A stretch of DNA of 64,000 bases. Origin: Flavobacterium sp. (GTDB taxonomy: Bacteria; Bacteroidota; Bacteroidia; Flavobacteriales; Flavobacteriaceae). The notes beneath the pieces were generated by a model that saw only the letters and a program-made list of their open reading frames with translations, had not been told where the DNA came from and made no database searches. Shown one piece after another: positions 1 through 64,000 of this stretch. The translations under genes and the position numbers were made by a program. The DNA lies in contig NZ_PNNA01000028.1 in the NCBI RefSeq assembly GCF_013823965.1, positions 1 through 64,000 of the forward strand, given 5' to 3'. Every line of letters starts with the position of its first letter. Position 1 is the first letter of the stretch.

Positions 1-20
1 CAAAACTAATTATACATACA

Positions 21-1271
21 ATGAATAAAAAGATTCTTGGTTTTATTTTAATTGGGCTTTACTTGAGTAGTGAAATTACGATTGCTCAAACCAAATCAAT
101 ACAAGTTTCATTATTGGCCCCTACGCCTCCAATGGGTTGGATGACTTGGAATTTTTATGCGGATAACATCAATGAAAAAGACATTCGTGAAATGGCAGAT
201 GCCATGGTGAGCAGCGGCATGTTGAAGGCAGGATACAATCACGTATTTATTGATGATGGCTGGCAAGGAGGAAGAGATAATAGAAACAATATTATTCCTG
301 ATCCAAAGAAATTTCCGTCTGGAATAAAAGCACTCGCCGATTATGTACACAGTAAGGGATTAAAACTAGGGATTTATTCAGATGCAGCTTCACTGACTTG
401 TGCGGGTTATACTGCGAGTTTAAATTTTGAAGACCAAGACGCCAAAACTTTTGCCAGTTGGGATGTTGATTATTTGAAATACGATTATTGTGGAGCTCCC
501 GATGATATGGAAATTGCCCAAAACCGTTACAAAAAAATGGCAGATGCCTTGCGCAAAAGCGGACGTGATATTGGTTTGGGTATTTGCGAATGGGGAGACC
601 GAAAACCTTGGCTTTGGGGTCAGGAAGTAGGAGGACAATTATGGCGTACCACAGCAGATGTTAGGGACAAATGGAAAAGCCTCAAATTGGTTAAGACTGC
701 CAAAGAATTACATTCGGTTGGAGCAGGAATATTGGATATTGTTGATTATTCTCAAGATTATGCGTCTTATGCCGGACCGGGACACTGGAATGATTTAGAC
801 ATGCTTGTGGTTGGGCTTTACGGAAAAAAAGGACCTTCGGGTGATCTAGGCGGAGTTGGCTGTACCGATGAGGAATACCAAAGCCAGATGAGTCTTTGGT
901 CTATCATGAATTCACCATTGGCAGCTACTAATGATGTGCGAAATATGAATGCCGAAACCAAACGTATTTTATTGAATGACGAGGTCATTGCCATCAATCA
1001 GGATGCATTAGGAAAGCAAGCAGTTTGTAAAATCAAGAATGAGTTATGGAGCGTTTTTGTAAAACCATTGGCCAACGGTGATTTTGCCATAGCTATTCTG
1101 AATCGTTCTGAAACCGTACAAAATTTTAAAATTGGCTTTGCCGAATTGGGATTGAATGATACTTATGAAATAAAAGATTTATGGAAACATAAAGTGATAG
1201 GTAAAGACAAAAAATGGAACGGTAAAGTACAGTCCCACGAGACAAAATTGTTTCGATTGAAAAAAATATAA
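21..1271 (+). CDS. GH27 family alpha-galactosidase-like glycoside hydrolase, secreted
   Basis: Signal peptide; [29 protein letters not shown] (nucleophile region) and RTTADVRD (acid/base region) are typical of GH27. Confidence 0.9.
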
Positions 1272-1279
1272 GGACTGTT

Positions 1280-3727
1280 ATGAAAAATGCAATTCATTTA
1301 GTACTGTCTTTTTTTGTGCCTTTTTTAAGCATGCTGGCACAAACTGATCAGGAAATAAAGTTTGACAGGCCGGCAACACATTTTACCCAATCGATTCCGT
1401 TAGGGAATGGACGCTTGGGCGCTATGGTTTACGGAAATCCTGTCAATGAACGAATTGTAGTAAACGAAAACTCGATGTGGTCTGGCGGTGTCGAAAATCC
1501 GAATAGGGAAGATGCCTCACAACATTTGCCTAAAATTCAGCGATTGTTAAAAGAGGGTAAAAATAAAGAAGCTCAAGAATTGCTGCAAAAATACTTTGTC
1601 AGTGCCGGTCAGGGTTCTGCTTATGGAAATGGTGCAAATGCAAAATTTGGTTGTTATCAAATTTTTGGAGACCTGTTGATTAACTGGAAAAACAAGCAGG
1701 AAATTGTTTCAGATTACAAAAGAACGTTGTATCTCGATAAAGCATTGGCTGTGACCGAGTGGAAAATAGACGGGGTTGCCTATAAAGAGGAAGTGTTGAC
1801 TAGTGCTCCTCAAAACGCTATCATAATTCGTCTGAGTTCAAACAAAGCAAAATCGTTGCATTTTAGGATAGCATTGGAAAGAAAAGAAAATGCAAAATTT
1901 GTGTCCAATGGCAACACGATTACAATGACTGGACAATTACCGGGCGGTAATGGCGATTTGGGAATCTGTTTTGCTGGATATGCGCAAGCCAATACTGCTG
2001 AAGGGAAAGTAATTTCCGAAAACAATGGTTTGACCATTTCTGGAGCTACCGAATGTGTTATTGTGTTCAGTGCCGCTACAGATTTGAACTGGCCAATGGT
2101 TGAAAAACGAGGAGAAAACCCTTTGCCTGTGGTTCAAAAAGCAGTGAAATCAGCCAGTAAAATTTCTTGGAACGTTATAAAAAACAAACACATAACAGAT
2201 TATCAATCATATTATAACCGATCTAAAATACAGTTGACGGCTAAGCAAAATGAAGCCATTTCGAACCTGTCTACAACGCAACGTTTAGTGCGTTTTGCGA
2301 AAGGTGAAAGCGATGTGACTTTGCCTTCATTGTATTTCAATTTCGGAAGATATTTATTGATTTCGTCTTCTCGTCCGGGAGGATTACCGACGAATTTGCA
2401 AGGACTTTGGGCGGAGGAATATCAAACACCATGGAATGGAGATTATCATTTAAATATTAATTTGCAAATGAATTATTGGCCTGCAGAAGTTACCAATTTA
2501 GCCGATTGTCACAAACCATTAATCGATTTCACGAAACAATTGGTAAAGCCGGGAGGAAAAACCGCCAAGGCATATTATAATTCTGATGGTTGGGTTGCGC
2601 ACGTAATTGCCAATCCTTGGAAGTTTACCGCACCGGGTGAAGGGGCAAGTTGGGGCTCGACCTTATCCGGTGGAGCTTGGTTGTGCGAACATTTATGGCA
2701 ACATTATTTGTATAATCCCGACAAGAAGTTACTAAAAGAAATTTATCCAGTTTTGAAAGGGGCTTCTGTTTTTTATAAAAATATTTTAATAGAAGATCCT
2801 AAAACCAAGTGGTTGGTTACGGCTCCTTCGAATTCTCCCGAGAACTCCTATAAAACTGAAGACGGTTTTGTGGGACAAACAACCATGGGGCCAACGATGG
2901 ACATGCAAATAGGAAGGGAATTATTTGCCAATACCATTGCGGCGGCTAAATTACTTGTTGTAGATCAAGCTTTTGCGGATACTTTAGAACAATTGAAAGG
3001 ACTTTTGGCTCCAAACCAAATTAGTAAAAAAACAGATGGAGTCCAAGAATGGATTAGAGATTATGATGAAACGGAACCGACTCATCGACATATTTCACAG
3101 CTTTATGGCCTTTATCCTTTTGATGAAATTAATGCGATCGAAACACCTTTGTTGATTGATGCAGCTCGTAAAACATTGTTGAGAAGAGGTGATGAAGGTA
3201 CAGGTTGGTCAAGAGCATGGAAGATTAATTTTTGGGCAAGGTTAGAAGATGGCGATCATGCGTTGAAAGTTTTAAAAGGATTGCTGGCGCCTGTCTTTAT
3301 AGAAAACGGGACTTCATATATTCAAAAAGGAGCTGGCTCTTATGCTAATCTTTTTTGTGCACATCCGCCGTTTCAAATTGATGGGAATTTTGGAGGAACT
3401 GCCGCCATTGCCGAAATGATTTTGCAAAGTAACGGGAAGAATTCCGTAATTCGTTTATTGCCCGCTTTGCCTACCAGCACTGATTGGAACGAAGGGAATG
3501 TAAAAGGCCTTCGCGCCAGAAACGGTTTTGAAGTGAATTTCAATTGGGCTGATGGCAAGCTTAAAAAAGCAGAAATCATTTCTATATCAGGAAATAATTG
3601 CTTTGTAAAAATTCCTTTTGGGATGGCAGTTTACGATTCAAATGGTAAAAAAGTAAAGGTGAAATCGGAAGGAATAGATGTGGTCACTTTTCCTACCCAA
3701 AAGAGAATAAGTTACTATATAAAATAA
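1280..3727 (+). CDS. GH95 family alpha-L-fucosidase-like protein, secreted
   Basis: N-terminal '[26 protein letters not shown]...NENSMWSGG' and '[39 protein letters not shown]' are GH95 hallmarks. Confidence 0.92.
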
Positions 3728-3786
3728 AAATAAAGACTAAAACCTGTTTCTGGGTTTCAAATTAATATAAATAAATTGGATAGATT

Positions 3787-5841
3787 ATGAAAACAAAATG
3801 CTACTACCTCATTGTTTTGACTCTCTTTTTTGGCTTGCCCATATTTGCGCAAAGAGATACTATTTCGTTAAACAAAAATTGGCAGTTTAAGATTGATAAG
3901 TTGGCCGAAGGTAAGGAGAAACAATGGTATTCCCAAAACTGGATTGATGCTCGTATTGTCAATGTTCCACATACTTGGAACATCGAAAAGGAAAACGAAA
4001 TGCACTATGGCTGGGGCTGGTATCAAAAAAAAATATTTGTACCCACAAATTGGAAAAGCAAACAGTTGATTTTGCAATTTGGTGCCATAAACCATACGTC
4101 AGCAATTTATATTAACGGTAAAAAAGTAAAGGAAAATATTGGGGATGGTTTCAATAAATTCTATATCAACTTAGATGGAATGCTGAAATTTAATGCCGAA
4201 AATACAATTACTGTTGCCTGTAACAATGATTTTGGAAAGCTGAAAGTTCCTTATACCAATTCATTCGATTGGCCTAATGACGGCGGACTTATTAGAGAGG
4301 TAGCTTTGTTGTTGAGTGACCGACCAGCAATGGCTTTTGCACATATTACACCAAAATTAGATGTGGCAACCAATCAAGGCGACGTGAAAATCAGAATAGG
4401 TTTGCAGGAAACCAATGCCAATAAGAACTTGAAATTTAAAATCCAAATAAAGGAAGATAATCAGGTCACACACAATGTTGTTTTGCAAACTATACTAAAA
4501 CCAGTTTGGGAAAATGGAGAGGCAGTGCTAACGTTCCGATTGCCAAAAGTAAATCCTTGGCACTTTGATTTTCCAAATTTGTATCGTGCCGATATCAGCT
4601 TGCTGAGTGGAAACAAGGCGACCGATAAAATAAGCAGTACATTTGGTTTCAGGGAAATCAAGTTTGTTGGTACGAAATTGTATTTGAACAACGAGCCTAT
4701 TAAAGTGATGGGCGTGGAATGGACTGCCGGTTCGAATCCTAAATTTGGTTTTGCCGAGACCAAAGAAGAAATCATCCGCCACGGGAAATTAATGAAGGAC
4801 GTGAATTGTATTTTCAGCAGGGTTCATTTTCAACAGGATGATGTGTTTTATGATTTCTGCGATCGCAACGGAATTATTATTCAGGAAGAAGTTCCTTTGT
4901 GGGGACCTGAAACTCCGTCTGATGTTTCTACAGAAAAAATTGCACATAGCCAGTTGGAAACCATGATTTCAAACCATTACAACCATCCTTCCATTTTTGC
5001 TTGGGGAGCAGGCAATGAATTGCGTGGACGTGATGCCAACATGAAAAAAATGATTGAAGGATTGATTGCCAAAACTCGTAAGTTAGATCCATCTCGTGCC
5101 GTTTGTTATGTAAGCAATACTTTGAATGATCAATATTATAACAATCCAAAATTCACACCTGATGCAGGAAGTTTGGGCGATTATATTATGATGAACGAAT
5201 ATGGTGGCAGTTGGTGGGATGTTCCAGTCGGGAAAATTGGTCAATATATGGACAGTATACATATGAGCTATCCTGATAAGCCTTTTTTTATATCGGAATT
5301 TGGTTTATGTGAGCCTAATTTTAAAGGGGGAGACCAGCGCAGACTGGAAGACCTTATTTATCACATGGCACTCTATGAAAGTAAGCCTTATGTTGAAGGA
5401 GGTATTTATTTTGACCTGACAGATTATCGCACGCATTACGGTGGTGGTGCGGGTAAATTAAAACAGCGCGTACACGGTATTTATGATATGTATGGAATTC
5501 CAAAACCATCAATGAAAGTATTGCGAGAGCAGTCTTCTCCTGTTGAAGTCCATTCGTTAAACAATTTGAAAAAAGGAAAATTGACCTTGTCCATTTTTGG
5601 CAGTGTAGGTTTGCCGCAACACATAGTAAAAGGATATAAGGTTTATTTGTCGGACAGAGCCGATAATTACACCTCGACCAAAGCCTATGAATTGCCGACA
5701 ATAAAGCCGGGGGAAAAAATTAACTTTGAGGTGGATGATCTGTATAATGGGAAAGGAATTATCACCATAGTCAGGCCAACAGGTTATATAGCATCCCAGA
5801 AATCGTTTAATCCTAATGAAGTTTTTGAGACATTTAAATAA
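3787..5841 (+). CDS. GH2 family glycoside hydrolase (beta-galactosidase/beta-glucuronidase-like)
   Basis: Signal peptide; jelly-roll N-terminus 'NKNWQFKID...VPHTWN'; acid/base 'WGAGNELRG' and nucleophile 'FFISEFG' motifs. Confidence 0.9.
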   Translation: MKTKCYYLIVLTLFFGLPIFAQRDTISLNKNWQFKIDKLAEGKEKQWYSQNWIDARIVNVPHTWNIEKENEMHYGWGWYQKKIFVPTNWKSKQLILQFGAINHTSAIYINGKKVKENIGDGFNKFYINLDGMLKFNAENTITVACNNDFGKLKVPYTNSFDWPNDGGLIREVALLLSDRPAMAFAHITPKLDVATNQGDVKIRIGLQETNANKNLKFKIQIKEDNQVTHNVVLQTILKPVWENGEAVLTFRLPKVNPWHFDFPNLYRADISLLSGNKATDKISSTFGFREIKFVGTKLYLNNEPIKVMGVEWTAGSNPKFGFAETKEEIIRHGKLMKDVNCIFSRVHFQQDDVFYDFCDRNGIIIQEEVPLWGPETPSDVSTEKIAHSQLETMISNHYNHPSIFAWGAGNELRGRDANMKKMIEGLIAKTRKLDPSRAVCYVSNTLNDQYYNNPKFTPDAGSLGDYIMMNEYGGSWWDVPVGKIGQYMDSIHMSYPDKPFFISEFGLCEPNFKGGDQRRLEDLIYHMALYESKPYVEGGIYFDLTDYRTHYGGGAGKLKQRVHGIYDMYGIPKPSMKVLREQSSPVEVHSLNNLKKGKLTLSIFGSVGLPQHIVKGYKVYLSDRADNYTSTKAYELPTIKPGEKINFEVDDLYNGKGIITIVRPTGYIASQKSFNPNEVFETFK

Positions 5842-5853
5842 GTTTAGATAAAA

Positions 5854-7569
5854 ATGAGTATATCAGTAATTGCCAAAATAATTTTTTCATCACTTTTAAT
5901 AGTGAATTTTAGTAATGCCCAGATTTTAAAAAAAACAAATCAGTACGGGTATAAAATTACGTACACGAAATATTCGAATGGTAAAAAAGTAGAAAATCAA
6001 GATCCCATAATGGTCTTTACCAATGAGAAGGAAACCTTGTTATCTTCGGAAGCTATTCAATACAAAAAAAATAATTATCCTTTTGAAGAAACCAGAATAG
6101 ATAGAACTGATAATTCGTTTACACAATTAGCTTATTTAAAAGCAGGCAAAAGTATCGCCATGGTGGATACTAATTCGATTTTGAAACAAAATTTAGAATT
6201 GGTCAACGAAACAAAAATAATTCTTGGTTACGTTTGCAAGAAAGCAAAAACCGTTGTCAACTCTAATAATATTGAACTTTGGTACACAGATCAATTAGGC
6301 GTTAAAGGTGCACCCACAATTTTGGGTCAAAATTTAGGACTGGTGTTGGAAACAGTTAGAAATGGAAATTCCGTTGTAACGGCATCAAAAATTGAGAAAT
6401 TAAAAAAAGAACAATCTCTTTTTATTTCGAATGATTTTTTTGCTGCCCCTAAAACGGATGCCTTGAGTTACCGTGATTTTCTTTGGAAAAGTAGATTTAA
6501 AACAATTAAAGTTTTTGAAGAAGAATTGGTGAGATTCTCGGATGAAGCAAAATCCAACGATAGTATTTTAAGGTTTGCCAATGGCCTTATTTTGGTTCGA
6601 AAAATAAAGTTTCCCGAAATAAGGAAAAGACAAAAAGTCTTTATTGATATTCAACAAAATTCTAACGGAGATGCATATGACAGAACCGGTACAGCATTTA
6701 TTATTCCCACGGATAAACCGATTTCATTTTTAGATGGATTGCAAAAAGGGCCCAAAGAATTACCTGTCTATACCAATGGAAACCATTCAGAATACCAAGG
6801 AGTTGTTGCCACGGACAATTATTCGCCGCTATTGGAATTGATGCGTTTTTTTACTCCTTTTGGCATAAAGCAATACAATTATCTGGAGTTAAAAGACAAG
6901 AAATGGCACGAACTCACGCCTTACAGACAAGAAATCACAGATATGGCAGATTATTTGAGTAATAAAGAACTTTGGATTGGAGTGACGATTGGAAATTATG
7001 ATAAAGGAGGTCATAAAGTTTCCATGAATGTAACCATTCATCCGGGAGAAAATGAATCAGAAAAAAATCCGATTATGCAAGATAATAATGTTTTGCCGCT
7101 ATTCAATACCGTCAACATTCTAGAAATGGCTGGCCAAAATTATGGTTCAATGTTTAATACTGAAAAGGGACTTGAAACCACATTTACATTAGATAAAGAT
7201 GTTAAAAATGTCCAGCTAAAATACATTACCACCGGTCACGGAGGTTGGGAAAATGGAGATGAATTTGTGCCCAAAAAGAATACTGTTTCCTTGGACCAAA
7301 AACCGATTTTTTCATTTATTCCATGGAGACAGGATTGTGGATCATATCGCTTGTTTAATCCTTGTTCCGGGAATTTTGCAGACGGTTTGTCTTCTTCGGA
7401 TTTAAGTAGATCCAATTGGTGCCCGGGTACCGTTACAACCCCAATATATATTGATTTAGGAGATTTAAAAGCAGGTAAACATACCATTCAAGTTCAAATT
7501 CCAATGGGCAAACCCGAAGGAGGAAGTTTTAGCTCTTGGAATGTTTCTGGCTGTTTAATTTGGGAATAA
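5854..7569 (+). CDS. PNGase F-related peptide:N-glycosidase with extra N-terminal domain (type-II-like)
   Basis: C-terminus 'GHGGWENGDEFVPKKNTVSLDQKPIFSFIPWRQDCGSYRLFNPCSGNFADGLSSSDLSRSNWCPGTVTTPIYIDLGDLKAGKHTIQVQIPMG' strongly resembles PNGase F; about 190 aa N-terminal extension before it. Confidence 0.9.
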   Translation: MSISVIAKIIFSSLLIVNFSNAQILKKTNQYGYKITYTKYSNGKKVENQDPIMVFTNEKETLLSSEAIQYKKNNYPFEETRIDRTDNSFTQLAYLKAGKSIAMVDTNSILKQNLELVNETKIILGYVCKKAKTVVNSNNIELWYTDQLGVKGAPTILGQNLGLVLETVRNGNSVVTASKIEKLKKEQSLFISNDFFAAPKTDALSYRDFLWKSRFKTIKVFEEELVRFSDEAKSNDSILRFANGLILVRKIKFPEIRKRQKVFIDIQQNSNGDAYDRTGTAFIIPTDKPISFLDGLQKGPKELPVYTNGNHSEYQGVVATDNYSPLLELMRFFTPFGIKQYNYLELKDKKWHELTPYRQEITDMADYLSNKELWIGVTIGNYDKGGHKVSMNVTIHPGENESEKNPIMQDNNVLPLFNTVNILEMAGQNYGSMFNTEKGLETTFTLDKDVKNVQLKYITTGHGGWENGDEFVPKKNTVSLDQKPIFSFIPWRQDCGSYRLFNPCSGNFADGLSSSDLSRSNWCPGTVTTPIYIDLGDLKAGKHTIQVQIPMGKPEGGSFSSWNVSGCLIWE

Positions 7570-7597
7570 AAGAGATATCAAAAGAATCAAACATAAG

Positions 7598-9130
7598 ATG
7601 GAATTCAACGGAAACATTGAAAACAGAACCTATAAATGGTTCAATCAATTACTATTGGGGCTGGTATTTACTTCAATTACCTTAATGGGTTATGCACAGC
7701 ATAAGAACTTTGTAATGATTGACAAATCAATGTCGGAAAAAGAATTGGTAAAAATAGCCGCAAATATAGTTCCTTCACCCCAGCAATTGCGCTGGCAACG
7801 TCTGGAGTTAACAGGCTTTATTCATTTTGGCATCAACACGTTTACCGGCAATGAATGGGGGGACGGGAAAGAAGATCCCAAATTATTTAATCCTACTGAA
7901 TTAGATGCAAGACAATGGGTGAAATCATGTAAAGAAGCCGGAATCAAACAAGTTATTCTTACGGCAAAGCATCACGATGGTTTTTGTTTGTGGCCGACTA
8001 AGTTTACTGAGCATTCTGTCAAAAACAGTTCGTGGAAAGAGGGAAAAGGAGATGTTGTCAAAGAGGTGGCAGATGCCTGCAAGGAAATGGAGGTAGGTTT
8101 CGGAGTTTACCTGTCTCCTTGGGATATGAATAACGTTTCCTATGGAACAGACGCTTACAATGATTTTTTTATCAACCAGTTAACGGAATTACTTACACAA
8201 TATGGACAAATTGATGAAGTATGGTTTGATGGAGCCAATGGAGAAGGCCCTAATGGGAAAAAGCAAGTATATGATTTTGAAAGATGGTTTGCCCATATTC
8301 GAAAATTACAACCACAGGCAGTAATTGCGGTTTCAGGTCCTGATGTGCGTTGGGTTGGAACCGAGACAGGACATGGCCGTGAGGAAGAATGGAGTGTGGT
8401 GCCAATGGGCAAAAATAATATAACAACGGAAGGTTCCCAAACTAAAGTGGATCAAGCACCTGCAGGAGATATGAGAGGCCAGGTTTTGGGTAGCCGCGCT
8501 CAACTCAAAGAAGGAGATGCATTAAAATGGTATCCGGCAGAGACTGATGTTTCCATTCGTCCAGGGTGGTTTTACCATGAATCAGAAGATAAAAAAGTAA
8601 AAACTCCCGAATACCTGAAAGAAATTTATTTTAATTCTGTAGGAAGAAATGGGGTTTTGTTGCTGAATATCCCACCAGATAAAAGAGGGTTAATTACTGA
8701 TTATGATACTACTTCATTAAAAGTTTGGAGGGAAAAGCTAAATCATATTTTTGCCGAGAATCTTCTGAAAGAGGCAAAAGCGGTAGGAGCAGTAAAAAAA
8801 AATAAAAATTTACTAGACGGTAACGATTCAACTTATTATTTTTTGCCAATTAAAAAGAACAAGAATATTGTTGAAATAGATTTGAAAGAGGAAAAAACAT
8901 TTAACGTTTTATTGCTTCAGGAAAATATCACTGTTGGTCAAAGAGTGGAAAAGTTTGTTTTCGAATATTGGAAAAATGGAGAATGGAAAAAAGCTACTGA
9001 AGGCACCACGATAGGTTTCAAACGCTTGTTGGAATTTCCATCCGTAAGTGCATCTAAGGTAAGATTACGTATTCTATCCTCGCGATTAAAACCTGCATTG
9101 TCTGAAATAGGACTGTATTTTGACAAATAA
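7598..9130 (+). CDS. GH29 family alpha-L-fucosidase
   Basis: 'TGFIHFGINTFTGNEWGDG', 'ILTAKHHDGFCLWPT', 'EVWFDGANGEG' (nucleophile D) motifs. Confidence 0.93.
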   Translation: MEFNGNIENRTYKWFNQLLLGLVFTSITLMGYAQHKNFVMIDKSMSEKELVKIAANIVPSPQQLRWQRLELTGFIHFGINTFTGNEWGDGKEDPKLFNPTELDARQWVKSCKEAGIKQVILTAKHHDGFCLWPTKFTEHSVKNSSWKEGKGDVVKEVADACKEMEVGFGVYLSPWDMNNVSYGTDAYNDFFINQLTELLTQYGQIDEVWFDGANGEGPNGKKQVYDFERWFAHIRKLQPQAVIAVSGPDVRWVGTETGHGREEEWSVVPMGKNNITTEGSQTKVDQAPAGDMRGQVLGSRAQLKEGDALKWYPAETDVSIRPGWFYHESEDKKVKTPEYLKEIYFNSVGRNGVLLLNIPPDKRGLITDYDTTSLKVWREKLNHIFAENLLKEAKAVGAVKKNKNLLDGNDSTYYFLPIKKNKNIVEIDLKEEKTFNVLLLQENITVGQRVEKFVFEYWKNGEWKKATEGTTIGFKRLLEFPSVSASKVRLRILSSRLKPALSEIGLYFDK

Positions 9131-9349
9131 AGCAGAAAACACAATTAGATGTGGCCATATTCAGCAAGACAGAATTTAACGACATTTTTTCGCCTAAATT
9201 TTTAATAAATTCCATTATTTTGTTTGAAAATTTACAAGGTTAACGGATAAACCTCTGATTTCAGAGAATTTATAGTTTTTATTTTATAGTTTTTTTGGTG
9301 TAATAAAATAATAATGTTCAAAAGAAAAATATCCTTTTTTAAATATTAG

Positions 9350-9365
9350 TGGATATATTTGTCCG
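9350..9365. promoter_or_regulatory. Putative Rrf2-family operator upstream of rrf2 (TGGATATATTTGTCCG)
   Basis: Imperfect inverted repeat GGAtA-TATT-TGTCC, matching the site at 9863-9878; overlaps a TTG (-33) element upstream of TATCTTTG (9384-9391). Confidence 0.6.
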
Positions 9366-9383
9366 CTATTAAAATAAATTACG

Positions 9384-9391
9384 TATCTTTG
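9384..9391 (+). promoter_or_regulatory. Bacteroidota -7 promoter element TATCTTTG upstream of rrf2
   Basis: Matches TAnnTTTG consensus, 19 nt before the ATG at 9410. Confidence 0.6.
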
Positions 9392-9409
9392 TAACCAAAT
9401 AAGAGAAAA

Positions 9410-9844
9410 ATGTTTTCAAAAGCTTGCGAATACGGTATAAGGGCATCAATATTTATTGCTGAGCAATCACTGTTGGATAAAAAAGTGAGTTTAAAAGACA
9501 TCGCCAAAGCCATTGATTCTCCCGAAGCGTACACTTCAAAAATATTGCAGCAACTTTCCCGAAACTTTATCATCAATTCTGATAAAGGCCCAACGGGTGG
9601 TTTTTCGATGAGCCGACAGGAACTTGAGAACGTAAAATTGAGCACGGTCGTGACTGCAATAGATGGCGATGCCATTTACAACGGTTGCGGATTGGGATTG
9701 AAAAATTGCAGCGAAGAAAAACCTTGTCCGGCACACAGCCAATTCAAAACGATACGAGACCAACTCAAAATAATGTTGGAAACGACTTTAATAAAAAATT
9801 TGACAATGGATTTTAAAGACGGTTTGACGTTTTTAAAAAGGTAA
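9410..9844 (+). CDS. Rrf2 family transcriptional regulator (NsrR/IscR-like, three clustered Cys)
   Basis: 'CEYGIRASIFIAEQS', 'DIAKAIDSPEAYTSKILQQLSRNFIINSDKGPTGGFSM', Cys cluster C-X6-C-X5-C in 'CGLGLKNCSEEKPC'. Confidence 0.93.
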   Translation: MFSKACEYGIRASIFIAEQSLLDKKVSLKDIAKAIDSPEAYTSKILQQLSRNFIINSDKGPTGGFSMSRQELENVKLSTVVTAIDGDAIYNGCGLGLKNCSEEKPCPAHSQFKTIRDQLKIMLETTLIKNLTMDFKDGLTFLKR

Positions 9845-9862
9845 AAAAATTTAAAATAATAG

Positions 9863-9878
9863 TGGACATTTTTGTCCA
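9863..9878. promoter_or_regulatory. Putative Rrf2-family operator upstream of ric (TGGACATTTTTGTCCA)
   Basis: Perfect inverted repeat TGGACA-tttt-TGTCCA; flanking bases TAG...AATAAAATAAA are shared with the 9350 site. Confidence 0.65.
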
Positions 9879-9911
9879 ATAATAAAATAAACAACTTAAA
9901 ACAATAAAAAA

Positions 9912-10634
9912 ATGAACATTCAAGAAAATCAAATTATCGGCGAATTGGTGGCAAAAGACTATCGTACCGCTTCAGTATTCAAAAAATATGGAATAGACTT
10001 CTGTTGTCAAGGAAACAGGACCATAAGCGAAGCTTGTGAAAAGAAAAATATCGATTCGGAATCGGTGGTTATTGATTTGGATGCCTTGATCCAGGCGCGT
10101 GGAGAAAATGCCGTTGATTATAAATCTTGGCCTTTGGATTTATTGGCAGATTACATCGAGAAAAAACACCATCGTTATGTACAGGAAAAAACGGCGGAAA
10201 TAATCCCGTATTTGGACAAAATTTGCAGGGTTCACGGAGCGCATCATCCAGAATTGTTCGAAATCAACGAACATTTTAATGCCACCGCGGGCGAATTGGC
10301 GAAACACATGAAAAAAGAAGAATTGATTTTGTTTCCAATTGTCAGAAAATTGGCCAAAGCAAAACAGGAAGGTTCCAAAATGGTCGCTCCACCTTTTGGC
10401 AGCATACAAAATCCAATCAACGCCATGATGGACGAACACTCCACCGAAGGTGATCGATTCAGAAAAATTGAAGAATTGAGCAACAATTATACACCGCCAC
10501 AAGATGCTTGCAATACTTATGGAGTGACTCTTGGTTTGTTGAAAGAATTCGAACAAGATTTGCACCTGCACATTCATTTGGAAAACAACATCCTGTTCCC
10601 GAAAGCCATAGAATTAGAAAAAGAATTATCTTAA
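9912..10634 (+). CDS. ric: Iron-sulfur cluster repair di-iron protein (RIC/ScdA/YtfE family)
   Basis: N-terminal DUF542 'YRTASVFKKYGIDFCCQGNRTISEAC' followed by hemerythrin-like HxxxE motifs. Confidence 0.93.
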   Translation: MNIQENQIIGELVAKDYRTASVFKKYGIDFCCQGNRTISEACEKKNIDSESVVIDLDALIQARGENAVDYKSWPLDLLADYIEKKHHRYVQEKTAEIIPYLDKICRVHGAHHPELFEINEHFNATAGELAKHMKKEELILFPIVRKLAKAKQEGSKMVAPPFGSIQNPINAMMDEHSTEGDRFRKIEELSNNYTPPQDACNTYGVTLGLLKEFEQDLHLHIHLENNILFPKAIELEKELS

Positions 10635-10684
10635 AAGTAAATAAACCAAGCCCTGATTTTGATGGCAATTGCATTGAAATAATT

Positions 10685-11167
10685 ATGGATTTAAATAACA
10701 ATCACGAAACCGACAAGCCGCTTAAACGCAGTGAATCCCTAAAACCGTTAAGCAGGGAGCACCATCACGGCTTGTTGTTTTGCTGGAAAGCAAAGACCGG
10801 AATCAAAAAAAATGTCGATGTGTCACGCATAAAAAAGTATGCGGACTGGTTTTTCCAAAATTATTTGGTTCCTCATTTTGAAGTGGAAGAAAAATATGTT
10901 TTTCCTATTCTGGGAAACGAAAACGAATGGGTTAAAAGAGCCGTTTCGGAACACGAAAACATGAAACAACTGTTTGAATCCAATACGGAAATTCTAAAAA
11001 ATATTGGCTTGATAATAGCGGAATTGGAGCGTCATATTCGTTTTGAAGAGCGTGTTTTGTTTGGCGAGATTCAAAAAGTTGCCACTGCAGAACAATTGCA
11101 GGCCATAGAATTCAACCATTCCGACGAAGAATTCGTGGATAACTTGTCGGATCTATTTTGGGAATAA
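10685..11167 (+). CDS. Hemerythrin domain-containing protein
   Basis: Internal ATG of the 10508..11167 ORF: 'MDLNNNHETDKPLKRSESLKPLSREHHHGLLFCWKAK...HFEVEEKYVFPIL...EHENMKQLFE...ELERHIRFEERVLF'. The upstream part of the ORF overlaps ric and is not needed. Confidence 0.85.
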   Translation: MDLNNNHETDKPLKRSESLKPLSREHHHGLLFCWKAKTGIKKNVDVSRIKKYADWFFQNYLVPHFEVEEKYVFPILGNENEWVKRAVSEHENMKQLFESNTEILKNIGLIIAELERHIRFEERVLFGEIQKVATAEQLQAIEFNHSDEEFVDNLSDLFWE

Positions 11168-11260
11168 ATAATGGAATATATACAAATTGCTGTTCAAAAA
11201 AATTGTCGTGAGATTTTATGAACTTGAATAACAGTTCTTTTTTGCCTACGTATCAAATCA

Positions 11261-11288
11261 AAAACCTCTAAAGAAAAGTAGAGGTTTT
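11261..11288 (+). terminator. Rho-independent terminator after hemerythrin gene
   Basis: AAAACCTCTA / TAGAGGTTTT stem followed by T-run. Confidence 0.8.
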
Positions 11289-11477
11289 TTTGTCGTGATA
11301 CTTAACTGTGGATAATGAAGGGATTTCGTGTACAGAACCATCGAGGATTTAGATGTTATTTTGGCTTTTGCCAAAAAAATAAAACAAAAAATAGTAACTG
11401 AAGCTGCCGTGTTGGGCGAAGCATTCGTTAGCTTTTGGAATAATTGTGTATCTTTGATTGAAACAATTTAATTTAAA

Positions 11478-12059
11478 ATGACGCTATTTCAGAACGCCAG
11501 CGAATGGATTGATGCCGCAAATGCACAAGATCCAAACCAAGAAATATACCAATCACAAACCTATCCAAAGGAACTTTTGTATTCGAATCGAATGTATGAA
11601 AGGTTGATGAATTTTCATCCCAATGCTTCCGAAGAAGTTCAGATAGCTACCAAGGCGCAACACATTTGCCGTTGGAAAATGCCGAGAGAATTGTATCCGA
11701 TGGATCGTGTGGGTTATTTAAAATGGCGTGAAGATTTGAAGAAATTTCACGCCAAAACTACCGGCGAAATCTTGGCCAAAGCCGGATATTCACAAGAATT
11801 TATCGACAGGGTTTCTTTCCTTATCGAAAAAAAATCACTCAAAAAAGACGAGGAAACCCAATTGCTGGAAGACGTGATTTGCCTCGTGTTCCTCGAATTT
11901 TACCTCGATCCATTCGTGCAAAAACACGACACGGAAAAACTCAAAAACATCATCCTGAAAACTTGGAACAAAATGTCCGATGCCGGACATCAAGAAGCCT
12001 TGAAAATAAACTATACCGCCGCAAATCTTCAGTTGATAAAGGATTCACTTGGGTTGTAA
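11478..12059 (+). CDS. DUF4202 domain-containing protein
   Basis: 'AQHICRWKMPRELYPMDRVGYLKWREDLKKFHA...LEDVICLVFLEFYLDPF' fits DUF4202; TATCTTTG promoter box at about 11449. Confidence 0.8.
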   Translation: MTLFQNASEWIDAANAQDPNQEIYQSQTYPKELLYSNRMYERLMNFHPNASEEVQIATKAQHICRWKMPRELYPMDRVGYLKWREDLKKFHAKTTGEILAKAGYSQEFIDRVSFLIEKKSLKKDEETQLLEDVICLVFLEFYLDPFVQKHDTEKLKNIILKTWNKMSDAGHQEALKINYTAANLQLIKDSLGL

Positions 12060-12071
12060 CACGGTTTCGTC

Positions 12072-12982
12072 ATGCAAAACAACAGCACAGCATCTGCCGA
12101 TATTTCGTTCAAGAATTTAAGGCGATGTACATTTTCGGCCTCTTGACCATTGCGATTAAGGTACTTTTGAGCCAGTTGTTGATCCAACACAATCTCCACA
12201 GCCAGTTGAGCGATTCGCGAATCATCAATATTTCGGGAAAGTAAAGAATGCTCAGCCAGAAGTTGACCAAGGAAATCTTGATTTTGAATTTCATTGCCGA
12301 TTCCACCAACAACGAAAAAGAGATTGACCAAGCAAACGAAATCATCAAACTTTGTACATTTAACCACAATGCTTTAGAAAAAGGAAATGACAGTCTTGGT
12401 TTTCCAAAAGAAAAAAGCAAGGAGCTTTCCGAACTGTTTGTAGCCATTAAACCTAATTTTGAACAGATTCTCAAAGCTGCGACAAGGTTTTTGGATAATA
12501 AAAAATTGAGGAGCCAACAGAATTTCGTAAAAATAGTGATGCTTTCCATGTACGAATCAGAAGAGTATGTCTTGAAATCCATCAGGGCGGGAGCCGACGG
12601 TTATTTGCTAAAAGATTCCAGCAAAGAGGAATTCTTGAAAGGGGTTTATGCCGTTTCCAAAGGAAGGAAATACTTTAGTGGCGATATTTCGTCGATATTA
12701 ATTAGACAAATCAGTAATCCTGTTGCAGCATTGGAATCCAAACAATCTTTGGAGCAGAATCCGATGATTACCAAAAGAGAAAAAGAAATCCTGAAATTGT
12801 TGCTTTCCGGAAAAGGAAACAAAGAAATTGCCGCATCCTTGGCTATCAGCAAAAGAACGGCAGGAGTCCATCGTTTTAATTTGATGAAAAAAATGAAAGT
12901 CAAAAATATAATGGAACTTTCCAATAAAGCGAATGAATTTTATTATTCTAATCTGTTTATTAAAAGTTCTTTAGCTGTCTGA
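12072..12982 (+). pseudogene. Decayed two-component system: PilJ/NIT-type sensor kinase N-terminus fused to C-terminal part of NarL/LuxR-type response regulator
   Basis: Frame from ATG 12072 (MQNNSTASADISFKNLRR) continues only after a 1-nt frameshift near 12124 (MYIFGLLTIAIKVLLSQLLIQHNLHSQLSDSRIINISGK); TAA at 12242-12244 where PilJ domains have Gln (GK*RMLSQKL); near 12520 the sequence switches to receiver-end plus HTH (KIVMLSMYESEEYVLKSIRAGADGYLLKD...TKREKEILKLLLSGKGNKEIA). Confidence 0.85.
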
Positions 12983-13157
12983 AACTACGTAGCAGAATAA
13001 TGTTTTAAGTATAAATACTTGATTGTTTTTGTAAAAAAATACAAGTATTATGTTTGGGTGGGAGTAAATTTAATCTGTCCAATCTGTATTTTCAAGGCTA
13101 TTTATGCGTAAATTAGCATTGGCTATTGCCGTAATTATTAACCAATTGTTTACTATT

Positions 13158-13631
13158 ATGAAAAATTTAGGCCTGTATTGTTTGTTGTTGGCTTGCATTG
13201 CGTTCCAAAGCTGCAATAAAAACCCAAAAGACGTCGATGTTAAAGCCGTGGCTGAAAAACCGACAAGCGTGCAATGTTACAAAGCGTTGTATGAAAAAGA
13301 CACTCTCGAACTAAAAGTAAACACTTTGAAAAGCGGAAAAGTAACCGGGGACATGGTCATGAAAGTTTTCAACAAGGCACAGAAAGTTGGAAAAATAGCC
13401 GGAAAATTCCGTGGCGACACCTTGTTTGTCGATTATTCTTTTACCTTGGCGATGAATGACAAAGTACAATACAAAAACCCGATGGCTTTGCTAAAAAGAG
13501 GCAACGAACTTGTTTTGGGCAACGGAAAAATTGAAAGCTATTTGGGCGTTTCATATTTTGCCAAAGGCCAACCCATAGATTTTGACAAGGTGAAATATAA
13601 ATTCACTGCCGTGGATTGCGTCGATAAATAG
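13158..13631 (+). CDS. Hypothetical lipoprotein
   Basis: Internal Met start MKNLGLYCLLLACIAFQSC gives a lipobox; ORF 13104..13631. Confidence 0.6.
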   Translation: MKNLGLYCLLLACIAFQSCNKNPKDVDVKAVAEKPTSVQCYKALYEKDTLELKVNTLKSGKVTGDMVMKVFNKAQKVGKIAGKFRGDTLFVDYSFTLAMNDKVQYKNPMALLKRGNELVLGNGKIESYLGVSYFAKGQPIDFDKVKYKFTAVDCVDK

Positions 13632-13650
13632 AGACCGACATCAATTTTTT

Positions 13651-13697
13651 AAACCAGAAACCCCGTTTCAATATTTCTGAAACGGGGTTTCTGGTTT
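13651..13697. terminator. Strong bidirectional terminator between lipoprotein gene (+) and ilvD (-)
   Basis: Perfect 20-bp stem AAACCAGAAACCCCGTTTCA / TGAAACGGGGTTTCTGGTTT with 7-nt loop. Confidence 0.9.
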
Positions 13698-13715
13698 TTA
13701 TATGGTTTCGTGTTT

Positions 13716-15407
13716 TTAAAACAAATCTGTTTTTAAAACGGCTCCGCTGCTGGCATTGGTCACCAAGCTTCGGTATTGTCCCAACCATCTTGAATTTAGT
13801 TCTTTTTTCAACGGCACAAATTCGGCTCTTCTTTTGGCAATTTCTTCGTCGCTCAAATTCACCGACAAGATGTATTGATCCACGTCGATATGAATTTCGT
13901 CGCCGTCTTTCAATAATCCAATCATTCCGCCTTCGGCAGCTTCCGGACTTACGTGACCGATACTGGCTCCACGGGTTGCTCCGCTGAAACGACCATCGGT
14001 AATGAGTGCCACTTTGGCTCCCAAGCCCATTCCCATAATCAAGGAAGTAGGGGCCAACATTTCCTGCATTCCAGGACCTCCTTTCGGCCCTTCGTATCGA
14101 ATAACGACTACGTTACCCGCTTTTACTTTGCCACTTGTAATTCCTTCAATGGCTTCCGGTTGACCGTCAAAACACACGGCAGTTCCAGTGAAAACTCGGT
14201 CTCCAGTGATTCCGGCAGTCTTGATTACCGCACCTTGTTCGGCCAAATTACCGTATAAAACGGCCAAACCACCCACTTTTGAATACGGATTGTCGATGGT
14301 GTGGATAATATTCGTGTCCTTGATGTAGGCATCTTTTATTTTTTCCAAAACGGTTTCGCCGCTTATCGTAAGGTTGTCCAACAAGATGTCGTCACCTCTT
14401 TTGGTCATTTCCTTCATTACCGCATTCACGCCACCCGCCGTGTTGATGTCTTCCATGTGCACGGTGGACAAACTTGGCGAAATCTTGGCGATATGGGAAA
14501 CTTTTTTGGAAATGCTGTTGATGTCTTCCAAATTGAAGTTGACGTCGGCTTCCTTGGCAATGGCCAACATGTGCAACACGGTGTTGGAACTTCCGCCCAT
14601 AGCCATATCCACGGCAAAAGCATTTTTTACTGCATTTTCATTCAGGATGTTTCTCAGTTTGAATTTTTCGGTTTGTGCCTTGTCTTTGGCAATTTCGCAA
14701 ATTCTTCGGGCAGCATTTCTGTACAATTGTTCGCGTTCTTTGGTCAAAGCCAAAATGGTTCCGTTTCCGGGAAGCGCGATTCCCATGGCTTCCATAAGGG
14801 TGTTCATGGAGTTGGCAGTAAACATTCCCGAACAACTTCCGCCGCTAGGGCAGGCGTTGCACTCGATGTCTTTCAATTCTTCTTCGTTCATTTCTCCGGC
14901 TTCAAACTTTCCAACGGCTTCAAAAGCTGTGGCAAGGTCAATGGGAACGCCATCTTTGGTATGTCCTTTTTTCATTGGGCCGCCACTCACGAAAATGGTT
15001 GGAACGTCCACTCGCAAAGCACCCATAATCATTCCCGGAACGATTTTGTCGCAGTTGGGAATGGCAATCATGGCATCCAGTTTATGGGCATTCATCACCG
15101 TTTCGATGGAGTTGGCGATCAGCTCTCTTGAAGGCAAGGAGAAAAGCATACCGTCGTGTCCCATGGCAATACCGTCATCCACCCCAATGGTGTTGAATTC
15201 AAAAGGAACGCAGCCGTTTGCCTTGATTTCTTCCTTGATGATTCTGGCCACCCTGTCCAGGAAAAAGTGTCCCGGAATAATTTCGATGAATGAATTGGCC
15301 ACACCAATGAATGGTTTGTCAAAATCTTCGTCCACTAATCCTGTTGCCCTGAATAACGATCTATGGGGCGCTCTTTGGTACCCTTTTTTTACTTCATCAC
15401 TTCTCAT
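13716..15407 (-). CDS. ilvD: Dihydroxy-acid dehydratase
   Basis: [23 protein letters not shown]..., '[14 protein letters not shown]', '[20 protein letters not shown]', '[22 protein letters not shown]'; start refined to internal Met. Confidence 0.95.
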
Positions 15408-15675
15408 GCTAAATTTTTTTATATTTTTTAAAATTGGCTTAATCGTATTTTTTAAAAGACGGTTGTCTTTTATTTGGGTGCAAAAATACATAAAATCCCA
15501 GCGGGATAAAATAATAATCGAACCCGGATTGTTAGATTAATAACAAAACGGTGTTTTTTGAAACAGGGAGTTATGAGAAAAGCAAAGGATTTTGATGTTT
15601 GCAGAGCCTTTGGGAAGTGAGGCATAAGTTAGCCGTTTTCTGTTCAACAGAGGAAAATTGTTGGTACCAAGTAAA

Positions 15676-16686
15676 TTATCTTAATGTCCAAATAGAACCG
15701 TTTTTAGTCGTCAGTTTTTCCAGATATCCTTTGTTTGTTAGGTTATTTAATACGTTTTCGCTTTCTGCTCGTGGTGTTCCCGAAAGCTCGGAAAACTCTT
15801 TGGCAGTCAAAGACTGATACTTCGCAAAAAGTGTTTCCCCATTTTTGCGGTATTCGCTTTTCTTTACATTCGGATTGAGCTTTAATATTGCCATTTCATA
15901 GAAAGCAAAAGGTTTTGAACCATACACAATTTCTTTGTTGCCAGAATTGTCGAAAAAGAAAATAGTCGGAAATCCTCTTACGCCAAATTCTTTGGCTGCC
16001 TTCAAATCTTCTTCAAAAAAGACTCTAGCTTTTCCATCAAAATCAGTTTTTAATTGCACTGGGTTTAATCCAACTTTTTTGGCGGCTGTTTCCAAATGTT
16101 CCCATTTGGCAATGTTTTTCTTTTTCAAAAAGACCATTTCTCGTATTTCCCTCAAGAACAAAATGGCTTTTTCTTCATCTTGCATTTGTGCCGCTTTGAA
16201 AGCAATGGATGGCGGATACGAAGAATTTAAAGGGTCTTCCAACCAGACATCGCCATCGATGGGCATGTCGTAGTACACGCTTACTTCGTCCCAATGGTGT
16301 GCCACATCCAAAGGTTTAGAAATTCCGCCACTATTATAATTCCAATCAGGCAATAAACCGCCCATTCGGTATTCGATTTCAATGCCGTTGCCGTATTCCA
16401 GTTTTAGTTTTCTTAATTGTGGTTCGATGCCCCAACAAGAAGAACAAATAGGGTCGGTGAAATAAACCAATTTTACCGATTTTTCTGTTTTTGGGGTAAC
16501 ATTTTTTGTTTTTGTACTGCTGTCTGGTATTCCGCAAATACCCTCAACAGGATCGCATATAAGTTGATTGCTGTTTTCTGTTGTCATATTTTTATTGTTT
16601 TCCATTGCTGTTGATTTTGTTTGTCCATTGCAGGCGGTAAAAAATAGCGAACTGCAAATAAATGTGATGGTTTTACGATTGAACAT
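15676..16686 (-). CDS. DsbA/FrnE/SpxH-like thioredoxin-fold lipoprotein
   Basis: Lipobox 'SSLFFTACNG'; 'KLVYFTDPICSSCWGIEPQLRKL' CxxC; 'EFGVRGFPTIFFFDNSG' cis-Pro region; C-terminal winged-helix-like tail. Confidence 0.8.
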   Translation of the reverse strand: MFNRKTITFICSSLFFTACNGQTKSTAMENNKNMTTENSNQLICDPVEGICGIPDSSTKTKNVTPKTEKSVKLVYFTDPICSSCWGIEPQLRKLKLEYGNGIEIEYRMGGLLPDWNYNSGGISKPLDVAHHWDEVSVYYDMPIDGDVWLEDPLNSSYPPSIAFKAAQMQDEEKAILFLREIREMVFLKKKNIAKWEHLETAAKKVGLNPVQLKTDFDGKARVFFEEDLKAAKEFGVRGFPTIFFFDNSGNKEIVYGSKPFAFYEMAILKLNPNVKKSEYRKNGETLFAKYQSLTAKEFSELSGTPRAESENVLNNLTNKGYLEKLTTKNGSIWTLR

Positions 16687-17053
16687 TTTGTTTTAACGAT
16701 TGTAACTTAATGGAACTAAAATACGATAATGCGATAGTTGCCACCGAAAAAACTAAAAATGCATAAGCGTTGTAATCTTTTGCAATGTGTGCAATGATGG
16801 CAGAAACGATGTTTATGGAAAAACCAGCATAAGCAAAATTTTTAATTCCTTTGGGAACAAAAGGAAGGAGCAAAGCCAAAGCTCCTAGAAATTTTGCTAC
16901 GGCCAATTCTATCCTGAAATAATCTTCGGTGAAACCAAGACTTGCAAATGCTTCTTTCATCTCCGGAGCGGCCAAATAATTATAGGCACTGAAAAGCATG
17001 AATGCAGAGAATAATCCTGTACTAATCCAATAAATCAAATTGTATTTTTTCAT
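16673..17053 (-). CDS. DoxX-like family membrane protein
   Basis: Four-TM small protein 'YWISTGLFSAFMLFSAYNYLAAPEMKEAFASLGFTEDYFRIELAVAKFLGALALLLPFVPKGIKNFAYAGF'. Confidence 0.85.
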   Translation of the reverse strand: MKKYNLIYWISTGLFSAFMLFSAYNYLAAPEMKEAFASLGFTEDYFRIELAVAKFLGALALLLPFVPKGIKNFAYAGFSINIVSAIIAHIAKDYNAYAFLVFSVATIALSYFSSIKLQSLKQNVQS

Positions 17054-17123
17054 TGTTTTAAAATTTTATTGTTTGTAATTCTTGTGCAAATTTACTGCTC
17101 ATCAAATTTCTTTTCACTATTCG

Positions 17124-17158
17124 TTTCCCTTTGGAAAGTAGTTTCATTTAGGAAACTA
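17124..17158. promoter_or_regulatory. Tandem inverted repeats between doxX-like and HxlR genes, candidate HxlR operator
   Basis: TTTCC-cttt-GGAAA (17124-17137) and TAGTTTC-atttag-GAAACTA (17139-17158); TATCTTTG -7 box at 17175-17182. Confidence 0.5.
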
Positions 17159-17207
17159 TACTTGTGTTTTATGTTATCTTTGTAAAACAAAAACAATAGA
17201 TTCAAAA

Positions 17208-17573
17208 ATGAAAAAGGAAGCGATTTTCAATAATAATCAGCAGTGTAAAACCCGAATAATGGCAATAAAAGATACAATGGAAATTCTTTCGGGTAAATGG
17301 AAATTCCATATTTTGGGGACTTTGACCTTGGGCGACAAATTGCGTTTTATGGATTTGATGCGAGAAGTAGATGGCATTGGCTCAAAGATGCTTTCCCAAG
17401 AATTGCAGGATTTGGAAATGAATCACCTAATCAGCAGGACCGTACTAAACACCAAACCTGTAACTGTTGAATACCAAATTACGGATTTTGGAAAAACGTT
17501 GGTTCCTATCATTGATGAAATTGCAAAATGGGGTATTGAATACAGAAATTTTGTTTATGACAAGAATAAATGA
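17208..17573 (+). CDS. HxlR family winged-helix transcriptional regulator
   Basis: 'CKTRIMAIKDTMEILSGKWKFHILGTLTLGDKLRFMDLMREVDGIGSKMLSQELQDLEMNHLISR'. Confidence 0.92.
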   Translation: MKKEAIFNNNQQCKTRIMAIKDTMEILSGKWKFHILGTLTLGDKLRFMDLMREVDGIGSKMLSQELQDLEMNHLISRTVLNTKPVTVEYQITDFGKTLVPIIDEIAKWGIEYRNFVYDKNK

Positions 17574-18004
17574 CATTGGTTTATATTCTTGTTTGGTTGA
17601 AGATTTTCAGGTTAAGTAATAGTTCTACCACTATATATAATGTTCTGATGCTTTAGTTTAAGAGAAAATTAGGGGATTTCAGTTTTTGGAGAGCTTTTGG
17701 ATTTGTTTTTAAACACATTTCGGAAAGAGGAGCACGAACCTGGGACAACGCACCAGCCGTTGTGGCTCGTCTTATCCTAAAACAAGATTAGATGTTATAT
17801 TTTCTGTTTTGCTTCGTCGTGTTCTTTGAATGCATTACTTTAAGGTTAAATGATTTTCCAGTAAAGTGTCATTTTACACAAACATTTTCCACTAAAAAGG
17901 ACGTTGCACCATCGAAACAATGAGGTATTAATTAACCAACGGTAATCAATAACAAATTAATTAAAAACAAGTATATATTGTTGTTAAAATGATAATTGTG
18001 AAAT

Positions 18005-18018
18005 ATGATATTTATCAT
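18005..18018. promoter_or_regulatory. FNR/CRP-like site ATGAT-ATTT-ATCAT upstream of kor operon
   Basis: Palindrome with TGAT-N4-ATCA core; centred about 41.5 nt before the TSS inferred from -7 box TATCTTTG at 18041-18048. Confidence 0.5.
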
Positions 18019-18094
18019 TCTTTTTTTAAAATATAACAAATATCTTTGAGAATAATAAAATTATAACAGAGTAATTATCTATAAATTTATTGAT

Positions 18095-18325
18095 ATGGCA
18101 AAAGTGCAAGGAGCTATAGTCGTGGATACACAAACCTGCAAAGGTTGTGAAGTCTGTATTCCTGTTTGTATGGAAAATGTAATTGGAATGTCGAGCGAGG
18201 TGAATCGAAAAGGTTACCATTATGCTTACATGAAAAATCCTGAAGCTTGTACGGGCTGCACGAATTGCGGCAATGTTTGCCCCGATAGGGCAATCTCGGT
18301 TTATAGAGTAAAAGTTTCAGCATAA
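18095..18325 (+). CDS. korD: 2-oxoacid:ferredoxin oxidoreductase delta subunit (2x[4Fe-4S] ferredoxin)
   Basis: CKGCEVCIPVC and CTGCTNCGNVCP motifs; precedes the alpha/beta/gamma subunits. Confidence 0.88.
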   Translation: MAKVQGAIVVDTQTCKGCEVCIPVCMENVIGMSSEVNRKGYHYAYMKNPEACTGCTNCGNVCPDRAISVYRVKVSA

Positions 18326-18344
18326 TTCTTAAAACAGTAGTGCA

Positions 18345-19469
18345 ATGTCAGAATTAAAATTAATGAAAGGCAACGAAGCATTGGCTGAAGCTGCCATCAG
18401 GGCAGGAGTTGATGCTTATTTTGGTTATCCCATCACTCCGCAAACAGAAATCATCGAATATTTAATGACCGAACGTCCTGAAAAAAGGACTGGAATGGTC
18501 GTCTTACAAGCCGAAAGCGAAGTAGCGGCCATCAATATGGTTTATGGTGCGGCAAGTACGGGCAAGAAAGCAATGACTTCCTCGTCAAGTCCAGGAATTT
18601 CCTTGAAATTGGAGGGGATTTCCTATTTGGCCGGAGCAGAATTGCCAGCGGTAATCGTGAATGTCGTTCGAGCCGGACCAGGTTTGGGAACCATTCAACC
18701 CTCTCAATCCGACTATTTTCAATCGGTAAAAGGAGGAGGACACGGCGATTATAAGCTCTATGTTTTGGCACCGGCATCCGTTCAGGAAATGTCAGATTTT
18801 GTGGAAGATGCTTTCGATATTGCCTTTAAATATCGCGCTCCCGTTTTGATTCTTTCAGATGGATTGATTGGACAAATGATGGAAAAAGTAATCCTCAAAG
18901 AGCCAAAACCAAGATGGACCAACGAAGAATTAATTGAAAAACAAGGCAGTTGGGCAGTTACCGGCAAAAAAGGTAGAGAACGAAACGTGGTTACTTCACT
19001 GGATTTGAAATCCGAAAAAATGGAAGCCAGAGTTCATAGATTACTAAAAAAATATGAGCAAATGGAAAAAGAAGACTTACGTTACGAAAAAATATACTGT
19101 GACGATGCCGAATACTTGATAGTTGCTTACGGTTCAAGCGCCAGAATTTCACAAAAAGCTGTCGAATTGGCCAGAGCCAAAGGAATAAAAGTAGGATTAT
19201 TGCGTCCCATAACGTTGTTTCCCTATCCAAAACAAGCATTATTTGAATTGGCCGACCAGATAAAAGGAATTTTAAGTGTAGAATTGAGTGCAGGTCAAAT
19301 GGTGGATGATGTACGGCTTGCCGTTGAACACAAAGTACCAGTGGAACATTTTGGCAGGACCGGGGGAATTATTCACACACCAGAAGAAATTTTAGAGGTT
19401 TTAGAACAAAAAATCATCAATAATGGAAGTAGCAGACATCATAAAACAAGAGAATCAAGTATTTTGTAA
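18345..19469 (+). CDS. korA: 2-oxoacid:ferredoxin oxidoreductase subunit alpha
   Basis: 'MKGNEALAEAAIRAGVDAYFGYPITPQTEIIEYL', 'QAESEVAAINMVYGAASTGKKAMTSSSSPGISLKLEGISYLAGAELPAVIVNVVRAGPGLGTIQPSQSDY'. Confidence 0.93.
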   Translation: MSELKLMKGNEALAEAAIRAGVDAYFGYPITPQTEIIEYLMTERPEKRTGMVVLQAESEVAAINMVYGAASTGKKAMTSSSSPGISLKLEGISYLAGAELPAVIVNVVRAGPGLGTIQPSQSDYFQSVKGGGHGDYKLYVLAPASVQEMSDFVEDAFDIAFKYRAPVLILSDGLIGQMMEKVILKEPKPRWTNEELIEKQGSWAVTGKKGRERNVVTSLDLKSEKMEARVHRLLKKYEQMEKEDLRYEKIYCDDAEYLIVAYGSSARISQKAVELARAKGIKVGLLRPITLFPYPKQALFELADQIKGILSVELSAGQMVDDVRLAVEHKVPVEHFGRTGGIIHTPEEILEVLEQKIINNGSSRHHKTRESSIL

Positions 19470-20199
19470 AACAAAATTAATGACGGATACATCCTTGTCT
19501 TATTGCCCAGGATGCGGACATGGAACGGCTCATAATCTAACCATGGAAGTCATTGATGAAATGGGCATTTCGGAAGATGTTATTGGTGTTGCACCAGTTG
19601 GTTGCTCCGTTTTGGCCTACGATTTTATGGATATTGACATGTCACAGGCTGCTCATGGTCGTGCTCCTGCGGTTGCAACAGCCATTTCAAGACTTTGGCC
19701 GGAAAAATATGTGTTTACGTATCAAGGTGACGGCGATTTGGCCGCCATAGGAACAGCCGAAACCATTCACGCCTGCAACAGGGGAGAGAATATTGTCATT
19801 ATTTTTGTCAATAACGGCATCTACGGAATGACCGGCGGACAGATGGCGCCAACAACCTTGGCCGGAATGAAATCGTCCACTTCGCCTTATGGCAGAGAAA
19901 TTGAAACTATGGGTTCGCCCTTAAAAATAACAGAATTAATTGCCAATCTTCCCGGAGTTTATTACGTAACCAGACACTCCGTTCACACACACAAACACGC
20001 TCGAAAAGCTAAAATAGCCATCCGAAAAGCATTTGAAAACACACGGTTAAAAAAAGGACTTTCTTTTATCGAAATCCTGTCCAACTGTAATTCGGGTTGG
20101 AAAATGACACCAAACGAGTCCAACATTTGGATGGAAGAAAATATGTTTCCTTATTTTCCTCTTGGTGACATAAAAGTTGAAGGTAAATTAAAACAGTAA
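19423..20199 (+). CDS. korB: 2-oxoacid:ferredoxin oxidoreductase subunit beta (TPP-binding)
   Basis: 'YCPGCGHGTAHNL', 'GDGDLAAIG', 'NNGIYGMTGGQMAPTT'. True start may be the internal Met beginning MTDTSLSYCPGC. Confidence 0.93.
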   Translation: MEVADIIKQENQVFCKTKLMTDTSLSYCPGCGHGTAHNLTMEVIDEMGISEDVIGVAPVGCSVLAYDFMDIDMSQAAHGRAPAVATAISRLWPEKYVFTYQGDGDLAAIGTAETIHACNRGENIVIIFVNNGIYGMTGGQMAPTTLAGMKSSTSPYGREIETMGSPLKITELIANLPGVYYVTRHSVHTHKHARKAKIAIRKAFENTRLKKGLSFIEILSNCNSGWKMTPNESNIWMEENMFPYFPLGDIKVEGKLKQ

Positions 20200-20203
20200 A
20201 GCG

Positions 20204-20776
20204 ATGACAGAAGAAATTATGATTGCAGGTTTTGGAGGACAAGGAGTGCTTTCAATGGGTAAAATATTGGCTTATTCTGGAATAATGCAAGATCAGGAAG
20301 TCAGCTGGATGCCTTCTTATGGTCCTGAAATGCGAGGAGGAACGGCAAATGTCACCGTGATTTTAAGTGACGAAAGAATTAGTTCTCCCTATTTGAAAAT
20401 TGTGGATACCGCCATTATTTTGAACCAACAATCTATGGATAAATTTGAGGAATCCGTAAAACCAGGAGGTATTTTAATTTATGATCCCAACGGAATCACG
20501 CATCATCCATCCAGGACGGATATTAGTATTTTTCAAATTGAAGGCACTAAATTAGCTGCCGAAATGGGGAACAAGAAAATTTTTAACATGGTAATTTTAG
20601 GTGGATTTTTAAAAGAAAAACCCGTCGTAAAATTAGAAAACGTGATTGAAGGTTTAAAAAAATCAATCTCTGAACGCTATCATAATTTAATTCCATTGAA
20701 TGTCGAAGCCATTACAATGGGCATGAACAACATCGTTCCTTATTATGTAGTCAAAGAACCTGTTTTTCAAAATTAA
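20204..20776 (+). CDS. korC: 2-oxoacid:ferredoxin oxidoreductase subunit gamma
   Basis: 'GFGGQGVLSMGKILAYSGIMQDQEVSWMPSYGPEMRGGTANVTVILSDERI'. Confidence 0.93.
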   Translation: MTEEIMIAGFGGQGVLSMGKILAYSGIMQDQEVSWMPSYGPEMRGGTANVTVILSDERISSPYLKIVDTAIILNQQSMDKFEESVKPGGILIYDPNGITHHPSRTDISIFQIEGTKLAAEMGNKKIFNMVILGGFLKEKPVVKLENVIEGLKKSISERYHNLIPLNVEAITMGMNNIVPYYVVKEPVFQN

Positions 20777-22842
20777 TTTTTCATATTTTTTTCGATTCTA
20801 ATTCTGGCATCGACGGCAAAAATTTCTTTTGAATTACCTAATAGCGGATTCAAATCCAGCTCTGCTATTTCAGGGGCAGCCAATATTAAAGCGGAAATTT
20901 TTTCGATAATTTCCGCAAATATTTTTTCATTGACGCCTTCTTGGTTTCTGATGCCTTGAATTATTTTGTAGGATTTTAAATTTTGAATCATTTCAAAAGC
21001 TTCAATTTTTGAAACAGGTACCAGCGCGGCATTGATGTCGTTTAAAACTTCAATGTATATTCCCCCTAAACCGCATAAAACCAAATGGCCAAAATTCCCT
21101 TCCTTCTTTGCTCCAATGAAAAGTTCCACTCCTTTTTTCATAGGCTGGATTAACACGGCTTTTGCACCTTCAATTTGCATGATTTTGTCATAAGATTCCG
21201 TTACTTGTTCCCTGGAATTAATGTTTAAAATAATGCCTCCAACATCAGATTTGTGCGTGGGACCAATCACTTTCATCACCACGGGAAAACCCATTTTTTC
21301 GGTTTCGGATAGGCATGATTTTGCACTACGGCATTCGGCTTGTTCCACTATTGGAATCGTTGCCGCAACTAACAAAGTTTTTACTTGTTGCGGTTCTAGA
21401 TAGCCGTCTGTGGCTCCATCTATTACAGATCTGATGGTTTTTATATCAATATTTTTTTGTGGTATTTTTTCAACGATGGGTAGAGTTGTTCTCAATGTTT
21501 TGGCCAAGGCATTTCCTAGCAGCACTTCATCTGGAAAATTGATATTGCCTTTCGAGATGAAATAATCGATTTCCTTTTTAGCATTCACCACAGAGGGCAA
21601 TATGGGGAAAATTGGTTTCGAACATGTTCTCATTTTTTTATCCAAAACATCGTAAACGTCATAGACTTCAAACAATCCGGGACTTCCAAAAATAACAACC
21701 ATTGCATCTATATTCGAAAATTTATTTTCACAATAATCAATAATTGTCCCTAAATGTTCTGCGGTTCCAGTGGCTAAAAAATCAATGGGATTTGAAACCG
21801 AGGAACCCAAAAACAGTTTTTCGAGCAAGATTTCACTCTCTTTTCCATCAATTTCCGGGATATTTAAACCGTTCTTGGATAAAGTGTCCGTGAGCATTAC
21901 AGCCGGTCCACCTGCATGGGTGATTATGGCAATATTTTTGCCTTTTAATTCCTTGTGCAAAAAAATTCCGGCCACGGTTATCAGTTCATTTCTGCCGTAG
22001 CAACGCACAATTCCTGATTTTTTAAACATGGCATCAACGGCAACGTCAGAATTGGCCAATGCTCCGGTATGTGAACTCGCTGCCCTGCTGCCTGCCGATG
22101 AACTTCCTGCTTTGATGGCGGCAATTCTACAGCCTTTTTTGATTAACGAAGTGGCGTGTTTTATGAATTTTTGTGGATTTCCAATACTTTCGATGTAAAG
22201 CAATTTTACCCTCGAACTTTTGCCCTTTTCAAAAGTAGCATCTAAATGTTCCAAAACATCTTCGACGCCAATTTGTGCTGAATTTCCCATAGAATAAACA
22301 CTCGAAAAAGGCAAGCCTGTTGCCATTGCAGCTTCCAGAATGAATACGGCCGTTGCTCCAGATCCTGAAATAAAATCAACACCGTTTGGATTTAATTTGG
22401 GAATTGGCGAAGTAAAAACGCCCGCATAATTTGGATTGATTAAGCCTATATTATTTGGCCCGAGCAAGGTGCCTCCCACGGCTTTTATTTCCTGTACAAT
22501 TTGTTGTTCCAAGATTTTTCCTTCGTCATCTTTCTCTCCGAATCCGGCTGAAAAAATGATAAAACCTTTGGTGTTTTTTTTCTGCGCCAAGATTTTGACA
22601 GTTTCCAAAGTGAATTTGGCCGCTATGGCAATAATTGCTAAATCCACGGATGGAATTTTTGAAACATTTTGATGGCATTTCAGGCCTTGCACTTCGGTTT
22701 CTTTCGGATTTACGGCAAACAATTCGCCTTTGAAATTATGGGTAATCAGGTTTTTTAAAACACTTCCGCCTGGAGTATGAACATTATTTGAAGCACCAAC
22801 AACAACTATACTTTTAGGATTTATTAATTCTTTGTTTAGCAT
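20773..22842 (-). CDS. ADP-forming acyl-CoA synthetase (acetate--CoA ligase family, fused alpha-beta)
   Basis: N-terminal CoA-binding 'PKSIVVVGASNNVHTPGGSVLKNL', 'AASSHTGALANSD' phospho-His region, C-terminal ATP-grasp_5 'FPVVMKVIGPTHKSDVGGIILNI'. Confidence 0.93.
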   Translation of the reverse strand: MLNKELINPKSIVVVGASNNVHTPGGSVLKNLITHNFKGELFAVNPKETEVQGLKCHQNVSKIPSVDLAIIAIAAKFTLETVKILAQKKNTKGFIIFSAGFGEKDDEGKILEQQIVQEIKAVGGTLLGPNNIGLINPNYAGVFTSPIPKLNPNGVDFISGSGATAVFILEAAMATGLPFSSVYSMGNSAQIGVEDVLEHLDATFEKGKSSRVKLLYIESIGNPQKFIKHATSLIKKGCRIAAIKAGSSSAGSRAASSHTGALANSDVAVDAMFKKSGIVRCYGRNELITVAGIFLHKELKGKNIAIITHAGGPAVMLTDTLSKNGLNIPEIDGKESEILLEKLFLGSSVSNPIDFLATGTAEHLGTIIDYCENKFSNIDAMVVIFGSPGLFEVYDVYDVLDKKMRTCSKPIFPILPSVVNAKKEIDYFISKGNINFPDEVLLGNALAKTLRTTLPIVEKIPQKNIDIKTIRSVIDGATDGYLEPQQVKTLLVAATIPIVEQAECRSAKSCLSETEKMGFPVVMKVIGPTHKSDVGGIILNINSREQVTESYDKIMQIEGAKAVLIQPMKKGVELFIGAKKEGNFGHLVLCGLGGIYIEVLNDINAALVPVSKIEAFEMIQNLKSYKIIQGIRNQEGVNEKIFAEIIEKISALILAAPEIAELDLNPLLGNSKEIFAVDARIRIEKNMKN

Positions 22843-23219
22843 AAATTATCATTTAGGAAATGATTTCGAAGTTTTTTTATCCAATAACTCAATATTGTTT
22901 TCTAATGGAATCAATTTTATTCCATTTTTGCAATGCCTTAAATTTACAGCTTTCAAAGCAATAAACAATAAAAAACAGTACAAAATATTTTTCTTCTTAT
23001 AAGATAATTTTTATTTATAATTAGTTAATTATCAGTGATTTATATATGAATTATTTGTAAATTTAATGGTTTTTAATACTGCTAATATACCAAATGAAAT
23101 TTTGCCTCTAATTTCATCTAGTCTACTTAAAATTTAATATTGAAATAATTACTTAGGGAGGAATCTGAAAATCCTTGAAAAGAGTAGGGAAATTATTTAA
23201 CTCATTAAAATTTACTAGC

Positions 23220-25538
23220 ATGAAAGCAAAAATCTTTACTTCATTAATTTTGGGATGGCTGTTTTTGTCCGCTTCACTTGGTCAGGCCCAAAATGTTTTA
23301 TCGGATGGTGAGTTCAACACGACCACAACAATCAATAACTACTTTAGTCAGCCAGAACCGGATAATGTTTGGTATTCTTGGCAGAATTGGCAAATCAACA
23401 ATAACGTGACCGTTGTTGACGGTGTATGCCATTACGACGTGGTAACCTTGGGAGCGGCAAAAAACACTTGGGACATTCAACTGATTCAAAAAGGGTTTCC
23501 CTTGATACAAGGACATACTTACCGACTTTCTTTCGATGTGAAAGCTGATGCTTATCGCAGTTTTGGTCTTTTCTTGGGCGAGAATGGAGGCAATTGGATC
23601 AGCTTGATAGGCTATGACAAGTACACTCAATTTGCCACTACGGATTGGAAAACCATAACAATTGATTTTGTAGCCACAGCAGTGTTTTCAAGTCACAAAT
23701 TAAGTTTTGAATTGGGTGCGGAACAAGTAGTCACACATTTTGACAATATTATGTTGGTCGATATGGGGATAATTGTACCCAGCATTGGTGTTCTGGGTAG
23801 TTCTTTAAATGGCTGGGATGTTGATGTGGACATGCAAACAACAGATGGAATAAAATATATGTTGTTAAATTATCCGTTGACTGCCGGCTTTGTCAAATTC
23901 AGGCAAGACAATACTTGGGATATAAATTGGGGTGGTAGCAACTTTCCTTCTGGTGTTGCCTATCCAAACGGTCCAGATATTTTTATACCGGTTTTAGGGA
24001 ATTATGATATTATTTTTAATAGACTGACAGGGGAATATTTATTTGTGTGTGTCAGTAATTGCCCCGCTTCCGTGGGAATTCTGGGGAGTGCCGTTCCGCC
24101 AGATTTTAGTTGGAACAGTGATGTAAACATGGGAACCATCGATGGAAAAACGTATACCTTAAAAGGCTACACTTTTGTTGATGGTGAAGCAAAATTCAGG
24201 CAAGATGATAGTTGGAACGTGAATTGGGGAAACAGTAGTTTCCCAACAGGTACTGCACTCCTTAATGGTCCAAATATTGCAGTTAAAGCGGGTACTTACA
24301 ATGTAATGTTTAATAGTGTTACCGGAGATTATAGCTTTGATTATCCGGTGATTGGTATTGTTGGTTCTGCTTTAAATAGTTGGGATATTGATGTTGACAT
24401 GCAAACGACAGATGGAATTGCTTACACTTTAAAAAACATTTCGTTTAACGATGGAGAAGTTAAATTCAGGCAGGATCACGAGTGGACAACTAATTGGGGA
24501 AACAATACATTTCCAACAGGTATTGGCTTTCCCAACGGAGCCAACATTCCAGTTCTTGTTGGAACCTATGATGTAACTTTTAACAGGGTTACGGGAGAAT
24601 ACACTTTTACGGCGACTTCTTGCCCCGTTCCAAGCATTAAATGCCCAGATACTATTTACATGGTCAATTCACCGGGAATGTGTGGCACTTATGTTTATTA
24701 TTCTCCAGTTGTTGCTGCGCCCAATTGTGGAGGAGAGGGAATTTCGATAACACAAACTGCCGGATTGGCAAGTGGTTCTTTCTTTCCGGTAGGTACTACA
24801 ACTAATACATTTGTGCTCAAAAATGAAACAAATAATACGGTAACATGTAGTTTTGATGTAATCATTCTAGATTATGAACCACCCGTAATAAAAGGAATTG
24901 CGGATGAATTGGAGCCACTTTGGCCACCAAACCACAAGATGATTCCCGTACAACTTGATTACAATGTGACGGATAATTGTGGAGGCCCCATCACTACTGA
25001 TATTTATGTATATAGCAGTGAACCGGACAATGGATTGGGAGATGGAGACAAGGCTGTAGATTGGGAAATAAAAGATGTGCATACTCTTCTTCTGCGAGCA
25101 GAACGTTCCGGTACAGGAACTGGAAGAATATATTACATATACATAGTTAGCCACGATAACTCGTATAATTATAGCTTTAAAATGGTAACTGTTGCCGTTC
25201 CCCATGATAAAGGAAAAGCGGCAAGTATAGCAAGCACATCTAAACCAAGTAGCACTAATAACAAATCTTCATTTGGTGATACCGCCATCGAAAATGTTTC
25301 ATTTGCGACGAATGTATGGCCTAATCCAAGTAGCGGCAATTTTAAACTTGAAGTTCAATCGGCTTCGAATGAAAATGCCGTACTTTTCATTTTTGACAGC
25401 AACGGACGTTTAGTTTCGAATGTGAATGCTGGCAGTCAACAAACCATTTCTTTTGGTGAAAATTTGAAGGCTGGAATTTATATGGTTGTTGTAAGACAAG
25501 GCAATAATTCCAATACTTTTAAAGTGGTGAAACAATAA
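23220..25538 (+). CDS. T9SS-secreted multidomain protein: N-terminal carbohydrate-binding-like module, three SusE/SusF-like repeats, HYR-like region, T9SS type A sorting domain
   Basis: Signal peptide MKAKIFTSLILGWLFLSASLGQAQN; threefold repeat 'GSxLNxWDxDVDMQTTDGIxYTLKN...GExKFRQDxxWxxNWGxxxFPxG...NGxxIxVxxGTYDVxFNRxTGEYxF'; C-terminal 'VWPNPSSGNFKLEV...LKAGIYMVVVRQGNNSNTFKVVKQ'. Confidence 0.85.
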   Translation: MKAKIFTSLILGWLFLSASLGQAQNVLSDGEFNTTTTINNYFSQPEPDNVWYSWQNWQINNNVTVVDGVCHYDVVTLGAAKNTWDIQLIQKGFPLIQGHTYRLSFDVKADAYRSFGLFLGENGGNWISLIGYDKYTQFATTDWKTITIDFVATAVFSSHKLSFELGAEQVVTHFDNIMLVDMGIIVPSIGVLGSSLNGWDVDVDMQTTDGIKYMLLNYPLTAGFVKFRQDNTWDINWGGSNFPSGVAYPNGPDIFIPVLGNYDIIFNRLTGEYLFVCVSNCPASVGILGSAVPPDFSWNSDVNMGTIDGKTYTLKGYTFVDGEAKFRQDDSWNVNWGNSSFPTGTALLNGPNIAVKAGTYNVMFNSVTGDYSFDYPVIGIVGSALNSWDIDVDMQTTDGIAYTLKNISFNDGEVKFRQDHEWTTNWGNNTFPTGIGFPNGANIPVLVGTYDVTFNRVTGEYTFTATSCPVPSIKCPDTIYMVNSPGMCGTYVYYSPVVAAPNCGGEGISITQTAGLASGSFFPVGTTTNTFVLKNETNNTVTCSFDVIILDYEPPVIKGIADELEPLWPPNHKMIPVQLDYNVTDNCGGPITTDIYVYSSEPDNGLGDGDKAVDWEIKDVHTLLLRAERSGTGTGRIYYIYIVSHDNSYNYSFKMVTVAVPHDKGKAASIASTSKPSSTNNKSSFGDTAIENVSFATNVWPNPSSGNFKLEVQSASNENAVLFIFDSNGRLVSNVNAGSQQTISFGENLKAGIYMVVVRQGNNSNTFKVVKQ
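23781..24610 (+). repeat. Three intragenic repeats of about 90 aa (approx. 23781-24050, 24069-24345, 24348-24610)
   Basis: Aligned by eye from translation; repeats 1 and 3 are the most similar. Confidence 0.8.
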
Positions 25539-25561
25539 ACCACAAAAAAAATAAATTTTTT

Positions 25562-25590
25562 GAGGCTGCCCGTCATAATGGACAGCCTCT
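25562..25590 (+). terminator. Rho-independent terminator
   Basis: GAGGCTG...CAGCCTC stem followed by T8. Confidence 0.85.
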
Positions 25591-25638
25591 TTTTTTTAAA
25601 TTCCACAAATTTACTTATTTTTATAAAAAATAGTATTT

Positions 25639-26298
25639 ATGACTTTTTATGCCAAACCAGTATTGCTTCTTTGCACTTTTATTTGTGTAATTTCCTGTAA
25701 ATCCCAAACCGCAGTTTCCAATAATTTTTCCAAAAATTTGCCAGTTGTCGATGACACCACATTCGTGAATATAAAAGACTACAGCAAAGATTTTGTTTAT
25801 GACATGAAATATGCCACTTCGGATAATTTTTTGAAAGCCAAAGTGTACGATTGCGCAGAATGTTTTTTGCGATTGAAAACCGTTAAAGCGATTGTCCAAG
25901 CAAATGAAGCCTTTATGAAAATGGGTTATAAAATCAAGTTTTTTGATTGTTACAGACCTTTGGATATTCAAAAAAAAATGTGGAAAATTGTTTCCAATCC
26001 TTCTTATGTTGCCGATCCCAGCAAAGGTTCCATACACAATAGAGGAGGAGCCGTTGACATCACATTAGTCGATTTTAACGGAAAGGAACTCGATATGGGA
26101 ACTTCTTTCGATTTTTTTGGTGTTGAAGCTGGCCACGATTATTTCAATCTTTCGCCAGAAATCCTCGCCAACAGGGAACTGTTAAAAAAAACAATGAAGG
26201 AAAATGGGTTTAACGCGCTAGATTCGGAATGGTGGCATTACAATTTAAAATCAGCGTTGAATGACAAAGTTTCCAATGCTAAATGGAACTGCGATTAG
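25639..26298 (+). CDS. D-alanyl-D-alanine dipeptidase (M15D, VanX/DdpX-like), lipoprotein
   Basis: 'DFVYDMKYATSDNFL', 'DCYRPLDIQKKMW', 'SIHNRGGAVDITLVD', 'EWWHYNL' motifs; lipobox 'VISCKS'. Confidence 0.92.
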   Translation: MTFYAKPVLLLCTFICVISCKSQTAVSNNFSKNLPVVDDTTFVNIKDYSKDFVYDMKYATSDNFLKAKVYDCAECFLRLKTVKAIVQANEAFMKMGYKIKFFDCYRPLDIQKKMWKIVSNPSYVADPSKGSIHNRGGAVDITLVDFNGKELDMGTSFDFFGVEAGHDYFNLSPEILANRELLKKTMKENGFNALDSEWWHYNLKSALNDKVSNAKWNCD

Positions 26299-26865
26299 TT
26301 ATTCTATGCAATGCAAGTAATTGACAAAATAGGTTTCCGGTTGATAGACCTTATTGTCAAGTTCCGATTGAAATTCTTTTTTGATGACATAATCTTCAAT
26401 GTCTGTCAGGTATTTTATTCGCATCAAATTTACGGGCGCGCTTTTTAGGTCTTCAAAAGAACCTTTCATAAACATAAAAGTTCCGGTTAGAATTCTGTTG
26501 TTAAAGCCTTTTTCGTCTCGAATCAATGTGCCACAATTTTCTTGGTCAATATGGAGTAGCGTTATTATTTTGCCATTATTTAACTGTAAAAATAATTTGG
26601 AATTTTTGTCAAAACAATTGGCTTTTAAAAATTCTTTGCTTTTTTGGATGAAATTAATGTTCAAGGTTGGCGTGCCGTCCGTCAATGCCAATGAATAAAA
26701 GATGTAATTGGTATTTCCTGCAAAATTTTTCTCGTAAATCATGTATTCCTTGGTCGATTTGTAGGTTCCAATAGAATCGGTAACATTTGCACTGTATTCA
26801 CAAGGTTTCTGGGCGAATAAAGTACTGCTTATCATGCATAAAATTAGTAGGACTGCCTTTTTCAT
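26299..26865 (-). CDS. Hypothetical secreted protein
   Basis: Signal peptide from internal Met MKKAVLLILCMISSTLFAQKP; no recognised domain. Confidence 0.6.
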   Translation of the reverse strand: MKKAVLLILCMISSTLFAQKPCEYSANVTDSIGTYKSTKEYMIYEKNFAGNTNYIFYSLALTDGTPTLNINFIQKSKEFLKANCFDKNSKLFLQLNNGKIITLLHIDQENCGTLIRDEKGFNNRILTGTFMFMKGSFEDLKSAPVNLMRIKYLTDIEDYVIKKEFQSELDNKVYQPETYFVNYLHCIE

Positions 26866-26867
26866 TT

Positions 26868-28049
26868 TTAGTATATTTTTTTGCAAATTAAAACTATTTT
26901 GTTGTCATTTTCATCAGTTGTAAAAAAACAATACCGATTTCCGCCTTCTTTTATTTTCCATTTTTTTCGAATGCTTTCAACCGTGTCGGGAAAATTTCTG
27001 GTGGTGATGTTTAGCTGTTGATTTTCAAGATGCACCTTCATTTCATTTTTATGATATGGAAATGTGTTTTCAATGTCAAAAATCCTTCCTGGAAAAGTCA
27101 CGAGCGTTGAATTCGTGTATAAATGCGAATGTTTGTGCAGTTTATTTAGGTTGTAAAAAGTTCCCACTTCATCAAATCCTCCTGATTTCATTATGGCGCT
27201 GTTGGGTTCGTACAAATACTTTTGGGGCAAACCATAGGTTGCCATTTCAGGTTTTTTGTCCAAAATAAATTCGAAAACATCCCTTTTTTCCTTTACAATA
27301 TTGACCGTTTTTATCTTGATTTCACCGGAATAATCTTTGTGAATTTCCCATAATAATTCCTTTACTTCATTTTCAAGAGCCACGACATGGATGGTCTTTA
27401 CATTTTTGAGTTCGGATAATCCTGCCGAAATATCGAGCAAAGGAGCTGTTTTTATTAGAATGGAATCTGAATATTGAAACAACAAATCAAGATGTTCGGG
27501 AACATTGGGCAAACAATCTTGGAGCATGAAAACTTTGCCTTTGGCATTGTTTCTTCGAGAAGGATCAATATAAATCCAATCCAATTTGGTGTTTAATTGG
27601 GTTAAAATTTCTAAACTATCTCCCGAATGGCAAGAGATATTTTTTACCTCCAGTTTTTCGAAATTATGTTTTACAATATCAGAGAGTTCTTGATTTATTT
27701 CGCAATGCGCCACAACTTTCATTTTTTTTGCAAAATAAAAATCATCAACTCCAAAACCTCCAGTCAAATCAATTAGGCTTTCGCCGAAAACGATGGTGTT
27801 TTTATAGGAAGCCGTCTTTTCGGATGAGGTTTGTTCGACAGAAATTTTGCTTGGATAAATAATGTTTTCTGCTGCAAACCAACTCGGCAATTTGAGTTTT
27901 GCTTTTGTTTTGGCTTCAATTTGGCTCAAGATGGAAATCCATTCCACTTCAGGAAACGGATTTTTTTGTAGGGCTAATTTCGAGATGGTTTCATCAATAT
28001 TGGCATTGATAAATTTTTGAATTTCAGGATTTAGCAGGTTTAAATCCAA
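26868..28049 (-). CDS. Class I SAM-dependent methyltransferase with THUMP-like domain
   Basis: 'DLTGGFGVDDFYFAKKMKVVAHCEINQELSDIVKHNF', 'DWIYIDPSRRNNAKGKVFMLQDC'. Confidence 0.88.
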   Translation of the reverse strand: MDLNLLNPEIQKFINANIDETISKLALQKNPFPEVEWISILSQIEAKTKAKLKLPSWFAAENIIYPSKISVEQTSSEKTASYKNTIVFGESLIDLTGGFGVDDFYFAKKMKVVAHCEINQELSDIVKHNFEKLEVKNISCHSGDSLEILTQLNTKLDWIYIDPSRRNNAKGKVFMLQDCLPNVPEHLDLLFQYSDSILIKTAPLLDISAGLSELKNVKTIHVVALENEVKELLWEIHKDYSGEIKIKTVNIVKEKRDVFEFILDKKPEMATYGLPQKYLYEPNSAIMKSGGFDEVGTFYNLNKLHKHSHLYTNSTLVTFPGRIFDIENTFPYHKNEMKVHLENQQLNITTRNFPDTVESIRKKWKIKEGGNRYCFFTTDENDNKIVLICKKIY

Positions 28050-28051
28050 AA

Positions 28052-29143
28052 TTATATGTTTTTTGTTAGTAGTTTTATTACTGCATTTTCAGGGAAAAAT
28101 TCTTTTCCTATTACTTTTAGGATTGTGTACAAGGGAACGGCTATGACCATTCCTAAAATTCCGGACAGAAAACCTGCAATCAAGATAACCAGAAATATCT
28201 CCAATGGATGTGAGCTGACACTTTTGGAAAAAATAAGCGGTTGCGAGAGGTTGTTGTCAATGATTTGCACAATCCAAAATCCTATCAAAACGTAGATGGT
28301 GGTAGGTAAAATTTCGGTTTGAAAATCACTCCCCAAGTTGCTCAACATCGTTAAAATTGCTGCCAAAACCGAAGCAATCAATGGACCAATGTATGGCACA
28401 ATATTCAAAACGGCACACAAAAAGGCGATTATGAACATATTTGGAATGCCAAAAATTAACAATACAATCAGGTACAAAAGGAAGACGATAAACAATTGAA
28501 GCAGCAACCCAATAAAATAGCGGGAAAGCAGGTGATTTATTTTGTGCACAGAGTTTAAAATTTTGTCTTCTTGACTGTCTGGAATCAATTTTTTGGCTCC
28601 TTCGATAAATAGCAAGCTGTCTTTCAGAAAGAAAAAAGTAATAAATAATACCGAAGCAAGGCCAATTCCGAAGCTACTTATGGTGCCCAAGACGATATTT
28701 AAAAAATCAGGAATAAAATTGAAATTAATTTTTGAAGTTATATTGGCTTCCTTGATGACTTTCTCAGAATCAATATGATGACTTTCTAAAAAAACGGAAG
28801 TTTGGTTTAATAATTCGGTTATGTTTTTTTCAATTTCCGCCGTTTTCAACAGGGATAAATTTTCCCCTTGAGACGATATCAATGGGATAAACATCAAGAC
28901 AAAACCAGTAATAAACAGTACAAAAATAAAAAGTGTCGCAATTGTCGCCAACGTATGCTTGAATTTAAGCCTTTTTTTAAAGAAATCAAGTATTGGATTT
29001 CCTATCAACGTGAGGATTAAGGCTACAATAAGATAGATTACAATGGACTGGATTAAATACAAGAAATACATGCAAACCACCACCAAAACTAGAAGACCTA
29101 TCGCTCTTAAAATCCCGTTTGCTATTATTTTTGAAGTTATCAT
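28052..29143 (-). CDS. AI-2E family transporter (PerM-like)
   Basis: Multi-TM; 'NIVPYIGPLIASVLAAILTML' and 'SQPLIFSKSVSSHPLEIFLVILIAGFLSGILGMVIAVPLYTILKV'. Confidence 0.92.
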   Translation of the reverse strand: MITSKIIANGILRAIGLLVLVVVCMYFLYLIQSIVIYLIVALILTLIGNPILDFFKKRLKFKHTLATIATLFIFVLFITGFVLMFIPLISSQGENLSLLKTAEIEKNITELLNQTSVFLESHHIDSEKVIKEANITSKINFNFIPDFLNIVLGTISSFGIGLASVLFITFFFLKDSLLFIEGAKKLIPDSQEDKILNSVHKINHLLSRYFIGLLLQLFIVFLLYLIVLLIFGIPNMFIIAFLCAVLNIVPYIGPLIASVLAAILTMLSNLGSDFQTEILPTTIYVLIGFWIVQIIDNNLSQPLIFSKSVSSHPLEIFLVILIAGFLSGILGMVIAVPLYTILKVIGKEFFPENAVIKLLTKNI

Positions 29144-29170
29144 TTGTATTTTTTAGTGGATAAAGATAAA

Positions 29171-29197
29171 AAAACTCGCTAACAAGTAGCGAGTTTT
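29171..29197 (-). terminator. Hairpin terminator downstream of M43 protease gene
   Basis: AAAACTCGCTA / TAGCGAGTTTT stem with 5-nt loop. Confidence 0.75.
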
Positions 29198-29219
29198 GTA
29201 TGTTAAAAACAGAAAGAAA

Positions 29220-30179
29220 TTATATTCCGAAAGCTGCTCTTGCTCCACCAGAAACAAATAAGGCAGACATTCTTGATTTTTGGCCTAGAGTAAACATGTA
29301 CATTCCTCTATCGTCAGTATAATCCATGTAGTTCATTGTCATTTCTACTGGAGTTCCAGGACAAGTGCTGTAATGAGGATAAGTTGGAACACCATAATTT
29401 GCAGTATTGTGTGTTGGTGTGTCAGCAACCAAATCACTTCCACAAGTGGCATCACCCCAAATATGACGAAGATTCATCCAGTGACCAATTTCGTGAGAAG
29501 CCGTTCTTCCTAAATTGTATGGATAAGCTGAACCTGAATCAGGTGTCACACCAACATATTTAGAATCACAAACAACTCCGTCTGTTGCCAATGAACCTCC
29601 AGGAAATTGTGCGTAACCCAAAATTCCACCACCGATTGTACAAACCCAAAGATTAAGATTTGTAGATGGCGAAGTAGGGTCTAATCCTCCTTGTTTAGTT
29701 TTTTTCATTGCATCTCTAGTTCCCCAAGATGTTTTAGTAGTTGCTTTTCTGTTGATTTTAACAAGTTCAAAAGTTATGTCAACATTAGCAGCCACTCCAG
29801 AAAATAAAGCAGGAATACTTCCAAAATCAGAATTTGTAGCAGTAAAATCTTTATTCAATACATCAATTTGCGATTGTATTTGGGCATCAGAAATGTTTTC
29901 TGCAGCAGTTTTGTACAAAACATTTACTACAACCGGAATTACAATTTTACCATTTACTAATCGGCTATTTGATAATTGTGCTTTTTGTGTAAAAGCTTCT
30001 ATTTGGTTCATGCGTATGGCCAATGATGGATCGGCTGCCAATTGCGCTTCAAGAACTTCTTGTGAGGCACAACCTCTATGAGCAATGGCAGTAGTTGTTG
30101 GAGCAGTGGTATCAGTTGCTTCGTTTTGACAAGCAAAAAGCATCAGGATTACAGATGCCGATAAAAGGATTTTTTTCAT
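29220..30179 (-). CDS. M43 family (pappalysin/cytophagalysin-like) zinc metalloprotease, lipoprotein
   Basis: HEIGHWMNLRHIWGD = HExxHxxxLxHxWG; 'TMNYMDYTDDRGMYMFTLGQKSRM' Met-turn; lipobox LMLFACQN. Confidence 0.92.
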   Translation of the reverse strand: MKKILLSASVILMLFACQNEATDTTAPTTTAIAHRGCASQEVLEAQLAADPSLAIRMNQIEAFTQKAQLSNSRLVNGKIVIPVVVNVLYKTAAENISDAQIQSQIDVLNKDFTATNSDFGSIPALFSGVAANVDITFELVKINRKATTKTSWGTRDAMKKTKQGGLDPTSPSTNLNLWVCTIGGGILGYAQFPGGSLATDGVVCDSKYVGVTPDSGSAYPYNLGRTASHEIGHWMNLRHIWGDATCGSDLVADTPTHNTANYGVPTYPHYSTCPGTPVEMTMNYMDYTDDRGMYMFTLGQKSRMSALFVSGGARAAFGI

Positions 30180-30404
30180 AATAATAGATGTTAAATAATA
30201 ATGGTTTAGGTTAATAAGTTGACAATTATATAACAAATTTATTAAAATAGCAATTTTTTTTAAAAAATTAGTTACTGTAACGTTATCGCTTTTTCTAGGC
30301 CAAAAAAAGAATAGTGCAATAAAAAATATAGTTTATGAAAGTAATATGTTCGTTGCCAAAACGTAAAAATGATTTTAGAAACGCAAACAGGACGTCAAGT
30401 CAAA

Positions 30405-31049
30405 CTAATTATTAAAAATGTAATTCATAATGTTGGCTCCCATTTTTAGGGCTTTTTCACGAACTCCAATCGGGTCGTTGTGCACTTCGGGGTCTTCCCA
30501 ACCATCACCCAAATCACATTCGAAAGTATAAAGCAGTACCAATCGATTGGCTATAAAAATCCCAAAAGCTTGCGGGCGTTTGCCATCGTGTTCGTGAATT
30601 TTTGGTAATCCACTTGAAAAAAGATACGGTTTTTGAAAAATTTGATGATTGGCAGGAATTTCGACCAAATCGTTATTGGGGAATATTTTTTTTATTTCTT
30701 TTCTAATATATTGATCCATTCCAAAATTATCGTCAATATGAAGAAAACCTCCCGAAGTCATGTAATTTCTCAAATTGCTGACATCGGCATCACTAAAAAC
30801 CACGTTTCCGTGTCCAGTTATGTGCACAAAAGGATAGGAAAATAAATCGGGACTGCTTGGTTCTACCGTTGCAGGTTTGGTTTTTATTTTGGTGTTGATG
30901 TTTTGATTGCAATATTTAATCAAATTGGGCAAAGAAGTTGGATTTGCATACCAATCGCCACCTCCGCTGTATTTTACCAAAGCAATTTCTTGGGAAAATG
31001 ACGAAAAAGACAACAAAAGGAACAAGAAATATACTTTTTTCATAAACAT
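30405..31049 (-). CDS. DUF4159 domain-containing protein
   Basis: 'KYSGGGDWYANPTSLPNLI', 'GHGNVVFSDADVSNLRNYMTSGGFLHIDDNFGMD', 'CDLGDGWEDPEVHNDP'. Confidence 0.85.
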   Translation of the reverse strand: MFMKKVYFLFLLLSFSSFSQEIALVKYSGGGDWYANPTSLPNLIKYCNQNINTKIKTKPATVEPSSPDLFSYPFVHITGHGNVVFSDADVSNLRNYMTSGGFLHIDDNFGMDQYIRKEIKKIFPNNDLVEIPANHQIFQKPYLFSSGLPKIHEHDGKRPQAFGIFIANRLVLLYTFECDLGDGWEDPEVHNDPIGVREKALKMGANIMNYIFNN

Positions 31050-31057
31050 CTGAAATG

Positions 31058-31083
31058 CTGCGCCAGTTCGCTGTCGCTCGGGT
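31058..31083 (-). repeat. Dispersed short element copy A: ACCCGAGcgacagcGAACTGGCGCAG (reverse strand)
   Basis: Shares ACCCGAG and GAACTGGCGCAG blocks with 39721-39747. Confidence 0.5.
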
Positions 31084-31112
31084 CAAAATTCGTTAATCTG
31101 AAATCTCCAATC

Positions 31113-31820
31113 TTAATTTTCATTCACAAAAACCACACTATGGCAAGCCACAACAGCAGCCGTTTCTGTTCTCAATCTGGTGTTTCCCAAAGATACCGGA
31201 ACATACTTGTTTTCAAGTGCCAATGCAATTTCTTTTTCCGAAAAATCGCCTTCGGGACCAATGAGCAAGGTGACATTTTCGTTTGGTTTCAAAACTGATT
31301 TCAATGTTTTTTTGTCCGTTTTCTCGCAATGGGCAATCAATTGCAAACCTTTGTTTTCGTGCTTTATAAATTCTTTGAAAGTTTTGGCTTCATTCAGTTT
31401 TGGAAGAAACAACGCGTTGGATTGTTTCACTGCTGTCAATATAATTTTATCAAATCTTTCTTTATTGACCACTTTTCGTTCGGAGCGGTCGCAAATAATG
31501 GGCGTGATTTCGTGAATGCCAATTTCGGTGGCCTTTTCCAAAAACCATTCGAAACGATCGTTCATTTTTGTGGGTGCAACCGCCATGTGCAACTTGAATT
31601 TTGAAGGTTCAGCCTTTTCGACAGACAAAATTTTTACGGTACATTTATTGTCTGATGCCAGTGTAATTTCGGTTTCGAACAAGAATCCCAAACCATTGGT
31701 TACATAAAGAATGTCAGTGTCTTTTTTTCGTAAAACTTTGATGATGTGTTTGCTTTCTTCTTTGTCAAAAGAAAAGCTTTCAGTAGTTTCGTCGATATTT
31801 GGATTGTAAAATAATTGCAT
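31113..31820 (-). CDS. rsmE: 16S rRNA (uracil(1498)-N(3))-methyltransferase
   Basis: 'LHMAVAPTKMNDRFEWFLEKATEIGIHEITPIICDRSE', 'LLIGPEGDFSEKEI', 'VSLGNTRLRTETAAV'. Confidence 0.95.
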   Translation of the reverse strand: MQLFYNPNIDETTESFSFDKEESKHIIKVLRKKDTDILYVTNGLGFLFETEITLASDNKCTVKILSVEKAEPSKFKLHMAVAPTKMNDRFEWFLEKATEIGIHEITPIICDRSERKVVNKERFDKIILTAVKQSNALFLPKLNEAKTFKEFIKHENKGLQLIAHCEKTDKKTLKSVLKPNENVTLLIGPEGDFSEKEIALALENKYVPVSLGNTRLRTETAAVVACHSVVFVNEN

Positions 31821-31822
31821 GG

Positions 31823-32845
31823 TTAGAATTGAATTCGTGCTTTGGAAACAACTGCAGCAGTTTCGAAATTTTGGGATAAAAACTTTTGATAACCCACAAT
31901 TCCTATCATGGCGGCATTATCGGTGGTGTATTCAAATTTTGGAATAAAAGTCTTCCAGCCGTATTTTTGTTCAGCTTCTTTTAAAGTATTTCGAATTCCG
32001 GAATTGGCCGAAACACCTCCGCCAATGGCGATTTGTTTGATTCCGGTTTCTTTTACCGCCAATTTTAATTTATCCATCAAAATTTCGATAATGGTATGTT
32101 GGATGGAAGCACAAACGTCGTTCAGATTTTCCTCAACAAAATTCGAGTTTTCCAGTTTTTTCTTTTGGACAAAATATAAAATCGCCGTTTTCAAACCCGA
32201 AAAACTGAAGTCTAATCCGGGAACTTTTGGTTTGGTAAAAGCAAAGGCTTTCGGGTTTCCAAGTTGTGCATATTTATCGACTAATGGGCCGCCAGGATAA
32301 GGAAGTCCCAGTATTTTGGCGCTTTTGTCAAAAGCTTCTCCCACGGCATCATCAGTGGTTTCGCCAATGATTTCCATATTGAAAAAGTGGTTTACTTTCA
32401 CGATTTGGGTATGTCCGCCAGAAATGGTTAATGCCAAAAATGGAAATGTTGGTTTGTCAAATCCTTCCTCATCGATAAAATGGGCTAAAATATGTGCCTG
32501 CATGTGGTTTACGGCAATCAGGGGAATTTGCAATGCCAATGCCAAGGATTTGGCAAAGGAGCTTCCCACCAGAAGTGAACCCATCAAACCAGGTCCTTGG
32601 GTAAATGCAATTGCAGAAAGTTGTTCTTTTTTTATATTTGCTTTGCGCAAAGCAGCATCAATGACCGGAACAATGTTTTGTTGGTGTGCACGCGAAGCCA
32701 GTTCAGGAACCACGCCGCCATATTGGTTGTGAATCAGTTGGTTGGCGACAACATTTGACAAGACTTTGTCGTTATGTAAAACCGCTGCGGCCGTGTCATC
32801 GCAGGAACTTTCGATGGCGAGAATAAAAACCTCGGGATTTTGCAT
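31823..32845 (-). CDS. tsaD: tRNA N6-adenosine threonylcarbamoyltransferase
   Basis: 'ILAIESSCDDTAAAVL', 'VNHMQAHILAHF', 'GGGVSANSGIR'; start refined to MQNPEVFILAIE. Confidence 0.96.
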   Translation of the reverse strand: MQNPEVFILAIESSCDDTAAAVLHNDKVLSNVVANQLIHNQYGGVVPELASRAHQQNIVPVIDAALRKANIKKEQLSAIAFTQGPGLMGSLLVGSSFAKSLALALQIPLIAVNHMQAHILAHFIDEEGFDKPTFPFLALTISGGHTQIVKVNHFFNMEIIGETTDDAVGEAFDKSAKILGLPYPGGPLVDKYAQLGNPKAFAFTKPKVPGLDFSFSGLKTAILYFVQKKKLENSNFVEENLNDVCASIQHTIIEILMDKLKLAVKETGIKQIAIGGGVSANSGIRNTLKEAEQKYGWKTFIPKFEYTTDNAAMIGIVGYQKFLSQNFETAAVVSKARIQF

Positions 32846-32954
32846 AAAAAGGCGTAATTTTTGAATTATATTTGACAAATTTAAAACATTAATAGGTATC
32901 AAAAAACTTAAAAAAATAGTATTTCGTTCTATCCTTGGACTTATCCTGCTATTA

Positions 32955-35900
32955 TTGGTACTTGGCATTGCCTTAACATTGCCTTTTGTCCAGACTAAAA
33001 TAGGTCATTACGTTACCAATTCCCTCAACGAACAATTCAAGATTAATATCAATGTGGAGCAGGTTTCTTTTACTGTTTTCGGAGGTGTCAAGCTTAAAAA
33101 AGTATTGATCCTGGACCATCATAAAGACACCCTGATTTATGTTAACAGGATTAAAACTAATATTTTAGACTGGAATAAGTTGTTGAAAGTTGATTTGATT
33201 TTTGGTGATGTTGCTTTGGACGGGGTATATTTTAACATGAAAACCTACAAAAAAGAAAAGCTGTCCAATCTTGATAAATTTGTTGCGGCATTCGATACTG
33301 GAAAACCACCTTCCAAAGAACATTTTTTGTTGACGGCTACCAAAGTGAAAATTTCCAACGGCCATTATAGTTTGATTGACGAAAACAGGGAAAATCCCAA
33401 AGATGTTGACTTCACGAAGATTAATTTAGCCGCAACGGCCTTAAAAATATATGGGCCAGAAGTGACCACGACCATCAACAGTTTGTCTTTTCAGGATCAT
33501 CGAGGAATATTTGTCGAGGATTTGAGCACAAAATTCAGCTATACCACAAAGCACATCAAACTGGAAAATCTTGATTTGTTGACCAAGGAATCCAAGTTGA
33601 AAGGGGAGGTTGTAATGAATTATGAAATTGAAGATTTTGCCCATTTTACGGATAAAGTAGAATTTGACATACAAATGGATAAGGCTTCCTTGGCTTCTAA
33701 TGACATTCGCTGTTTTTATAATGAATTGGGGAAAAACCAACTTTTTAAAATCAAGGGAAGAATAAAAGGTCCTTTGAACAATTTGGTGTTGACAAACTTA
33801 AAATTGGTCGATTCAAAAAAATCCCAAATAATAGGAACAATACACTTCAAAAATCTTTTTCCAAGCAAAGGGAAAACATTTTACATGAACGGAAATTTTG
33901 CCAAACTTTCTACCAGTTATGATGATCTTGTTACGGTTTTGCCTAATGTTTTGGGCAAAAGACTGCCCATTATCTTGAAAAAACTGGGTACTGTCAATTT
34001 AGTTGGCGATGCACAGGTGACTACCACTTCACTGGATGCCAGTTTTGCCATGGGAACACAGTTGGGGAAAGTAAATTCTGATTTGAGCATTGAAAACATA
34101 CATTTGTCCGACAAAGCAACTTATGCGGGAAACATTGTTTTGGAAAACTTTGATATAGGGACCTTATTGGACAGAAAAGATGTTGGAAAAGCAAGTTTGA
34201 ATCTCGACGTAGATGGGATTGGTTTTTCTGAAAAGTATTTGAATACTTCTTTGAAAGGCGATATTAGCCAAATTAATTACAACAATTATACTTACAGCAA
34301 TGTAGTTCTCAATGGGAATTTTAACAAGGGACTTTATAAAGGCCAAGTTTCGGTAAACGATTCTAATTTGAGCTTGAACTTTGATGGGCTGGTAGATTTA
34401 AGTAAAAAAGAAAGTAGATATGATTTTCATGTCAAGGTTGACAATGCCGATTTGTATAAATTAAAATTTATCAAAGACACCATTTCCCGATTTAAAGGAG
34501 ACATCGTGTTGCAAGTTTCAGGAAATTCCATAGACAATCTCAAAGGGGATGTGTTTATCAACAAAACGGTCTATAAAAATGTAAAAGCAACCTATGTTTT
34601 TGACGACTTTTACATTAATTCCACTTTTGACCAAAATCGTGTGAGAACCATTACCGTGAATTCTCCCGACATAGTCCAAGGAGAAATTGTTGGAAAATAC
34701 GAATTCAACCAGCTTAAAAATTTGGTAAAAAATTCATTGGGAAGTCTTTATACCAATTACAGGCCGGTCAAGGTGAAAAAAGGCCAATTTTTAAAATTTA
34801 ATTTTTCTATTTACAATAAAATAATCGAAATCTTTTATCCGGAAATTTCTATTGGCACGAACACTGTGGTGAAGGGAAACATCAGCTCGGACAACCAAGA
34901 ATTCAAACTTAATTTTAACTCTCCAAAAATCACGGCTTCGACCAATACATTTGATAATATTAGAATCAAGATTGACAACAAGAATCCGCTTTATAATGCT
35001 TTTATTGAATTGGACAGCATCAAAACCAAGTATTACAAAATACGGGATTTTAGTTTGATAAACGTGACCATGAAAGACACTTTGTTCTTTCGATCCGAGT
35101 TTAAAGGAGGTTCAAGAGGTCAGGATTATTTTAATTTGAACTTGTATCACACCATCAATAAAGACAACAACAATGTTGTTGGATTGAATAAATCCGAAAT
35201 TAAGCTTAAGGATTATTTGTGGTTTTTGAATGAAAACGAAACGCCAAACAATCAAATTGTATTTGACAAATCCTTCGAAAATTTCAATTTCGATAATATA
35301 ATAATGTCTCATGAAAACCAGGAAATCACCTTTATGGGTGATATTAAAGGCGCTACATACAAGGACTTAAAAGTAAGTTTTAAAGATGTCGACTTGAATC
35401 AAATCACGCCAGCCGATCCCAAATTTGTCTTTAACGGGAATGTCAATGCCATCGTGAATTACAAACAAAACAATGCTGTTTATCAAATTCCGGCTTCCAT
35501 ACAAATTGATCATTTGAACATCAACAAAACCGATTTGGGCAATTTGAATTTTGATATTTCCGGAGACGAAAATTTAAAAAAATTCACTTTAGATGCCAAT
35601 ATCGAAAACAAAAACGTGGAATCTTTCAATGCCAATGGAAGTTTTGAAATAGTTGACAAACAAACGATATTGGACTTGAATTTAAAACTGGACAAATTTA
35701 ATTTGGGAGTTTTGAGTTCGCTGGGAGGCGAAGTGTTGTCCAATATCCGTGGATTTGCATCTGGAAATGCCAGTATAGCAGGAAATTTTAACAAGCCAGA
35801 AATCAACGGACGACTTTATGTGGATAATGCCGGTATGACGATTCCGTATCTAAATGTGGATTATTCGTTAAATGAAAGAACTATTGTTGATTTAGCCGAT

Positions 35901-37388
35901 GAGAAGTTTTTGTTTAGAAACAACGTGCTTACCGATACAAAATTTAAGACAAAAGGCACTTTGAATGGAAGTATTGAGCACAAAAACTTTTCAGATTGGA
36001 AGTTGGATTTGGCCATAAATTCCAAAAGATTGTTGGTGCTTGACACGAAAGATAGCGAAGATGCGGCTTACTATGGAATTGCTTTCATCAATGGTTTAGC
36101 CACCATCAAAGGGCCAACGGATGGATTATTTATAAAGGTTGATGCCAAATCCGAAAATGGTTCATCATTAAAAATACCCATCAATGATGCCGAAAACATA
36201 AGCGAAAATGATTTTATCCATTTCTTGACTGCCAAGGAAAAGTTCAATATCAAGCAAGGTATCGTTGATAATTCCAGAAATTACAAAGGACTTGAATTAG
36301 AGTTTGATCTCGACATTACCCCAAATGCGGAAGTCGAAGTCATCTTGGATCGAAATTCAGGCCACGGGATGAAAGGCAGGGGCAATGGAACACTTTTGTT
36401 TAAAATAAATACATTGGGTAAATTCAATATGTGGGGCGATTTCCAAGCGTATGATGGAACTTATAATTTTAAATACGGCGGTATCATAGACAAGAAATTT
36501 ATTGTCAAAAAAGGTGGGTACATCTCATGGGAAGGAAATCCAATGAAAGCACGTTTAAATTTGGAAGCCATATATAAAACCTCGGCAAATCCAGCCGTTT
36601 TGCTAGAGAATTCCTCCTTTAACAAAAAGGTGGATGTAAATGTGGTCATTGGTTTGCGAGGCGATTTGACAAGTCCTGAACCGGACTTCAATTTTGAATT
36701 TCCAACAGTGAGCAACGTATTAAAATCAGAAATAGAATACAAGTTAAATGACAAGGATGTACGACAAACCCAAGCCTTGTATTTATTGTCCACAGGAAGT
36801 TTTTTAAGTTCCAATGGGGTAAACCAGTCTGCTTTATCGCAGAATTTATTTGAATCGGCCACCAGTTTATTGACAGGCATGATTCATTCTGATGACGAAA
36901 AATTCAATGTGGAGTTAGATATAATTACTGCCGACAAAAGAGTAGGAAGCGAATCTGACGGAAGATTTGTGGCATCAGTCTCGTCCAAAATCAACGAAAG
37001 AATTACCATCAACGGAAAAGTTGGGGTCCCTTTTGGAGGCGTTAATCAGTCAGCAGTTGTTGGTGATGTCGAGATTTTGTATCGGGTTAATGAAGATGGA
37101 ACGGTGAATTTGCGCTTTTTTAACAGAGAAAACGACATCAATTATATAGGAGAAGGAATAGGATATACTCAAGGAATAGGTATTTCTTATGAAGTTGATT
37201 TTGATACTTTTAAAGAATTGGCCAATAAATTTTTTAAAAACCATAAAATAGAAACCGCACCAGCTGATAACGTGATCGATGTGGATTCAAATTTGCCTCC
37301 AGAGAACAGGGATATTCCTAAGCCCAATAAAACAGATTCAAAAGACCAAAAAGTGAATCAAGAAGGTAGAATTCCCGAAGAATATTAA
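32955..37388 (+). CDS. Translocation/assembly module TamB-like (DUF490) protein; true start probably upstream at a non-ATG codon
   Basis: Very large beta-rich protein; C-terminal 'WGDFQAYDGTYNFKYGGIIDKKFIVKKGGYISWEGNPMKARLNLEAIYKT...' typical of the TamB domain; the reported start (TTG) cuts the N-terminal TM helix. Confidence 0.88.
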   Translation: MVLGIALTLPFVQTKIGHYVTNSLNEQFKININVEQVSFTVFGGVKLKKVLILDHHKDTLIYVNRIKTNILDWNKLLKVDLIFGDVALDGVYFNMKTYKKEKLSNLDKFVAAFDTGKPPSKEHFLLTATKVKISNGHYSLIDENRENPKDVDFTKINLAATALKIYGPEVTTTINSLSFQDHRGIFVEDLSTKFSYTTKHIKLENLDLLTKESKLKGEVVMNYEIEDFAHFTDKVEFDIQMDKASLASNDIRCFYNELGKNQLFKIKGRIKGPLNNLVLTNLKLVDSKKSQIIGTIHFKNLFPSKGKTFYMNGNFAKLSTSYDDLVTVLPNVLGKRLPIILKKLGTVNLVGDAQVTTTSLDASFAMGTQLGKVNSDLSIENIHLSDKATYAGNIVLENFDIGTLLDRKDVGKASLNLDVDGIGFSEKYLNTSLKGDISQINYNNYTYSNVVLNGNFNKGLYKGQVSVNDSNLSLNFDGLVDLSKKESRYDFHVKVDNADLYKLKFIKDTISRFKGDIVLQVSGNSIDNLKGDVFINKTVYKNVKATYVFDDFYINSTFDQNRVRTITVNSPDIVQGEIVGKYEFNQLKNLVKNSLGSLYTNYRPVKVKKGQFLKFNFSIYNKIIEIFYPEISIGTNTVVKGNISSDNQEFKLNFNSPKITASTNTFDNIRIKIDNKNPLYNAFIELDSIKTKYYKIRDFSLINVTMKDTLFFRSEFKGGSRGQDYFNLNLYHTINKDNNNVVGLNKSEIKLKDYLWFLNENETPNNQIVFDKSFENFNFDNIIMSHENQEITFMGDIKGATYKDLKVSFKDVDLNQITPADPKFVFNGNVNAIVNYKQNNAVYQIPASIQIDHLNINKTDLGNLNFDISGDENLKKFTLDANIENKNVESFNANGSFEIVDKQTILDLNLKLDKFNLGVLSSLGGEVLSNIRGFASGNASIAGNFNKPEINGRLYVDNAGMTIPYLNVDYSLNERTIVDLADEKFLFRNNVLTDTKFKTKGTLNGSIEHKNFSDWKLDLAINSKRLLVLDTKDSEDAAYYGIAFINGLATIKGPTDGLFIKVDAKSENGSSLKIPINDAENISENDFIHFLTAKEKFNIKQGIVDNSRNYKGLELEFDLDITPNAEVEVILDRNSGHGMKGRGNGTLLFKINTLGKFNMWGDFQAYDGTYNFKYGGIIDKKFIVKKGGYISWEGNPMKARLNLEAIYKTSANPAVLLENSSFNKKVDVNVVIGLRGDLTSPEPDFNFEFPTVSNVLKSEIEYKLNDKDVRQTQALYLLSTGSFLSSNGVNQSALSQNLFESATSLLTGMIHSDDEKFNVELDIITADKRVGSESDGRFVASVSSKINERITINGKVGVPFGGVNQSAVVGDVEILYRVNEDGTVNLRFFNRENDINYIGEGIGYTQGIGISYEVDFDTFKELANKFFKNHKIETAPADNVIDVDSNLPPENRDIPKPNKTDSKDQKVNQEGRIPEEY

Positions 37389-37583
37389 TACCATTACAAT
37401 TTTCTAAAGAAATTCATTCTGTTCAATAATCTTTATTTATTGGGCAAAATATAAATTTTATTACAATTTTTTATCAACTTATTAACGATAACGTTTGAAT
37501 TTCGAGCATTTTACCAATTTATTAAAAACACACCTTTAAAAGTGCAGAATGTTTATTAAATTTACGCTTTTAATACTTAAATA

Positions 37584-38570
37584 ATGCCAAAAACAATAAA
37601 AAAGGTTGCCGTTTTGACCTCTGGTGGAGATTCACCAGGGATGAATGCAGCCATCAGATCAGTAGTTAGAACATGCGCTTACCACGACGTAAAGTGCATA
37701 GGAGTTTATAGAGGTTACCAAGGAATGATAGAAGGTGACTTTCTAGAAATGGGCGCAAGAAGTGTGCACAACATTATCAATAAAGGGGGAACGATACTCA
37801 AATCAGCACGCTCTAAAGAATTCATGACTGTCGAAGGCCGAAAAAAAGCGTACGACCAGCTCATGAAAGAAGGAGTGGATGCTTTGGTAGTAATCGGCGG
37901 TGACGGAAGTTTTACCGGTGCCGAGGTCTTCAATAAAGAATATGGTTTTCCAGTAATGGGAATTCCTGGTACAATTGATAATGATATTTTCGGAACCAGT
38001 CATACTTTGGGTTACGACACGGCCTTGAATACAGTTGTGGATTGCATTGATAAAATTCGAGACACGGCCAGTTCACACAATCGATTATTTTTCGTTGAAG
38101 TAATGGGACGCGATGCCGGTCATATTGCTTTAAATGCAGGAATTGGTGGTGGAGCAGAAGAAGTGTTAATCCCAGAAGAAGAATTGGGTCTAGAAAGATT
38201 GCTGGATTCCCTCAAGAAAAGCAAAGCATCTGGAAAATCATCCAGTATCGTTGTTATAGCCGAAGGGGACAAAATTGGTAAAAACGTATTCGAATTAAAA
38301 GATTATGTTGAAGCTAATTTGCCAGAATACGAAATTCGTGTTTCGGTTTTGGGGCACATGCAACGTGGAGGGGCTCCTTCATGTTACGATAGAGTTCTTG
38401 CCAGTAGATTAGGCGTTAAAGCCGTGGAATCCTTATTGGAAGGCAAATCCAACTTTATGGTTGGAATGGTAAATGATAAAGTGTCGCTTACACCATTGGA
38501 ACAAGCGATAAAAGGACATACTGAAATAGACAGGGAATTACTTCGAGTTTCAGAAATAATGTCAATATAA
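37584..38570 (+). CDS. pfkA: 6-phosphofructokinase
   Basis: 'AVLTSGGDSPGMNAAIRSVVR', 'IGGDGSFTGA', 'GIPGTIDND', 'VEVMGRDAGHIAL'. Confidence 0.97.
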   Translation: MPKTIKKVAVLTSGGDSPGMNAAIRSVVRTCAYHDVKCIGVYRGYQGMIEGDFLEMGARSVHNIINKGGTILKSARSKEFMTVEGRKKAYDQLMKEGVDALVVIGGDGSFTGAEVFNKEYGFPVMGIPGTIDNDIFGTSHTLGYDTALNTVVDCIDKIRDTASSHNRLFFVEVMGRDAGHIALNAGIGGGAEEVLIPEEELGLERLLDSLKKSKASGKSSSIVVIAEGDKIGKNVFELKDYVEANLPEYEIRVSVLGHMQRGGAPSCYDRVLASRLGVKAVESLLEGKSNFMVGMVNDKVSLTPLEQAIKGHTEIDRELLRVSEIMSI

Positions 38571-38603
38571 AAAACGATCAGGTTTCAATTTATTAAACCT
38601 TAA

Positions 38604-39650
<1,047 letters not shown>

Positions 39651-39664
39651 TTTATATATTGATG

Positions 39665-39698
39665 AAAATCCCGTTGAAATTATTCTTGACGGGATTTT
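39665..39698 (+). terminator. Terminator after gap
   Basis: AAAATCCCGT / ACGGGATTTT stem and T-run. Confidence 0.8.
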
Positions 39699-39720
39699 TA
39701 TTTTAAACTATATTTCCCAA

Positions 39721-39747
39721 ACCCGAGATAAAAAGGAACTGGCGCAG
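39721..39747 (+). repeat. Dispersed short element copy B: ACCCGAGataaaaagGAACTGGCGCAG
   Basis: Same flanking blocks as 31058-31083 (reverse strand). Confidence 0.5.
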
Positions 39748-39902
39748 AGCAATCCATCTTAAGCGAAGTTCACGAAATCCTGCTCAAAATGAAAGTTTAA
39801 TGAAGCAATCGGGGCTAAAAAAAAACCAAACCAAATAATAAATTTTGAATTATAATTTCCGGAATTCCCCTAAATCGTAATTCACTAAATCCAAAATTAA
39901 AA

Positions 39903-40754
39903 ATGAGATTATTAGTAGATAGTGGTTCCACCAAAGCTGATTGGATTGCCATTGATGAGGAAGGTAAAGTATTGTTTACAACCCAAACACTAGGATTGAA
40001 TCCTGAAATACTTGAAGGAGAGGAAATTATCGAGCGAATTAACGATCGTTTTGACATTCTTCAAAATAAAGACAAAGCCACACACCTTTTCTTTTACGGA
40101 GCCGGTTGCGGAACCGATAGAATGAAGATTGAACTTTCGAGAGTTTTTCAAGAATATTTTTCGAATGCAATTATTTCAGTAAACGAAGATACTTATGCTG
40201 CCGTTTATGCTACAACTCCAAAAGGAGAAGAAGCCATTGTAAGCATTCTGGGAACAGGTTCAAATTGTAGCTATTTTGACGGAAAAGTTTTGCAGCAAAA
40301 AGTACAATCACTAGGTTATATTATTATGGATGATTGTAGTGGCAACTTTTTTGGAAAAGAATTAATCCGTAAATATTATTTCAATAAAATGCCAAAAGAA
40401 TTGGCTGTCGAATTCGAAAAAGAGTATGATTTAAGTGCTGATTTTATTAAAAGCAAATTATACAAAGAACCCAATCCAAACGCCTATTTGGCTACTTTTG
40501 CAAAATTCCTCATCCAGAACAAAGAACATGATTTTTGTAAAAAAATCATTTTCAAGGGGATGAAATCTTTTGTAAAAAACTACATCAGACAATTTGATAA
40601 TTGCAAGGAAGTTCCCGTACATTTTGTGGGTTCAATAGCTTTCTATTTGAAAGATGAATTGCAAATAACCTTTGATAAATACGAATTGAAACTAGGAAAT
40701 GTTTTAAGGAGACCTATTGACGGACTGATTGCTTATCACGTTAAAAACAAATAA
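39903..40754 (+). CDS. BadF/BadG-type ATPase, N-acetylglucosamine kinase-like
   Basis: 'LLVDSGSTKADWIAID', 'FFYGAGCG', 'SILGTGSNCSYFDG', 'DDCSGNFFGKELI'. Confidence 0.85.
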   Translation: MRLLVDSGSTKADWIAIDEEGKVLFTTQTLGLNPEILEGEEIIERINDRFDILQNKDKATHLFFYGAGCGTDRMKIELSRVFQEYFSNAIISVNEDTYAAVYATTPKGEEAIVSILGTGSNCSYFDGKVLQQKVQSLGYIIMDDCSGNFFGKELIRKYYFNKMPKELAVEFEKEYDLSADFIKSKLYKEPNPNAYLATFAKFLIQNKEHDFCKKIIFKGMKSFVKNYIRQFDNCKEVPVHFVGSIAFYLKDELQITFDKYELKLGNVLRRPIDGLIAYHVKNK

Positions 40755-40762
40755 AAAAATAC

Positions 40763-40787
40763 AAACCTGGCTTAGAATACCAGGTTT
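40763..40787 (+). terminator. Hairpin terminator-like sequence between kinase and mgsA
   Basis: AAACCTGG / CCAGGTTT stem followed by T-run. Confidence 0.7.
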
Positions 40788-40813
40788 TTTTATAAATAGT
40801 AAAACCAAAAAAA

Positions 40814-41188
40814 ATGGAAATAGCAATTATTGCCCATGATGGAAAAAAAGCGGACATGGTCCAGTTTTTAAACAAAAACAAAGCTGTTTTGCAACAAGAA
40901 AAAATTAAACTTATTGCAACAGGAACAACGGGTACCAAAGCAGAAAGCGCAGGATTTAAAGTAAAAAAAATGCTTTCCGGACCACAAGGTGGAGATGCCC
41001 AAATTGCGGGTCGCGTTGCCGAAGGAAAAACCAAAATGGTCTTGTTTTTTAAAGACCCATTGTCCAGTCATGCACACGAATCCGACGTGAATATGTTAGT
41101 CCGTGTTTGTGACGTTCACAACGTGCCATTGGCAACAAACGAAGCATCGGCACAGTTGTTTTTGAATGCTATAGCACAGCAATCATAG
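40814..41188 (+). CDS. mgsA: Methylglyoxal synthase
   Basis: 'IAIIAHDGKKADMVQFL', 'ATGTTGTK', 'SGPQGGDAQIAGRVAEGKTKMVLFFKDPLSSHAHESDV'. Confidence 0.95.
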   Translation: MEIAIIAHDGKKADMVQFLNKNKAVLQQEKIKLIATGTTGTKAESAGFKVKKMLSGPQGGDAQIAGRVAEGKTKMVLFFKDPLSSHAHESDVNMLVRVCDVHNVPLATNEASAQLFLNAIAQQS

Positions 41189-41549
41189 AAATTTCGACAT
41201 TTAGATTTTTTGGCAAACATGCCACTTGAACCGTTTCACGAGCTGGAGCGGTTTTTTCGTTGAAATATGAACCGTAAACAGTGTTTATAGCTGCAAAATC
41301 ATTCATGTTCATAATAAATATGGTTGTTTTTACCACGTTTTCAAAAGTCATTCCGGCGGCTTCCAGCACGGCTTTCATGTTTTCCATGACTTGTTGGGTT
41401 TCGGCCTCAATGGTAGCCGTTACCAATTCTCCAGTTTTTGGATTAATGGCAATTTGCCCAGAAGTGTAAAGAGTGTTTCCTTTAAGAACCGCTTGGTTGT
41501 ATGGCCCTATTGGTGCTGGAGTATTTTCGGTAAAAATTATTGTTTTCAT
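41169..41549 (-). CDS. RidA family protein (reactive intermediate/imine deaminase)
   Basis: 'APAPIGPYNQAVLKGNTLYTSGQIAINPKTGEL...PARETVQVACLPKNLNVEISMIAV' RidA signature. Confidence 0.95.
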   Translation of the reverse strand: MKTIIFTENTPAPIGPYNQAVLKGNTLYTSGQIAINPKTGELVTATIEAETQQVMENMKAVLEAAGMTFENVVKTTIFIMNMNDFAAINTVYGSYFNEKTAPARETVQVACLPKNLNVEISMIAVL

Positions 41550-41592
41550 AAAAACTATGTTTAGGATTTGAATGTATTAAATTACATTGGAA

Positions 41593-44367
41593 CTATCTGT
41601 TGGAAGTACTTCGTTTGTCATACTTTATGTCGCTTAGCACGCCAGATTTTATCCCGATGAAGAAACTCCAATTTGCTTGTTGTCCAAAGGGTTGCCAGTT
41701 GAAATCCATTCTCCAGCTCAACAAATCTCTTTCAAAACGAAGTTGGGTGTAAGTAACGCCATTTTGTACAAAATCGTATCCTGTGGAGACTCCTGCTTTC
41801 CATTTTGGCGTCAAATCGGCATTGGCGGAAATCATTATGGAATTCCCCGTGATTTTGCTCTCGCGGTTGTTGTTTCCGTAGGTTAATGAATAGGCAAATG
41901 TCATGTCCCAAGGCAATACTGACCTGAAAAACTCTGTAATTTTATCTTCTCCGTCATCTTCATCTTCATCAAATTGACTTTTTGCTCTTGTATGGTCTAT
42001 CGTGCTTTTACCAAACAAATCATCATCGCGCCCTCCGTTTCTTTGGCCTTGTTCATTTTTGTTTTTCTTGTCGTCTTTTTTACTTGTAATAGAATAATTT
42101 AAGGTCATGTTGGCGCTGGTCATTCTAAATAAACTTCCGCCATTGTTGATGTTGAAAACATTAATTCTTTTGCCGGAATTATCAATGGCATAAGGATCTA
42201 ATGTTGTCCCGAAGTTGATATTCATTTTGTCATCAAACAGTTGTGTTCCGCCGCTTACTCGCACGGGTTCCCAGGCAAGCGAGGTAACTCCGTCTGCATT
42301 GAGGTCATAATTAGTGGACAGATTTAAATTGTTGAGCAGCATAATTTTTTTTGCTTCAACTTTTGTGCTGTCTTTATCGGTTACTTTTGCTTCAAAAGTA
42401 TTGCTTAAATCAAATCCAATTCGATTGGAATTCGTATTTCCGGGTGCTCCAAAAATACCACCTTCAAATCGGGTGTATTCGTCGGTCATTGTTCCGCTGG
42501 CATCGATGGCATAAGTATCGTAATATTTTTCAAAACTTGGAGTATAGCCATAAGAAAGCGATGGACGCATGACGTGTCGAATGGATTTTATTTTTTTGTT
42601 TTCGCCAAAATTGAACGTTCCATAAATTGTGGTTCCCAAACTACTCGAAAAATTATAGGTTCTGTAAGCATCAAAACCATTGATGGTTTGGTCTACCACC
42701 TTGCTTTGATCTGCATTATAGCCCCTTTGAATGGTTTTTAAATACCAAACTTCTTCATAGTTTGCGGAAGCGGAACCGCTAAAATATTTGAATAGCTTAA
42801 AATTAGTGCTTAACGGAATGCTGTGTTGCATCCCTATTTTGGCATCATTAAACATTGCAGGCTTGAAGAATAAGGAATCTGTCGTGACAAAGCTGTTTTT
42901 TCCGCTTAAATTATAAAGCAAATTGATGTTCTTGAAAAAGCCTTTTTTGACGCCATCTTTGCCCACAAAAGGATAAATTCTGTCTACACTGTATTGCAAA
43001 TCAGGCAATGTCATGTTGATTTCTGATGTTTGGGTATTTTGCGAATGCGTCGCCGTCAAGGACAATCGGGAACCTATATTGCCAAGAAAAGTTTTGCTGT
43101 AAGAAATAGAGGAACTTAGGGTATTATTCAAATTCGAACCTACATTCGCTTGATTGATGGATTGTTTGTAGTATTTACTGCTACCCATGTTTACCGATGC
43201 GGAAAAACTCGAATTCGGACTTCCTTTAGAGTCTTTGGAATGCGACCATTGAATGTTGTAGATGTTTTGCTTGGAATAATCAGGATAACCTCTTTCGCTA
43301 TTGATTAAATTTTCAAATCGGACATTTATATTCCCGCGATAGCTGTATCTTTTGGCATAAGAGGATTCTCCGCGAAGCGCATAACTTCCATTGGTATAAT
43401 AATCTCCTAAAAGTGTTAGATCATAATTGTCGCTGAGCGCAAAATAATAGCCTCCATTTTGCAATGAAAATCCCCTGTTGTTCGAATCATTGTAACTCGG
43501 CAAAAGAATTCCCGAAACGCTGGTTTCTTTGCTCATTGGAAAAAAAGCAAAAGGCAAAGCAATAGGCGTGGGTACGTTGGCGATGACCATATTGGTTATT
43601 CCAGTAACGACTTTCTTGCCGGGAATAAATTTTACTTTATTGGTCTGGAAATAATATTCTGGATTATCGACGTCTTTGGATGTGGTGAAACGTGCGCCTT
43701 TCAAGAAATATACTGAATCATTTTCTTTTTTTGTAATGGACGCTTTCACTTTAAATTCGTTTTGGTCTGTTCTCGAATTCCAAATCAAGGCTTTTTTTGT
43801 TTTAAAATTAAAACGAATCGAATCGGGTTCTATGACATTTTCTCCTTGTTTAAAATTGGGAAATTGAGTGTAAGCTCCCGTGGAATCCTTTATTCGGCCG
43901 GCATAAACCTCATTTTTTTCATAGTTCATGACTATGATTCCTGCTTTTAATTCAATATCTTGATAATAAAGTTCTGCTTTGTCATATAAAGTGATTCGTT
44001 TTTTCTTTTGCTCAATTTTGGCATAGTTTTCAGACTTGTATTGTACGGTGCCATCAAGAAATGCTTTGGGTTGAATACTGTCTTTCTTGATGGTATCCGT
44101 TTCTGATTTTATGATTGCAATGTTGGGGTTTTGACTGTTTTTTGCGGTCAAACCGGAACTGTCTTTTTGTTTTTTTACGGGTAGTGCTGTCGTTTTCTTA
44201 GATATATCTTGTGAATATAATTCACAAGATCCCATTGTTAGGAAAATTGATAATAAAACGATATTAAATAAGTTTGTATTCAAAGGTTTTAATGCTATTT
44301 TTGTAAAAATATGGCTTGTTTTTAGGCGTGTCAAACTTACATATAAATTTTTGTCAAAAATAATCAA
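41593..44367 (-). CDS. LptD-like outer-membrane LPS-assembly protein
   Basis: 'KAELYYQDIELKAGIIVMNYEKNEVYAGRIKDSTG...GARFTTSKDVDNPEYYFQTNKVKFIPGKKVVTGITNMVIANVPTPIALPFAFFPMSKETSVSGILLPSY'; large beta-barrel C-terminus; start may be internal. Confidence 0.85.
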   Translation of the reverse strand: MIIFDKNLYVSLTRLKTSHIFTKIALKPLNTNLFNIVLLSIFLTMGSCELYSQDISKKTTALPVKKQKDSSGLTAKNSQNPNIAIIKSETDTIKKDSIQPKAFLDGTVQYKSENYAKIEQKKKRITLYDKAELYYQDIELKAGIIVMNYEKNEVYAGRIKDSTGAYTQFPNFKQGENVIEPDSIRFNFKTKKALIWNSRTDQNEFKVKASITKKENDSVYFLKGARFTTSKDVDNPEYYFQTNKVKFIPGKKVVTGITNMVIANVPTPIALPFAFFPMSKETSVSGILLPSYNDSNNRGFSLQNGGYYFALSDNYDLTLLGDYYTNGSYALRGESSYAKRYSYRGNINVRFENLINSERGYPDYSKQNIYNIQWSHSKDSKGSPNSSFSASVNMGSSKYYKQSINQANVGSNLNNTLSSSISYSKTFLGNIGSRLSLTATHSQNTQTSEINMTLPDLQYSVDRIYPFVGKDGVKKGFFKNINLLYNLSGKNSFVTTDSLFFKPAMFNDAKIGMQHSIPLSTNFKLFKYFSGSASANYEEVWYLKTIQRGYNADQSKVVDQTINGFDAYRTYNFSSSLGTTIYGTFNFGENKKIKSIRHVMRPSLSYGYTPSFEKYYDTYAIDASGTMTDEYTRFEGGIFGAPGNTNSNRIGFDLSNTFEAKVTDKDSTKVEAKKIMLLNNLNLSTNYDLNADGVTSLAWEPVRVSGGTQLFDDKMNINFGTTLDPYAIDNSGKRINVFNINNGGSLFRMTSANMTLNYSITSKKDDKKNKNEQGQRNGGRDDDLFGKSTIDHTRAKSQFDEDEDDGEDKITEFFRSVLPWDMTFAYSLTYGNNNRESKITGNSIMISANADLTPKWKAGVSTGYDFVQNGVTYTQLRFERDLLSWRMDFNWQPFGQQANWSFFIGIKSGVLSDIKYDKRSTSNR

Positions 44368-44417
44368 TTAATAAATTTATAACCGCCCTGTTTTAATTAA
44401 AATTAACTTTTAGATTT

Positions 44418-45590
44418 ATGTGCATTAAAAATAAATTCAAATTACAGTTCGCTCTTTTACTTACGATAGTTTCATTTGTTTCTTATGGTCAATCCAATCT
44501 TTTCAAAGTGACTTTGGATGCAGGCCACGGAGACCACGATTTTGGTGCTGTGTATAGCGGTCGTGTGGAGAAAAACATAAATCTCGCAATCGTGCTTAAA
44601 GTGGGAAGATTATTGGAGCAAAATCCAAAAATTGACGTTATTTACACTCGAAAAACAGATGTTTTCATAGATTTGATTGAAAGAGCCAATATTGCCAATC
44701 GCGCTGATGCCAACATTTTTGTTTCCGTTCATTGCAACGCCAATAAAAACACCGCTGCAGATGGAACCGAAACCTACGTAATGGGTATGAGTAAAGTGGC
44801 TTCGAATCTTGAAGCGGCCAAAAAGGAGAACTCCGTTATTACTTTGGAAAAAGATTACAAACAAAAATACGAAGGTTTTGATCCCAACTCTCCCGAAACC
44901 ATGATTGGAATGACTTTGATGCAGGAAGAATATTTGGAAAACAGTATTTCATTGGCTAGTAAAATAGAAGATGGATTCGCGGCTTTAGGCAAAAAAATTA
45001 GACACGGAGGCGTAAAACAAGCACCATTTATGGTATTGCACAAAGCCTATATGCCAAGAGTATTGATAGAAACGGGTTTTATTTCTAATCCTGACGAAGG
45101 GAATGATTTAAATTCTGAAGAAGGGCAGAACGAAATTGCCAGAGCCATTGCCAATGCCATCATTAGTTACAAAAATGAATATTATGGTAATGGAACAATA
45201 GACAATGATGTTGAAAGACCTTCTCAAAAAATTATTGAAACTCCCATAAAAGACACTTCTTCTCCAGTAAAACCAAAACCGAATCTAGATGTTTCTGCAA
45301 CAAAAAAAGCGACAAAAAACATAGAAACATCGGGTGTTGTTTACAAAGTGCAATTATCGGCAAGTACAAAAAAAATAGCCTTGACGCCAAGTAATTTCAA
45401 GGGATTGAAAGACATCTCCGTGGTGTCTGAAAATAAATTTTATAAATATATGTACGGCCAAACGCCCAATTACAGTGAAGCCAAAAAGCAATTGGAAGAA
45501 GCAAAATCAAAAGGATATGATTCTGCCTATTTGATTGCATTTAAAAACGGAACAAAAATCAGTGTTCAAGAAGCCCTCACCAATAATTAA
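44418..45590 (+). CDS. N-acetylmuramoyl-L-alanine amidase (Amidase_3)
   Basis: 'VTLDAGHGDHDFGAVYSGRVEKNINLAIVLKVGRLL', 'FVSVHCNANKN', 'RVLIETGFISNPDEG'; SPOR-like C-terminus. Confidence 0.94.
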   Translation: MCIKNKFKLQFALLLTIVSFVSYGQSNLFKVTLDAGHGDHDFGAVYSGRVEKNINLAIVLKVGRLLEQNPKIDVIYTRKTDVFIDLIERANIANRADANIFVSVHCNANKNTAADGTETYVMGMSKVASNLEAAKKENSVITLEKDYKQKYEGFDPNSPETMIGMTLMQEEYLENSISLASKIEDGFAALGKKIRHGGVKQAPFMVLHKAYMPRVLIETGFISNPDEGNDLNSEEGQNEIARAIANAIISYKNEYYGNGTIDNDVERPSQKIIETPIKDTSSPVKPKPNLDVSATKKATKNIETSGVVYKVQLSASTKKIALTPSNFKGLKDISVVSENKFYKYMYGQTPNYSEAKKQLEEAKSKGYDSAYLIAFKNGTKISVQEALTNN

Positions 45591-45640
45591 TAACAAGAAG
45601 TTTAATTATTTTATATTAAATTTGCGCAAATACTTATATT

Positions 45641-46606
45641 TTGAAAATAACAAGAGAAATTAAAACCGCCATATTAGTAATTTCATCAATTTTACTATTT
45701 ATTTGGGGTTACAGTTATTTAAAAGGGAAAGACCTTTTTACCAATTACAAATCAGTGTATGTTGAATTTGACAATGTTGAAGGACTCGTTAAATCAGCAG
45801 CCGTTACTCTCAATGGACTAATTGTGGGTAATATCAGCAATATTACCATCAATCAAGAAACAGGAAAATTATTAGTTGAATTACAATTAAAAACAGATTT
45901 TCCTATTTCTAAATCCAGCATTGCTGCCATTTATGAACCTGGTTTTATTGCAGGAAAGCAAATTGCCATTTATCCTAATCTTAACGATAAAAATATTATT
46001 GCTGACGGCGATAAGCTAAAAGGAGTCATCAAAGCGGGTATTACCGAATCCTTAAAAGAAAAATTAGTTCCCCTTCAAGAAAAATTTGAGAAATTAATCC
46101 TTAGTTCCGACAAATTAGTAAATGGATTCAATAATGTCTTGGATGAAAAAGGACAACAAGATTTAAAAATCAGCCTGTCCGAACTCCGACAAACTATCGA
46201 GCAGTTTCACAAGTCTTCTTCCTCTTTGAACACGATTTTGGATGACAACAAAGGGCAAATCAAAGGAGCTGTGGCCAACTTTAACAAAGTCACAAGTGAT
46301 TTTTCCAAGATTTCAGATTCCTTAAACAAAGCCGATTTAGGAAAAACAGTAAAAGAGCTTCAAAAAACATTGGCAAATGTCGATAAAATAATAGCCAATC
46401 TTCAAGCTGGAAAAGGTTCTGTGGGTAAATTGTTGACAGACGAAGAACTCTACAAAAATCTTGAGAAAACCTCAAAAGAATTAGAATTATTATTGGAAGA
46501 CGTTAGACTCAACCCAACAAGATATGTAAATGTTTCTGTTTTTGGAAAGAAAAACAAACCCTATGTTGCGCCTGTAAACGATACAGTCACTAAAGTTAAA
46601 AACTAG
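45641..46606 (+). CDS. MlaD family (MCE) protein; TTG start
   Basis: 'KTAILVISSILLFIWGYSYLKGKDLFTNYKSVYVEFDNVEGLVKSAAVTLNGLIVGNISNI'; start codon TTG at 45641. Confidence 0.92.
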   Translation: MKITREIKTAILVISSILLFIWGYSYLKGKDLFTNYKSVYVEFDNVEGLVKSAAVTLNGLIVGNISNITINQETGKLLVELQLKTDFPISKSSIAAIYEPGFIAGKQIAIYPNLNDKNIIADGDKLKGVIKAGITESLKEKLVPLQEKFEKLILSSDKLVNGFNNVLDEKGQQDLKISLSELRQTIEQFHKSSSSLNTILDDNKGQIKGAVANFNKVTSDFSKISDSLNKADLGKTVKELQKTLANVDKIIANLQAGKGSVGKLLTDEELYKNLEKTSKELELLLEDVRLNPTRYVNVSVFGKKNKPYVAPVNDTVTKVKN

Positions 46607-46611
46607 CAATT

Positions 46612-47946
46612 ATGAGTTATTTGGATTCTATTTTATTTGCAATATTACTGATTACAGGATTTGGTTATTTTTATTCCAATGTAAAAAAAATCATTAGAAA
46701 CATCAATCTAGGTACGGCCGTAAATCGCAATGACAATCCAAAAGTCCGTTGGAAAAATATGACCATGATTGCCCTTGGACAATCCAAGATGGTAAAAAGA
46801 CCCGTTGCCGGCATACTTCACATCATTGTTTACGCAGGATTTGTCATCATCAATATCGAATTGTTGGAAATTATCATCGATGGTTTATTTGGCACACACA
46901 GAATTTTTGCCTTTTTGGGAACTTTTTACGATGTATTGATTGCTTCCTTTGAAATATTGGCCCTTTTGGTTTTGGTCGCCGTATTCACGTTTTGGACAAG
47001 AAGAAACATCATTAAATTAAAACGTTTTGCCAATAAAGATTTAACAGGGTTTCCTATAAGCGATGCCAATTATATCCTGTATTTTGAAGTCGTCCTGATG
47101 TCGTTATTTTTGTTGATGAATGCCTCGGATTTGCATTTGCAAAATGTTCCAGGTGGTTTTTCTCATTTCATAAAAGCAGGTTCTTTTCCCATAAGTCAAT
47201 TTATTGAGCCTTTATTTAATGGCTATTCGAACGAGTTGGTCATGCTTCTTTCAGAAATATTCTGGTGGTTGCATATCGTGGGGATTTTGATTTTCATGAA
47301 CTATTTGTATTTTTCAAAACACTTACACATATTGTTGGCTTTCCCGAATACCTATTTTGCAAACCTTAATCCACAAGGGCAATTTGACAATTTAGAATCC
47401 GTTACCAATGAAGTAAAAATGATGATGGATCCCAACGCCGATCCTTATGCCACGGCACCAGCAACTGAAAATGCCGTTCCGGCCAAGTTTGGAGCCAGTG
47501 ACATCCAAGACTTAAATTGGGTGCAATTGTTAAACGCTTACACCTGTACCGAATGTGGTCGTTGTACATCATCCTGTCCCGCAAACATCACTGGAAAAAA
47601 ATTATCGCCTCGTAAAATCATGATGGCTACCAGAGACCGTGTGGAAGAAGTGGGAAAAAATATCGACGCCAACAAAGGCGTTTTTGTGCCAGACAATAAA
47701 TCTTTGTTGAATGACTACATCACGCCCGAAGAATTATGGGCTTGTACTTCATGTAATGCCTGTGTCGAAGAATGTCCGGTGAGCATCAGTCCGCTTTCGA
47801 TTATCATGGACATGCGACGATACTTGGTAATGGAACAAAGTGCAGCACCAGCACCAATCAATGCCTTGATGACCAATATCGAAAACAACGGTGCCCCTTG
47901 GCAATACAACCAGCAAGACCGATTGAATTGGAAAAATGAAATATAG
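46612..47946 (+). CDS. (Fe-S)-binding membrane protein, HdrC/GlpC-like
   Basis: N-terminal TM helices; 'CTECGRCTSSCP' and 'CTSCNACVEECPVSI'. Confidence 0.88.
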   Translation: MSYLDSILFAILLITGFGYFYSNVKKIIRNINLGTAVNRNDNPKVRWKNMTMIALGQSKMVKRPVAGILHIIVYAGFVIINIELLEIIIDGLFGTHRIFAFLGTFYDVLIASFEILALLVLVAVFTFWTRRNIIKLKRFANKDLTGFPISDANYILYFEVVLMSLFLLMNASDLHLQNVPGGFSHFIKAGSFPISQFIEPLFNGYSNELVMLLSEIFWWLHIVGILIFMNYLYFSKHLHILLAFPNTYFANLNPQGQFDNLESVTNEVKMMMDPNADPYATAPATENAVPAKFGASDIQDLNWVQLLNAYTCTECGRCTSSCPANITGKKLSPRKIMMATRDRVEEVGKNIDANKGVFVPDNKSLLNDYITPEELWACTSCNACVEECPVSISPLSIIMDMRRYLVMEQSAAPAPINALMTNIENNGAPWQYNQQDRLNWKNEI

Positions 47947-47993
47947 TTGAAACGGTTAAATGTTTAACCAAATTAACCAATTAAACAAAAATA

Positions 47994-48785
47994 ATGTCAG
48001 AAGTAGTAATAGTACCAACAATGGCCGAAATGACGGCGCAAGGCAAACAGCCAGAAGTCTTGTTTTGGGTAGGTTGTGCTGGAAGTTTTGATGATAGATC
48101 AAAAAAAATCACAAAAGCATTTGTACGACTCTTGAATCGTGCCAATGTCTCTTTTGCAGTTCTGGGTACAGAAGAAAGTTGTACTGGAGATCCTGCAAAA
48201 AGAGCAGGAAACGAATTTTTGTTTCAAATGCAGGCCATGACAAATATTGAAGTCTTGAATGCTTATGAAATACGAAAAATCGTTACCGCATGTCCCCATT
48301 GCTTCAATACCTTGAAAAATGAATATCCGGAATTAGGCGGAAAATACGAAGTTTTTCACCATACCGAATTTTTGAAATCCTTGCTCGACGATGGAAGACT
48401 AACCATTGAAGGAGGACAATTCAAGGGAAAACGAATCACTTTTCACGATCCATGTTATTTGGGAAGAGCCAACAAAGTGTATGAAGCTCCCCGTGATTTA
48501 ATTCAAAAATTGGATGCCGAATTGGTCGAAATGAAACGTTCCCGTGCCAACGGTTTATGCTGTGGAGCCGGAGGAGCGCAAATGTTCAAGGATGCCGAGC
48601 CAGGAAACAAGGAAATCAACATCGAAAGAACTGAAGATGCACTGGAAACAAAACCAGAAATCATTGCAGCAGGCTGTCCTTTTTGCAACACGATGATGAC
48701 TGACGGAATCAAAAACAAAGAAAAAGAAGGCGACGTAAAAGTAATGGATATCGCCGAACTGATTGCCAATGCGCAAGATTTATAA
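47994..48785 (+). CDS. (Fe-S)-binding protein with CCG (HdrB-like) domains
   Basis: 'CPHCFNTLKNEYPELGG...FHDPCYLGRANKVYEAPR...NGLCCGAGGAQMF...AAGCPFCNTMM'. Confidence 0.9.
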   Translation: MSEVVIVPTMAEMTAQGKQPEVLFWVGCAGSFDDRSKKITKAFVRLLNRANVSFAVLGTEESCTGDPAKRAGNEFLFQMQAMTNIEVLNAYEIRKIVTACPHCFNTLKNEYPELGGKYEVFHHTEFLKSLLDDGRLTIEGGQFKGKRITFHDPCYLGRANKVYEAPRDLIQKLDAELVEMKRSRANGLCCGAGGAQMFKDAEPGNKEINIERTEDALETKPEIIAAGCPFCNTMMTDGIKNKEKEGDVKVMDIAELIANAQDL

Positions 48786-48821
48786 ATAAATTACAAATTG
48801 TAAATTAAAATTAAGTCGGAT

Positions 48822-48854
48822 AGATTTGGCAACTTTTCAAAAGTTGCCAAATCT
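48822..48854. repeat. Near-perfect palindrome AGATTTGGCAACTTTTcAAAAGTTGCCAAATCT
   Basis: 16-nt arms separated by 1 nt; no T-run terminator signature. Confidence 0.9.
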
Positions 48855-48925
48855 TGAAATTTAAAATAATCAACCCAAAATTATGGGGTCAATAGATAAT
48901 CTGCAATCTAAAATCTAAAATTACC

Positions 48926-49408
48926 ATGTATATTCCTTTCGAAAATTTACCAGAAGAATCCAAAATCTGGATTTATCAATCCAACAGAAAATTCTCGGAT
49001 GTAGAATTTTCTGAAATAGAAAATGAAGTGAAATCTTTTCTCGAAGGTTGGGAAGCACATAGTGTAAGCTTGGAATCCTCTTATCAATTGAAATACAACC
49101 GATTCATTATTCTTGCCGTAAACCAGGAAGTGCAAGCTGCAACAGGTTGTTCCATTGATAATTCAGTGCAGTTTATTCAAAAATTGGAACAAAAATACGG
49201 TGTCGATTTATTGGACAAAATGAATGTTACTTTCAAAAATGGAGAACACATTGCTCACAAAACCTTGATCGATTTCAAGAAAATGGCCAAAGAAAAAGCC
49301 GTTACTGAAAATACCATCGTTTTCAATAATTTGGTCAATACCATTCAAGAGTACAACGAATCATGGGAAGTTCCGGCAATGGACAGTTGGCACAGTCGTT
49401 TTTTCTAA
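48926..49408 (+). CDS. Conserved hypothetical protein (no Walker motifs)
   Basis: MYIPFENLPEESKIWIYQSNRKFSDVE...; 160 aa, no P-loop or signature motif visible. Confidence 0.75.
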   Translation: MYIPFENLPEESKIWIYQSNRKFSDVEFSEIENEVKSFLEGWEAHSVSLESSYQLKYNRFIILAVNQEVQAATGCSIDNSVQFIQKLEQKYGVDLLDKMNVTFKNGEHIAHKTLIDFKKMAKEKAVTENTIVFNNLVNTIQEYNESWEVPAMDSWHSRFF

Positions 49409-49507
49409 AAAGAACCAGCGTTGGTTCAGTAAAATTCGAATGAGTTTAAACTAATTATATTTGGGGCATTCCTGTTTTACCTAATTTCGTTTCATCAAAA
49501 TACAAAT

Positions 49508-50641
49508 ATGAAAATAGCAATTGTTTGTTATCCCACCTTTGGAGGTAGCGGTGTTGTCGCAACGGAACTTGGTCTTGAATTGGCTCGTCGCGGTCACGAA
49601 ATCCATTTTATTACCTACAGTCAGCCTGTACGATTGGCATTGCTAAACCCTAATGTTTTTTATCACGAAGTTAACGTTCCCGAATATCCTTTGTTCCATT
49701 TTCAACCATACGAACTGGCTTTGTCAAGCAAAGTGGTCGATATGGTAAAGTTATATAAAATAGAATTATTGCATGTTCATTATGCCATTCCGCATGCTTA
49801 TGCTGGTTATATGGCCAAGCAAATGTTGAAGGACGAAGGAATAAATCTTCCAATGATAACAACGCTTCACGGTACGGATATTACTTTGGTGGGCAATCAT
49901 CCTTTTTATAAAACGGCAGTAACATTCAGCATCAATAAATCTGATTTCGTGACCTCGGTTTCCCAAAGTTTGAAAGAAGACACCATAAAATTGTTCAACA
50001 TAAAAAATGAAATTCAGGTAATTCCAAATTTTATTGAGTTGGATAAAGAAATTGAGGAACCTGTCACTTCTTGCCGACGTTCTGTTATGGCCAATGAAAA
50101 CGAACGAATCATTACACACATCAGTAATTTTAGAAAGGTAAAACGAATTCCTGACGTGATTAAAATATTTTATAAAATCCAGCAACACATTTCAGCCAAA
50201 TTGATGATGGTGGGCGACGGGCCAGAAAAAGAAAAAGCAGAATATTTGTGTCAAGAATTAGGCATTCAAGACAAAGTCATATTTTTTGGAAACAGCAACG
50301 AGATAGACAAAATATTAAGTTATACTGATTTATTCCTGTTGCCGTCCGAAACCGAAAGTTTTGGTCTTGCCGCCTTGGAAGCAATGGCTTGGAGCGTTCC
50401 CGTGATTTCAAGTAAATCAGGAGGTTTGCCGGAAGTGAATTTCGAGGGAGTTTCAGGTTATTTAAGCGAGGTGGGCAACACTGACGAAATGGCCGAAAAT
50501 GCCTTGAAAATTTTGAAAGATAATGCCACGTTAAACAAATTTAAAGAGAATGCGTTATCAGTTGCCAAACAATTTGACATCAAAAACATTTTGCCTTTGT
50601 ATGAAGAGTTGTATCACAAAGCCATAAACAAATTTTCATGA
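49508..50641 (+). CDS. bshA: N-acetyl-alpha-D-glucosaminyl L-malate synthase (bacillithiol biosynthesis glycosyltransferase)
   Basis: 'IAIVCYPTFGGSGVVATELGLELARRGHEIHFITYSQPVRL', GT4 'LLPSETESFGLAALEAMAWSVPVISSKSGGLPEV'. Confidence 0.93.
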   Translation: MKIAIVCYPTFGGSGVVATELGLELARRGHEIHFITYSQPVRLALLNPNVFYHEVNVPEYPLFHFQPYELALSSKVVDMVKLYKIELLHVHYAIPHAYAGYMAKQMLKDEGINLPMITTLHGTDITLVGNHPFYKTAVTFSINKSDFVTSVSQSLKEDTIKLFNIKNEIQVIPNFIELDKEIEEPVTSCRRSVMANENERIITHISNFRKVKRIPDVIKIFYKIQQHISAKLMMVGDGPEKEKAEYLCQELGIQDKVIFFGNSNEIDKILSYTDLFLLPSETESFGLAALEAMAWSVPVISSKSGGLPEVNFEGVSGYLSEVGNTDEMAENALKILKDNATLNKFKENALSVAKQFDIKNILPLYEELYHKAINKFS

Positions 50642-51063
50642 AAAAAGTAGTCCTATTATTGTTGGTCTTGGTCTTGTTTTCCTGTTCTTCCAATGTTAAA
50701 AATACAGGAACTAAACCATTGTTTGAAGTTTTGACCCAACAACCGGATGGTGGAGCCAATATCCGCTTTTTTGAAATTTTGTCTGAGTCCAATGAAATTG
50801 CCATGTTGCAGAATGATGAAAAACTCAAGAATAAAATTCATCCCAACGATGTTCAAACTTCTAATTTTGTTGTTTTGAACATGGGAGAAAAAACAACTGC
50901 GGGTTATAAAATCAACGTTGAAAGTGTTATCGAAACGGATAAAAATATAATTATTACAGTAAAAGAAACAGTTCCAGAACCCAATGCAGTGGTTTCGCAA
51001 GTAATAACCTATCCGTATTGCATCGTTAAAATAAATTCTAAAAAAGAAATCATTATCAAATAA
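50638..51063 (+). CDS. PrcB-like C-terminal domain lipoprotein
   Basis: 'NFVVLNMGEKTTAGYKINVESVIETDKNIIITVKETVPEPNAVVSQVITYPYCIVKI'; lipobox LFSCSS; ATGA overlap with bshA. Confidence 0.75.
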   Translation: MKKVVLLLLVLVLFSCSSNVKNTGTKPLFEVLTQQPDGGANIRFFEILSESNEIAMLQNDEKLKNKIHPNDVQTSNFVVLNMGEKTTAGYKINVESVIETDKNIIITVKETVPEPNAVVSQVITYPYCIVKINSKKEIIIK

Positions 51064-51098
51064 AAAAAATCCCGCTCTAATTATTAGGCGGGATTTTT
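51064..51098. terminator. Bidirectional terminator between prcB-like (+) and OMP (-)
   Basis: AAAAATCCCGC / GCGGGATTTTT stem. Confidence 0.85.
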
Positions 51099-51117
51099 AA
51101 ATATTTGAGGGCTTTGA

Positions 51118-51597
51118 TTAAAATTTAAATCGGACTCCTAAAGCGATGTCTGAGCTATAATTATTGCCATAATAATTTACGGCTCCAATTTCAGGCCTGA
51201 AATCTAATGAAAGTAAAATTGGCACTTCCTCGAAACCATATTCTATTCCAATATCTCCGGCTCCAAAAACAAATGTTCCGTTATTGTCCAAATTATTGTC
51301 ATTCCAGCTTCCGATACCGCCACCAACACCTGCGTACCAGTTGAATCCTCCGTCAATATTCCATACCCATTGATATACGCCCGCTAACTTGAATGCATCT
51401 ACACTGTTGTTGTTTCTAAAACCTAAATCTAATTCTAAACGATTGTTTTGTGATAAACCTATTTGATAAGAGATTTCTCCTCCAAAACCATCATTGTCGC
51501 CTAAACGTAATCCTAGAGCATTTTTTGCAATATCTTGCGCCTGAGTGGTAAATGTTAATCCCATTAACATGATTACCGATAAAATAATTTTTTTCAT
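51118..51597 (-). CDS. Small outer-membrane beta-barrel-like protein
   Basis: Signal peptide MKKIILSVIMLMGLTFTTQAQD; alternating beta pattern ending in aromatic 'ALGVRFKF'. Confidence 0.7.
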   Translation of the reverse strand: MKKIILSVIMLMGLTFTTQAQDIAKNALGLRLGDNDGFGGEISYQIGLSQNNRLELDLGFRNNNSVDAFKLAGVYQWVWNIDGGFNWYAGVGGGIGSWNDNNLDNNGTFVFGAGDIGIEYGFEEVPILLSLDFRPEIGAVNYYGNNYSSDIALGVRFKF

Positions 51598-51937
51598 AAT
51601 TGTTTTTTAGTTTCTACAAAGGTCAAACAAATATTAGACCAAAATATTATACAATTGTGAAAAAAAGTTACATAATTACCGTGTTTTTACTTTAAAATAT
51701 TGATTTTCAAGAATAAATTAATTTAAAATATTGGGCCTTAAAAAAACTATTGTCACTATTTGATTGTTCAAAATAATCTCCATTTCTAAAAAAGTTCTTC
51801 CATAGCGTGTATGGCTTTTTTGCTTTTTAACTTTAAATGCAATAAAACGACAAAGCTTTTAAAAGTTTATCCTGAAATCATTGCATAAACTTTTAAACTT
51901 TAGTCTAAAATATTATATTTGTTGAAAACTAATTATA

Positions 51938-52996
51938 ATGGCAGGAAATAGCTACGGGACACTATTTAGAATAACAACTTTTGGAGAATCACATGGAGAA
52001 GCATTAGGCGGCATAATTGACGGCTGTCCTTCGGGAATAAAATTAGATTTAGATGCCATCCAGTTCGAAATGTCACGAAGAAAACCCGGACAGTCCAAAA
52101 TTGTGACCCAGCGAAAAGAACCAGATGATGTGCAATTTTTATCCGGAATTTTTGAAGGAAAAACCACTGGAACTCCCATCGGTTTCATAATCCCGAATAC
52201 CAATCAAAAATCAGATGATTATTCGCATATAAAAGACAATTACAGACCCAGTCATGCCGATTATGTGTATGAAAAAAAATACGGAGTTCGTGATTATCGC
52301 GGTGGCGGACGAAGTTCTGCACGAGAAACGGCCAGTAGAGTGGTGGCTGGTGCAATTGCTAAACAAATGTTGCCAGAACTAAAAATCAACGCTTATGTTT
52401 CTTCCGTAGGGCCACTTTTTCTGGAAAAACCATATCAAGATTTGGATTTTTCAACCATAGAAAACAATCCAGTTCGATGTCCAGATCAAAAGATGGCTGC
52501 CGAAATGGAAGAATACATCAAACAAATTAAAAAAGACGGTGACACCGTTGGAGGAACTGTAACCTGCGTAATCCAAAACGTGCCGATTGGTTTGGGAGAA
52601 CCGGTTTTTGACAAGCTGCATGCCGAATTGGGAAAAGCAATGCTGTCGATAAATGCCGTAAAAGGATTTGAATTTGGAAGCGGATTTTGTGGCTCACAAA
52701 TGAAAGGTAGCGAACACAACGACTTATATAATGAAGACGGCACCACCAGAACCAACCTTTCAGGAGGAATTCAAGGAGGAATCAGCAACGGAATGGATAT
52801 TTATTTCCGTGTTGCTTTCAAACCGGTTGCCACCATCATGCAAAAACAAGAATCATTGGACAATAAAGGAAATATTACTGAAATGACCGGAAAAGGGCGT
52901 CACGATCCTTGCGTCGTTCCGCGTGCCGTTCCCATTGTTGAAGCGATGGCAGCCATAGTTCTTGCCGATTTTTATTTGATAAACAAAACATATTAA
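51938..52996 (+). CDS. aroC: Chorismate synthase
   Basis: '[32 protein letters not shown]', '[30 protein letters not shown]', '[18 protein letters not shown]'. Confidence 0.97.
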
Positions 52997-53074
52997 AAAT
53001 AGTTTGCAGTATCCGGTGGTCGGTTTTTTTAATAAAAACAGAACGCTGGACACTGAATGCTGAACACTAAAAAA

Positions 53075-54337
53075 ATGATACAACCCGAATCCAAAAAAAC
53101 ATCATTATTAGGGAATCTTACTTTTCAAATTATTATCGCCATGTTGCTTGGGGCAATTTTGGGTATAATTATTCATAATAATTATGATACTTCTATTACC
53201 AAAGAATTTAGTGATAAAATAAAAATATTGGCCACTATTTTTATTCGTTTGGTACAAATGATTATTTCTCCATTGGTTTTTACCACTTTAGTGGTGGGAA
53301 TTGCTAAGCTGGGTGATATCAAAACTGTGGGAAGAGTAGGAGGAAAAGCATTGGGATGGTTTTTTAGCGCTTCTTTTATTTCACTGTTAATTGGAATGTT
53401 TTGGGTAAACATTTTAAAACCGGGAGAAGGATTAAATTTATCCAATGTCGATTTGACTTCCGCCGCTGAAGTAACCGAAAAAACACAAAGTTTCTCGGCC
53501 TTAAACTTTATTGAACATATTTTTCCCAAAAGTATTTTTGAAGCCATGGCGAATAATGAAATCTTGCAGATTGTCATTTTTTCCATCTTTTTCGGCTTGG
53601 CGGCAGCTTCGATAGGAAGTTTTGCCAAACCAGTTATCAATGCATTGGACAAAACATCGCATATCATTTTGAAAATGGTAAATTATGTAATGAAGTTTGC
53701 TCCACTTGGAGTTTTCGGTGCCATTGCGGGAGTTTTTGCCATAAAAGACTTGAACGAATTGGTTGTTACTTATATAAAATATTTCAGTTCTTTTTTGGTA
53801 GGAATAACTTCATTATGGATCTTTTTATTGATGATAGGTTTTCTTTTTCTTGGAAGAAGGATGAAAACCTTGTTAAAACACATTATGAGTCCTTTGATTA
53901 TTGCATTCGGGACAACAAGTAGTGAAGCGGTTTTTCCTAAGCTAACCGAAGAGTTGGAACGTTTTGGGGTAAAGGATAAAATTGTTTCTTTCATGTTGCC
54001 GTTGGGATATTCGTTCAATTTAGATGGAAGCATGATGTACATGACTTTCGCCAGTTTATTCATCGCGCAAGCTTATGGAATAGAGTTGGATTTAGGGACA
54101 CAGATGGTAATGCTTTTAGTTTTAATGCTAACCAGTAAAGGAATAGCGGGCGTTCCTAGAGCGAGTTTAGTGGTTGTTGCTGCCACTTGCGGAATGTTTG
54201 ACATTCCCATAGAAGGAATTGCCTTGATTCTTCCTATCGATCACTTCTGTGACATGTTTAGATCTGCCACCAATGTTTTGGGCAATGCATTGGCCACTTC
54301 TGTAGTGGGCAAATGGGAAGGTGGAATCGAAGAGTAA
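53075..54337 (+). CDS. Dicarboxylate/amino acid:cation symporter (DAACS/GltP family)
   Basis: 'IFIRLVQMIISPLVFTTLVVGIAKLGD', 'AFGTTSSEAVFPKL', 'PLGYSFNLDGSMMYMTFASLFIAQAYG'. Confidence 0.95.
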   Translation: MIQPESKKTSLLGNLTFQIIIAMLLGAILGIIIHNNYDTSITKEFSDKIKILATIFIRLVQMIISPLVFTTLVVGIAKLGDIKTVGRVGGKALGWFFSASFISLLIGMFWVNILKPGEGLNLSNVDLTSAAEVTEKTQSFSALNFIEHIFPKSIFEAMANNEILQIVIFSIFFGLAAASIGSFAKPVINALDKTSHIILKMVNYVMKFAPLGVFGAIAGVFAIKDLNELVVTYIKYFSSFLVGITSLWIFLLMIGFLFLGRRMKTLLKHIMSPLIIAFGTTSSEAVFPKLTEELERFGVKDKIVSFMLPLGYSFNLDGSMMYMTFASLFIAQAYGIELDLGTQMVMLLVLMLTSKGIAGVPRASLVVVAATCGMFDIPIEGIALILPIDHFCDMFRSATNVLGNALATSVVGKWEGGIEE

Positions 54338-54480
54338 ATTGCCGTTATTCAAAAATATTTTTTTCTCCAAATAAAATAAATAGCTAAATATTTAATTTTA
54401 CGCAGAAATTACTTTTATAAATCCTTTTTATATAGTTTTATACATATAAATAGTATACATTTATACGATATTAATTATAG

Positions 54481-56706
54481 ATGTTTCAAATGCGAATTTT
54501 TATTTTGTTGTTGTTTTTGTTGAATTCTTTCAGCAATAATTTATTTGCACAAACAAAAACTCCCACCAAGCCAGAAATCAAAAAATTAGCCAAGGAAGCT
54601 GTTGTTTACTTGAATAATGCCAATTTTGAAAAATCAATATCGTTGTCCAGACAGGTGCTGCATTATGCCACCAGCATCAAGGATGATTATCTTATAGCCG
54701 TTTCCTACAACACCCTTGCCGCAAATCTCGACGAATTGTCTGAATTTGACAAAGCTATTTTGTATTATAACAAAGGCTTGTTTTATGCCAATAAAACCAA
54801 TAATGACACCATAAAAAATTGGATAAACAACAATTTGGGCAATGTCTATTGTTTTGAAAAAAAGCAATATGAAAAAGGAATCAGGCATTATAAAAAATCT
54901 CTCGAATACAGTCAAAAGGCAGCAGACACCAGCCAGATTGTTTTTACAAAATTAAACATCGCCTGGGTCTATTTTGACATAGGTCATTTTGACGAAGGAT
55001 TTCCCTATTTAAAGTTTATCAATACCTATCATCCAAAATTTGGCGACAAATCGACAATTGTTGTCTTGAACATGCTCAATGGGATGTATTTTGGTTCTAA
55101 AGGTGAAAATCAAAAAGCGGAATCCTATTTTTCAAATGCCATAAAATTAGGAAATTTGGAAGGCACAAAATCAGATTTGTCCTATTCGCATCAAGAGTAT
55201 TCCAAGTTTTTATTGAAGAACGGCCGGTATAAAGAAGCATATGAAAACTTGGCGCTTTACAATACAATAAAAGAAGAACTTTATAACCAAGAAAAACTGA
55301 AAAAGGCCGATATAGCTGGAGTTCATCTGGAATTGGACGAATACAAAAGGGAGGTTGATAAAATTGAAGTCGAGAAAAATTTGCAAGCCCAAAGTTTAAA
55401 AAAATCCAAAATCATAGTGATTCTTTTTATTATTGCCTTGTTAGTCGTATTGATGCTGCTTTATTCAGTATACAAAAACTACAGCTTCAAGAAAAAAGCA
55501 AATCAAGAACTTACCATTGCCAACGAAGAATTAATTATTGCCAAAGAAAGAGCAGAAGAAGCTTCCTTGTTAAAAACACAATTTGTGTCGACGATGAGTC
55601 ACGAATTGAGGACGCCATTATATGGTGTCATTGGCATCACGAATATGCTGTTGGACGAACATAAAGAACTGGCCAATAGTCCCCATTTAAGTTCCCTGAA
55701 ATTTTCAGCCCGGTATTTGTTGTCGTTGGTCAATGATATTCTGCACATCAATAAAATTGAAGAAAACAGGATTGTCCTTGAAAGTGCGGCATTCAATGTT
55801 TCTGACGAAATTATCATGATTAAAAATTCGCTCTCGTTCATAGCCCAAAACAATAATGACACCATAATTGTAGCGGTAGATCCTGACATACCTGAATATT
55901 TAATTGGAGACAAATTAAGACTTTCCCAAATTTTAATGAATTTAGTGAGCAATGCTTTGAAATTTACAAAAAACGGAGAAATTAAAATTACTGCCAATCT
56001 GGTAAAAGTAGAAAATAAATCACATTATATTGAATTTCAAGTCAAGGATAACGGCATAGGAATCGCCGCCGATGATCAAGATAAAATTTTTGAAAAATTT
56101 GTCCAAGTTGGAAGAAATGAAAATGACTATCAAGGAACAGGACTTGGATTAGCCATCGTAAAACGATTGGTAACATTGTTCAATAGCAATATTTCACTTG
56201 AAAGCGAAGTAGGAGCAGGAACCACATTCAAATTTACGATAGCTTTTGATTACGATCCAGATAAAACAAACGAAATCATTAACAGTATCAAGGTCGATTT
56301 GACCTCAAGCCAAATATTTAAAATATTGGTGGTCGAAGACAACAAAATCAACCAAACCGTCACAAGAAGAATCATAGAAAAAAATAATTGTAGTTGCGCC
56401 ATAGTCAACGATGGATTTCAAGCAATTGAAATATTGGAAAAGGAAACTTTTGATATTGTTTTGATGGATATAAACATGCCCATGATGAATGGTTTTGAAA
56501 CCACCAGAAAAATTCGTCTTAATGGAATAAAAACGCCAATTATCGCTTTGACGGCATTTGCCAAAGATGAAATAACCGAAGAAGCTATTTCGGCCGGCAT
56601 GAATGACATAATCATAAAACCTTTTGAACCATTGAAATTATTCAAGGTAATTAACGATCAAATAAATAAAGCAAGAAAGGCAGAAGCAGCATTGCCTATT
56701 GCATAA
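54481..56706 (+). CDS. Hybrid sensor histidine kinase with periplasmic TPR region and C-terminal receiver
   Basis: TPR-like N-terminus, TM, 'FVSTMSHELRTPLYGVIG' H-box, 'GTGLGLAIVKRLV' G-box, receiver 'KILVVEDNKINQ...VLMDINMPMMNGFE'. Confidence 0.95.
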   Translation: MFQMRIFILLLFLLNSFSNNLFAQTKTPTKPEIKKLAKEAVVYLNNANFEKSISLSRQVLHYATSIKDDYLIAVSYNTLAANLDELSEFDKAILYYNKGLFYANKTNNDTIKNWINNNLGNVYCFEKKQYEKGIRHYKKSLEYSQKAADTSQIVFTKLNIAWVYFDIGHFDEGFPYLKFINTYHPKFGDKSTIVVLNMLNGMYFGSKGENQKAESYFSNAIKLGNLEGTKSDLSYSHQEYSKFLLKNGRYKEAYENLALYNTIKEELYNQEKLKKADIAGVHLELDEYKREVDKIEVEKNLQAQSLKKSKIIVILFIIALLVVLMLLYSVYKNYSFKKKANQELTIANEELIIAKERAEEASLLKTQFVSTMSHELRTPLYGVIGITNMLLDEHKELANSPHLSSLKFSARYLLSLVNDILHINKIEENRIVLESAAFNVSDEIIMIKNSLSFIAQNNNDTIIVAVDPDIPEYLIGDKLRLSQILMNLVSNALKFTKNGEIKITANLVKVENKSHYIEFQVKDNGIGIAADDQDKIFEKFVQVGRNENDYQGTGLGLAIVKRLVTLFNSNISLESEVGAGTTFKFTIAFDYDPDKTNEIINSIKVDLTSSQIFKILVVEDNKINQTVTRRIIEKNNCSCAIVNDGFQAIEILEKETFDIVLMDINMPMMNGFETTRKIRLNGIKTPIIALTAFAKDEITEEAISAGMNDIIIKPFEPLKLFKVINDQINKARKAEAALPIA

Positions 56707-56721
56707 GTGGCATAAAAAACA

Positions 56722-56757
56722 AAACCATTTGAAACAATTTCTTATTCCAAATGGTTT
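56722..56757 (+). terminator. Terminator after hybrid histidine kinase
   Basis: AAACCATTTG / CAAATGGTTT stem plus T-run. Confidence 0.75.
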
Positions 56758-56790
56758 TTTTAAAGGCAATAGGAACGATAAAAACTATTT

Positions 56791-57258
56791 TTATTTGATA
56801 GGTATATTTTTTAGCGTTCTTTTTTTGGCACTTTCTTTTTTTCCAATGACAACGTGAAGTATGCCGTCTTTATAGTTCGCTTCAATTTTGTCCTCATTGG
56901 CAGTTTCAGGTAAAGTAAAAGTTCTACTAAAAGATTGGTAATTGAATTCTTTTCTGATATAGTTGTCTTTTTTCCTTACTTCTTCTTTTTCTTCTTCTTT
57001 TTCTGAAGAAATCATGAGCACATCATTGTCGATTTCAACTTTGAAATCTTCTCTTTTCATTCCTGGTGCTGCTAATTCCACTTCAATGTTGGTATCTGTT
57101 TCTTTTAAATTTACGGATGGTAGATTGCTGCCTATCGATGCAAAATTTTTATCAGTCCAGTCAAATAAATCTCTTGTAATAAAATCATCAAAAAAGTTGT
57201 TAACTGATTTGTTTGCCAATGACGGAAATAATCCGCCTCTTTTAACTAAAGTTTCCAT
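56791..57258 (-). CDS. Hsp20/alpha-crystallin family small heat-shock protein
   Basis: 'VNLKETDTNIEVELAAPGMKREDFKVEIDNDVLMISSEKEEE...FSRTFTLPETANEDKIEANYKDGILHVVIGKKE'. Confidence 0.96.
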   Translation of the reverse strand: METLVKRGGLFPSLANKSVNNFFDDFITRDLFDWTDKNFASIGSNLPSVNLKETDTNIEVELAAPGMKREDFKVEIDNDVLMISSEKEEEKEEVRKKDNYIRKEFNYQSFSRTFTLPETANEDKIEANYKDGILHVVIGKKESAKKRTLKNIPIK

Positions 57259-57380
57259 AATTTTGAATATTTAATTGTTATAATTTACTTTCATAAAATT
57301 AGTAAAAACTGGTCGAAATTAAAATCAATATAACAAATAATTAACTCGTAAAACACTGATAACAAGAATTTTATTAATAA

Positions 57381-57419
57381 AAAAAGCGTCTTTTAGCAAC
57401 AAACTAAAAGACGCTTTTT
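57381..57419 (-). terminator. Strong terminator downstream of DEAD-box helicase
   Basis: AAAAAGCGTCTTTTAG / CTAAAAGACGCTTTTT stem, 7-nt loop. Confidence 0.85.
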
Positions 57420-57449
57420 TTTATTAGGACAATCCTGAAATCTATTCAA

Positions 57450-58703
57450 TTAATACCATCGTTTTTTATTCTGTTTTGAAGCGTTTGATTTTCTTGATTT
57501 GTGTGCTCCACCACTTCTGTTTGAATTTTTTGTTGCCGAAGCGGGAGCTGTTTCCGGACTTCCGGAATGCCAAGGATAAGGATGGTCGCTTACGATTTTC
57601 ACGTCTACTTTAATTAGTTTCTGGATGTCTTTCCAGTATTGGTGTTCATCTTTACCGCAAAAAGAAATGGCAACACCTTCATTTCCGGCGCGACCCGTTC
57701 TGCCTATTCGGTGAACATAGGTTTCGGGAATATTGGGCAAATCAAAATTGATTACAAACGGCAATTGGTCAATATCGATGCCACGAGCCGCAATATCGGT
57801 TGCCACGAGGACTCCAACTTCTTTGTTCTTGAAAGCATCCAAAACGCGTTGTCTGGCATTTTGTGATTTGTCGCCGTGAATGGCCTCGGCGGCAATGTCT
57901 TTTTTGCGCAAAGCTTTCACCACATTGTCTGCGCCGTGCTTGGTTCTCGAAAAAACCAATACATCCGATAAATTTTCGTTTTTGATTAAATGATGCAACA
58001 GGTTTCTTTTTTCGCCTTTTTCGACAAAATAAACGCGTTGTTCCACACTTTCGGCGGTTGACGATACTGGCGAAACTTCCACTTTTGCAGGATCTTTCAA
58101 GAACATTTCTGCCAATTCTCGAATGGCAATCGGCATTGTTGCAGAGAACAAAAGCGTTTGCCTGTTTTTTGGCGTAAGCTTTACAATTTTTTTGACATCG
58201 TTTATGAATCCCATATCCAGCATTTGATCCGCCTCGTCAAGAACCAAGGTGTGTAAATGGTCTAAATCTATGAAACCTTGTTTGTGCAAGTCAAGCAATC
58301 TTCCGGGCGTGGCCACAAGAACGTCAACTCCTTTTCGCAAAGCATCGACTTGGGGAACTTGAGAAACTCCACCGAAAATAGTTAGTTGTACCAAGTTGGT
58401 ATATTTGCCGTAGGTATCAAAACTTTGGCCAATTTGTACTGCCAATTCTCGAGTGGGAGTCACGATTAGCGCACGGATTTCCTTGGCTTTTTTTGATGAA
58501 CCCACAATTCGGTGCAATTGATGGATAATTGGAATAGCAAATGCTGCTGTTTTTCCTGTGCCTGTCTGGGCACAACCTATCAAATCTCTTCCTGCCAAAA
58601 CCAGAGGAATAGATTGTTCTTGAATGGGAGTGGGTTGGGTGTAGCCTTCTTCAAATACGGCTTTTTGTATACTTTTTGAGAGTGATAAATCTTCGAATAA
58701 CAT
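57450..58703 (-). CDS. DEAD/DEAH box RNA helicase
   Basis: Q-motif, 'AQTGTGKTAAF', 'VLDEADQML', 'FSATMP', 'HRIGRTGRAG'. Confidence 0.96.
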   Translation of the reverse strand: MLFEDLSLSKSIQKAVFEEGYTQPTPIQEQSIPLVLAGRDLIGCAQTGTGKTAAFAIPIIHQLHRIVGSSKKAKEIRALIVTPTRELAVQIGQSFDTYGKYTNLVQLTIFGGVSQVPQVDALRKGVDVLVATPGRLLDLHKQGFIDLDHLHTLVLDEADQMLDMGFINDVKKIVKLTPKNRQTLLFSATMPIAIRELAEMFLKDPAKVEVSPVSSTAESVEQRVYFVEKGEKRNLLHHLIKNENLSDVLVFSRTKHGADNVVKALRKKDIAAEAIHGDKSQNARQRVLDAFKNKEVGVLVATDIAARGIDIDQLPFVINFDLPNIPETYVHRIGRTGRAGNEGVAISFCGKDEHQYWKDIQKLIKVDVKIVSDHPYPWHSGSPETAPASATKNSNRSGGAHKSRKSNASKQNKKRWY

Positions 58704-58820
58704 ATAATTGGTATTAAATATCCTGTGTAAAGTACACGGATAGTTTTGCAAAGATAGGTTTATTTTTTTTTGATGAATATTAGTTTGGCGTCCTTGGCAA
58801 TCAAAAACAAGATTAATCCG

Positions 58821-59864
58821 CTATAATTCGCCAATTTGGTTGTTTGATTTTATGAAATCAGTCACCAAATAACCTATAAGTTTTCCAATTAAATGATTGT
58901 TTTTTCCTTCGGCAAGGTCAGGGGCTCCTTCACAAATATGAAGGTAGGCGGCGTTTTTGTTTTTTCCGAAAAAAGTAACAAATTGCCTCAATTCTTCAAT
59001 AGAAAAACCACTTAACGTCATGGCACTACTGGCAATATTAGGAATCGCGTCAAGATCGATTTCAATTCCAAAACAATCATTTTGGATAAATTCGGATGCC
59101 ATAACGAGTTCTTGGTTGAATTCTTTTTCTTTTCTTATGTTAATGCTGTCATAGGTGGCATAACGCACGCGGTCATCTGTTTTTTTTATGATGTCCAAAA
59201 CGCTTTTCGAAGTGTAATTTTCGTGTAAGCCAAAAATAAAATATTTTTTTAAAAAACCTTCTTCAAAAGCATAAGAAAAACCGTTTCCGCTATGTCTTCC
59301 TTCGAGAATCCTGAAATCAGAATGCGCATCAAAATTAATGGCATTGATGGCTTTTCCTTTGGCAAGTGCAGTTCCTTTGATGTTTCCATAGGAATTGTTG
59401 TGGCCGCCGCCAATGACAATGGGAGTTTTACCAGATTTAATGATGTTAAAAATAATATGTGAAACTTCCTTGTCAATTCTTTCAACCAGTTGGCTCAGTT
59501 TTGTACGATCATTGACATCATTAAAATTAAGATGTTTCACCTCTTTCATCTCCTCACATACATTTAAATGCCCCAAAACAAGAATCTGGCTGCCTTTACA
59601 AAAACGATTGTGCTGGATGTTGGCAATACTTCCTATGGCACTTTCCCATGCCGATGCGGCTCCAGGTCTACCAAAATTAGCTCGTACGCCTATGTCTTCC
59701 GGTATGCCAAACAATACATATTTTGCTTCCGAAGTTTTTAAAAATGTTGCAGGATCTATTCCCTTTGGAATAGTCATCATTTTCTCGCCAAATTTTATTT
59801 CGCCACTTCTGTGGTTGGTTACTTTTGCAAGGTCATTTATTGTAAAAGGAATGAGTTTTTCCAT
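58821..59864 (-). CDS. hutG: Formimidoylglutamase (ureohydrolase family)
   Basis: 'VIGGGHNNSYGN', 'INFDAHSDFR', 'FGIEIDLDAIPN' arginase-fold metal motifs. Confidence 0.88.
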   Translation of the reverse strand: MEKLIPFTINDLAKVTNHRSGEIKFGEKMMTIPKGIDPATFLKTSEAKYVLFGIPEDIGVRANFGRPGAASAWESAIGSIANIQHNRFCKGSQILVLGHLNVCEEMKEVKHLNFNDVNDRTKLSQLVERIDKEVSHIIFNIIKSGKTPIVIGGGHNNSYGNIKGTALAKGKAINAINFDAHSDFRILEGRHSGNGFSYAFEEGFLKKYFIFGLHENYTSKSVLDIIKKTDDRVRYATYDSINIRKEKEFNQELVMASEFIQNDCFGIEIDLDAIPNIASSAMTLSGFSIEELRQFVTFFGKNKNAAYLHICEGAPDLAEGKNNHLIGKLIGYLVTDFIKSNNQIGEL

Positions 59865-59957
59865 AAAATTTTATAATGTTCAAATATAATATATTTGGTT
59901 GAAATACGTTATTAGGTCATATTATATTATTAAATTTGTAAAAAAATATTTTAAAAA

Positions 59958-60839
59958 ATGGAAGAGCAACAAAACAATTCAAGTTCAAGTCTAAAGGTAA
60001 TCATTGCCATTTTAGCAATCCTGTTAGCAGGAAGTTTGGTTTATATTTATAAAATTACAACCGATGCAAAACAAGTGCAAACTGAATTGACTAAAACCGT
60101 ATCTGAAAAGGATTTGGTAATGAAGGATTTGCAGGATTTAAAGGCCACATATGACGCAGCAATTGCAGAAAACACTTCAATGTCTGAGGAGTTGATCAAG
60201 GAAAGAGACAAAGTTGTAAGTTTAATGAACGATATTAGTAAATCAAAAGGAGATGTGTCAAAATACAAATCCCAATATCTTAAATTAGAAAGCAACATGA
60301 AGGTCTTGATGGCTGAAAATGAAAGCTTGAAAAAACAAAATACAGTTTTGACCACACAAAGAGACAGTACAATTGTTGTTTTGGGCGAATCAAAAAAATA
60401 CAATGAAGTATTGATAGGTCAAAACGAAGAATTGTCAAAAACAGTTGAAAAAGGATCGAAATTGACTGTTTTGAACATGAAAACTGCGGCCTACAAAATA
60501 AGAAGTTCCGGAAAACAAGTAGAAACAGATAGAGCCGGTAGAGTAGATGTACTTAGAATTAGCTTTACCATTGCTGAAAATCAAATCGCAAAATCGGGAG
60601 ATAAAGATTATTATGTTCAAGTAATTGACAGTAAAAACAATGTTTTGGGGAACAAACAAACGGTAAGTTTTGGCGAAAAATCATTAACGTATAGTTTTAT
60701 CACAACCGTTAAATACGAAAATAAAACAGTTCAAGTTTCACAAGATTTGCCAGGGAAAGATTTTGCAAAAGGAACTTATTTTGTAAATGTTTTCGACAAA
60801 GACGAGTTGGTTTCTAAAACCAGTTTTACTTTAAGATAA
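59958..60839 (+). CDS. Membrane-anchored coiled-coil hypothetical protein
   Basis: N-terminal TM helix followed by a long heptad-rich region. Confidence 0.7.
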   Translation: MEEQQNNSSSSLKVIIAILAILLAGSLVYIYKITTDAKQVQTELTKTVSEKDLVMKDLQDLKATYDAAIAENTSMSEELIKERDKVVSLMNDISKSKGDVSKYKSQYLKLESNMKVLMAENESLKKQNTVLTTQRDSTIVVLGESKKYNEVLIGQNEELSKTVEKGSKLTVLNMKTAAYKIRSSGKQVETDRAGRVDVLRISFTIAENQIAKSGDKDYYVQVIDSKNNVLGNKQTVSFGEKSLTYSFITTVKYENKTVQVSQDLPGKDFAKGTYFVNVFDKDELVSKTSFTLR

Positions 60840-60861
60840 AAGTTTTAAGATTGATAAAAGG

Positions 60862-60886
60862 AAAGAGGAACAATTTGTTCCTCTTT
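60862..60886. terminator. Bidirectional terminator between coiled-coil gene (+) and hutI (-)
   Basis: AAAGAGGAAC / GTTCCTCTTT stem, T-run. Confidence 0.8.
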
Positions 60887-60888
60887 TT

Positions 60889-62130
60889 TTATGGGAAAAT
60901 TTCGCCTTCAATAAAAATGGTGTCTATCAAATTACTGCCAAAAGCATAGGGTAATTGATAATAAGAAGAAACCGGTTTTGAGATGATAAGATTGGCTTTT
61001 TTGCCAATGGTGATGCTTCCGTGGCTAGCGGCGATTCCCATGGCAAAAGCTCCATTTATGGTAGCGGCATTGATGGCTTCCTCAGGAGTCATTTTCATTT
61101 TGATGCAAGCGGTTGAAACCACAAAGTTCATGTTGCCTGATGGAGTTGTGCCCGGATTAAAATCCGTAGCGAGTGCCAATGGCAAACCGGCAGTCATCAT
61201 TTTTCTAGCCGGCGTGTAAGGAATTCCCAAAAAATAAGAACACGAAGGCAAGGCAACGGGCATCGTTTCGCTGTTTTTTAAGGCTAGAATGTCTTCCGGA
61301 TTCATTATTTCCAAATGATCCACAGAAAGCGCTTTGTGTTTTATTCCAGCTTGTATTCCTCCAATGGTGTTGAATTGGTTGACGTGGATTTTTGGCTTTA
61401 AGCCAAAACGGATTCCAGCTTCCATAATTTGCTCCGTTTCGGTGACAGTAAAATAACCGGTTTCGCAAAACACGTCTATGAAGTCCGCTAATTTATTTTT
61501 GGCAATTTCAGGAAGCATTTTATTGATGATCAAATCAATGTATCCTTGTCGATTGGCTGCATATTCCATCGGAAAGGCATGTGCACCAAGAAAAGTGGCT
61601 TTTATGGTTATGGGATATTCTTTTGACAAGCGATTGATTACTCGAAGCATTTTCAATTCGCCGTCAACAGTAAGTCCGTAACCTGATTTTATTTCGACAG
61701 CGCCAGTTCCCAAGCGCATTATTTCTTCGAGTCGAACCTTGGATTGGTTGTAAAGTTCTTCTTCGGAAGTTTCGTTTAGTTTTTTGGCTGAATTTAGAAT
61801 TCCACCACCACGATGGGCTATTTCTTCATAAGAAAGTCCATTGATTCTGTCCACAAATTCCTGTTCGCGATTGCCGGCATAAACAATGTGAGTGTGGGAA
61901 TCACACCAAGACGGCAGCACTATTTTTTCATCGGCATCAATGCATTTTTCAGGATTTAGATTCTCTGGTAAACTCTCCATTGCACCAAAATCAGTAATCA
62001 AATCATTTTCAATTACCAAATAAGCATTTTTGATGGTGGGAAGCACGGCCATTTCAGCACCTGAAACCTTCGAAACCGAAGCGTCTCGAACTTGAAGTAA
62101 TTCCTTGATGTTGATGATTAGCGTTTTCAT
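60889..62130 (-). CDS. hutI: Imidazolonepropionase
   Basis: 'PSWCDSHTHIVYAGNREQEFVDRINGLSYEEIAHRGGGI', 'EIKSGYGL', 'ATDFNPGTTPSGNMNFVVSTACIKMKMTPEEAI'. Confidence 0.95.
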   Translation of the reverse strand: MKTLIINIKELLQVRDASVSKVSGAEMAVLPTIKNAYLVIENDLITDFGAMESLPENLNPEKCIDADEKIVLPSWCDSHTHIVYAGNREQEFVDRINGLSYEEIAHRGGGILNSAKKLNETSEEELYNQSKVRLEEIMRLGTGAVEIKSGYGLTVDGELKMLRVINRLSKEYPITIKATFLGAHAFPMEYAANRQGYIDLIINKMLPEIAKNKLADFIDVFCETGYFTVTETEQIMEAGIRFGLKPKIHVNQFNTIGGIQAGIKHKALSVDHLEIMNPEDILALKNSETMPVALPSCSYFLGIPYTPARKMMTAGLPLALATDFNPGTTPSGNMNFVVSTACIKMKMTPEEAINAATINGAFAMGIAASHGSITIGKKANLIISKPVSSYYQLPYAFGSNLIDTIFIEGEIFP

Positions 62131-62140
62131 TTTATGAAAA

Positions 62141-63190
62141 TTACTCCGAAACCGTTATTTCGAACATTTTGTCCCAGTTTTTTCCGGTCACGAAAATGGT
62201 TTTAGTTTTCGGATTGTAGGCAATGCCATTTAATACTTCGGCTTCGGGATTTTTTACCAATTCTCTTAAAGCCGACATATCCAAGATTCCTTCGACGGCT
62301 CCTGTTGTAGGATTCACGATGGCTATGGCGTCTTTTTGCCAAACATTGGTGTATATTTTTCCGTTAATCCATTCCAGCTCGTTGATGCTAGGAATTTTGC
62401 TGCTTTCGGAATAGACATTTACGTAATCAATCATTTTTTGGGTGTCGGGATTCATTCTCCAAATCTTTTCGGTTTTGTCGGTTTGGTAAATGTATTTCCC
62501 GTCATTGGTCATACCCCAACCTTCGATGTCTTTGTCGTAGGCGAATGTTTTTTCGAGTTTCAAAGTATTGGCATTGTAAATAAAACCAGTTTTGTTTTGC
62601 CAAGTCAATTGATACACCTTGTTGTTGATGAACGTAATTCCTTCGCCAAAATATTTGGAATCAAGATCCACTTGCTGGAATATTTTTCCTGTTTTGTAAT
62701 CGTATTTTCTCAAGAAAGATTTACCGTTTAGGCCCGTGCTTTCATATAAAGTGTCTTTGTAAAATTCCAAACCTTCGGTAAACGAGCCAATGTCGTGAGG
62801 ATAAGTATTGACGATTTTGTATTTGAGTAATTTGGGTTGAATGTTGGAAACCAACTCGATTCTCGTTGAAGCTGGGGCATTTTCTCCATTATAATAGACT
62901 ACGGCTTTCAAGTTTTGGTAACCCAGTTTTTGGTTTTTTAATTCGAAAGATAATTTTTCAAGTCCTTTTTTTGAGCCAATTTTTGCGTCGTTCACGAAAT
63001 AAGCTACGCTATCCACTTCTTTTGAATTTGGATTTAAAATACCCAATTCAATATAGTCTTGGGGTAAATAATGTGCCTGAAATTTAGATTCGTCAAAACT
63101 AAATAGGGTAGAATCGATTTTTTTTGTGTCGCCACAACTTAGTATTGTAATTCCTAATAAAATGAAAGATAGGAAGTTATAATTTTTCAT
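62141..63190 (-). CDS. Glutaminyl-peptide cyclotransferase, lipoprotein
   Basis: 'NTYPHDIGSFTEGLEFYKDTLYESTGLNGKSFLRKYDYKTGKI...YFGEGITFINNKVYQLTWQ'; start refined to MKNYNFLSFILLGITILSCGD. Confidence 0.9.
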   Translation of the reverse strand: MKNYNFLSFILLGITILSCGDTKKIDSTLFSFDESKFQAHYLPQDYIELGILNPNSKEVDSVAYFVNDAKIGSKKGLEKLSFELKNQKLGYQNLKAVVYYNGENAPASTRIELVSNIQPKLLKYKIVNTYPHDIGSFTEGLEFYKDTLYESTGLNGKSFLRKYDYKTGKIFQQVDLDSKYFGEGITFINNKVYQLTWQNKTGFIYNANTLKLEKTFAYDKDIEGWGMTNDGKYIYQTDKTEKIWRMNPDTQKMIDYVNVYSESSKIPSINELEWINGKIYTNVWQKDAIAIVNPTTGAVEGILDMSALRELVKNPEAEVLNGIAYNPKTKTIFVTGKNWDKMFEITVSE

Positions 63191-63267
63191 AAAGTGTAAT
63201 TTTGATAATGCAATATACGACCTTATTTTATAGTCGCAAAGCTCTTGCAAAAATATAAAATAGGTTG

Positions 63268-63275
63268 TATATTTG
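63268..63275 (+). promoter_or_regulatory. -7 promoter box TATATTTG for SRP RNA, with TTG -33 element at 63245-63247
   Basis: TTG-N20-TAnnTTTG spacing, 5 nt before the RNA 5' end. Confidence 0.75.
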
Positions 63276-63279
63276 CGCC

Positions 63280-63372
63280 GGCAAGTCCTACACGACCAGC
63301 TCCTGCAGAATCCCCCAGGATGGGAACATAGCAAGGGTAAGCGGTTGAGCGGTGCGATGTAGGTCGCTTGCC
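63280..63372 (+). ncRNA. ffs: Bacterial small signal recognition particle RNA (4.5S-like)
   Basis: GGCAAGTCC...CCCAGGATGGGAACATAGCAAGGGTAAGC...GGTCGCTTGCC: terminal stem GGCAAG/CTTGCC, conserved SRP domain IV loops, followed by T-run. Confidence 0.93.
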
Positions 63373-63382
63373 ATTTTTTTTA

Positions 63383-63406
63383 TCATTGCGAGTTACAAAG
63401 CAATCT
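63383..63406. repeat. Degenerate copy of the dispersed 'TCATTGCGAGgaacgaAGCAATCT'-type repeat
   Basis: tcATTGCgagttacaaaGCAATct with ATTGC/GCAAT inverted arms. Confidence 0.5.
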
Positions 63407-63471
63407 TTTCAATATTATTTATCTTCCTTAGGGAAGATTTTTCTATTTTTACCCCAATCTAAATTCAAAAA

Positions 63472-64000
63472 ATGAGCAAAGTAGTTTTAATTACGGGAGG
63501 TTCTTCAGGAATAGGGAAGTCCATTGGCGAATTTTTGCACCATAAAGGATTTGTTGTTTATGGCACCAGCAGAAATCCCGAACGAATCCCGAACCCGGGT
63601 TTTCCTATGGTAGCTCTAGATGTCCGAAATACGGAATCGATTCAAAAGGCCGTTGCCAAAATCATTGCCATTTCAGGTCGATTGGATATTGTCATTAACA
63701 ATGCCGGTGTTGGAATTACGGGTCCCATTGAAGAAATTCCAACGGAAGAAATCAAGAATAATTTCGAGACTAATTTATTTGGACCAATCGAAGTGATGAA
63801 AGCCGTTTTGCCACAAATGCGTTCACAAAAATCAGGTTTGATAATCAATATTACTTCTATTGCAGGTTATATGGGATTGCCGTATCGAGGCATTTATTCG
63901 GCTTCAAAAGGCGCACTGGAACTCATTACCGAAGCCTTGCGAATGGAAGTAAAATCTTTCGGAATCCAGATAACAAATGTGGCTCCGGGTGATTTTGCGA
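63472..64000 (+). CDS. SDR family oxidoreductase (truncated by window end)
   Basis: MSKVVLITGGSSGIGKSIGEFLHHKGFVVYGTSR...NNAGVG...YSASKGAL; not in ORF track because no stop is reached. Confidence 0.93.
   Translation, partial: MSKVVLITGGSSGIGKSIGEFLHHKGFVVYGTSRNPERIPNPGFPMVALDVRNTESIQKAVAKIIAISGRLDIVINNAGVGITGPIEEIPTEEIKNNFETNLFGPIEVMKAVLPQMRSQKSGLIINITSIAGYMGLPYRGIYSASKGALELITEALRMEVKSFGIQITNVAPGDFA

Follow-up and report, generated by a model that had tools for sequence, protein, structure and literature searches.

The segment at 12072–12982 of the window (the whole 64,000-nt stretch of Flavobacterium DNA analysed here) is, with a probability that we put at about 95%, a pseudogene derived from two adjacent genes, a NarX/NarQ-like sensor kinase and a NarL-like regulator, fused by a deletion as a nitrate cluster collapsed around a spared DUF4202 gene. 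It combines collinear homology in a syntenic position with disabling lesions and relaxed selection. Because the stretch aligns at 74–89% DNA identity to intact operons, the pattern of lesions in it and in its flanks, judged from these alignments, is far beyond chance. The remnants would yield no working sensor or regulator. The relic itself would be a case of ordinary gene decay after the loss of a metabolic capacity; a cluster caught half-decayed shows which of its genes serve nitrate use only and which do not. The features are listed in Table 1. The window lies in a 3.07 Mb draft assembly of 108 contigs, from which the lesions were read.

Table 1. Remnants, surviving gene and candidate regulatory elements of the nitrate cluster in the window.
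Feature	Coordinates	Strand	Evidence
nirB fragment (about codons 118–160 of 835) with its own indels, joined to the nirD tail	11307..11414	+	blastn 84% over 126 nt to G154, 80% to G308; tblastn residues 125–161
Last 29 nt of nirD (3′ end), lacking 1 nt and continuous with the nirB fragment	11415..11443	+	blastn alignment to G154/G308/G010
Predicted −7 box TATCTTTG (flavobacterial sigma-A consensus TAnnTTTG), between the nirD end and DUF4202 and close to both	11449..11456	+	sequence match
DUF4202 (PF13875), intact, 193 aa, predicted all-helical with an HD-like fold	11478..12059	+	Pfam E 4.5e-74, full length
Pseudogene 5′ part, about 142 N-terminal codons of a PilJ/N-box kinase	12072..12508	+	blastn/tblastn to intact 600–603 aa kinases; Pfam PilJ E 4.5e-13 (stop masked as X)
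Junction of the deletion, AAAAATTG, a direct repeat of 8 nt	12501..12508	+	repeat at both deletion ends in G308 (sequence comparison)
Pseudogene 3′ part, regulator residues about 70–217 (receiver tail and LuxR HTH), native stop lost	12501..12982	+	tblastn 80%; Pfam on the ORF from 12248: GerE E 1.9e-18, receiver tail at profile positions 62–108 of 111
Remnant of the 7-2-7 palindrome in the old narK promoter, TAAGTATAAATACTTG	13006..13021	+	equivalent sites at about −93 of narK in almost every intact operon
narK leader through the ATG start codon, narK absent	13023..13052	+	blastn to G154/G308 narK leader

The Intact Operon in Related Genomes

Comparison was made with 400 genomes of the same genus, one per species, of which 119 contain the kinase. 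The gene order nirB-nirD-DUF4202-sensor kinase-regulator-narK is intact in G010, G154, G308, and others, and DNA searches placed the operons of G154 and G308 nearest to the window; the kinase-regulator pairs next to DUF4202 that the initial annotation proposed to seek in related Flavobacterium are thus present. The operon encodes a kinase of 600–603 aa, a regulator of 219–220 aa, and a transporter for which NarK is the best family, with a score below the NarK cut-off. NirB and NirD of G154 exceed their NCBIfam cut-offs (TIGR02374, TIGR02378). In the same genome, a 252-aa ORF without a Pfam match (L086:5958-6716) sits between DUF4202 and the kinase, and a gene for an Rce1-like membrane protease (L086:9477-10301) sits between the regulator and narK.

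The intact kinase of G154 carries PilJ, PAS, HisKA_3, and HATPase_c domains (Pfam), and HAMP gave no Pfam match in the intact orthologs. The intact orthologs share this architecture, the lack of a HAMP match included, and a G-x-x-R motif with nitrate/nitrite-sensing kinases described in Bacteroidetes, which are relatives of NarX and NarQ (PMC8199190), whereas the window copy retains only the N-terminal codons listed in Table 1, with a frameshift and a stop within the motif. The N-box of the orthologs, INISGKQRMLSQ or a near variant, can be set beside the published nitrate N-box consensus, [IVL]-[ND]-x-A-G-x-Q-R-M-L-[ST]-Q (PMC6381276), which it fits at all but one position, where Ser stands for Ala. 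The McpN protein of that study is a chemoreceptor, while the PilJ domain of Flavobacterium is part of a kinase, and the Gln position of the N-box is a stop in the window copy. Nitrate binding at the N-box is expected by analogy with McpN and with the Bacteroidetes kinases (PMC6381276, PMC8199190). The kinase of the relatives would accordingly sense nitrate through the N-box of a periplasmic PilJ-type domain and would phosphorylate the NarL-like regulator, which probably binds 7-2-7 palindromes before nirB, narK, and the nitrate reductase gene, sites whose association with the cluster is described below.

The intact regulators consist of a receiver and a GerE domain (Pfam) and give good scores with the models for NarL, NarP, and their relatives, in every case below the equivalog cut-offs. 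They are like NarL in these two domains and in the 7-2-7 palindromes associated with them, but the flavobacterial heptamer differs (TA[C/A]GTAT) and the neighbouring genes are assimilatory rather than respiratory.

Lesions in the Kinase and Regulator Genes

The three lesions that the initial annotation had read from the sequence are all found again when the window is aligned with intact genes. The base reported missing near 12124 corresponds to a single-base deletion adjoining 12124–12126, relative to G154, G308, and G010. When the three frames are read in parallel, one gives MQNNSTASADISFKNLRR and then loses sense, and another resumes with MYIFGLLTIAIK, continues to INISGK, meets TAA at 12242–12244, and proceeds through RMLSQKL as a frame that is open to 12982. 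This stop, which had been taken to replace Gln, falls inside the nitrate N-box (INISGK-stop-RMLSQ), and Gln occupies the position in 34 of the 34 other aligned orthologs. The internal deletion, which measures 1,702 nt against G154 and 1,764 nt against G308, joins the sensor to the end of the receiver slightly to the left of position 12520, where it had first been placed. It removes kinase residues ~143–600 and regulator residues 1–69. The losses that had been claimed are therefore real: the HisKA_3 and HATPase_c core is gone (Pfam finds neither domain in the ORF), and the window regulator, unlike NarL, lacks the phospho-acceptor Asp57, a residue that is invariant in 33 orthologs.

Alignment also disclosed damage beyond these claims, namely the loss of the native regulator stop, which adds 12 residues, nine changes at invariant sites, and remnants of nirB, nirD, and narK on the two sides. 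The LuxR HTH had been called intact; it is complete in length, but invariant positions are substituted, among them one in the recognition helix (E194G), so the term was too strong. PilJ occurs only once in the whole genome, in the relic.

Twelve nucleotides lie between the DUF4202 stop and position 12072, and the genes for Rrf2, ScdA_N/hemerythrin (Ric), and hemerythrin, which the initial annotation had noted as neighbours, are found upstream. It had also labelled the system "nitrate/NO-type." The nitrate part of this label agrees with the N-box and with the location of the homologs in a nirBD/narK cluster. The NO part, which was suggested by the upstream rrf2-ric-hemerythrin genes, was rejected, since the intact homologs carry the nitrate N-box and no intact locus examined had those genes alongside.

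In a DNA search of the 400 genomes, the fusion stretch was continuous only in the window's own genome (G000); relatives that matched both halves did so in separate matches, which break at about the same point. A close relative with the same short ORF intact would have counted against a relic, and none was found among the genomes searched. An inherited fusion ORF shared between species was rejected on the same ground, as no other searched genome carries the fusion.

Decay of the Surrounding Cluster

The joining of the nirB fragment to the nirD tail amounts to a deletion of ~2.5 kb relative to G154. On the other side, 13006–13052 preserves the promoter and the start codon of narK, beyond which homology stops. 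The initial annotation had proposed to look for a loss of nitrate and nitrite assimilation genes from the genome, and such a loss is confirmed for three of them. A narK query that does find the gene in the loci of relatives had no match in the window's genome. A complete nirB is likewise absent from it, the best match being of generic oxidoreductase level (1.2e-31), as is a complete assimilatory nitrate reductase gene (nasC), of which the oxidoreductase half alone is matched, in part and at ~30% identity. Of the assimilatory nitrite reductase NirBD and the NarK-type transporter, G154 has full NirB and NirD, whereas the window has only scraps.

In this lineage, the whole assimilatory cluster was lost through deletions, one within nirB-nirD, one from the kinase to the regulator across the 8-nt repeat, and one that took narK; point lesions have piled up in what remains. 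Upstream of these remnants, a hairpin resembling a terminator (CCTCTA...TAGAGG and then a run of T) was seen by eye at 11265–11297, after the hemerythrin gene, which it parts from the DUF4202 remnant cluster.

Selection on the Remnants and on DUF4202

Changes were apportioned by three-point counts from pairwise numbers, with G154 as the sister and G308 as the outgroup; these are simple counts with no branch model. The tree of DUF4202 pairs the window sequence with G154 as its sister (support 99/98), and named relatives that group inside this tree place the genome in Flavobacterium. Nonsynonymous changes in the kinase part numbered 18.75 on the window branch vs. 2.25 on the sister branch (binomial p = 2e-4), and those in the regulator part 29 vs. 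8.5 (binomial p = 8e-4). For DUF4202, the counts were 8.0 and 7.5 (binomial p = 1.0), and the kinase and regulator together differ from DUF4202 with a Fisher p of 0.02. Invariant sites gave a similar result: 9 of 97 are changed in the window regulator, and none of the 33 orthologs has more than 3 changed, while none of 97 is changed in the window's DUF4202. By these counts, the kinase and regulator remnants are under relaxed selection and DUF4202 is not; the same substitution counts show that DUF4202 has stayed under purifying selection.

If all changes on the branch had been neutral, the two parts together should hold 3–4 stops, and one is seen. Part of the branch would therefore predate inactivation, which probably happened part-way along it, unless some weak constraint persisted.

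Other Explanations of the Fusion

Against the pseudogene reading stands the fact that the 244-codon ORF from 12248 is still open. Its product could be a working small DNA-binding protein, i.e., a receiver-less NarL-type output domain that acts independently of phosphorylation. The fusion is in frame and GerE scores well. In E. coli, the output domain of NarL on its own is able to occupy 7-2-7 sites and to act as a constitutive repressor (PMC4549865). However, such a protein would have to function with the nine invariant-site changes, one of them the E194G substitution in its recognition helix, and with both of its halves under relaxed selection, in a genome that lacks any exact copy of the operator palindrome and from which its former target genes nirB and narK are gone; the fusion is, moreover, unique to this genome. 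We consider a working protein very improbable.

The fragmented state of the assembly raises a different explanation, that the operon is in fact intact and that errors of sequencing or assembly produced the lesions. Errors would have to account not only for the fusion but also for the two further deletions in the flanks, for an excess of amino-acid changes that is spread along the regulator half, and for the genome-wide absence of narK and of a complete nirB. Since errors would not create all of these lesions together, we give this explanation hardly any credence, and a pseudogene formed by deletion remains the reading that we adopt.

A Palindrome Associated With Nitrate Genes

In intact operons, narK is preceded by a 16-bp palindrome of 7-2-7 layout at about −93, and nirB by one at about −47. 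When up to two mismatches are allowed, the palindrome is seen in 30 of 31 narK upstream regions (0.21 expected) and in all 8 nirB upstream regions (0.07 expected). All 43 of the sampled genomes that have nirB contain the exact form, TAMGTATWWATACKTA, as do 5 of the 42 that lack nirB (Fisher p = 5e-19, a value that overstates independence because the genomes are related). The three nearest intact genomes have 3–5 exact copies each, almost all of which fall within the nitrate cluster or close to it (within it for all three sites of G010), and the window's genome has none. G016 has six exact copies, yet neither nirB nor DUF4202 was found in that genome.

This co-occurrence suggests that the flavobacterial palindrome is bound by the NarL-like regulator. 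An assignment from co-occurrence alone was set aside, as the gene for a Crp-like regulator, a neighbour of the nitrate reductase gene, co-occurs too and might read TAMGTATWWATACKTA in its place. A close homolog of this gene (L061:8007-8705) is found in all 10 nirB-bearing genomes tested, and in G010 the gene adjoins a palindrome site. Nevertheless, the 7-2-7 layout and the outer TAC...GTA of the palindrome fit a site used to test E. coli NarL, TACCCCTAAAGGGGTA (PMC4549865), and, as a weaker point, four more distant loci that have both the regulator and the sites (L016–L018, L020) show no Crp homolog within the 12 kb examined. Recognition by the Crp-like protein is possible, if rather unlikely, and the NarL-like regulator is the candidate that we retain. 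The literature searched held nothing relevant on nitrate regulation in Flavobacterium or on NarL sites in Bacteroidetes. Comparison of the genomes supplies a candidate operator of nitrate regulation in this genus that can be put to the test.

DUF4202 as the Survivor of the Cluster

Among the genes of the decayed nitrate cluster, DUF4202 stands out as the survivor and is a good lead for further study. The sequence TAnnTTTG, which is the sigma-A −7 consensus of flavobacteria (PMC9723704), occurs 28–34 nt upstream of DUF4202 in 39 of the 41 regions inspected, the window's included, both with and without the nitrate cluster. Such a predicted −7 box of its own (TATCTTTG in the window) would account for the continued expression of DUF4202.

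Matches to DUF4202 were found in 143 of the 400 genomes and a complete nirB in ~118, and 23 genomes, the window's among them, have an intact-looking DUF4202 without a complete nirB. Cluster remnants adjoin an intact DUF4202 in G387, G072, G125, G157, and G395 (loci L088, L089, L096, L098, and L108). When presence or absence of the full cluster is placed on the DUF4202 tree, at least 8 changes fall on well supported branches and 13 are found in the best tree, some of which are possibly regains. Substitution counts give no sign of general relaxation in solitary DUF4202 copies, with those of G387 and G114 exceeding their sisters in changes. The gene is broken in two genomes, G002 (L064) and G285 (L103), and is therefore dispensable in some genomes.

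The AlphaFold model of DUF4202 has a pLDDT of 94. Its best PDB match in Foldseek is to HD hydrolases of the YpgQ type (YpgQ is an HD-superfamily nucleotide pyrophosphatase), with a probability of 1.00 and a TM-score of ~0.5–0.6. The match is weak, with E-values of 0.045 or worse and 13% identity, and points at most to a likeness of fold, not to a canonical H...HD...D motif. A sequence search with DUF4202 against solved structures gave no match, and no paper in the literature searched mentions DUF4202.

Retention under purifying selection in the middle of the cluster, together with a −7 box of its own, suggests that the role of DUF4202 is probably not limited to nitrate assimilation. On balance, judging from sequence and from the structural model, we lean towards the view that DUF4202 is an independently transcribed HD-fold protein with a role beyond nitrate assimilation, one that is repeatedly spared as the cluster around it decays. 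In seven loci (L013, L014, L015, L026, L104, L106, and L107, including those of F. tructae and F. collinsii), the gene after DUF4202 encodes an intact regulator, and neither kinase nor nirB is present. A porin-like gene comes next in several of the loci that have DUF4202 and a kinase-less regulator.
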